IMG/VR virus record: IMGVR_UViG_3300022821_001860
Coordinates: 1-30,018 of that record
Length of the DNA stretch: 30,018 nucleotides
Direction: 5' to 3' (one strand)
Source: a virus
Shown here: positions 1 to 30,018 of the stretch, in pieces
Layout of the letters: each line of letters opens with the position of its first letter
Position numbering within the stretch: position 1 is the stretch's first letter
Position numbers and translations under genes: made by a program
The notes under the pieces: model-generated
The model's database searches: none
The model's input: only the letters and a program-made list of their open reading frames with translations
Told to the model about the DNA's origin: nothing

Positions 1-1062
1 ATGAACGAAGGTATGGAGCTAAAAGTCCCCACGGTTTCGAGTGCTGATGCACGACGTTCGCGCGTCTGGACGTGGGCGGTTTTGCTGACGCTGTTCGTGC
101 CTGTCGCTGTCTATGAACTGTCGCAACAGGCTGCGCACGGATTCGTCGCGGCGAGCTACACAAGGGCGGGCATTAACGACTTGGCGAATCAAGTGATGGC
201 GATGGGCGAAGCAAGCGACCCAATCAAAGCATTGAAAACTGGTGAGGGCCGCGAGATTGCGATTCGCGTTCTGCGTTCTGATCGCGGGGCCGCAATGGTC
301 GAGGCTTCAATCGTCGAGTACGAAAACCAACTGGCCGAATTGATTGGCGAGATTCGCGCGTCCGGAGCGGTGCCAATCGTTGCGTACATTCCCAACGGCG
401 AATGGGACCGCCCACGATACCCCCGCGAGGCGTTCGCGGCGCGTGTGTCTGGCAAGGCGTCGGCGATGGGCGTCCAGTTCTGGCGGCTTGCGGGTGCGTT
501 CGACGGCGTGCGATCCGATGACATGCTGATCGAAGGCGACTCGCACCTGAACCCCGCAGCGATGGCGTTGCTCGCGTCGAACGTGCAGGGCCGAATCGGC
601 GACATTCCGCGACGCAACGCAAAGGCGTCGCGGGTGTGCGGGCCTGCTGCACCGAATCAGGACCGATACATCGGGCTGGGCATGGATCACGCATGGCGGT
701 TCACAACCGACGCGAACGGATTCCGCGAAGGTGGCGGCGCGAACGGCGACGGGTTGCGGCTGCTCTTTGTTGGCGACTCCGTGCTGATGGGTCCGTACAT
801 CGAAAATCACGAAACCATGACCGCGCAGCTTTCGCGGCTCGCTGATGTCGACGCGATGAACGCGGCGGTCGGCGGATGGGGCATTCATGACCAACTTGCC
901 TACTTTCGTGAGCGAGGTCATGCGGCCAATGCTGACGCGGTGATTGTCTGCGTGACCGGCGGCGACCTGTTCGACGTGGTGTGCGGCATGATCGCTAACG
1001 GGACCGCCGGCGCGGATTTTGCAGCCGAATACGTTGACGCTTACGAGTCGCGCGAGAAATAA
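1..1062 (+). CDS. membrane-anchored protein with two partial SGNH-hydrolase-like regions
   Basis: The 353-residue protein has an N-terminal hydrophobic segment (about residues 24-40) after a basic stretch, which suggests a signal anchor. Residues about 100-205 look like the C-terminal half of an SGNH/GDSL hydrolase and end in a block V-like GDSHLN motif. Residues about 235-325 look like the N-terminal half of such an enzyme, with the block I motif FVGDSV and a later GGWG. The halves are therefore in the reverse of the usual order, as in a permuted or tandem truncated enzyme. SGNH enzymes usually remove acyl or acetyl groups from sugars or lipids, so a role at the host surface is possible. The ATG is the first base of the window, so the true start may lie upstream. 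The gene ends 2 bp before the next one. Confidence 0.6.
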   Translation: MNEGMELKVPTVSSADARRSRVWTWAVLLTLFVPVAVYELSQQAAHGFVAASYTRAGINDLANQVMAMGEASDPIKALKTGEGREIAIRVLRSDRGAAMVEASIVEYENQLAELIGEIRASGAVPIVAYIPNGEWDRPRYPREAFAARVSGKASAMGVQFWRLAGAFDGVRSDDMLIEGDSHLNPAAMALLASNVQGRIGDIPRRNAKASRVCGPAAPNQDRYIGLGMDHAWRFTTDANGFREGGGANGDGLRLLFVGDSVLMGPYIENHETMTAQLSRLADVDAMNAAVGGWGIHDQLAYFRERGHAANADAVIVCVTGGDLFDVVCGMIANGTAGADFAAEYVDAYESREK

Positions 1063-1064
1063 CA

Positions 1065-1766
1065 ATGGCAAGACTGTTCGACGATGCTTCAAGCCAATAC
1101 CTACGCCGCGCGAGCACCGTACTGACGGACGCGCCTATCACGATGGCGTGCTGGTTTAAAGTCGACACGACGGCGATGACTCAGCACGTTATGGGATTTG
1201 GGGCATCGGATGCGTCGGGGCATTGGATACGCATGGTGATTAGCGACAGCGGCAATCTGTATGCACAGCATCGCCAAGGATCGGCGAGCAATACCGCGAT
1301 CTCGACATCCACCCTTTCGACCGGAACGTGGCACCTTGGCGTTGCGGTCTTTGAGTATGGCGGCGGCGAGATCACGTCGACCGTCTATCTGGATGGCGGC
1401 AGCAAAGCCACGCTGACGGATGCCGACGCATTCGCAACCGTTGACGAAACGACCATCGGCGTACGTGCCTATGGATCAGACGATCAGTTTCTATCCGGCG
1501 CTGTCGCATACGCCGCGATGTGGGACGTGGCGTTCAGTGACGCCAATGTCACCAGCCTTTGGAACAGCGGCAACGGCGTACTTCCGACAGCCGTACAGGG
1601 CGCGAACCTGCAAGCGTACTGGCCGCTGATTGACGACGACGACGACGACGAGAACAGCCACGACCTGACGGCTTACGGCTCGCCGACGTTTACGGACGGG
1701 CCGACGATTGGCGGCGGATCGTCTGGAAAACTCAACCGCAACCGAACACTTACCGGAGTTGGATAA
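1065..1766 (+). CDS. LamG/concanavalin A-like domain protein (candidate receptor-binding or tail appendage)
   Basis: The 233 residues look like one LamG-type jelly-roll domain. The N-terminus (ARLFDDASSQYL) is followed by a strand pattern with ITMACWFK, GTWHLGVAVFE, a STVYLDG turn and YAAMWDVAFSDANV, which is the usual order of these glycan-binding beta sandwiches. A run of six Asp residues near residue 190 comes from a (GAC)6 tract, and the C-terminus is Gly/Ser/Asn-rich. The next gene begins at the base after the stop codon. It lies upstream of the terminase with other candidate appendage genes, so a role in host recognition is inferred from fold and position. The exact virion location is unknown. 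Confidence 0.7.
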   Translation: MARLFDDASSQYLRRASTVLTDAPITMACWFKVDTTAMTQHVMGFGASDASGHWIRMVISDSGNLYAQHRQGSASNTAISTSTLSTGTWHLGVAVFEYGGGEITSTVYLDGGSKATLTDADAFATVDETTIGVRAYGSDDQFLSGAVAYAAMWDVAFSDANVTSLWNSGNGVLPTAVQGANLQAYWPLIDDDDDDENSHDLTAYGSPTFTDGPTIGGGSSGKLNRNRTLTGVG

Positions 1767-2279
1767 ATGGCAGACGACTACGCAATCGGCGCAGCGACAT
1801 TCGCGGCGGACGACATCTCGAGCGTCCTTCACCAGCGCGTTAAAGTGCAGCACGGCGCGGACGGCAGCGCGACAGACGTGAGCGCCGCATCGCCCATGCC
1901 TGTGCAGCCGATCGCTATTGCGACTGGCGGCGCGAGCATCTTCCGCAGCATCGACCTCGACGAGAGCGAGGAAGAAGTCAAGGCGGCCGCCGCGACGTTC
2001 TACGGCGGCATCGTCATGAACCTGTCTGCGGCTGTGCTGTTCCTCAAGTTTTACAACGCTGCGGCGGCGTCGGTCACGGTCGGCACCACCACGCCGGTCA
2101 TGACGATCCCGATTCCCACGCAGGGCGATACCAACGGCGCGGGCTTCGTGCTTCCTGTCCCCGCGTGTGGCGTGCAATTCGATACGGGCCTGACGGTCGC
2201 GGTAACGACTGGCGTTGCCGACAACGACACAGGCGCGCCGGGCGCGAACGAAGCTATCGTCAACCTGTTTTACGAGTAG
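1767..2279 (+). CDS. phage protein of unknown function (candidate appendage protein)
   Basis: This 170-residue acidic protein is rich in Ala, Thr and Val and appears mostly beta-stranded. I recognise no catalytic motif. It starts directly after the TAA of the LamG gene and ends just before a 54-codon ORF, so it belongs to the same transcript. Segments such as FRSIDLDESEEEVK and the closing NEAIVNLFYE look like a compact structural domain. Virion appendage function is inferred from neighbours only. Confidence 0.6.
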   Translation: MADDYAIGAATFAADDISSVLHQRVKVQHGADGSATDVSAASPMPVQPIAIATGGASIFRSIDLDESEEEVKAAAATFYGGIVMNLSAAVLFLKFYNAAAASVTVGTTTPVMTIPIPTQGDTNGAGFVLPVPACGVQFDTGLTVAVTTGVADNDTGAPGANEAIVNLFYE

Positions 2280-2282
2280 GCC

Positions 2283-2447
2283 ATGCTGCTACCAATCCTC
2301 ACGCGAATCACGGGCGTGCCCGCGCTGTTGCTGATGTGGACGGACGGCGCGACCGCAACCCCCGCCGCAATCGGCAGCATCTTCGCGCGAAGCGGCTACG
2401 GCGTCATCGGATCGAAGATCATCAGGAGTGACCACCATGCCGGTTAA
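2283..2447 (+). CDS. small hypothetical protein (54 aa)
   Basis: This ORF fills the gap between its neighbours and overlaps the start of the next gene by 11 bp. The product begins MLLPILTRITG with a short hydrophobic stretch (about residues 12-19, VPALLLMW), followed by an Ala/Thr/Gly-rich part and a polar tail. It could be a small membrane-associated protein, but the hydrophobic segment is short for a full crossing. Support comes from the tight packing and GC-rich third positions. No function can be assigned. Confidence 0.5.
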   Translation: MLLPILTRITGVPALLLMWTDGATATPAAIGSIFARSGYGVIGSKIIRSDHHAG

Positions 2448-3774
2448 GGCAAGCGCATCGAAAACCGCATTCTTCGCGACACAGACAGCAAGCACCGGCG
2501 CGGGTACGGACGCGGACAGCACGCCATCGGCGGCGTTCTATCGCAACGGCACGCTTGACGGCGCGGTCACGGTCACGGTTTCAAACGTGTCGGCCGGCGT
2601 CTACAAAGCGGCGTGGGCCATGCCCGCAGGCGCGAGCGAAGGCGATGATGTCGAGGTGGTCGCGTCAGCAACGGTCGATAGCATCGCGGGCAGCGCGAGC
2701 ATTTGGCGTGACACAGTGGTCGACAAACTGCCGGGCGACCTCAACGACATCGCGGCGACGAACATCGTGAGTGCGGGGGCGATCACGACGAGTGGGGGCG
2801 CGGTCAGTACGGTCACGACGACGGGGACAGCGAGCAGCGTCACCGCCATCGCGACGGGCGGTATCGCAGCGGCCAGCTTCGCAGCGGGTGCGATTGACGC
2901 CGCATCCACATCCGCAGACTTCATCGCCGAAATCAACGCGACGGTGGACACGGCGTTGGCCGACATCAACCTTGACCACCTGGCGTTCGCATCGTCGACG
3001 CTCACCAGTGACGTGGACGACGACAGCATCATCGGCCAGATTCTTGCCGCGTCGGCGGTGGCGAATTTCGACCGCACAACGGACAGCCTGCAAGTGATTG
3101 GTGGGAAGGTGTCGTTAATTACCAGCACGGGCATCACGCCGACCGCAGGCATCATCAGCGAGGGCGACGTGCTGTACGCATTCAAGGGCAAAGCGCTCAA
3201 CAGCATTCAACTCGACGTGCCTGTCGGCACCATCGACCTGTCGGGATACAACGCAACGTTTGGCGTCACAAAGCTGGTGGAACAGACAGGCACAAATGCC
3301 GAGCAATTCAACTTCACGATCAGCGATCCGGGCGGCGCTAATCAGGCGATCACCGGCAGCATCCCCAAGACATCGACAGCGGCATGGGCGGTCGACAATT
3401 CGGTCGTCGTTGAAACTGCGACGCCAAGCGGATATGCGTACCGATGGTCGATCGCAGTGAACAACTCGCACACGGGCACCGCGCAGGCTGGCGGCGCGTC
3501 GTCGATCACGCTGGCAGCAGATGCGTCCAGTATCGACGACTTCTACAACGGGCAGACCGTGACCATCACCAGCGGCACGGCTGACACTGAAATAGGCGAC
3601 ATCACCGACTACGACGGCACGACAAAGATCGCGACAGTTGCGTGGCCGTCCACGACGCCTGATGGCACCAGCGGCTACCACGTCGCGGCCAGTGACGAGG
3701 GGTGTATCCAGCTCACCAACAATGGCGAGATCAGCGTCACGGCCAGCGACACCAACTGCGGGCAGCCAGCATGA
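2437..3774 (+). CDS. large Ala/Thr-rich structural protein, candidate tail or baseplate appendage
   Basis: The 445-residue protein has an N-terminal beta domain of about 95 residues (VKASASKTAFFATQ through SIWRDTVVD), like small modules at the head of phage fibre or baseplate proteins. A low-complexity Ala/Thr/Ser/Ile region follows (about 105-210), then a beta-rich C-terminal part. The start was set at ATG 2437 because AGGAG at 2424-2428 lies 8 bp upstream; a GTG three codons earlier overlaps that site. Its stop overlaps the terminase start (ATGA at 3771-3774). It sits where a small terminase subunit is often found but looks nothing like one. A structural role is inferred. Confidence 0.6.
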   Translation: MPVKASASKTAFFATQTASTGAGTDADSTPSAAFYRNGTLDGAVTVTVSNVSAGVYKAAWAMPAGASEGDDVEVVASATVDSIAGSASIWRDTVVDKLPGDLNDIAATNIVSAGAITTSGGAVSTVTTTGTASSVTAIATGGIAAASFAAGAIDAASTSADFIAEINATVDTALADINLDHLAFASSTLTSDVDDDSIIGQILAASAVANFDRTTDSLQVIGGKVSLITSTGITPTAGIISEGDVLYAFKGKALNSIQLDVPVGTIDLSGYNATFGVTKLVEQTGTNAEQFNFTISDPGGANQAITGSIPKTSTAAWAVDNSVVVETATPSGYAYRWSIAVNNSHTGTAQAGGASSITLAADASSIDDFYNGQTVTITSGTADTEIGDITDYDGTTKIATVAWPSTTPDGTSGYHVAASDEGCIQLTNNGEISVTASDTNCGQPA

Positions 3775-5894
3775 ACATAGCGGCGGGCGATGGCGACTAT
3801 GCCGACCGCAAGCGCGATCGCCAGGCGCAAAGGTCTCGCGAGTCGTTTGCTGCAAAAGCGGAGATCGGGCCGCTACCCGACGTGGCCGATCCCGCCCGCA
3901 AGGATGCGTGCCGTACCGACCTGCTCAAGTTCCTGACGACATACTTCCCCAACAGCACGGGCATAAATCCGTTCAGCGATGACCACGTTCGCATGATCGC
4001 GCGGCTACAGCGGTGCATCCTGTTCGGCGGCAAGATGGTGCAGGCGGTTTATCGCGGCTTTGCGAAGACGACCATCGGTGAAAATGCGTGCCTATGGGCA
4101 GCGCTGTATGGACACCACCAATACATTCCGCTTGTTGGATGCGATGCTGATGCTGCTGGCGAAAATCTCGAATCAATCAAGCTGGAACTAAGCGGCAATG
4201 ACCTGCTGTATGAGGACTTCCCCGAAGTCTGCCACGCTGTGCGGGCGCTCGAAGGCCGGACGCAGCGTGCGGCGTCGCAGACGCTTGGCGGCGAATTGAC
4301 GCAGCTAGGGTGGACGGCGGCGGAGATCGTCTTTCCAACAGTGGCGGATTCCGAATCGTCAGGGGTGTGCATTCGCCCGATGTCCCTGCTCAGCTACAAC
4401 CGAGGCACCAAGCACAAAATGCCCAACGGCACGCAAGCACGTCCGGGGTTTATTTTTATCGACGACCCGCAGACCGACGAAAGCGCTGCGTCGCGCGGTC
4501 AGATTGCCAAGCGAATGAGCAAGCTGATGCGGACCATCCTTAAGTCTGCGGGGCATACAGGTTCGATTTCGGTCTATGTGGCCGCAACGATCATTGAATC
4601 TGGCGACATGGTGACGCAGCTTCTCGACCCAAAGTTTTCACCTTCATGGCACGGCGAGGTCGTGAAGATGGTGAAGTCGTGGTCTGACGCCCACGAGACG
4701 TTCTGGATGGGCGACTACGCCGACGTGCGCAACGGGTGGGACCGCAGCAACCCGGACGACGAAAAACGGGCCAAGCGAGACGCAATGCTGCTGTATGAAT
4801 CGAATCGAGAGATTGCCGACGCGGGATGCATTGTGTCGTGGGATTACTGCTACATCCAACGGGAGGACGGCTACGAAATCTCCGCGATTCAGCACGCCTA
4901 CAACATGCTGATTGACGACGGGCCTGACGTGTTCGCTGCGGAATGCCAGAACGAGCCGCCCGACCGCACAGCCATCGGCGCGGATCACCTTGAAGTCGAC
5001 GACGTAATCGCGAAGGCGCGTGGGCCTGCCCGTCGTGTCGTGCCTGCGTGGGCGTCCAGGCTGACCGCGTTCATCGACGTGCAGCCGTCAATGCTGTGGT
5101 ACGCGGTCGGCGCGTGGGCCGACGACTTCACCGGGTGCATCGTGGATTATGGCGCGTACCCGGATCAGGGGCGGGCGTACTACACCAAGTCCGACATCAA
5201 GAAAACGATTGCCGACGCGATGCCTAACGCCGGGCTTGAGGCGCAGATCTTCGTGGCGCTCGACTCGCTCACCGGATCGCTGATGAATCATCCGTGGAGG
5301 CGCGAGGATGGCGCGTCGATGGACCTTGACCTTTGCCTGATCGACGAAGGCTTTCAGACGAAAACGATCTTCGAGTTTTGCAAGCGGTCGCCCCACGGTA
5401 GCCGCATCATTCCGGCGAAGGGCGACGCGATCACCGCCAAGAAAAAGCCATTCCAAGAATACGAAAAGCGCACCGGCACAACGCTGGGCGAAAACTGGCG
5501 GCGTCAAAAGGTGGGCAACGGGTCGATCCGCCACATTCTGCACGACCCGAACTATTGGAAGTCGTGGGTGTGGAACCGGCTGCGGCAACCCATCGGCGAG
5601 CCGGGCAACATGACGCTGTACGGCGCGAAGTCGATGAACACGCACCGGATGCTCGGCGACCATATCGCGGCGTCAGAGTTGCCGATTCTCGTTAGCGCCA
5701 ACGGGCGATCGGTCGTTGAGTGGTCGCCGATTCCCCAGCGGGATAACGACCTGCTCGACTGCGTGTGCGGCGCGTCAATCGCCGCGTCAATCGTTGGATG
5801 CAAACTCACGGCGGTCGCGGCCACGAAGTCACAGCCGCGAGAACGCGATTCCAAGCCCCGTTCACGGCGGGTTACAGGAGCATGGGCAAGATGA
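3771..5894 (+). CDS. terL: terminase large subunit (packaging ATPase and nuclease)
   Basis: The 707-residue protein is the DNA-packaging motor and headful or cos nuclease. The P-loop-like motif VYRGFAKTT is at residues 93-101. The Walker B-like FIFIDDPQ is at 227-234. A C-terminal RNase H-like nuclease begins near FIDVQ (434-438, acidic Asp436) and continues through ALDSLTG and LCLIDEGFQTK. The length fits lambda gpA-type terminases. The start at 3771 was chosen because it forms an ATGA overlap with the previous stop, while an upstream ATG at 3702 would give a long overlap. It is followed by another ATGA joint at 5891. No small subunit is recognisable next to it. Confidence 0.92.
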   Translation: MNIAAGDGDYADRKRDRQAQRSRESFAAKAEIGPLPDVADPARKDACRTDLLKFLTTYFPNSTGINPFSDDHVRMIARLQRCILFGGKMVQAVYRGFAKTTIGENACLWAALYGHHQYIPLVGCDADAAGENLESIKLELSGNDLLYEDFPEVCHAVRALEGRTQRAASQTLGGELTQLGWTAAEIVFPTVADSESSGVCIRPMSLLSYNRGTKHKMPNGTQARPGFIFIDDPQTDESAASRGQIAKRMSKLMRTILKSAGHTGSISVYVAATIIESGDMVTQLLDPKFSPSWHGEVVKMVKSWSDAHETFWMGDYADVRNGWDRSNPDDEKRAKRDAMLLYESNREIADAGCIVSWDYCYIQREDGYEISAIQHAYNMLIDDGPDVFAAECQNEPPDRTAIGADHLEVDDVIAKARGPARRVVPAWASRLTAFIDVQPSMLWYAVGAWADDFTGCIVDYGAYPDQGRAYYTKSDIKKTIADAMPNAGLEAQIFVALDSLTGSLMNHPWRREDGASMDLDLCLIDEGFQTKTIFEFCKRSPHGSRIIPAKGDAITAKKKPFQEYEKRTGTTLGENWRRQKVGNGSIRHILHDPNYWKSWVWNRLRQPIGEPGNMTLYGAKSMNTHRMLGDHIAASELPILVSANGRSVVEWSPIPQRDNDLLDCVCGASIAASIVGCKLTAVAATKSQPRERDSKPRSRRVTGAWAR

Positions 5895-6118
5895 GCATGG
5901 ATGCCGCCCCACAAATCAACGTCAAGCCGCGATGCCCTAAATGCGAGTCGACCGACTGCCCGTCCTACAAGACGCAGAAGGTGACGCTACAGCACAACGG
6001 CGCAGACCATCGAGCGTCACAGCAATACCGCAAGTGCCGCGAGTGCCATCACAACTTCCAGACCACCGAGATCGGCGAAAAGGTGCGAAGGGGGCGCGTT
6101 AAGACCGGCAGTTGGTAG
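5891..6118 (+). CDS. small zinc-ribbon protein, Ogr/Delta- or NrdR-like
   Basis: The 75-residue protein carries CPKC (near residue 15) and CREC (near residue 49) knuckles separated by about 30 residues, then HHNFQTTE. This is the layout of Ogr/Delta-type late transcription activators and of NrdR-type zinc ribbons. ATG 5891 was preferred over in-frame ATG 5882 because AGGAG at 5876-5880 then has 10 bp spacing and the ATG overlaps the terminase TGA. The basic C-terminus (KVRRGRVKTG) would suit nucleic-acid binding. The next gene is preceded by the only sizeable AT-rich gap of the head module, so a role as a late regulator is possible but unproven. Confidence 0.75.
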   Translation: MSMDAAPQINVKPRCPKCESTDCPSYKTQKVTLQHNGADHRASQQYRKCRECHHNFQTTEIGEKVRRGRVKTGSW

Positions 6119-6174
6119 TTTTTATCAATTCCCTACCATCGCATAGTATCTGCATCATTCCATAACTGAATTAT

Positions 6175-6197
6175 CGGCATACATTATAAGTATGCCG
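6175..6197 (+). promoter_or_regulatory. dyad (8-bp arms, 7-bp centre) spanning the gpW-like start codon
   Basis: CGGCATAC at 6175-6182 and GTATGCCG at 6190-6197 are perfect inverted copies around ATTATAA. The ATG at 6192 lies inside the right arm. The upstream 6119-6174 is the most AT-rich stretch of the structural module and contains no gene. The dyad could be an operator over a promoter, or an RNA hairpin hiding the start codon. No good Shine-Dalgarno is visible here. Confidence 0.55.
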
Positions 6198-6425
6198 TCA
6201 GTCTCTACACGCAAAGCCACGCTCGAAGCCCGTTTGCTTGAAGTTCAAGCAGCGATCAGCGCGACACTTACGCGCGGCGTGGCTGGCTACTCGACTGAAA
6301 TCCAGTCCATCACGTCCATGAAACTCAAGGACTTGCGGGACGAAGAGCAATCCATCCTTAACGAACTTCGCCGCCTTGAACGCGGCACGCGATTCGGCGG
6401 CGTCGGATTCAAGAACCCATCATGA
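6192..6425 (+). CDS. gpW-like head-completion (head-tail joining) protein
   Basis: The 77-residue protein is helical, with a central part SITSMKLKDLRDEEQSILNE and a C-terminus RGTRFGGVGFKNPS. Size, helix arrangement and a Gly/basic tail match the lambda gpW family, which plugs the portal after DNA packaging. It lies between large terminase and portal, exactly where W lies in lambda. Its stop overlaps the portal start (ATGA). The start lies in a palindrome and lacks a clear ribosome site, and no other in-frame ATG lies close by. The family call rests on recognition by eye. Confidence 0.7.
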   Translation: MPSVSTRKATLEARLLEVQAAISATLTRGVAGYSTEIQSITSMKLKDLRDEEQSILNELRRLERGTRFGGVGFKNPS

Positions 6426-7945
6426 GTACCCGGCGCACACAATCTCAACTCGCCGACGTGGCCGAGGCCAAGCTCCGCAAGGAGAAGGCCCGGACCGAAC
6501 TGGCGTCCATGCGCCTGCAACAGGACCGCATCAAGCTCAAACGCGAGGCGACGCGATCGCGCCGTCAGATGCTGAGCATTCACCGCGCGGCAGAACAGAA
6601 TCGGTTTACCAACGACTGGACCGCGCCCGCCACATCGGCGGATTCAGAGATGCTTGGCGACATGCCCCGCATCGTTGCCCGCGCTCGTCAGTTGGTGCGT
6701 GACGACCCTATCGCGAAGTCGGTGGTCCGTGCCTTCCGCCGCAACGTGGTGGGCACCGGCATCACGCCGATCATCGACAAAGAGCCATACCGCGACGACT
6801 GGTATCGATGGGCGAATGATCCCGCAGCGGTTGACGTGGAGAAGAAGCGCACCCTGCTCATGATTCAGCAGTGGTGCATCGACGAATTTGTCGCGGTCGG
6901 CGAGGCGTTCGTGGTCCGCTGGATTGAAGGCGGGCGGCTGCGGTTGCAGTGTTATGAGTTTGAACAGCTTGACAGCTACAAACTTATTGAGCGCGAGACC
7001 GGTAACGAGGTCCGCCACGGCATCGAAGTCGACCAGTACGGCGCTGCGGTGGCGTATCACTTTTGGAAGCATCACCCCAACGACGTGAGCGGATTGCGGC
7101 GTCCCGCGCCCATGACGCTTGATTCAATGCGAATCCCGGCGCAGTTTCTGTCGCACATCTTTGACCCCGAACGCGTGCGGCAGACCCACGGCGTGAGCCG
7201 CCTGCGAACGGTGCTGCGAAAACTGCGAGACCTGTCGGAGTATGACGCGGCGCAGCTTCGCGTTGCTCGCGCAGAGGCGTCTATCGGACTGCTCATTAAG
7301 GGCGGGGACGATGGCGTCGATCCGCTGGAACTCGACGGCCTCAACGTCGCGTACATCGAAGAGAACGAAGACATTACGCCCTTCACGCCTTCGCGGCCTG
7401 GCGGGCAATACGACCCGTTCGTTAAGGCGCAGGCGTCGCACATCGCGGCAGGCGCGGGAACAAGTCTCGACCAAGTGCTGCGGACATTCGAGGGCGGATC
7501 GTTCAGCAGCAAGCGGCAGGCATCCATCGAGGACCGCCGCGAGTTTCTGCCGTTGCAGATGCTGCTCATCACGCAGCTATGCGGCCCGATCATCGACGAG
7601 TGGGTGGGCATGTGGTCCATGCAGAACGTCGGCCGCAGCGGCGTTTACTTCATGACCGACCACAAGCCTGTCGTGTGGCAGGGCCAAGGGTGGGAATGGG
7701 TCGACCCCGAAGCACAGGGCAAGGGTATCGAACGCAAGATGCGGCTTGGCCTGACCAGCCGCACGCGCGAAGCCAGCCTGCTTGGCACAACCGTCGAGCA
7801 ACTCGACGCAGAGATTGCCAGCGATGGCACGCTTGACGCTGTGGCTCGCGCATCGGGCGACGCTCGCGTGATGCCCGCCCCTGACGGGCCGTCAACGTCC
7901 GACACGCCGACGACCACAACGACGGAGGTGTCCAGTGCGACATAA
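6422..7945 (+). CDS. portal protein, lambda gpB family
   Basis: The 507-residue protein would form the dodecameric ring at the head vertex through which DNA enters and leaves. It opens with a basic coiled-coil-like segment (residues about 10-50) and then shows the portal pattern MPRIVARARQLVRDDPIAKS, FRRNVVGTGITP, a DEFVAVGEAFVVRW segment, and HIFDPERVRQTHGVSRL with LRKLRDLSEYDAAQL. These are typical of lambda-type portals, whose usual size is about 500-530 residues. The C-terminal 30 residues are Thr/Pro/Ser-rich. It is coupled to the gpW-like gene upstream and overlaps the protease-capsid start by 11 bp. Confidence 0.92.
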   Translation: MSTRRTQSQLADVAEAKLRKEKARTELASMRLQQDRIKLKREATRSRRQMLSIHRAAEQNRFTNDWTAPATSADSEMLGDMPRIVARARQLVRDDPIAKSVVRAFRRNVVGTGITPIIDKEPYRDDWYRWANDPAAVDVEKKRTLLMIQQWCIDEFVAVGEAFVVRWIEGGRLRLQCYEFEQLDSYKLIERETGNEVRHGIEVDQYGAAVAYHFWKHHPNDVSGLRRPAPMTLDSMRIPAQFLSHIFDPERVRQTHGVSRLRTVLRKLRDLSEYDAAQLRVARAEASIGLLIKGGDDGVDPLELDGLNVAYIEENEDITPFTPSRPGGQYDPFVKAQASHIAAGAGTSLDQVLRTFEGGSFSSKRQASIEDRREFLPLQMLLITQLCGPIIDEWVGMWSMQNVGRSGVYFMTDHKPVVWQGQGWEWVDPEAQGKGIERKMRLGLTSRTREASLLGTTVEQLDAEIASDGTLDAVARASGDARVMPAPDGPSTSDTPTTTTTEVSSAT

Positions 7946-10151
7946 AGGAATCAATCTGCGGACCATGCTGGCCGGCGCGATCCAAGTCGACCGCGCGGCG
8001 GGCATCATTCGCAACGTCGCGATCATCACGGCGGGGACCACCAAGCCAAGCGGCGGCGGTTCTGCCCCGTTTGACGTGGACGCGACGACGTTGCAGCAGG
8101 TCGCAATGTCGATCAACGCGAACGCCATCGGCATCAAGTCTCGCATGACGCATCCCGAAATCGAAGGGCGCGACGACATCGGGTGCCGCCTTGGCTACAT
8201 CCGCAACGCTCGCGTCGAAGGCAATGCAGTCCGCGCGGACATGCACTTCCACAACCCCGCATCGAACGAAGCGATCACGCTGATGTCGATCGCGGAGGCA
8301 GACCCCGCGTCATGCGGCCTGTCCATCGTCGATTTTGACGCGCGAACCGAACAAGGAAATTCAGCGACCGGCATCGTGCTCCGCGTGGAGTCGATTGACG
8401 CGGTTGATTGGGTGGGTGAACCCGCCGCAAATCCGGCCGGCATGTTGTCGGCGGCAAGCCAACACTCGAAAGAGAGAGGAAACACAGTGCTCAATCCCCA
8501 ACAGATCGAATACCTGATCGGCATCGGCCTGCCCGCAGAGGCAAACGCCGAAGCCATCGCCGCGTTCTACGAAGGGCTTGACGAGTCGCAGAAAGCGGCC
8601 GTCGATGCGCTCGCCGCTGTCGGCGTGGAAACCGAAGTCGAACCCGTCGCCGCCGAGGCCGCGCCCGACGAAGAAAAGCCCAAGCCCGTCGCCGCGTCGG
8701 CCAAGCCCAAGGCGAAGCCCGCCGAAGGCGTCGCGTTGTCGCAGGCGGACATCGCCGCAGCCATCAAGGCGGACCGCGCCGAACAGCGTAAGCGAGAGAA
8801 GGCCATTCGCAGCATCGCGCTGAAAGCCAATCACGGCGAAAAGTGGATCAACGAACAGATCGACAGCGACGCCACGATTGGCGAGATCGCCCTGTCGGCA
8901 ATCAACAGCCTCAACCGGAGTCCAAAGGACATGGTTACCACCAGCGTCAGTGTCGGCGCGGACCGCAACCGCGATACGCTCAATCAGGCGGTGCAGGATG
9001 CCGTCCTGCTGCGTGCGGGCGGTCATCGCATCGTGCGACTCAACGAGGACGGCGGCGTGATGCTGTCGGCCAACGGCCAGCCTGAAATCCACAAGCACCA
9101 CGACCGCGCCGCAGAGTTTCGCGGCCGCAGTGTCATCGAGATGGGACGCCGCTACCTGATCGCTCTTGGCTGCGACAAGGCGGACAGCATGTCGCCCAAC
9201 GCGCTGGCGTCGATCCTGCTGAATCGGCAGAAGCTCCGCGACACACTGCCCGGCGTGTTCCTCGCGCAGTCGACCGGGGACTTCCCGTTTCTGCTTGCCG
9301 ACACGATGGGCAAGGTGCTTCGCAGCGAGTACGCCCTCGCGCCCCATACATGGAACGCGTGGTGCAACACCCGCACGACCCCTGACTTCAAGTCTATCAA
9401 GGTCATCCAGCTCTCCGAAGCTGCCAACCTTGCGGTCATCGACGCAGGCGACGAGTACAGCTTCGCGGCACTGACCGAAGGTCAAGAATCGTACGCTGTG
9501 CGGACGCAGGGCGGCGGACTCAAATTCACCCGCCAGATGCTTATCAACGACGACCTCAACGCGTTCGATCGCGTCGCGCGTCGCCTTGGCAACGCAGCCA
9601 TGCGTGCGGTTGAGTCGGAAGCCATCAGCATTCTGACCGCCAACGCCGTGCTTGCCGACAGTTCGGCATTGTTCAGCACCGCACACGGCAACCTGACCAC
9701 CGGTGCATTGACTGCCGCCGCTGCGGTCGCGTCGATCGACAAGGCGTTTGTCGCCATGCAGACGCAGACGGCACTCGGCAGCGACGACCCGCTGGACCTC
9801 CAGCCCGCCATCGCGCTGGTCCCGACCTCGCTGCATATGAAGGCAAAGGTCGCGTTTGCGTCCGGCGTCGACCCGTCGCTGGCGAACGCCACGCCCAACC
9901 CCATCGCGGGCGAAAACGTGCAGGTCATCCAGTCGGCCCGACTCAACTCGGACTCCGCCACGCAGTGGTACTTGCTCGCCAGCCCTTCGCAGGTTGACAC
10001 CGTGGAGATGGCGTTCCTTGAGAACGAGCAGACACCTGTCATCGAAGAGGAAACCGACTTCAACAGCGACAGCCTGCACATGAAGGTGCGGCACACGTTC
10101 CGTGCCAAGGCCATCGACTATCGCGGCATGGTTCGCGGCAGCGGCGCGTAA
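7935..10151 (+). CDS. prohead protease - scaffold - major capsid protein fusion
   Basis: This 738-residue polyprotein joins three functions usually made from separate genes. Residues 1-184 look like a prohead serine protease: KSRMTHP gives candidate catalytic His73, and CGLSIVDFD gives candidate Ser130. Residues about 185-345 look like a scaffold (delta) region, with a charged Ala/Pro/Lys linker at about 235-265 and a helical RAEQRKREK segment. Residues about 395-738 resemble Mu gpT-like major capsid proteins (STGDFPFLLADTMGKVL, DEYSFAALTEGQESY, LKFTRQMLINDDLNAF, AESEAISIL-like). GTG 7935 is chosen because GGAGGTG lies 4 bp upstream. A second ribosome site inside the gene could yield scaffold-capsid alone. 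Confidence 0.9.
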   Translation: MRHKGINLRTMLAGAIQVDRAAGIIRNVAIITAGTTKPSGGGSAPFDVDATTLQQVAMSINANAIGIKSRMTHPEIEGRDDIGCRLGYIRNARVEGNAVRADMHFHNPASNEAITLMSIAEADPASCGLSIVDFDARTEQGNSATGIVLRVESIDAVDWVGEPAANPAGMLSAASQHSKERGNTVLNPQQIEYLIGIGLPAEANAEAIAAFYEGLDESQKAAVDALAAVGVETEVEPVAAEAAPDEEKPKPVAASAKPKAKPAEGVALSQADIAAAIKADRAEQRKREKAIRSIALKANHGEKWINEQIDSDATIGEIALSAINSLNRSPKDMVTTSVSVGADRNRDTLNQAVQDAVLLRAGGHRIVRLNEDGGVMLSANGQPEIHKHHDRAAEFRGRSVIEMGRRYLIALGCDKADSMSPNALASILLNRQKLRDTLPGVFLAQSTGDFPFLLADTMGKVLRSEYALAPHTWNAWCNTRTTPDFKSIKVIQLSEAANLAVIDAGDEYSFAALTEGQESYAVRTQGGGLKFTRQMLINDDLNAFDRVARRLGNAAMRAVESEAISILTANAVLADSSALFSTAHGNLTTGALTAAAAVASIDKAFVAMQTQTALGSDDPLDLQPAIALVPTSLHMKAKVAFASGVDPSLANATPNPIAGENVQVIQSARLNSDSATQWYLLASPSQVDTVEMAFLENEQTPVIEEETDFNSDSLHMKVRHTFRAKAIDYRGMVRGSGA
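8471..8489 (+). promoter_or_regulatory. internal ribosome binding site and in-frame GTG start for a nested scaffold-capsid protein
   Basis: The purine run AGAGAGAGGA (8471-8480) is followed after 6 bp by GTG at 8487-8489, in frame as codon 185. This falls exactly between the protease and scaffold regions and would make a 554-residue protein ending at 10151. It recalls the nested lambda C/Nu3 arrangement. The site itself is visible; its use is inferred. Confidence 0.6.
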
Positions 10152-10208
10152 TTGACGGGCATCGAAACAACACCAAAACCACGGGCATGACCCGACGAGA
10201 GAAACGAC

Positions 10209-10571
10209 ATGAGCACGAACGTACGCAAGGGCGCTCCCGGGCGCAAAATCACACTGACCGCCCCGACTGGCGGGTGGTCGTCTGGCGACCTCATCACCAT
10301 TCTGGCGGGTAACTCCGGCTGGGTGGGCGAGGCCGTTACCGATGTCGCGGTCGGTGCGACCGGCGCTGTCGAAGTGGGCCATCAGGTCACCATCCCCAAG
10401 AACACCGGCACGGGCGAATCGTTCGCCGTGGGGGCGGTCGTCTACAAAGACGCATCCACAGGCATGGCCACCGCCGCACCGACCGGCAATGACTACATCG
10501 GACGCGCCGTCGCCAGTGCTAGCACTGCGGCCACGACCGTTGAGACGGTGTTTGCTCCGGCAGGAGCGTAA
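10209..10571 (+). CDS. DUF2190-like capsid decoration (cement) protein
   Basis: The 120-residue protein is small, Gly/Thr/Ala-rich and beta-stranded, with repeated turns such as TAPTGGWSSGDLI, VGAVVYKDASTG and a closing SASTAATTVETVFAPAG. This pattern matches DUF2190-family proteins, which are commonly encoded directly after the major capsid gene and bind the outside of the capsid. A 57-bp gap separates it from the capsid stop, and a GAGAG stretch precedes the ATG. The next gene begins 2 bp after its stop. Confidence 0.75.
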   Translation: MSTNVRKGAPGRKITLTAPTGGWSSGDLITILAGNSGWVGEAVTDVAVGATGAVEVGHQVTIPKNTGTGESFAVGAVVYKDASTGMATAAPTGNDYIGRAVASASTAATTVETVFAPAGA

Positions 10572-10573
10572 AG

Positions 10574-11146
10574 ATGCGCGTCGCGCTGCTCTCCGCAGGC
10601 CCATCGCTTGTCCAGACGTTCGACCCCGACGAACGCTTCGATCTACGCATCGGAGTTAATTCGGCAGTCAGCGTGTTCGTCTGTGACTGGTGGTCCTGCG
10701 GAGACGGCCAGACGTTTCATCGCGTCGAGGCGGTCGGCCTGCCTGTGCTGTTCGTCATGCAGCCGGACTGTAGCTGGTATCGGCAGACGAGCGCCATTCG
10801 CGATCGCTTCGCAAGGCATCGCGTCGTGGGGTGGGACAAGGTTCGCGACAGCGTGACCCCGCCGAATGAGTGGAGCAATTGGAGCGTGACTGCCGCGCTG
10901 GCATTGGCGGTCGAACAGGGCGCATCGCGAGTCGATGTCTACGGCCACGACTGCCGGGGCATCGTCGACGTTTCGGGACACACGCTCGCGAAGCGCGAAG
11001 ACACTTGGAAACGGGCGAGCAATTCCGTGCCGCATTGCTGGCGGATCACGAGAGATTGGGCCGCATCTCGCGGCGTTGAAATCATCGAGCATCAACCAGA
11101 GATTGACCCATGCGAATCACCGCCATCATCCCCGCCAAGGGCGTAA
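10574..11146 (+). CDS. DUF115 / GT42 sialyltransferase-like protein
   Basis: The 190-residue protein begins MRVALLSAGPSL; the GPSL signature near residues 9-12 recalls the CstII-like sialyltransferase and DUF115/MAF groups. A VNSAV segment and CDWW (about residues 28-42) follow, where these families recognise the position of a substrate. WSVTAALALAVEQGASRVDVYGHDC (split here as WSVTAALALAVEQ and GASRVDVYGHDC) matches their second conserved block, a helix followed by a G-D strand. AGGAG 9 bp upstream supports ATG 10574. The gene overlaps the nucleotidyltransferase gene by 37 bp, which supports a joint sugar-transfer pathway. The substrate is unknown and catalytic residues are not certain. Confidence 0.55.
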   Translation: MRVALLSAGPSLVQTFDPDERFDLRIGVNSAVSVFVCDWWSCGDGQTFHRVEAVGLPVLFVMQPDCSWYRQTSAIRDRFARHRVVGWDKVRDSVTPPNEWSNWSVTAALALAVEQGASRVDVYGHDCRGIVDVSGHTLAKREDTWKRASNSVPHCWRITRDWAASRGVEIIEHQPEIDPCESPPSSPPRA

Positions 11147-11796
11147 GCACGCGACTGCCGGGCAAGAACATGCAGGCGTTCGGCGACTCGACACTAATCG
11201 GGCACAAGGTCGCCCAGTTGCTTACGTGTTCGCTGATTGACGAAGTGGTGGTCGGTTCGGACTCGCGCGAGATTCTTGCAGAGGCCGCCGATCATGGCGC
11301 TGACGTTCGCGAGCGCGACGCCTACCACTGCGACGAAAGCCAATGCTCCGCCAACGACATGATCCGCAACCTGTCCGCGATGGTCGATTGCGATGTCGTC
11401 GTGTGGGCGCACTGCACAAATCCGCTGGTTGACGCCAGCATGTACAGCGATGCCATCGAAACGTATCTCGCGGGGAAGTGGGACTCGCTTTGCAGCGTGA
11501 CCCGCGTACAGCGTCATGCGTGGGGCGTGGTCGACGGCGAATACCAGCCCGTCAACTTTGATCCGTGGGGCGAGCGTCACCCGTTCGCGTCCGAACTTCC
11601 GGTCCGCCTGTATCAGAACGGCGCGATCTTCATTCAGCCGCACGCGCAGATGCTGGCGAATGCTTATTTCTACGGCGGCAACCCGCGACCGTTTGAGATC
11701 AACCAGCCTTACGACATCGACATCGACACGCAGCAAGACATTGAAATCGCGAGGGCGATCTACGCCATCAATCAACGAAAGGCGGTGACGGCGTGA
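11110..11796 (+). CDS. CMP-sugar synthetase-like nucleotidyltransferase (NeuA/KdsB type)
   Basis: The 228-residue protein starts MRITAIIPAKGVSTRLPGKN, a clear version of the IPARGGSKxxPxKN nucleotide-binding loop of CMP-sialic acid and related synthetases. VVVGSDSREI, VVVWAHCTNPLVDASM and PYDIDIDTQQDIEIAR match later conserved blocks, including the acidic metal-binding C-terminal strand. Its length equals a full catalytic domain. The expected reaction is activation of a nonulosonic or related acid sugar with CTP. It overlaps the DUF115-like gene upstream and the sulfotransferase-like gene downstream (GTGA at 11793). Finding it inside a head operon is unusual. The substrate cannot be told from sequence. 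Confidence 0.8.
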   Translation: MRITAIIPAKGVSTRLPGKNMQAFGDSTLIGHKVAQLLTCSLIDEVVVGSDSREILAEAADHGADVRERDAYHCDESQCSANDMIRNLSAMVDCDVVVWAHCTNPLVDASMYSDAIETYLAGKWDSLCSVTRVQRHAWGVVDGEYQPVNFDPWGERHPFASELPVRLYQNGAIFIQPHAQMLANAYFYGGNPRPFEINQPYDIDIDTQQDIEIARAIYAINQRKAVTA

Positions 11797-12464
11797 TTGT
11801 GGTCATGGGCCTATATCGCGGCGGTTCGTCGGCTGTTGCGGGCGTCCTGCATCACCTTGGCGTGTGCATGGGGCACGAACTCAAAGTCGTACCAGGGGCA
11901 GAGTCGCCCCGGTACGTCGCCTATGAGGACTGGCCGCTGCGCCGTACATGCCTTCAGTGCTACACCGAACGCGAGATGCACGCCCTTCGCGGGTTTGGCG
12001 GTCGCGTTCAACTGCTGTATCAGTACCTTGCCGACCGCATCAGCACATCACCGCAGGTGACGAACAGCCGCGACACGCTGGCGATCCCGTATACGGGATG
12101 CGATCACTCGCCGATGGGCGCGAAGTTTCCGTCGCTGTGCTACATGGGCCACGAAATCGTGGAGGCGTGGGGCGCAGATACGCAGTTCGTCGCGGTGGAT
12201 CGCGACTTGAAATCTGTTGTGGATTCCGCCCGCCGATGGTACGGCGACGGCTCGCACGGCATGACGCATCGCCTGTACGAAGCTCGCGAGAGTTTCCTTG
12301 CGACCCGCGAACACGTGCGCGTTCGGTACGAATCACTGGTCAAGAATCCCGCACTCGCCATCTCGCGGATCGCGGACGGGCTTGGCCTTGATCCGTCCGA
12401 CGCGAACCGCCAGGCAGCAATCAATCACGTTGCCCGTCCCACTTATGCGGAGGCGACATCGTGA
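11793..12464 (+). CDS. sulfotransferase-like protein
   Basis: The 223-residue protein has a P-loop-like start, VMGLYRGGSSAVAGVLHHLGV (in two parts VMGLYRGGSSAVAG and VLHHLGV), matching the 5'-phosphosulfate loop of PAPS-dependent sulfotransferases. FVAVDRDLKSVVDSARRW near residues 130-150 resembles the 3'-phosphate binding block, and VRYESLVKNPALAISRIADG is the usual C-terminal signature. Such enzymes move sulfate from PAPS to sugars or proteins. The GTG start overlaps the previous stop as GTGA, and its own stop overlaps the next GTG start the same way. It is thus inside a coupled chain between head and neck genes. The target is unknown. Confidence 0.75.
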   Translation: MIVVMGLYRGGSSAVAGVLHHLGVCMGHELKVVPGAESPRYVAYEDWPLRRTCLQCYTEREMHALRGFGGRVQLLYQYLADRISTSPQVTNSRDTLAIPYTGCDHSPMGAKFPSLCYMGHEIVEAWGADTQFVAVDRDLKSVVDSARRWYGDGSHGMTHRLYEARESFLATREHVRVRYESLVKNPALAISRIADGLGLDPSDANRQAAINHVARPTYAEATS

Positions 12465-12805
12465 CGCTTGATCTAGCGGCTGATAGCGGCATCTTCGTGG
12501 GCGACTTTGGCGAGTCGGTGGGCTTCCGCCTGTCGTCGCTGATCGACACGCGCACGGTTACCGCTGTCGTGAACCGCATGCCGATCAGCGACGACGGCGA
12601 CACGCCGTTCAGCGGGCGTCAGTCGCCTGTCCTGCACGTCCTGTTTCGCAATCACGCCACGCTTGGCGTGCTGCCGTCCGAAGTGGTGGCCGACGCATCG
12701 CAGATCGAAACATCGTTCCCGATGGGCGCGACCGCACGGTGGCGGAACGTCCTTCGCATCGTGCGACACAACGCCGGGACTGTACTGCTTGAGGTGCAGG
12801 CATGA
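12461..12805 (+). CDS. candidate head-tail connector protein
   Basis: This 114-residue protein is beta-rich. It has an N-terminal GDFGESVGFRL segment, a VVNRMPIS strand and a closing VLRIVRHNAGTVLLEVQA, the general pattern of small neck adaptors of the FII or stopper class. Position supports this: it is the first gene after the head-side cassette and is directly followed by an HK97 gp10-like neck gene through an ATGA overlap. It starts at GTG 12461, overlapping the previous TGA. The family assignment rests mostly on gene order. Confidence 0.55.
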   Translation: MTLDLAADSGIFVGDFGESVGFRLSSLIDTRTVTAVVNRMPISDDGDTPFSGRQSPVLHVLFRNHATLGVLPSEVVADASQIETSFPMGATARWRNVLRIVRHNAGTVLLEVQA

Positions 12806-13215
12806 CCTTCAAACGCAATGACAAATTCAATGCGGGGCTGCGCGTGGAAATCGGACGGCGTGCCGTCAGAGCCGCCGAGGCTGTACGCGACACCGCCCGC
12901 GCCCGCATGGATGCAGGTGGATCGGGCGAGTCATACAGCGGCGAGCCGCGGCGCAGTTCCGCAGACGGCGAGTCGCCCGTTAATCAGCGGGGCACGCTGT
13001 CGGATTCGCTGACCGCCTACGGCCCGCGCATCGACGACCGAAAGATCGAGGCTGCAATGGGCGCGAGCGCCGACAACAACAACTACACCATCATGTGGCT
13101 AGAGCATGGCACGGCACGCATGGCACCGCGCCCGCTGCTGTTCCCGTCGCTGATCGAGGCCCGCCCGCTGGTGCTCAAGGCGTTCGCCGCCAAGGGGGCT
13201 GGCGATGGCGCTTAA
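12802..13215 (+). CDS. HK97 gp10-like neck / tail-completion protein
   Basis: The 137-residue protein has an N-terminal helix rich in Arg/Ala (residues about 15-40), a short GESYSGEPRRSS loop and the signature YTIMWLEHGTARMAPRPLLFPSL near residues 90-115 (the key part is LEHGTARMAPRP). That signature is characteristic of HK97 gp10-type proteins, which lie at the head-tail interface. The gene starts in an ATGA overlap and its 3' end overlaps the next start by 11 bp. Confidence 0.85.
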   Translation: MTFKRNDKFNAGLRVEIGRRAVRAAEAVRDTARARMDAGGSGESYSGEPRRSSADGESPVNQRGTLSDSLTAYGPRIDDRKIEAAMGASADNNNYTIMWLEHGTARMAPRPLLFPSLIEARPLVLKAFAAKGAGDGA

Positions 13216-13621
13216 CTCGCACGCTTATTACGACGGCATCGAAGCCGCATTGCTCGCCGACTCGCCATCACCCACGGCGGCGTCACTGGTTGGCAATCGC
13301 ATCTACGCAGACCAGGCACCCGCAGACCAAGTGATGCCGTTCATCCGTATTGCGCTCATTACCGACTCGCCCGACAACCGGCTGGCGGACGGCAACAACA
13401 CGACCGCCCACATTCAGATCGACGCCTACGCCGACCGTGCCGACGCCGTGGCCGCGTGGAACATCGACGGGCTGGTGCGACGTGCCATCGACCGCGCCCG
13501 CCTGACCGTTACGGGCTTCGCGGCTGTTGAGTGCCAATGTTCCGAACGCGGCAATCCGCTGAAAGAGGCGGGCTATTACCGCGTGACCAGCCGTTACAGA
13601 CTTTTTGGGAGTGCATCGTGA
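13205..13621 (+). CDS. DUF3168-like tail terminator / tail-completion protein
   Basis: The 138-residue protein shows an N-terminal helix (YYDGIEAALLADS), a VGNRIYADQAPADQVMPFIRI segment (key part RIYADQAPADQVMPF), and THIQIDAYADRADAVAAW-like text followed by a C-terminal AGYYRVTSRYRLFG strand. This is the usual pattern of DUF3168 proteins, which cap the tail tube. Its place after the HK97 gp10-like gene and before the tail tube is the standard order. The stop overlaps the next GTG start. Confidence 0.75.
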   Translation: MALNSHAYYDGIEAALLADSPSPTAASLVGNRIYADQAPADQVMPFIRIALITDSPDNRLADGNNTTAHIQIDAYADRADAVAAWNIDGLVRRAIDRARLTVTGFAAVECQCSERGNPLKEAGYYRVTSRYRLFGSAS

Positions 13622-13887
13622 ACACCATCATCCAGACGCGCATCGACGGCGAGACGTGGCAAGCGACCACCCCGCATTCACCCGACATGATCGCCACCAA
13701 CGCGAGCGAATCGCTGGCGGTCAATGACTTGTGCGCGCAGATCCGTGCGTTGCCGTCGCCGGTCGCGTGGATCGAGACGCCGAAAACCCATCCGGACGAC
13801 GGCGCAATCACCAGAAACATCACCGGCCTGTGGCCTGTGGACATCCAAGAGACACATCAGCGAGAGGAAAACGAAGATGGCAACTGA
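13618..13887 (+). CDS. small hypothetical protein in the tail module (89 aa)
   Basis: The protein begins MNTIIQTRIDGETWQATT and is polar, with no recognised motif. GTG 13618 was chosen because it overlaps the upstream TGA (GTGA), as elsewhere in this operon; upstream ATGs would overlap the DUF3168 gene deeply. Its 3' end overlaps the tail tube start by 11 bp, and its last codons include the GAGAGGAAAA ribosome site of that gene. It may be a tail-assembly accessory protein, but nothing in the sequence shows this directly. Confidence 0.55.
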   Translation: MNTIIQTRIDGETWQATTPHSPDMIATNASESLAVNDLCAQIRALPSPVAWIETPKTHPDDGAITRNITGLWPVDIQETHQREENEDGN

Positions 13888-14296
13888 CATTGTTAGCGGG
13901 ATCACTGGCGCGGTGACGGCGACTGGGTTCGGCGTCAACCTTGACGCATGGACGGCATCAATCGGCGCGGAGGAAACGGTCGGCTACCGCACGTTCACGA
14001 CCCCGTGGAAGTCGAAAAAGAACGTCGCATATGGCGGCAGCGGCCAATTCAGCGGCGTCATTCAGTACAACGCGGCTGGCACCGCACCCGCGCCTACATT
14101 GACAGGCGGCGTCATTGACACGGCTTCATTCGAGGGCGTCAGCCTGACGCTGACCGCAGAAACCGGCTGCACCTACACAGGCACGGCCAACATTACGGTC
14201 ATCGACCTGAACCGCAGCGCCACGGACAAAATGACCGGCACCTTCCGGTTTGAGTTTGACGGTCCTGTATCGCAGGCATGGGACGTGACGGCATGA
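13877..14296 (+). CDS. major tail tube protein
   Basis: The 139-residue protein is beta-rich, with short strands and Gly/Thr turns (ETVGYRTFTTPWKSKKN, GGSGQFSGVIQYN, SLTLTAETGCTYTGTA) and a closing TGTFRFEFDGPVSQAWDV. This is the usual look of small siphovirus tail tube subunits. A ribosome site AGAGGAAAA lies about 7 bp upstream of ATG 13877. Position between the tail terminator region and the tail chaperones and tape measure agrees. Its stop overlaps the next start. Confidence 0.72.
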   Translation: MATDIVSGITGAVTATGFGVNLDAWTASIGAEETVGYRTFTTPWKSKKNVAYGGSGQFSGVIQYNAAGTAPAPTLTGGVIDTASFEGVSLTLTAETGCTYTGTANITVIDLNRSATDKMTGTFRFEFDGPVSQAWDVTA

Positions 14297-14763
14297 TGAA
14301 CACCTCGCGAGCATCGGGCGCAATCCTCAACGTGGACATCGGCGGGCAGCGGCGATCGCTTCGCAGGCTGTCTCGCCGTGATTTTGGCGTACTCATCGAG
14401 CGCATGCCCGGCGAGTCCAAGACGTTCGTCTCTCCGTTTGACATCAACCGATGGGCGGGGACAGTCGACGGAGCGCCAGCAATCATCGCAGTCGCGTCGT
14501 TGGCTGTTGGCTACGCGCCCGCCGATCTTGATGCGCGCATTGCCGAAGTGTCAACCGATGGCGGCGAGTGGGGGTCATTCGTCGCACAGGCACAGATCGC
14601 GGCATACGTGACAGCCGAAAGCCTGACGCATGGCGACGCCAGCCCGGACGCGCCATCCGAGGGTAAGAAGTGCGCGGACCCTACGCGGACGGCCGCGACT
14701 ACGCAGAGGAAGCGGTCGGGATTTCTCGCGGGTGTCCGGGCATGGGCGACCCGTGGGCGATGA
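14293..14763 (+). CDS. tail assembly chaperone, first frame (G-like)
   Basis: The 156-residue protein begins MMNTSRASGAILNVDIGG and has an RRLSRRDFGVLIERMPGE segment. It lies between tail tube and tape measure, where siphoviruses encode a chaperone that binds the tape measure. ATG 14293 forms ATGA with the previous stop. The C-terminal 35 residues are basic and Arg/Thr-rich and overlap a second frame (from 14670), so this tail may be under weak coding constraint. The pairing of two overlapping frames matches the lambda G/T pattern in position. Function is inferred from gene order. Confidence 0.65.
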   Translation: MMNTSRASGAILNVDIGGQRRSLRRLSRRDFGVLIERMPGESKTFVSPFDINRWAGTVDGAPAIIAVASLAVGYAPADLDARIAEVSTDGGEWGSFVAQAQIAAYVTAESLTHGDASPDAPSEGKKCADPTRTAATTQRKRSGFLAGVRAWATRGR

Positions 14764-14888
14764 CGCCAGCACAGTGGGACATGACGCTAATCATGCTGCA
14801 CGAGCAACTCGCGATGGAATCGGGCGATCAAGATTCACAGTTTGCGGCGGGACTGTCCCGCGTGAAGAGACGAAAACGCAATGGCTGA
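14670..14888 (+). CDS. tail assembly chaperone, second frame (T-like, 72 aa)
   Basis: This ORF lies in the -1 frame relative to the G-like ORF and overlaps its last 94 bp. Its product contains PWAMTPAQWDMTLIMLHEQL, similar to the W-x-MTPAE motif of chaperones in gene transfer agents and siphophages. An in-frame TAA at 14664-14666 limits the open frame. GAGGG at 14659-14663 precedes GTG 14670 by about 6 bp, so separate initiation is possible, while ribosomal frameshifting would give a lambda-like GT fusion. I saw no canonical slippery heptamer in the overlap. The 3' end overlaps the tape measure start by 8 bp. Confidence 0.6.
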   Translation: MRGPYADGRDYAEEAVGISRGCPGMGDPWAMTPAQWDMTLIMLHEQLAMESGDQDSQFAAGLSRVKRRKRNG

Positions 14889-16647
14889 AGTATTCGGCGA
14901 AGCTGAAGTCATCATCAGGGCGAATCTCGCCACGTTGCAGGGCGATCTTGACCGCGCCGAGCAGATGGTGGCCTCGCAGACCGATCGCGTTGCGCAGTCG
15001 CAGCAGCAGGCCAATCAGCAAATCGCAAGCGGCGCACAGGCTGCACAGCAGGGCGGCGACGGATTTTTCACGCTTGGGCACGCAGCAGAATACGTAACGA
15101 TCAAGTTCGGGCTACTCGGCAAGGCTGCTGGTCTATTGCTGGGGCTTTTTGTTCGCATCCCTACCATCGCGGCTGCAATCGCAACAGCCATGTCGGTTGT
15201 CGCGGTCGGCGGCGTTACGTTGGGCGTGCTCGCCATCGGGATGCTGGTCGAAAAGCTGTCCGAGGCAGAACAAGGCGTCGAGACGCTCATCGGCGCGATT
15301 CGCGGCCTTGACGGGACTGATCGCCAAGCCGACAAACTCGCCGAAAGCCTGAGCCGCATTCCCATCATCGGCCGACTGTCGTCGCAAGTGTGGCAGATGT
15401 TCGGCACGGCACTGGGCGCAACATCAACGCAGCAGCAGGCGGCATGGACGCGGCTCACAGCCAGCATGGAGGACGGCCAGCTAAAGGTCGGCATTCTTGG
15501 CCGGTCGGTCAACGGGCTGGTCAAGCTGTTCACTTTGGGCGCGGTCGACATCAAGGGCGACATCGACGCGATCAACGAAAGCCTGGTCGAGATGAACAAG
15601 CTCATCGCCGTCCAGAAATCACTATCACCATCAGGGCAACAGACAGACCGTGCGACCAACGACCGCAGGCAGGCCGCGAGCGACGACGCGGCAATGATCG
15701 GACTCGAAGGCGTTGAACGCGTGCGCGAGGCCGAACGTCAACGCTACGCCGCAGCGATGCGATTCTTTGACGATCAACGCGCGGCGAACAACGAAGCAAC
15801 GAAACAGGTAGTGGCCGCACTTCGCGAGCAAGAGGCGACCGAGGCGGAAATCGCCAAAGCGAAACAGATCAGCCAGCAACGGCTGGTAGCCATCGAACTG
15901 ACCCGCGTCGAAACGCAGCGAGCGTTGAACCAACTCGCGCAAGATGCGCTCATCATGGCAGAGCGAGAGGCGACAGCGAAGCGTGACGCTGCGCAGGCAG
16001 AGGCGAGGCAGGCACGGCGAAACGCAGAGCGACAGGACAACCAGCTTTTCATCGCGACTATCTCGAATCGCGCCCAACTCGACGGTCGCGGATTCGACGC
16101 TGAACGGCTGCAACTTGAGTCGCAGCGGCGCGAAGCCATCGCACAGCTTGAACGCGACGGCAACGACGAACTGCTCAAACAGACCAACGGCTATTACGAC
16201 TCGCGACGCGCACTTATCGACGCGCGCGAAGCCGAGGAAGTCGACCGCAAAAAGAAGCGACTCAAGGAAGAGGCGGACGCCACACTCAGCACCAACGACC
16301 GGCTGCAATCGCAACTCACGCAGGCACGGCTACGCAACGCAGGACGCGACGTTGAGGCACGCCAAGAGTCCATCCGTCAACGGTTCGCCGAACAGATCAA
16401 AGACCTACAGGACAAGGGCAACGCGGTTGGCGTGGACATCGCGTCGAAACTTCGCGACACTGAACTGGCGGCAGTGAGGGGCGGCAATCAGGGGCAGCGG
16501 GCGCAGGAGTTTTCGCAGGCGTCATTTAGCCGAACGAACGTCAATGCCCGCCCGCCCGAAGAAGACCGCGTCGCCAAGGAATCGCTCGAAACACTCAAGG
16601 CGATCCGCGACAACACCAAGCAGAAAACCATCGCGACAGCAGGGTAA
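14881..16647 (+). CDS. tail tape measure protein
   Basis: The 588-residue protein has an N-terminal helical segment (IIRANLATLQGDLDRAEQMV), a strongly hydrophobic stretch (about residues 75-125, with LLGKAAGLLLGLFV and AVGGVTLGVLAIGML), and long charged coiled-coil text from about 260 to 530 rich in Arg, Glu, Gln and Ala. This is the classical plan of tape measure proteins, which set tail length and help genome entry. At roughly 1.5 angstrom per residue it would fit a tail of about 90 nm, which is inferred from the family rule. It follows two chaperone frames, as expected. Confidence 0.88.
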   Translation: MAEVFGEAEVIIRANLATLQGDLDRAEQMVASQTDRVAQSQQQANQQIASGAQAAQQGGDGFFTLGHAAEYVTIKFGLLGKAAGLLLGLFVRIPTIAAAIATAMSVVAVGGVTLGVLAIGMLVEKLSEAEQGVETLIGAIRGLDGTDRQADKLAESLSRIPIIGRLSSQVWQMFGTALGATSTQQQAAWTRLTASMEDGQLKVGILGRSVNGLVKLFTLGAVDIKGDIDAINESLVEMNKLIAVQKSLSPSGQQTDRATNDRRQAASDDAAMIGLEGVERVREAERQRYAAAMRFFDDQRAANNEATKQVVAALREQEATEAEIAKAKQISQQRLVAIELTRVETQRALNQLAQDALIMAEREATAKRDAAQAEARQARRNAERQDNQLFIATISNRAQLDGRGFDAERLQLESQRREAIAQLERDGNDELLKQTNGYYDSRRALIDAREAEEVDRKKKRLKEEADATLSTNDRLQSQLTQARLRNAGRDVEARQESIRQRFAEQIKDLQDKGNAVGVDIASKLRDTELAAVRGGNQGQRAQEFSQASFSRTNVNARPPEEDRVAKESLETLKAIRDNTKQKTIATAG

Positions 16648-16650
16648 ATC

Positions 16651-17481
16651 ATGCCAATCACCGCCATTGAAGTTTACGATGCCACATCACGCCGCAAGCG
16701 TGGCCGCGTCGAAATGGTCAAGCGGGTGTACAAGCTCAGCGGGCTAGCCAACACCAGCGGCCTTTCGTACGCAGAGCAGGTCAACAACACCAGCGCCATC
16801 AACCGCGCGTACATCGCGATCAGCGGTTACCCATTGTTCTACGAAGACGAGGAAATGAGCCTCGCGGGCGAGCCGCAGGGGCAGGCCAAGGTCACGGTGA
16901 CCTATATTCTGCGACTCAACGGTACGGGACTTGAAGAAGAGATGATGGGGCTGGCTGGCGAGATCAGCGGGTCGCTCAAGTATGTGCAGACGCCCTTCCT
17001 TGCGGATGGTGCCACGCCCATCGAGGTCTCGCACACTTGGCCGAGCAACGCGACACAGACCTACGCGAACGGCAACAGCAAGGCCGGTACGACTGAGACG
17101 CAGGCCGGGCGAATCACGTACCCTAAGCAGATGATCTCGGCGCGCGGTCCGATCTTCCGCAGGCGCACCCGTGACCAAATCATCACGATGGCCGAGCAAA
17201 TTTCAGGCAAGGTCAACAGCAGTACGTTCTTGGCCAAGGCCGCGCGTACATGGCTCGCGCAGCCTCCCCGCGCGACCATCGTTGACAGCAGCGTCACGCC
17301 CTGGCTGTGGCAACTCGATCTGCAATTCGATTACGACGATGAGACGTGGGATAACGACACAACGGCTGTCTTTATTGACCAGTCGACGGGCCAGCCGCCC
17401 GCCAGCTTGGTCGCCGGTACAGGCATCAAGAAAATCGAACGCATCGCAGCGGCCGACTTTGCGGGGGTGGTGGGCACATGA
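16651..17481 (+). CDS. tail protein of unknown family (distal-tail position)
   Basis: The 276-residue protein begins MPITAIEVYDATSRRKRGR and has mixed strands and loops, with a conserved-looking basic part RGPIFRRRTRDQIITMAEQ near residues 163-182. It follows the tape measure by 3 bp, where distal tail proteins lie. It has no motif that I can name. Its stop overlaps the next ATG (ATGA at 17478). A tail-tip role is inferred from position only. Confidence 0.55.
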   Translation: MPITAIEVYDATSRRKRGRVEMVKRVYKLSGLANTSGLSYAEQVNNTSAINRAYIAISGYPLFYEDEEMSLAGEPQGQAKVTVTYILRLNGTGLEEEMMGLAGEISGSLKYVQTPFLADGATPIEVSHTWPSNATQTYANGNSKAGTTETQAGRITYPKQMISARGPIFRRRTRDQIITMAEQISGKVNSSTFLAKAARTWLAQPPRATIVDSSVTPWLWQLDLQFDYDDETWDNDTTAVFIDQSTGQPPASLVAGTGIKKIERIAAADFAGVVGT

Positions 17482-18011
17482 GCCGATACCCTGACATTGA
17501 TCGCGGCGACGACATCACGGCGACATGGCTGAACAATCGAACGACCGAGGGTGTCATCGAGATTCGCACCGGGCCGGGGCTTCGCATCCAGCGATCCGGG
17601 CAATCGCTCGTCATCAGCATCGACCCAGCATCGTGGCCGATCACAGCGACGTTTCTGCCGCAGCGTATGAAGGTGACGGCGCTCGCGAATGACTACGTTG
17701 AGGCGAAGCGGTACGACGGCACATCAGTATCGGGCGACGCAATCAAGATCGCGAAACCGCCCAAGATGCGGCACAGCACAGGCAGCAACTACCCCGGCAT
17801 CACAACGATCGCCACGACGGACACGAACACCGTGACCATGAGCAAGGCGAGCGAGACTGATGAGATCGTCTATGTTTCGCCGTTGGGCTATTCGGTCGAC
17901 ATGGAAGTCTATGCCGTGCGTGTAGCTGGCGGCACAGGTGTCGCCGACTGCGACTGGATGCATCTCAACATCGACGGAATGGCGTGGGCATGGCCGGAAC
18001 CTGACGCATGA
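17478..18011 (+). CDS. tail-tip module protein, unknown function
   Basis: The 177-residue protein begins MSRYPDIDRGDDITATWLNN and then has GLRIQRSGQSLVISI, a repeated beta-like pattern. The C-terminal part includes three Trp residues in DWMHLNIDGMAWAWPEPD. I recognise no family. It is coupled to both neighbours by ATGA overlaps (17478 and 18008), which supports expression as a real gene. It may belong to the tail tip or baseplate. Confidence 0.55.
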   Translation: MSRYPDIDRGDDITATWLNNRTTEGVIEIRTGPGLRIQRSGQSLVISIDPASWPITATFLPQRMKVTALANDYVEAKRYDGTSVSGDAIKIAKPPKMRHSTGSNYPGITTIATTDTNTVTMSKASETDEIVYVSPLGYSVDMEVYAVRVAGGTGVADCDWMHLNIDGMAWAWPEPDA

Positions 18012-18697
18012 TCTTCAAACGCGGCAGAACACCGATTGGATTCTCGCAGCGGTCGCCGATTGGGTTCCCGGCGCGGCTGGCGACGTTCAGCGAATGCGTC
18101 AAGCCGTTCGACCTCCAATTGACCATCGCGGGCCTCGACGCGGCAGGCCCGTTCGCATGTCGCCGGTACACCGTGCCCAGCGGCGTATCGATTTGGGGCA
18201 AGATTATCGAGCTTGCGATCGACGGCACCTATGCGCTGTCGTTCGTAAGATGCAGCACCAAATTTGATCGGCCGACCGAGATCTACAGTGCGACGCTAAC
18301 GAGCAATGTCATTGTCGATGCGTTGCTTAGCCGCGTCGCGGGGTGCGCATCGTTCACGTCGTCGGGCATCGTCAATAATTGCCGCGCGTCGATCAACGTC
18401 GAGGTATTTGCCGATGAGCCTTACGGCATCTATCACGTGCAGATTGGGGCGGGCGCTGTTTTTTATGAGCCTATTGACGACACAACAACGCGCGCGGGGC
18501 ACGCGGGGCTGTTTTACCATCTCGCCCCGGACCCTGAAACGATCACGCTATTTGGTGATCCCGCGACCAACTCGCCGGGGAATCTCGGCGGCGGCATTAC
18601 CCTCGGGTGTGGCAATTCCGGGCACTTCGATGCATCCAGTACGGGACAGGCGACCGGCGGCGCGGGGACCGCAATCATCAGCATTGTGACACCATGA
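18008..18697 (+). CDS. tail-tip module protein, unknown function
   Basis: The 229-residue protein starts MIFKRGRTPIGFSQRSPIG, a basic N-terminus, and then is beta-rich. It has seven scattered Cys residues. The C-terminus is Gly-rich (GNLGGGITLGCGNSG, TGGAGTAI), as in many fibre or appendage proteins. No domain could be named. It lies in a chain of ATGA overlaps (18008 and 18694). A structural role is inferred from position. Confidence 0.55.
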   Translation: MIFKRGRTPIGFSQRSPIGFPARLATFSECVKPFDLQLTIAGLDAAGPFACRRYTVPSGVSIWGKIIELAIDGTYALSFVRCSTKFDRPTEIYSATLTSNVIVDALLSRVAGCASFTSSGIVNNCRASINVEVFADEPYGIYHVQIGAGAVFYEPIDDTTTRAGHAGLFYHLAPDPETITLFGDPATNSPGNLGGGITLGCGNSGHFDASSTGQATGGAGTAIISIVTP

Positions 18698-18918
18698 TTA
18701 TCAAACCCACCAAAACCGGCGGACGCATCATCGCAGGCAGCACGCCGCACGGCGACTATCGCATCGAGATTAACGCCGACGTACCAGGGGGCGACCTGCT
18801 GCTCATTATCGACGGGAAAGGGCGAACGGTCGGCGAGGCTGTCGTGACGATCAGGACGCCGGACGAGGGGCCAGCGGTGGAGCGAGCGGGGTGTGATTCG
18901 TGCGGGGGGCAGGGGTAG
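18694..18918 (+). CDS. small hypothetical protein (74 aa) with C-terminal cysteines
   Basis: The protein begins MIIKPTKTGGRIIAGST, has a short beta pattern (DLLLIIDGKGRTVGEAVVTI) and ends AGCDSCGGQG, with a CxxC pair in its last eight residues. ATG 18694 was chosen because it overlaps the previous TGA. The CxxC may bind a metal or be redox active, but one pair alone is weak evidence. The gene is the last in the coupled chain and overlaps the next ORF by 26 bp. Confidence 0.55.
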   Translation: MIIKPTKTGGRIIAGSTPHGDYRIEINADVPGGDLLLIIDGKGRTVGEAVVTIRTPDEGPAVERAGCDSCGGQG

Positions 18919-19243
18919 ATGCGGGAGTATCCCCGCAAAGCCAACCAACAACGACGAACGCGAAGCGGCTGTACGTTCCGTGATTCGAGCGATGCGGGGT
19001 AAGGGCGTGTCGATGCACGACATCACACGCGATAGCGTCGCTACAAAAGCGATGGTGTCGGCGGGCTGGGTCAGCAGTAAATCAAAAGCATGGAAGACGC
19101 TCCAACAAGAGCGTAATCAAGACACCGCGCCACCCCCCATCAAGGGCGCGAAGACTGGGAAGATGTCAAACGACTACAGGGTGAAATTGACCCTGACGCG
19201 CGCCGTCACGACTGAACACGCGGGAAACTTTCAAGCCACGTAA
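18893..19243 (+). CDS. hypothetical protein, last gene of the late operon
   Basis: The ORF encodes up to 116 residues. The convincing part begins around NNDEREAAVRSVIRAMRGKG and runs through DSVATKAMVSAGWVSSKSKAW, a helical basic segment that may bind nucleic acid. The start is uncertain: GTG 18893 gives a 26-bp overlap and a Gly/Arg-rich beginning, and an internal GTG near 18980 is also possible. No family is recognised. An intrinsic terminator begins at its stop codon. Confidence 0.45.
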   Translation: MIRAGGRGRCGSIPAKPTNNDEREAAVRSVIRAMRGKGVSMHDITRDSVATKAMVSAGWVSSKSKAWKTLQQERNQDTAPPPIKGAKTGKMSNDYRVKLTLTRAVTTEHAGNFQAT

Positions 19244-19270
19244 AGCCCTGCTAATGCGGGGTTTTTCTTT
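19242..19270 (+). terminator. intrinsic terminator of the late operon
   Basis: The stem AAAGCCCTGC pairs with GCGGGGTTTTT (one G-U pair in the GC part and one at the base), with loop TAAT, followed by TTCTTT. It overlaps the stop codon of the last late gene. It would end + strand transcription before the convergent early module. Confidence 0.8.
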
Positions 19271-19354
19271 GCGCGCGCCGCGCCGTCACGTGCGCCGTCA
19301 TGACGACGGCAACACAGGGTAGAGGACCGCACATTAACCCGGAGTAAATCACCC
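19271..19354. promoter_or_regulatory. short intergenic leader with a 10-bp palindrome
   Basis: This 84-bp stretch between the terminator and the helix-turn-helix gene contains the palindrome CGTCATGACG at 19296-19305. The 12-mer CGCGCCGTCACG, also found near 19199, recurs here near 19280. A GGAG at about 19341 is spaced 10 bp from ATG 19355. A repressor site is possible. I see no strong promoter boxes. Confidence 0.3.
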
Positions 19355-19519
19355 ATGCCCGCAACATCAAATTCACTACTGACGGCAAACGAAGTCGCCG
19401 ACCGCCTGAACGTCAGCGTCGGGACATTGAGCGTCTGGCGATGCACATGCCGCGTCGAACTCGCCTTCGTGAAAATCGGCGCGGCTGTCCGCTACCGCTG
19501 GACGCGGCACAGGTTGTAG
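19355..19519 (+). pseudogene. helix-turn-helix (excisionase/MerR-type, HTH_17-like) gene truncated by an insertion scar
   Basis: The 54-codon ORF starts MPATSNSLLTANEVADRLNV and continues SVGTLSVWRC, FVKIGAAVRYR, which matches the DNA-binding domain of excisionase-like proteins (LLTxxEVAxxLxVSxxTLxxW, then a basic wing VRYR). GGAG lies 10 bp upstream of the ATG. The homology stops at VRYRW (about position 19500), where on the other strand the transposase remnant begins, so its normal C-terminal helix is missing. The short domain could still bind DNA. It may have controlled the lysis-lysogeny choice or excision. Confidence 0.65.
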
Positions 19520-19731
19520 TTGGCGAAGTGCAGATTGACCATCGCTTCGTGATTCTCGACCTTCTTGCTAAACGCGTTTGTCAGCCGGGTGAACCGCCGC
19601 ATCGTCATCCGCATCGTGAGATTCTGCCGTTCGACAAACGATGTGCTGGTGTGCTTCTGGTCGGGCATACCCGCACGCACATAAGGCTTCGCGCCACGGC
19701 AATCGCCGGGCGAGTAGCGACGGGTGTTTTC
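19492..19731 (-). pseudogene. IS1-like (DDE) transposase remnant, C-terminal part only
   Basis: Reading the - strand from 19731, about 79 residues give NTRRYSPGDCRGAKPYVRAG, MPDQKHTSTSFVERQNLTM, RRFTRLTNAFSKKVENH and LHFANYNLCRV. This strongly resembles the C-terminal part of IS1-type transposases, with the pattern TSxVERQNLTMRMxMRRFTRLTNAFSKK. It begins beside the Rieske gene stop and stops within CRV, at about position 19501, leaving out the usual end. The N-terminal catalytic part is absent, so the element cannot move. No terminal inverted repeats were found. Confidence 0.75.
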
Positions 19732-19740
19732 ATGGGCGGG
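19723..19740. repeat. 18-bp direct repeat, copy 1 (at the stop of the Rieske gene)
   Basis: GGTGTTTTCATGGGCGGG is identical to 20322-20339. This copy covers the TGA stop of the Rieske gene and a following ATGAAAACACC start context on the - strand. The two copies enclose the Rieske gene almost exactly. Confidence 0.9.
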
Positions 19741-20332
19741 TCTCCGTTCGCTGATCTGCGGTTCTGATCAGTGCGCCGGTGACGGTGTCCCAGGTCAGGC
19801 CGTGGCCCGGGCAGGTCACGCGTCCGTCCACGGCGGGCTGGCTCGTAAGTAGGATGCCGCGATGCGGACACGTTTTACAGGTCGGCAGCGTGCGGTCGGC
19901 GAAGGCGTCCTCCAAGTGGCCCAGCCAAGGATGCTGTCGCAGTGCCGGGCCGCTGCCGTGCTGCACGGGATATGGCGGCTGCTCGCGCCGACACTTGCGG
20001 CGACGCCAGATGGGGCCTTCCAGCCGCGTGCACGTCGGCTTTGCGAACGCCACAGTGCCATAAGCGCCTTGAGGCGATTTGCCACCCCACGTCAAATGAT
20101 TAAAGAGACGCAAGGGCAAGAAGCGCAGGTCGTAGTGGTAGTGCTCGAATGAGAATCCGATGATCTCTCGGTCGGTGTGCCTGGGGCCGATGACCGGCGT
20201 CCATGCGCCACAGGCGTGGTCGAACGTCCCCGGTACGCCGTCGGTCAACTGGACCGTCCGGGCGCACGGCACCATGTAGTGCTGTCCGACGACGGGCGGG
20301 CCGTCGATCTCCGTGATGCGTGGTGTTTTCAT
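19730..20332 (-). CDS. Rieske-type [2Fe-2S] protein encoded in the phage early module
   Basis: The 200-residue protein has in its C-terminal part KTCPHRG and VTCPGHGLTWD. C155-x-H157, a spacing of 16 residues, then C174-x-x-H177 fits the Rieske ligand pattern CxH-x(15-17)-CxxH. The rest (residues about 1-150) is not a known oxygenase or cytochrome subunit to my eye; it contains EHYHYDLRFLP near 63-73 and a basic patch WRRRKCRR at 109-116. It is coupled to the next upstream gene (20329) by ATGA. The product would be an electron-transfer or redox-sensing protein in the cell, with partner unknown. The 18-bp direct repeats at both ends suggest acquisition as a cassette. Confidence 0.75.
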   Translation of the reverse strand: MKTPRITEIDGPPVVGQHYMVPCARTVQLTDGVPGTFDHACGAWTPVIGPRHTDREIIGFSFEHYHYDLRFLPLRLFNHLTWGGKSPQGAYGTVAFAKPTCTRLEGPIWRRRKCRREQPPYPVQHGSGPALRQHPWLGHLEDAFADRTLPTCKTCPHRGILLTSQPAVDGRVTCPGHGLTWDTVTGALIRTADQRTETRP

Positions 20333-20339
20333 GGGCGGG
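20322..20339. repeat. 18-bp direct repeat, copy 2 (at the start of the Rieske gene)
   Basis: GGTGTTTTCATGGGCGGG matches 19723-19740 without mismatch, 599 bp apart. It covers the ATG of the Rieske gene and the stop of the gene at 20329. Confidence 0.9.
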
Positions 20340-20520
20340 CGTCCGCGTCGTCGGCACGGTTGCCGCCGTCATTCGTGAGGCAGTCCAGTTCGTGATCCCA
20401 ATGGATGGTGTCGCCCATCCCGCCAAAGTTCTTAGTGCAATCTGCGACGGTCCGCATCCTGTACATGGCGCGCTTCAACGCATCATCCATTTCGTCGCGT
20501 GTGTATTCGCGGTCAGTCAT
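20329..20520 (-). CDS. small hypothetical early protein (63 aa)
   Basis: The protein begins MTDREYTRDEMDDALKRAMY and is acidic, with HWDHELDCLTNDGGNR near the C-terminus. It has no known domain. AGGTGA lies 5 bp upstream of its ATG, and the Rieske start overlaps its TGA. It belongs to the coupled early series. Confidence 0.6.
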   Translation of the reverse strand: MTDREYTRDEMDDALKRAMYRMRTVADCTKNFGGMGDTIHWDHELDCLTNDGGNRADDADARP

Positions 20521-20558
20521 TGGTTCACCTATAGCCTTCGTATAGAGTTCTGTTGGTT

Positions 20559-20768
20559 TTATAGTTGGTCGTGAAGTTGACGAAGTTTCGCGTTCTCGGC
20601 TTCCAACTCCGCGATGCGAGCCACATGTGCGGGGTAGGCGTTGTATCTTTTTGCAATCTCGGCGATCACGTCAACGTCCATGCTGCTGACCGGCTTTTGC
20701 GCCTCGGCGAGGTACAGCCGCCGAATACCCTCGCCGTCGTCGACCGCGCGCATCATCTGCTCATTCAT
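20559..20768 (-). CDS. small hypothetical protein with coiled-coil C-terminus (69 aa)
   Basis: Starting at MNEQMMRAVDDGEG, the protein ends with a heptad-like segment RIAELEAENAKLRQLHDQL, typical of a short coiled coil or dimerising helix. The ATG is chosen because GGAGG lies 5 bp upstream (GGAGGCAACGATG). An upstream open frame exists but lacks this site. The start overlaps the previous gene by 8 bp. No function is known. Confidence 0.65.
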   Translation of the reverse strand: MNEQMMRAVDDGEGIRRLYLAEAQKPVSSMDVDVIAEIAKRYNAYPAHVARIAELEAENAKLRQLHDQL

Positions 20769-20994
20769 CGTTGCCTCCATGCCCGCATGGGGCGAACGCA
20801 ATCGTTTCAAATCCAAGCTGCGCCATTCGTGCGACAACTTCGCCGATCGGGTCGTCTGGGCCGCCCATGTCCTGAATAGCCAGCCAGACGGCCAACCTGT
20901 TCCTGTTGCTTGAGTCTCGCCACCATTCGGCGGCGTGCGCCAAGTCCTGTTCATGTGTCGCCTGCACTCGCGACCATGGTGAATGTTCTGCCAT
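20761..20994 (-). CDS. small hypothetical early protein (77 aa)
   Basis: The protein starts MAEHSPWSRVQATHEQDLAH and includes EWWRDSSNRNRLAVWLAI and FETIAFAPCGHGG. It has an AAAGGAGAGG ribosome site about 8 bp upstream. The aromatic-rich N-terminus and basic segment resemble other small phage early proteins, but no family is recognised. It is packed within 1 bp of the previous gene stop. Confidence 0.6.
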   Translation of the reverse strand: MAEHSPWSRVQATHEQDLAHAAEWWRDSSNRNRLAVWLAIQDMGGPDDPIGEVVARMAQLGFETIAFAPCGHGGNDE

Positions 20995-21246
20995 TTACTT
21001 TGCCTCTCCTTTCGTTCCCGCGTCGGCGGGGGGGTCCGAGACGGTGGCGGTCGGTGACTGACGTTCTCCGGCGAGCGCCGTCCGGCACGCCGCGCAGTTG
21101 TCGGGGCTGTCGTCGTTCCCTTGCTCCATGGCAGTGCCCAAATAGGCCCATTTGCCGCAGAGTGATCGCGCGCCGCGGAAGTAATGCCACTTCCGTGCGT
21201 TGACGAGTCCAGCCCATCCTTCGGTCGCAGGGGATATGTCGTTCAT
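20995..21246 (-). CDS. small hypothetical protein with CxxC (83 aa)
   Basis: The protein begins MNDISPATEGWAGLVNARKW and shows HYFRGARSLCGKWAYLG followed by NCAACRTALAGE; one Cys (about residue 30) and a CxxC pair (about 51-54) could bind zinc. The C-terminus is Pro/Thr/Ser-rich and looks disordered. GGAG lies upstream of the ATG. It is the first gene downstream of a 267-bp non-coding stretch with two strong inverted repeats, so it may be the head of a transcription unit. Confidence 0.6.
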   Translation of the reverse strand: MNDISPATEGWAGLVNARKWHYFRGARSLCGKWAYLGTAMEQGNDDSPDNCAACRTALAGERQSPTATVSDPPADAGTKGEAK

Positions 21247-21351
21247 GGCTTGCTCCGCGCATGCCCCAGCCGCGCGGAGGCAGCCAGCCAGATCGCGACG
21301 GCGGGGGCGTTTTCGGTTGTGGTAACGTGGAATTGCTGGCTGCCTGCGCTA

Positions 21352-21392
21352 TCATACCAACTACCCGCGCCAATAGTGGGTAGTTGGTATGA
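21352..21392. repeat. 15-bp inverted repeat, 11-bp loop
   Basis: TCATACCAACTACCC (21352-21366) and GGGTAGTTGGTATGA (21378-21392) are perfect inverted copies separated by 11 bp. It could be an operator dyad or an RNA hairpin. No T-run follows on either strand, so it is not a typical intrinsic terminator. Confidence 0.85.
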
Positions 21393-21428
21393 AATACATC
21401 GAAAATAATAGATTCAACCAATCACCTG

Positions 21429-21460
21429 CGACCATTTTGTTGGCGTCAACAAAATGGTCG
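21429..21460. repeat. 14-bp inverted repeat with 4-bp loop
   Basis: CGACCATTTTGTTG (21429-21442) and CAACAAAATGGTCG (21447-21460) pair perfectly around GCGT. The stem is strong in RNA and just 36 bp from the 15-bp dyad. It could act as a terminator of the upstream - strand gene without a U-tail, or as a regulatory or origin-related site. Confidence 0.85.
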
Positions 21461-21513
21461 GACAAGATTGACGGCGGCGACGCCCGCTGATGCTGAATTG
21501 CTGCTCGGTCGCG

Positions 21514-22044
21514 TCAAAGGGCGTCACGCCGCTTCTGCGCCGCTTCGATCGCAAACCAGTCCTGCAACAGCCCGATGGCGTCGCTCGCGTCCCCGCCCTT
21601 GTCTTTCGCGGGGTCATAGCTCGGCACGCACTGCGCGACCCACGCCTGCCGCGATTGCTTCCTCACGCCGCGCGTCCACACGTTCTCCGCGACCGTTTCA
21701 ACTGCATCTCGCCCCAGCCCGCGCGACTCCATGTGCGCCCATGCCTCGCACAGCACCATGCCCACGGCGACTCCGTACAGCGACAGGCCCGCCATGTTGA
21801 CGCCCTGCTTGCGTCCGTGGACCTTGCCGCTCGGCACCTCGATGCGGATGCGGCCGGGCAGATGGTCGGCGAGCCACGTTCGCAGGTCGCGACGCATCGC
21901 CTCGATTCGCGTGATGGCGGGATCGCGGCTGCGGTCGGGCGTGATGCGCCCAAACTCGATGGGGTCGCGGCTGCTGCCCAGCGCGTAGCCGATGCAGGTC
22001 GACGACGGGTCGAATGTGGCGAGCGTTTCGGTCTGTTCACTCAT
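21514..22044 (-). CDS. RuvC-like Holliday junction resolvase (RNase H fold)
   Basis: The 176-residue protein opens MSEQTETLATFDPSSTCIGY, where Asp12 sits in the first catalytic strand of RuvC-type nucleases. IRIEVPSGKV gives Glu69, and the C-terminal GDASDAIGL gives Asp152 and Asp155. These four acids would bind two metal ions and cut DNA junctions. The ATG at 22044 was preferred because GGAGGG lies 8 bp upstream; ATG 22050 would leave too little space. It overlaps the end of the previous small gene. It would process branched DNA before packaging. Confidence 0.85.
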   Translation of the reverse strand: MSEQTETLATFDPSSTCIGYALGSSRDPIEFGRITPDRSRDPAITRIEAMRRDLRTWLADHLPGRIRIEVPSGKVHGRKQGVNMAGLSLYGVAVGMVLCEAWAHMESRGLGRDAVETVAENVWTRGVRKQSRQAWVAQCVPSYDPAKDKGGDASDAIGLLQDWFAIEAAQKRRDAL

Positions 22045-22192
22045 CCTCATCGCCCTCCAGAATCGCGGCAATCTCCGCGTCCCTCGCATCGACCGCGAGT
22101 TGCAGGCGTTGCATGTTCGCCGCGGTTGGGCTGCGCGTGTACTCGGTCGCGGCGTCCACGATGGCGTCGCGCGTGTCGGGGTTACTTGGCAT
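22037..22192 (-). CDS. small hypothetical protein (51 aa)
   Basis: The protein begins MPSNPDTRDAIVDAATEYTR and has a helical middle MQRLQLAVDARDAEIAAILE with an acidic end GDEDE. AGGAAAGGA lies upstream of ATG 22192. Its stop overlaps the resolvase start region, and its start overlaps the upstream membrane gene by 11 bp. It seems to be a small helical protein of unknown role. Confidence 0.6.
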   Translation of the reverse strand: MPSNPDTRDAIVDAATEYTRSPTAANMQRLQLAVDARDAEIAAILEGDEDE

Positions 22193-22352
22193 GGGCGGAT
22201 TCCTTTCCTGTATCCATCGTGTGGCTAAGCACCACTCCCGCAAACAGGAACCACCCCCAGCCGCTGGTATTGTGTGAGGCCAGCCACCCGGCGATGGCAA
22301 CGCAGGCGATCGTACAAGTATTGGCGGCGATGAACATGAGCATGAATTTCAT
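22182..22352 (-). CDS. small two-helix membrane protein (56 aa)
   Basis: The ORF encodes MKFMLMFIAANTCTIACVAI with a first membrane segment (about residues 4-25), a short polar turn SHNTSGW, and a second hydrophobic segment GWFLFAGVVL (about 33-42). GAGG lies 7 bp upstream of the ATG. Small membrane proteins among phage early genes sometimes give superinfection exclusion or act as holins, but here no such role is shown. The ATG overlaps the preceding TGA. Confidence 0.6.
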   Translation of the reverse strand: MKFMLMFIAANTCTIACVAIAGWLASHNTSGWGWFLFAGVVLSHTMDTGKESAHAK

Positions 22353-22537
22353 TGCGTTTCCTCGTTGGTTGTTTCGTTCGCATCCCGCCCAGCACGCTCA
22401 CCGCGTCCCGCGCAACGTCGATGTTGCCCTTGTCGAGTTGCGCCACCGCGCGAGCGACGGGTGATCACGCTGACAGGGCTCATGAAAGCGATGACGCTTA
22501 CGTCCAGTGGCGGTGCGCCCAGATTTGCCGCTTTCAT
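22349..22537 (-). CDS. small ORF with conflicting coding signal (62 aa)
   Basis: The ORF begins MKAANLGAPPLDVSVIAFMS and ends RDANETTNEETQ, closing in an ATGA overlap with the membrane gene. The first 28 codons and last 12 have normal GC-rich third positions. In the middle, a different frame (VAQLDKGNIDVARDAVSVLG from a GTG) has the better third-position pattern. A compensated frameshift, a sequencing slip or overlapping genes could explain this. No family is recognised. Confidence 0.4.
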   Translation of the reverse strand: MKAANLGAPPLDVSVIAFMSPVSVITRRSRGGATRQGQHRRCAGRGERAGRDANETTNEETQ

Positions 22538-22541
22538 GGGC

Positions 22542-22553
22542 AGGATCGATCCT
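22542..22553. repeat. 12-bp perfect palindrome
   Basis: AGGATCGATCCT lies 5-16 bp upstream of the ATG at 22537 on the - strand. It is symmetrical without spacer and may be a protein site or chance. Confidence 0.5.
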
Positions 22554-22574
22554 AATTCCGCCAATGCGAATGCG

Positions 22575-22811
22575 TTAGCGGTGCGCCTGAGTTCTCCGAT
22601 TCGCTTCCATTTGCAGGGCGGCGACAAGCCAGCCCACGGCCACACTGTCGCCAAGCACCACCGCCACGCCGTCAATCTCGTGCGCGGGGGTGATGATGCG
22701 GACAATCTCGCGCCATGCGGCGATGGCGTCTTTGGATACCGTGCCTTCTAATTCGTCGATTCGCCGTTGTACCAAGCCCAGCACGGCCGCCTTTTTGATT
22801 CGATTAATCAT
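22575..22811 (-). CDS. small hypothetical protein (78 aa)
   Basis: The protein begins MINRIKKAAVLGLVQRRIDE and continues through DAIAAWREIVRIITPAHEID and VVLGDSVAVGWLVAALQME, so it is mostly helical with a basic start. GAGG lies 9 bp upstream. The ATG overlaps the previous TGA by 1 base (TGATG), which fits coupling. Its end lies 37 bp from the next start. No domain is recognised. Confidence 0.6.
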   Translation of the reverse strand: MINRIKKAAVLGLVQRRIDELEGTVSKDAIAAWREIVRIITPAHEIDGVAVVLGDSVAVGWLVAALQMEANRRTQAHR

Positions 22812-23269
22812 CAGATTGCCTCGCTTTCGCTGGTGTTCGTGGCATCAATCCGCGTCCGAATCATCCCCTTCGCACGCATCCGCGCGTGCCACTCGGCGGA
22901 ATCGCGGCAGCATCGTTTTGCGCTCGCGGAGTACGTGCCGTCGCTGCGTAAATCGAACATGCGTTCGCATTCGTGGCAGGGGCGGCGGAGTATTAGGGCC
23001 GGGTTGGTCATTGGGTGTTGCTTTCGTTGATAAATTTCCGATGCTTCCACACGCGCCCAGAGAATCCCGTAGCGGGGTCTGTGCGGCGTTCCGTTGTGCG
23101 GCGTCCATGAACGCACGTCGCCCCAGGCGTAATGGATTCGCCCCTCCACTCGCTCGCGACGGATGCTGTGCTGAATGTCGACGCAGTAGCAGTCGATGCC
23201 AGCCTCGGACCACGGCTGTGCCATGACGCCGCTTTTGTCGCACATGCTCACCATGATGGGCCGTGTCAC
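22811..23269 (-). CDS. truncated DNA cytosine methyltransferase-like N-terminus joined in frame to a Cys-rich protein
   Basis: GTG 23269 overlaps the upstream TGA (GTGA). Residues 1-60 resemble the start of phage DNA methyltransferase-like proteins: VSMCDKSGVMAQPW is like motif I, DCYCVDIQHS holds an acidic motif II residue (Asp31), and YAWGDVRSW holds Asp51. The catalytic Pro-Cys motif and the remainder are missing. From residue 87 (an ATG at 23011) the text changes to MTNPALILRRPCHECERMFD and KRCCRDSAEWHARMR, a possible zinc knuckle of 66 residues, which may be a separate gene. The methyltransferase part is probably inactive. Confidence 0.6.
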   Translation of the reverse strand: MTRPIMVSMCDKSGVMAQPWSEAGIDCYCVDIQHSIRRERVEGRIHYAWGDVRSWTPHNGTPHRPRYGILWARVEASEIYQRKQHPMTNPALILRRPCHECERMFDLRSDGTYSASAKRCCRDSAEWHARMRAKGMIRTRIDATNTSESEAI

Positions 23270-23559
23270 GCCGCCCCCTTCGCCACACTGGCGAGAAATG
23301 CCGCCGACGCCCATCCGTCGACCTGCGAAACCTTCGCGAGCCATGCGACTCGCCGACGACCTTCGCCGTCGCACAGGTCGCGGATGCGCTCGCTGTCCGC
23401 GTAAGCGGTCAGCAGTGTTGTTGCCGACAGCTTGGCCCGCCGTTTATCCGCCACGCCGAACCAGCGGCGGAACGCGGGCCACACGACGTGGACGCTCATG
23501 CCGCAGAATCGTGCGATGCCTGCGGTGTCGAAGATGATGTTGTCGAAAACGCTGTGCAT
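23266..23559 (-). CDS. hypothetical early protein (97 aa)
   Basis: The protein begins MHSVFDNIIFDTAGIARFCG, continues AFRRWFGVADKRRAKLSATT and ends WASAAFLASVAKGAA. It may be helical and DNA-binding, because AGIARFCGMSVHVVWPAFRRW resembles a helix-turn-helix (its parts AGIARFCG and VVWPAFRRW). GGAGGCAATCTG precedes the ATG. Both ends overlap neighbours by a few bases. The role is unknown. Confidence 0.6.
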   Translation of the reverse strand: MHSVFDNIIFDTAGIARFCGMSVHVVWPAFRRWFGVADKRRAKLSATTLLTAYADSERIRDLCDGEGRRRVAWLAKVSQVDGWASAAFLASVAKGAA

Positions 23560-23756
23560 CAGATTGCCTCCTTGGGTTTTCGTTTCGCTCTCACAATTTC
23601 GTCGCCGTCAGTCGTCCAGATGCCGCCGCTCAATCGCTCGGTCATGCGGGCGATGTGTGCCGCACTCTGCGCACTGGCGATAGACGATTGGGCGACCTGC
23701 TGAATCAGACTTTCGCCGCAGGTCGGTTTCTCTATGTTGGCATTGATTCGATGCAA
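23559..23756 (-). CDS. hypothetical early protein, TTG start (65 aa)
   Basis: The protein reads from TTG 23756 as MHRINANIEKPTCGESLIQQ with a helical middle SIASAQSAAHIARMTERLSG and a basic end RAKRKPKEAI. The TTG start is used because ATG 23760, which overlaps the primase-helicase stop, opens another frame with poor third-position composition. The stop overlaps the next ATG (TGATG). No family is recognised. Confidence 0.55.
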   Translation of the reverse strand: MHRINANIEKPTCGESLIQQVAQSSIASAQSAAHIARMTERLSGGIWTTDGDEIVRAKRKPKEAI

Positions 23757-25592
23757 TCATTGGTGGTCCTTCACAACGACGCCGTGCTCAGAAAAAGTGA
23801 GCGACTTGGGGTGAAACTCATAAGCGATTTTGGCACCCGTGCCGCGACCGTTTCGAGCCTTGGGAATGTGCATAACGCGGTTCGCGCTGACGCTTTCGCG
23901 CAGGTTCAATGTTGTGTTCATCACCGTGAAGTGTTCGTGTTCTGCGAGAAATCGCAGCCATATCACGGTTGGCGCGAACCGCGTGATGGACGCGCCGCCC
24001 GACACGTCGTCAAGCGTCGCGCCTTCCGCATGTTTCTTGGGGTGCGTCACCAACAACACGCTGCACTGGTGGCGCTTCGCGATCTGCTTTACCTTCGCGA
24101 TGAACTTGCGGTCGTCGATAAACTGCTTGTCAGTGCCGCCCGCGATTGAGATAGGGTCGATGCACACGATCCGTTTCCCGTTCGCTGCCTGGGCTTCGCA
24201 CCACGCCGCGAGCATGTCGTGCGTAACGTCGGCTTCATCCGACGGCTCGTGCAGGCATTCACCGAACGAATCCGCCCATTTTCGCGTGTGGTCGCGGTAC
24301 GCCAACGCTTCGTCGGGGCATTCCTCAATCCAGTCGGGATCGGTCATGCGGGCATCGCCGACACGCTGCGCAGTTGCGCGCTGCAGGTGATACTCTCGCC
24401 CGTCCTCAAGCATCATGGCGGCGACGGCGATTCCGTTTTCGTGCCAGTGTGCAAGGTTCTCCAATAGCCAAAACGATTTGGTCGCGCCGGGATTTCCGCA
24501 GATAACCGTGAGCGTGCCGGGCATCATCGCCTTCGTGCCTGCCGACAGTTGCGGCCACTTGAACGGGATCGCCTGAAACCGCCCTTCAATGATGTCCACG
24601 AGTCTTTTTTCGAGCATGTCGCTTGCCGACCGCATCGGCTGCGGAACGTCGGCGGGGATCATCGCGGGCGGCGTCGCGATGACGGATGGCTGCGGCGTGT
24701 AAAACTCGGTGCATCCCGCGACAGCCTTCTCGGTTGTGATTCGCCCGTAGGTTGTGCCACCCCGCTTGGCGTCCCATTTGGACCGCATCAGGCCCGACAT
24801 CCGGAACATCCGATCAACCCCGCCCGCGTTGCCTTGGCACCAGAACGCGAGAATCGAACACAGTGCCATGTCGGCGGCAGAATCGTCGCCGCCGTAATCG
24901 CCCGTGTTGCCACTCCACAGGCGTTCAAATTTATCGCCCTGCTTTGACCGTCTGATGTGTTCGATGATGTCTAGCGGGGCAGGAGACGCGACAGTGGGTC
25001 GTGTAGCGGGCTTTGGTCGCGGGACCGGCGCTTTTGAGAGCAGTGACCAGTACACCTTTGCCAACGCCTTGCCGCAGTCGTTGAGCGTACGACACGATGT
25101 CGCGATGTCGCCAGTGATCGTGAAAAACCGATCGTGGTCGTACATCTCGATTTCGCCGAAGCCATGCACGTCCTTCGTGCGGCACTTCGCGCCGGGCTTC
25201 GCGCCGATACCGATGATCTTGACGCCGTTGCCCGACGGGCTGACCTCGGTGTATGTGGCAAGCGAGTCGATGATTGCCTGTGCCTCGGGCGCAATCGCAC
25301 CGTCGACAATGCAGTCGTCGAGATCGACGCCGACATACGCGTCGTCGGGGCTGAACACAAACCCGATCCCCGCATAGTCGCCAGCCTCGAACGCCGCCAG
25401 CGCATCGGCGTACGTTGCCCATGTTTCAGCCGATGTGCTGTCGGCGCGGCCCTGGCCGTCGACGCGCATCGGCACCTTGGTGGGCTTACCGCCGCGATCC
25501 TCGATTGACCAGCAAACCCACTGCGGCCGACCGCGCAGTGATGCGGGAATGTTGTCCACACGTTTCAGGAGCGTGTCGTCGCGAACGATCAT
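23757..25592 (-). CDS. primase-polymerase / helicase fusion (NrS-1-like)
   Basis: The 611-residue protein combines two replication enzymes. Residues about 1-185 are like archaeo-eukaryotic primases: GVDLDD gives the Asp90/Asp92 metal pair, SPSGNGVKI is at 118-126, and EIEMYDHDRFFTITG at 148-161. Residues about 215-295 (SGNTGDYGGDDSAADMAL, KWD, GRITTEKAV) match the helical bundle domain next to NrS-1-type polymerases. Residues about 345-600 form a RecA-like helicase core, with Walker A CGNPGATKS at 365-373 and Walker B RIVCIDPIS at 474-482. It would start and unwind DNA in the replisome. Its start overlaps the initiator gene stop by 4 bp. Confidence 0.88.
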   Translation of the reverse strand: MIVRDDTLLKRVDNIPASLRGRPQWVCWSIEDRGGKPTKVPMRVDGQGRADSTSAETWATYADALAAFEAGDYAGIGFVFSPDDAYVGVDLDDCIVDGAIAPEAQAIIDSLATYTEVSPSGNGVKIIGIGAKPGAKCRTKDVHGFGEIEMYDHDRFFTITGDIATSCRTLNDCGKALAKVYWSLLSKAPVPRPKPATRPTVASPAPLDIIEHIRRSKQGDKFERLWSGNTGDYGGDDSAADMALCSILAFWCQGNAGGVDRMFRMSGLMRSKWDAKRGGTTYGRITTEKAVAGCTEFYTPQPSVIATPPAMIPADVPQPMRSASDMLEKRLVDIIEGRFQAIPFKWPQLSAGTKAMMPGTLTVICGNPGATKSFWLLENLAHWHENGIAVAAMMLEDGREYHLQRATAQRVGDARMTDPDWIEECPDEALAYRDHTRKWADSFGECLHEPSDEADVTHDMLAAWCEAQAANGKRIVCIDPISIAGGTDKQFIDDRKFIAKVKQIAKRHQCSVLLVTHPKKHAEGATLDDVSGGASITRFAPTVIWLRFLAEHEHFTVMNTTLNLRESVSANRVMHIPKARNGRGTGAKIAYEFHPKSLTFSEHGVVVKDHQ

Positions 25593-26410
25593 GCGGCACC
25601 CCCCGACCCGCCGAACGCGGCCAATGCTTCGTCGTCGTCAAAATCGCGGCACTCCACCGTGTCGGCGTCTTTGGCGTCCCGCTTTGCGTACTTGCCGCCG
25701 TCGTTTGCACGCGACAGCCAGCCGCTTAGGAACTTGAGCATGCCGCGAGATGTCTTGCGCTTCGTGGGGTTATCACGGGTCCATTGCAGGGCTTTGCGGC
25801 ACTCTGCCGCCACGTCCATGTCTGGAAACGCGTCTTCCCATTCGGCGACTTTGCCGCGATTTAACGTCCACTGGCGATCTTCGCCTTTACATGGGAACGT
25901 CAAAACGGGATCAGGTTCCGCAGCCGCTTGCGGCTCGGAACAGGAATCGACTGCGCCTTCGTCTCCGACCGCGCCTCTCGCCTCTCGACTCTCGACTCCG
26001 ACTCCGACTCCGACTCCGACTAAGTGCGCAGATGCTACGCATGTGCTGCGCATCTGCGTAGCATCTGCTGCGCACGAAGCCGTTTGCGGCGGCTCAGGCC
26101 ACTTACTGACCTTCGCGCGGAGTTGTTGGCGGAAATCGAGTAGCTCTAGGTACTGCTTGCCGCGAATGTCGTAGAGACGGACGAGCCCGGCTGCGGCACA
26201 TTGGCCAAGGCAGCGTTGCACGTTGGAATCTCGCATTCGATCCAGACACAAGGGGTACAATTCGGCTCTCAATACCGCTGTCCGCGCGTCGAAGCGCCCG
26301 TAGTCGTCCACCTTGGACATCAGGCGTCGGTAAAACACCTCTGATTCCCAATCGAGCGCGTTTACGCGATCGCTTGTAATGATGCCTTCTCTAAGAATCC
26401 TGTTGGGCAT
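25589..26410 (-). CDS. phage replication initiator (winged-helix replisome organizer-like)
   Basis: The 273-residue protein begins MPNRILREGIITSDRVNALD and then SEVFYRRLMSKVDDYGRFDA, the N-terminal winged-helix pattern of phage replisome organizer proteins. A variable centre (residues about 105-165) is low complexity and includes a GV repeat. The C-terminal half contains LQWTRDNPTKRKTSRGMLKFLSGWL (parts ALQWTRDNPTKR and GMLKFLSGWLSRAND), like the end of such initiators. It couples to the primase-helicase. The centre encodes the repeat cluster that looks like an origin. DNA binding at that cluster is inferred from lambda O-type precedent. Confidence 0.75.
   Translation of the reverse strand: MPNRILREGIITSDRVNALDWESEVFYRRLMSKVDDYGRFDARTAVLRAELYPLCLDRMRDSNVQRCLGQCAAAGLVRLYDIRGKQYLELLDFRQQLRAKVSKWPEPPQTASCAADATQMRSTCVASAHLVGVGVGVGVESREARGAVGDEGAVDSCSEPQAAAEPDPVLTFPCKGEDRQWTLNRGKVAEWEDAFPDMDVAAECRKALQWTRDNPTKRKTSRGMLKFLSGWLSRANDGGKYAKRDAKDADTVECRDFDDDEALAAFGGSGGAA
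25994..26068. repeat. origin-like repeat cluster inside the initiator gene
   Basis: GACTCC occurs four times in tandem (25994-26017), with related CTCTCG/ACTCTCG units before it and GACTAA after. Next come GCAGATGCTACGCA (26028-26041) and its exact inverse TGCGTAGCATCTGC (26055-26068), 13 bp apart. The octamer GCATCTGC occurs at 26050-26057 and 26061-26068, spaced 11 bp, and as its inverse at 26028-26035. Tandem units plus dyad in an initiator gene fits a lambda-like origin. Confidence 0.65.
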
Positions 26411-26505
26411 GTCGTCTCCTTACGACGTTTATCAGTCCGTGGGTGGAATGCTCCCGGGCGGCTTTCGCCGACCGGGAGACAGCTAGTCCGTGACCAGCAA
26501 CAGCA
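26411..26505. other. intergenic region with GAAA-capped hairpin
   Basis: No gene is seen. The - strand transcript can form CTCCCGG-x-CGGC around GAAA (26451-26478, arms complementary with one mismatch). The loop reads GAAA in the - strand transcript with closing C-G, a stable GNRA-type cap. No U-run follows. It could slow decay of one side of the mRNA or pause transcription between the SSB-like gene and the initiator gene. Confidence 0.6.
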
Positions 26506-27255
26506 TCAAAATGGGATGCACTTGTCGGCGACCTCTTGCCAGTCAACGGCGGTGAAGTCGTCGTATCCTCGCCCTGACGAGGCCGCGACTTCGGCGCACG
26601 CTTCTTCCCATTCCGCAGTGCGCTTTTCGTCGGTGATGTTTGACGACTGGTACACCGCCCACGCGTCCTCCATCGTCGTTGCGATGCGGCGTTCCTTGGT
26701 GGCCGTAGCCGATCCACCTGGCGACGGCGCGGCCTTCGCAGCGGGACGCGGTGCCGATGGTGGCCACGATGGCGCGGGCGCGCTCTTCGCCTTGACGCCA
26801 CCCAACGCGCGAAGGGCTGAACCGAATCGGCTGTCGAGTGTCTTCGCGGTCGACGTTTCAACCTTCGCGATACCGCCGCCGCCCTGATAGTCGAACGGGT
26901 TGACCCACTCGACGCGGAACTGCATCTTCCCCTTGTATTCCTCGCCCTTGACGACGACCTGGCACGCAACGCCGGGAAGCCATTCGGTCGCGAGCGTTTC
27001 AAACTTGCAGTCCCAGCCGATGGAGTCGCGCAGCGATTCGACGTTCTTGTCGATGAGCGTTCCGTCTTTCTTGACGACCCACACGGTCCCGTACACCTCG
27101 AATGCGTAGCCGCTCCAATCCTGAAACTCGCCATCGACGAGCATGTCGATGATGTCAAACTTCATTTGGACGCCGATAGCGCCGCTGTCCGGTTCCGCGA
27201 CGCCGATCTCGACGACGTTCGCGCGAAAGATTCCTTCACGATCAATCCGTGGCAT
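26506..27255 (-). CDS. SSB-like / DUF669-like recombination accessory protein
   Basis: ATG 27255 is chosen because GGAGGCAACC precedes it; a longer ORF upstream lacks this. The 249-residue protein has an N-terminal beta domain (residues about 1-125): GIFRANVVEIGVAEPDSG, IGVQMKFDIIDM, SGYAFEVYGTVWVV, VEWVNPFDY. A Pro/Ala-rich linker (about 160-190) and an acidic helical C-terminus that ends DKCIPF follow. An OB-like domain plus acidic or aromatic tail suggests a single-stranded DNA-binding protein. It lies beside a Sak4-like ATPase and exonuclease, a group that usually works with such a protein. The family name is tentative. Confidence 0.55.
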   Translation of the reverse strand: MPRIDREGIFRANVVEIGVAEPDSGAIGVQMKFDIIDMLVDGEFQDWSGYAFEVYGTVWVVKKDGTLIDKNVESLRDSIGWDCKFETLATEWLPGVACQVVVKGEEYKGKMQFRVEWVNPFDYQGGGGIAKVETSTAKTLDSRFGSALRALGGVKAKSAPAPSWPPSAPRPAAKAAPSPGGSATATKERRIATTMEDAWAVYQSSNITDEKRTAEWEEACAEVAASSGRGYDDFTAVDWQEVADKCIPF

Positions 27256-27265
27256 GGTTGCCTCC

Positions 27266-28105
27266 TTACTTGCTGTTGTTGGTCTGGAACAGGTAACGCC
27301 AGATGGCCGGGTCGCCCTCGTCGTAGGGCATTGACTCGACACGTTCATCAGGCGCGTGGTTGTCGCGAGACTTCGCGACGTGCGTTGGCAGTTCTTTCAG
27401 GTAGATGGCGCGCGATCCGTGGCCCGTCGCCTTGCCCTCTTTGGTACTCACGTCATACAGCACGGCCAACAGGTGGTCGGCCCACTCTTTGACCTTTTCG
27501 CGAACGCTGTGTTTATTCGCCTGGTACAGACGCGGCTCATAGCGAAGGAAGTCTTCGCCGTGCGGGTTGGGCACGCTCGCTTTAGTTTCGTGCGCGATCA
27601 GTACGACATCGCGGCCAGCACGAACATGCGTGTCCAGATCGGTGAGCAGCGACAGAATCGTTTCGTACAGGCGGCGGTAACCTTTGCCGAATCCGCCGTC
27701 GACATCTTCGATCTTGTCTTTGCCCGCTTCCTCGCATACGTGGACAGCCGCCATGTCTTCGACCTTCGACAGCGAGTCGATAACCACCACGTCGTGATCG
27801 GCCCACAGCGAATCGCTGCACAACGCGGCGCGAACATCGGCGAACGTCTGCAAGTGTTTCGACTCAACGCGATCCACCGCAAGGCGATTTGTGCCGCTCT
27901 CAACGTCAAGGAAAAGGGGGCGCTTGCCGATCTCGGTCAAGAGCGAGACAAGAGTCGTTTTGCCAATGCCGCCGCTGCCGTACAGGACGACGCGTTGCGG
28001 CGACGTCACGATGCCGCTGCCGACCTCGAACGCGCGGATGGATGGCCTGGCACCCGGTGGTGGCGGTGGTGCCCTAAAGGGTTTCGGTGCTGCTGTTGCC
28101 GTCAT
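27266..28105 (-). CDS. Sak4-like AAA ATPase (phage recombinase)
   Basis: Starting at MTATAAPKPF, the 279-residue protein has a short Pro-rich beginning, Walker A GSGGIGKTT at 43-51, FLDVES at 65-70 and Walker B VVVID at 106-110. It has the RecA-like single-domain plan of Sak4 / AAA_24 proteins, which promote annealing or strand exchange. GGAG lies 7 bp upstream of ATG 28105, and the start lies inside the exonuclease 3' end. With the SSB-like and nuclease genes it forms a recombination module. Confidence 0.8.
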   Translation of the reverse strand: MTATAAPKPFRAPPPPPGARPSIRAFEVGSGIVTSPQRVVLYGSGGIGKTTLVSLLTEIGKRPLFLDVESGTNRLAVDRVESKHLQTFADVRAALCSDSLWADHDVVVIDSLSKVEDMAAVHVCEEAGKDKIEDVDGGFGKGYRRLYETILSLLTDLDTHVRAGRDVVLIAHETKASVPNPHGEDFLRYEPRLYQANKHSVREKVKEWADHLLAVLYDVSTKEGKATGHGSRAIYLKELPTHVAKSRDNHAPDERVESMPYDEGDPAIWRYLFQTNNSK

Positions 28106-29186
28106 CGTCAATCTCCAATTCGGGGTGTACGTTGGTGTCAATCGCATAGCCTGCCGGTACACCCGTGGCCGGGTCAGGCGTCGCGCTCTCTGAACAAATC
28201 GTGAAGTATTCGCAGCGGTAAGGCGACAGGCACGCCGATGTGTTGCGGAAGTGCCGGCCGTGCCGCTGCGCGTCGCGGATCATCTGGCCGATCTGCCATA
28301 ACTCCGATTCAAACTCGGCAAGGTCCGCGTCGAGTCGCGGAATCTCCTGCCGTTGAAAGTAGTATTCGGGGCGGTCGCCGATGTCGGCGGTGAGGCGGTC
28401 GCCGTACTCTCGCGGTGACTCGTTTCGCGTCACGAGCCTGTGGCCATCAGCGGCAGACGCGCTTTGCTTCCACTTGCCGTTTGCGTTCTTGACGCGTTCG
28501 TTGTCCGCGTCGAGAACGATCTTGACGCCATCAGCATCAGGTGCAGGGATGGTGTGAGGGCGCGTTGCGGGCTTGCGTGTCACGTCGTAAATGACTGTCT
28601 GAACATCGTGGCCCAGCCGACGCGCGGCGAGCATGTACATGCTGATTTGCTGGTCGATGCGAAGCCGCATCCAGTAGTCAGAACCGGGCGTAATGTCGAC
28701 GCCACACGTCTTGTATTCTTGAACCGCGAGCCGACCGTCAGGCAGCTTGACAATGCGGTCGATCTTGCCCGCGACTTTGAACGTGCGAGACGATGCGCCG
28801 GTGTCAGGATTCGCAAGCGGCAGGATGAACGCCTGCTCAGTCGCGACAACCTCGAAGCGATCTTCGGACCATCGCCACACATGAGCCGCGAGCAGGCGAA
28901 TCACCTTTTCGCATTCGGTCGCCCATTCGTGCGAGTCTGCCCACGATGGCGTGATGGCGTACTCGGCGCGAATCATGTCGCACACGTCGTCGAGATCGTC
29001 GCCCAGGTCGACACGCTCAAGTCCGTAGTGAAACCACTGACCCATGCGAAGCGGCTGCGACTTGGTATCGCGTTGCAGGCCGACCTCGTATCGGAAATAA
29101 TGCTTCCGCATACACTGCTTTGCACACGTCATTCGTGAGTGCGTGAGTAGCGACGTTTTGTGTTGCGCGATTGGTAGTGCGATCAT
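28074..29186 (-). CDS. PD-(D/E)XK exonuclease with Fe-S cluster (Cas4/AddB-type)
   Basis: The 370-residue protein contains VAGKIDRIV (Asp143) and LAVQEYKTC (Glu157, Lys159), the PD-(D/E)XK catalytic set, followed by a DQQISMY motif (QxxxY-like). Cys21 and Cys25 (TCAKQC) near the N-terminus, and Cys319, Cys325 and Cys331 (ACLSPYRCEYFTIC) near the C-terminus, resemble the split four-cysteine [4Fe-4S] site of Cas4, AddB and phage nucleases. It would resect DNA ends for the Sak4-like recombinase. AGGG lies 8 bp upstream of ATG 29186. The end overlaps the recombinase start by 32 bp. Confidence 0.85.
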   Translation of the reverse strand: MIALPIAQHKTSLLTHSRMTCAKQCMRKHYFRYEVGLQRDTKSQPLRMGQWFHYGLERVDLGDDLDDVCDMIRAEYAITPSWADSHEWATECEKVIRLLAAHVWRWSEDRFEVVATEQAFILPLANPDTGASSRTFKVAGKIDRIVKLPDGRLAVQEYKTCGVDITPGSDYWMRLRIDQQISMYMLAARRLGHDVQTVIYDVTRKPATRPHTIPAPDADGVKIVLDADNERVKNANGKWKQSASAADGHRLVTRNESPREYGDRLTADIGDRPEYYFQRQEIPRLDADLAEFESELWQIGQMIRDAQRHGRHFRNTSACLSPYRCEYFTICSESATPDPATGVPAGYAIDTNVHPELEIDDDGNSSTETL

Positions 29187-29266
29187 TGTTCTGCCCTTTG
29201 CGTTTCCAAAATCAACCGGTACTCAATCTCCCCCTTCGGCGCTTGTTTTCACTTTTTTGTATTCGC

Positions 29267-29665
29267 TCACTTCGCACCCCCCGCCACGATCGCCAGCACC
29301 GCCCAGCAGACAAAGATGCCCAGCACCAGCACCGCCCATCGCGCCACGTTCCGCAGCATCGCGGCTGAGTCGCCCGCGTCGGCGTCGTCGGAGGGAACGG
29401 GTCGCTGTGGGCCTACTGCGGGATCGTCTTCGCAGGGCCGAACGTCGTCGGGCATGATGTGTTGCGCGTACTCGCCTTGGCCGGTCGTGACCAGCGGCAC
29501 GACCTCGTCCAGCACTTCGTCGATGTGCGCCTCCATCTGTTCGTCGAGCGGCGGCGCGGATTTCGCTCTCTCGATCAGTTCGTCGAGTTTCGCGGATGAG
29601 ATACCGCGCTTTGCAGCTTCTGCGTAGCGGTCGTATTTCGCGGGGTTGTGATTTCTTGCGACCAT
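29267..29665 (-). CDS. tail-anchored small protein (132 aa)
   Basis: The start MVARNHNPAKYDRYAEAAKR follows a GGAGGCAATC ribosome site. The middle is acidic and helical (DEQMEAHIDEVLDEVVPLV), followed by a Pro/Asp/Ser-rich stretch. The last about 22 residues (WAVLVLGIFVCWAVLAIVAG) form a membrane helix near the C-terminus, so the protein is probably anchored with most of its length in the cytoplasm. No family is recognised. A gap of 80 bp to the next gene is empty of ORFs. Confidence 0.6.
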   Translation of the reverse strand: MVARNHNPAKYDRYAEAAKRGISSAKLDELIERAKSAPPLDEQMEAHIDEVLDEVVPLVTTGQGEYAQHIMPDDVRPCEDDPAVGPQRPVPSDDADAGDSAAMLRNVARWAVLVLGIFVCWAVLAIVAGGAK

Positions 29666-29698
29666 GATTGCCTCCGTGCTGGTTGGTTCGTTCAATCC

Positions 29699-29724
29699 CG
29701 CCGCTTGCGTTTCCGCAGGCGGCG
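29699..29724 (-). other. hairpin with GAAA loop between two early genes
   Basis: On the - strand CGCCGC-x-TGCG and CGCA-x-GCGGCG pair around GAAA, with one mismatch. It lies in the gap of 65 bp between the genes ending at 29731 and starting at 29665. No U-tail follows. It resembles the hairpin at 26451-26478. Confidence 0.6.
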
Positions 29725-29730
29725 AGGGGG

Positions 29731-29955
29731 TCAGTCCTTCAATTCCGGGTACTCGTCCCGCACCGCCTTCGCGTTTTCGCACGTCGCGTGCAGGTGTTCG
29801 TTGAGCCGCTGCATCGCGGGCAACGCCTCGGCGTGCGGCTTGGTGGTGATGGCGACGCTCGCGGGCGCGTGGCCCTTGGTGCGTTCGTCGCGGCTGTTGT
29901 AGTCGTCGACCGCGTGGTCGCCGTTGACGGCCCCGCCTGTGTAGCTGGTTCTCAT
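29731..29955 (-). CDS. small hypothetical early protein (74 aa)
   Basis: The protein begins MRTSYTGGAVNGDHAVDDYN and ends LHATCENAKAVRDEYPELKD. AAGGAG lies 7 bp upstream of ATG 29955, a strong ribosome site. It is the first gene after a GC-rich hairpin with an ATTTT tail. It is polar and has no recognised domain. It may be the first gene of the early transcript shown here. Confidence 0.6.
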   Translation of the reverse strand: MRTSYTGGAVNGDHAVDDYNSRDERTKGHAPASVAITTKPHAEALPAMQRLNEHLHATCENAKAVRDEYPELKD

Positions 29956-29972
29956 GCCGATCTCCTTAAAAT

Positions 29973-30008
29973 GCCCGGCCGCGTGCTCCGTCCTTGGCGC
30001 GGCCGGGC
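29973..30008 (-). terminator. GC-rich hairpin with ATTTT tail (terminator or leader attenuator)
   Basis: GCCCGGCCGCG and CGCGGCCGGGC (11-bp arms, 29973-29983 and 29998-30008) pair perfectly with a 14-nt loop. On the - strand the stem is followed by ATTTTAAGGAG, so a short T-run lies before the ribosome site of the gene at 29955. It may end an upstream operon or act as an attenuator. Confidence 0.6.
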
Positions 30009-30018
30009 GGGTCGTCCG

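What the first reader, a model, noticed from the sequence alone, without database searches (positions are those of the whole stretch)
10574..12464. Sugar-activation, transfer and sulfation cassette inside the head operon
A DUF115/GT42-like gene, a CMP-sugar synthetase-like gene and a sulfotransferase-like gene are overlapped (37 bp, GTGA) and lie between the capsid decoration and the neck genes. It suggests that the phage decorates its own virion or the host surface with a charged, perhaps sulfated, nonulosonic-type sugar. I know of no standard system of this shape.
Basis: partly seen in the sequence, partly recalled or inferred. Interest (0 to 1): 0.8.

Follow-up and report, generated by a model that had tools for sequence, protein, structure and literature searches.

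The report
Phage head-operon sugar-and-sulfate cassette
Between its head genes an uncultured phage carries three overlapping genes that very probably activate an acidic sugar, attach it to something and add a sulfate; related phages carry the first two genes at the same spot with a methyl-adding gene instead, or with no third gene, so phages may dress their own particles in a charged, capped sugar.

Summary
10574-11146, 11110-11796 and 11793-12464 are three overlapping genes between a Phage_cement_2 decoration gene and a neck gene. Families: a small DUF115/GT42-type protein whose AlphaFold model (pLDDT 78, pTM 0.79) best matches the CMP-sialic-acid transferase CstII; a NeuA/PseF-like CMP-sugar synthetase (CMPs; PF02348, 1.3e-19) with the metal-site Asp kept but the sialic-acid-pocket Gln replaced by an invariant His; a Sulfotransfer_3 protein above its curated cut-off. 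Relatives make a series at one site: decoration|neck (nothing), |GT-CMPs|, |GT-CMPs-sulfotransferase| (this window), |GT-CMPs-methyltransferase|. In a second head-operon type the pair recurs as CMPs-GT and as TylF methyltransferase-CMPs-GT. Eleven of 15 other contigs with this CMPs have a GT42/DUF115-like gene beside it; a twelfth has a GT-D transferase. The core is the pair; the third gene is a swappable cap. The complete trio was found only in this virus. I read it as cytoplasmic glycosylation of a virion protein, like Maf on flagellin, plus capping. Target, sugar and sulfation are inferred, and GT42's catalytic His is not conserved. New variant of phage virion glycosylation.

The parts
10209..10571 (+). 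head decoration (Phage_cement_2) gene, left boundary of the insertion site
   Evidence: PF09956 1e-11, phrog_122 3.7e-10; orthologues at the same place in L005, L009, L018/L020
10574..11146 (+). GT: small GT42/DUF115-type protein, presumed CMP-sugar-dependent transferase
   Evidence: phrog_4603 1.2e-4; AlphaFold pLDDT 78, pTM 0.79; Foldseek top matches CstII with CMP, 9.2e-5; orthologues in L009, L018, L020, L016, L019
11110..11796 (+). CMPs: CMP-sugar synthetase of the NeuA/PseF class, sugar unknown
   Evidence: PF02348 1.3e-19; full-length alignment to 1qwj and 1eyr, 6e-14 and 8e-14; Asp204 invariant, Asp206 D or N, His101 at the Gln104 position
11793..12464 (+). ST: Sulfotransfer_3 family protein, presumed PAPS-dependent cap enzyme
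   Evidence: PF13469 6.7e-8, 33.5 bits against cut-off 27, profile 2-213 of 216
12461..12805 (+). head-tail attachment-like neck gene, right boundary of the insertion site
   Evidence: orthologues in L005 (48%), L009 and L020; the L009 one has a weak Phage_attach match, 0.007, below cut-off
12802..13215 (+). Neck1-like connector gene
   Evidence: phrog_5 4.2e-7

Best explanation
A late-expressed virion glycosylation cassette. CMPs activates an acidic 2-keto-3-deoxy sugar taken from the host (nonulosonic- or Kdo-type; no gene to make it was recognised in the window) to its CMP form; the small soluble GT42/DUF115-type protein transfers it in the cytoplasm to a virion protein made from the same operon, much as Maf transferases modify flagellin; the sulfotransferase then adds sulfate from PAPS, a role taken by a methyltransferase in relatives. 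Shown by sequence: gene families, operon coupling, recurrence of the pair at the head/neck junction, swapping of the third gene. Inferred: enzyme activities, sugar, virion target, order of steps.
For: Families; the GT model matches CstII in complex with CMP as the top class of solved structures; translational coupling with decoration and neck genes; same-site series empty / pair / pair+sulfotransferase / pair+Methyltransf_24; a second head-operon type with MCP-CMPs-GT and MCP-TylF-CMPs-GT followed by Neck1 genes; GT42/DUF115-like neighbour in 11 of 15 other phage CMPs contigs and GT-D in a twelfth. Precedents: the Maf central domain (pfam01973) resembles CstII and Maf O-glycosylates flagellin from CMP-sugars, accepting Neu5Ac and Kdo (PMC11339370); capsid glycans in mycobacteriophages (PMC11256854 citing Freeman 2023).
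Against: GT42's catalytic His188 has no conserved counterpart in the short-form family; GT has no Pfam hit and TM to CstII is only about 0.57; the trio with sulfotransferase is seen in one virus only; no target site or sugar-biosynthesis gene identified; the sulfotransferase model failed (pLDDT 42); late location alone does not prove a virion target.
Confidence: 0.5

Rival explanations
1. The cassette modifies a host surface glycan (LPS, capsule or flagellin) during infection or lysogeny, for instance to block re-adsorption or superinfection.
For: CstII natively acts on lipooligosaccharide (own knowledge); the nearest cellular relatives of CMPs lie in surface-polysaccharide-like clusters, one with an HMGL-like aldolase, a HAD phosphatase and a sulfotransferase.
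Against: Coupled into the late head operon in five lineages of two operon types, late for surface exclusion; no strongly hydrophobic segment in the three proteins except a moderately hydrophobic N-terminal strand of ST.
Confidence: 0.22
2. The first gene is not a sugar transferase but an MptE-like pyrophosphokinase relative or an inactive fold member, so the operon activates a sugar that a host transferase uses, or does something else with CTP.
For: Foldseek also finds archaeal HPPK and thiamine pyrophosphokinases, less well; L015's copy nearly reaches the MptE-like cut-off; no conserved catalytic His.
Against: CstII is the best structural match; it sits beside a CMP-sugar synthetase in many lineages and in both gene orders; in L045 the partner is a GT-D glycosyltransferase.
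Confidence: 0.12
3. The enzymes hypermodify phage DNA bases with a sugar that is then sulfated or methylated.
For: Glycosyltransferase and sulfotransferase genes have been proposed in phage DNA modification (Iyer 2013, as cited in PMC10829341).
Against: No base-modification gene was recognised among the window genes scanned; the module sits in head operons, not with replication genes.
Confidence: 0.06
4. The sulfotransferase is an unrelated accessory gene that acts on another substrate and only happens to follow the pair.
For: The third gene differs or is absent in relatives; ST was found in no other phage.
Against: GTGA coupling on both sides; methyltransferases of two glycan-associated classes occupy the equivalent slot in L009 and L019, as expected of a cap enzyme.
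Confidence: 0.1

Closest known systems
Maf flagellin glycosyltransferases with CMP-nonulosonate synthetases (Campylobacter, Clostridium, Aeromonas)
   Same: CMP-sugar synthetase plus a pfam01973/CstII-like transferase; cytoplasmic protein O-glycosylation from CMP-activated sugars (PMC11339370)
   Different: The phage GT is a minimal 160-190 aa single domain without the Maf flanking domains; target is presumably a virion protein; sulfate or methyl cap gene attached; no sugar synthesis genes recognised
GT42 sialyltransferases (CstII of Campylobacter jejuni)
   Same: Best structural match to the GT model, GPSL-type N-terminal motif, paired with a CMP-sugar synthetase
   Different: Shorter; catalytic His188 not conserved; acceptor unknown; CMPs lacks the NeuA Gln104
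Mycobacteriophage capsid glycosylation (Che8, F1 cluster; Freeman et al. 2023)
   Same: Phage-encoded glycosyltransferases thought to modify virion proteins
   Different: GT genes near the far end of the genome in Maravista (PMC11256854), not in the head operon; I know of no CMP-sugar synthetase or sulfotransferase in that system
Orphan phage Sulfotransfer_3 genes (OM43 phages, Synechococcus phage S-SRM01)
   Same: PF13469 sulfotransferase in a phage, function stated as unclear (PMC10580990)
   Different: No CMP-sugar synthetase or GT42-like partner is mentioned there; here the gene is coupled to both

Membership tests
CMP-sugar synthetases (PF02348 CTP_transf_3) | profile match above curated cut-off | tested here: met
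   71.3 bits against 22.6
CMP-sugar synthetases (PF02348 CTP_transf_3) | metal-site Asp pair and N-terminal P-x-K loop of NeuA | tested here: met
   Asp204 and Lys19 invariant in 8 phage proteins, Asp206 D or N
CMP-Neu5Ac synthetase (NeuA) | sugar-pocket Gln104 (Neisseria numbering) | tested here: not met
   His101 at that position, invariant in the phage set
PseF, pseudaminic acid cytidylyltransferase (TIGR03584) | equivalog cut-off | tested here: not met
   73.8 bits against 205.7
GT42 sialyltransferase | GT42/CstII fold | tested here: met
   Foldseek 9.2e-5, probability 1.00, TMq 0.57, 11% identity
GT42 sialyltransferase | catalytic His188 | tested here: not met
   no His conserved in that region of the six short-form proteins, by sequence alignment only
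GT42 sialyltransferase | sugar transfer from a CMP-sugar | not testable with these tools
   needs an enzyme assay
MptE-like/DUF115 (PF01973) | profile match above cut-off | tested here: not met
   window protein no hit; relative L015 33.9 against 34.6 bits
Sulfotransfer_3 (PF13469) | profile match above curated cut-off over the full domain | tested here: met
   33.5 against 27 bits, profile 2-213/216
PAPS-dependent sulfotransferase | sulfate transfer from PAPS | not testable with these tools
   PAPS-loop-like GLYRGGSS and RDLKSVVDS stretches seen by eye only; single-sequence model unusable
phage virion glycosylation system | glycan on a virion protein | not testable with these tools
   needs virions and mass spectrometry

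The most novel reading that the evidence does not exclude
A recurrent, modular phage system at the head-neck gene junction puts a CMP-activated nonulosonic- or Kdo-like sugar on the virion and caps it with an exchangeable group (sulfate, methyl or none): phage-encoded, sulfated acidic glycans on capsids, built by a minimal Maf/CstII-like transferase.
Probability: 0.4. Interest if true: 0.8.

Novelty: new variant of a known kind. Interest (0 to 1): 0.62.

Why it matters
Virion glycosylation in phages is known from few cases, and none that I found uses CMP-sugars or sulfation. A two-gene core with a swappable cap, beside the decoration gene, is a compact and testable system: it predicts which phages carry charged surface glycans, which could alter adsorption, stability, immune recognition or host defences that sense capsids. 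It also suggests a function for some of the many MptE-like/DUF115 proteins and orphan sulfotransferases in environmental phages.

Tried and rejected
Single-protein scans of IMG/VR found only the same virus. INPHARED gave no match for GT or sulfotransferase and one CMPs match, a Moritella capsule contig filed in the phage collection; plasmids gave nothing for GT. The GT profile against PDB sequences was not significant. The sulfotransferase fold from a single sequence was unusable, so no fold search was run on it. A genome scan with the capsid found only a distant prophage-like locus (L012), so the host stays unknown. Literature searches for phage CMP-sialic-acid or nonulosonate systems found nothing relevant in the held library. 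'Pseudaminic acid' as the sugar was rejected as unsupported. Cellular relatives were sampled in one phylum only, so a closer source elsewhere is not excluded. No metagenome scan was available.

Full report
Observation. The window is a 30,018-base IMG/VR virus record. At 10574-12464 three genes overlap: 190, 228 and 223 codons, with 37 bp shared by the first two, GTGA between the second and third, and GTGA again between the third and the neck gene at 12461; the first begins 2 bp after the decoration gene's stop. The neighbours are the fused protease-capsid gene, Phage_cement_2 decoration, a head-tail attachment-like gene, Neck1 and tail completion gp17. The cassette is therefore translationally embedded in the late head operon.

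Families. The middle gene is a CMP-sugar synthetase: PF02348 1.3e-19 and near full-length phmmer alignments to mouse and Neisseria CMP-Neu5Ac synthetases. The loop Ser13/Arg15/Pro17/Lys19 and the metal-site Asp204 are invariant in eight phage proteins and Asp206 is D or N. His101 stands where Neisseria NeuA has Gln104, and is invariant (the roles of these Neisseria residues are from established knowledge). It scores far below the PseF equivalog cut-off. So it very probably activates a sugar, but which one is open. The third gene passes the Sulfotransfer_3 cut-off over the whole domain. The first gene has only a weak match to phrog_4603 'alpha-2,3-sialyltransferase'. An AlphaFold model from an eight-sequence alignment reached pLDDT 78 and pTM 0.79; Foldseek's best solved structures are the GT42 sialyltransferase CstII (9e-5), with archaeal HPPK (MptE class), thiamine pyrophosphokinase and human ST6GALNAC2 further down. 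In the viral library it matches many unnamed and 'MptE-like' phage proteins. The CstII catalytic His has no conserved counterpart in the short forms, whose invariant residues include GPSL, N29, CDWW and D44. So the fold is well supported and the catalysis is not.

Relatives at the same site. L005 (capsid 54% identical) has decoration followed directly by the neck gene; no GT match exists in its 17-kb contig. L018/L020 have decoration-GT-CMPs; in L020, whose contig continues, CMPs overlaps the neck gene with no third gene. L009 (capsid 51%) has decoration-GT (47%)-CMPs (56%)-Methyltransf_24 (1.8e-17)-neck. The window has decoration-GT-CMPs-sulfotransferase-neck. This is an occupied/empty-site series with an exchangeable third gene.

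Relatives elsewhere. In a second head-operon type (decoration-like phrog_1731, capsid phrog_371, Neck1 phrog_27) the pair lies in the other order: CMPs-GT in L016 and TylF methyltransferase-CMPs-GT in L019. L015 has an MptE-like gene plus CMPs; L017/L039 and L041/L043/L044 have the pair inside large clusters of glycosyltransferase-like genes; L045 pairs CMPs with a GT-D transferase (1.3e-22); L038/L040/L042 lack a recognised GT beside CMPs, with an unassigned 433-codon gene just upstream in L038 and L040. In L041/L043 the neighbour is linked to the GT family by profile comparison (79.6%, E 1.5e-5). Altogether 11 of 15 contigs other than this virus have a GT42/DUF115-like gene beside CMPs; the 15 make about nine lineages, ten with the window. 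All searches started from this window's proteins, so the frequency of head-operon placement is not an unbiased estimate, and the profile E-values of the seven contigs used to build the profile are by construction; the window GT alone finds L009, L018, L020, L016 and L019 (1e-46 to 6e-11).

Cellular relatives. In 398 genomes drawn from the phylum of the distant L012 prophage host, the best matches (E about 1e-36; 24-33% identity to the window protein) lie well outside the phage set (profile E about 1e-80 to 1e-115, partly by construction). Five examined lie in surface-polysaccharide-like regions, next to 2-hydroxyacid dehydrogenases (two) or, in one, an HMGL-like aldolase, a HAD phosphatase and, some genes away, a Sulfotransfer_1 gene; those five keep a TH-x-T-[SN]-P motif with His. 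This hints at an unusual ulosonic acid rather than Neu5Ac; it is a lead only.

Mechanism. The best reading is cytoplasmic, Maf-like transfer of a CMP-activated acidic sugar to a virion protein, then capping by sulfate or methyl. Maf shows that a protein with a CstII-like pfam01973 domain can O-glycosylate protein from CMP-nonulosonates and even CMP-Kdo (PMC11339370), and phage capsid glycosylation has precedent (PMC11256854 citing Freeman 2023). Shown: families, coupling, recurrence, cap exchange. Inferred: activities, sugar, target, sulfation of this glycan. The main rival is host-surface modification; the late-operon position argues against it without excluding it.

Verdict. The sulfated form was found in a single virus: L002, L003/L004/L007 and L008 are pieces of the same virus, identical or nearly so.

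Noticed in passing
window 23757-25592, minus strand: Protein with an NrS-1 polymerase HBD domain (PF22763, 2.9e-28) and an AAA_25 ATPase domain: a primase-polymerase-like replication gene.
   Followed up: no
window 8361-10604, minus strand; L009 6736-9423, minus strand: Very long antisense ORFs (747 and 895 aa) opposite the protease-capsid gene in two related phages; probably an effect of high-GC codon usage.
   Followed up: no
window 8247-8332, minus strand: ARAGORN reports a tRNA-Gln inside the protease-capsid gene on the opposite strand; likely a false positive.
   Followed up: no
window 1065-1766: Laminin_G_3/concanavalin-like lectin gene (PF13385, 3.4e-15) upstream of the terminase, a possible sugar-binding virion protein.
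   Followed up: no
window 27266-29186, minus strand: AAA_24 ATPase gene and PD-(D/E)XK exonuclease gene overlapping, a recombination-like pair on the minus strand.
   Followed up: no
L006 (FPLJ01000048.1): A Moritella viscosa capsule/sialic acid locus is filed in the phage collection; it shows no phage gene.
   Followed up: yes
L049 (G386:C5:25500-38000): Bacterial cluster with HMGL-like aldolase, CMP-sugar synthetase, HAD phosphatase and sulfotransferase: possibly an uncharacterised ulosonic acid pathway.
   Followed up: partly
L038 2361-3662 and L040 4852-6153: A conserved 433-codon gene without any Pfam match (L038 tested) directly upstream of the CMP-sugar synthetase, overlapping it by one base; perhaps an undescribed glycosyltransferase.
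   Followed up: no
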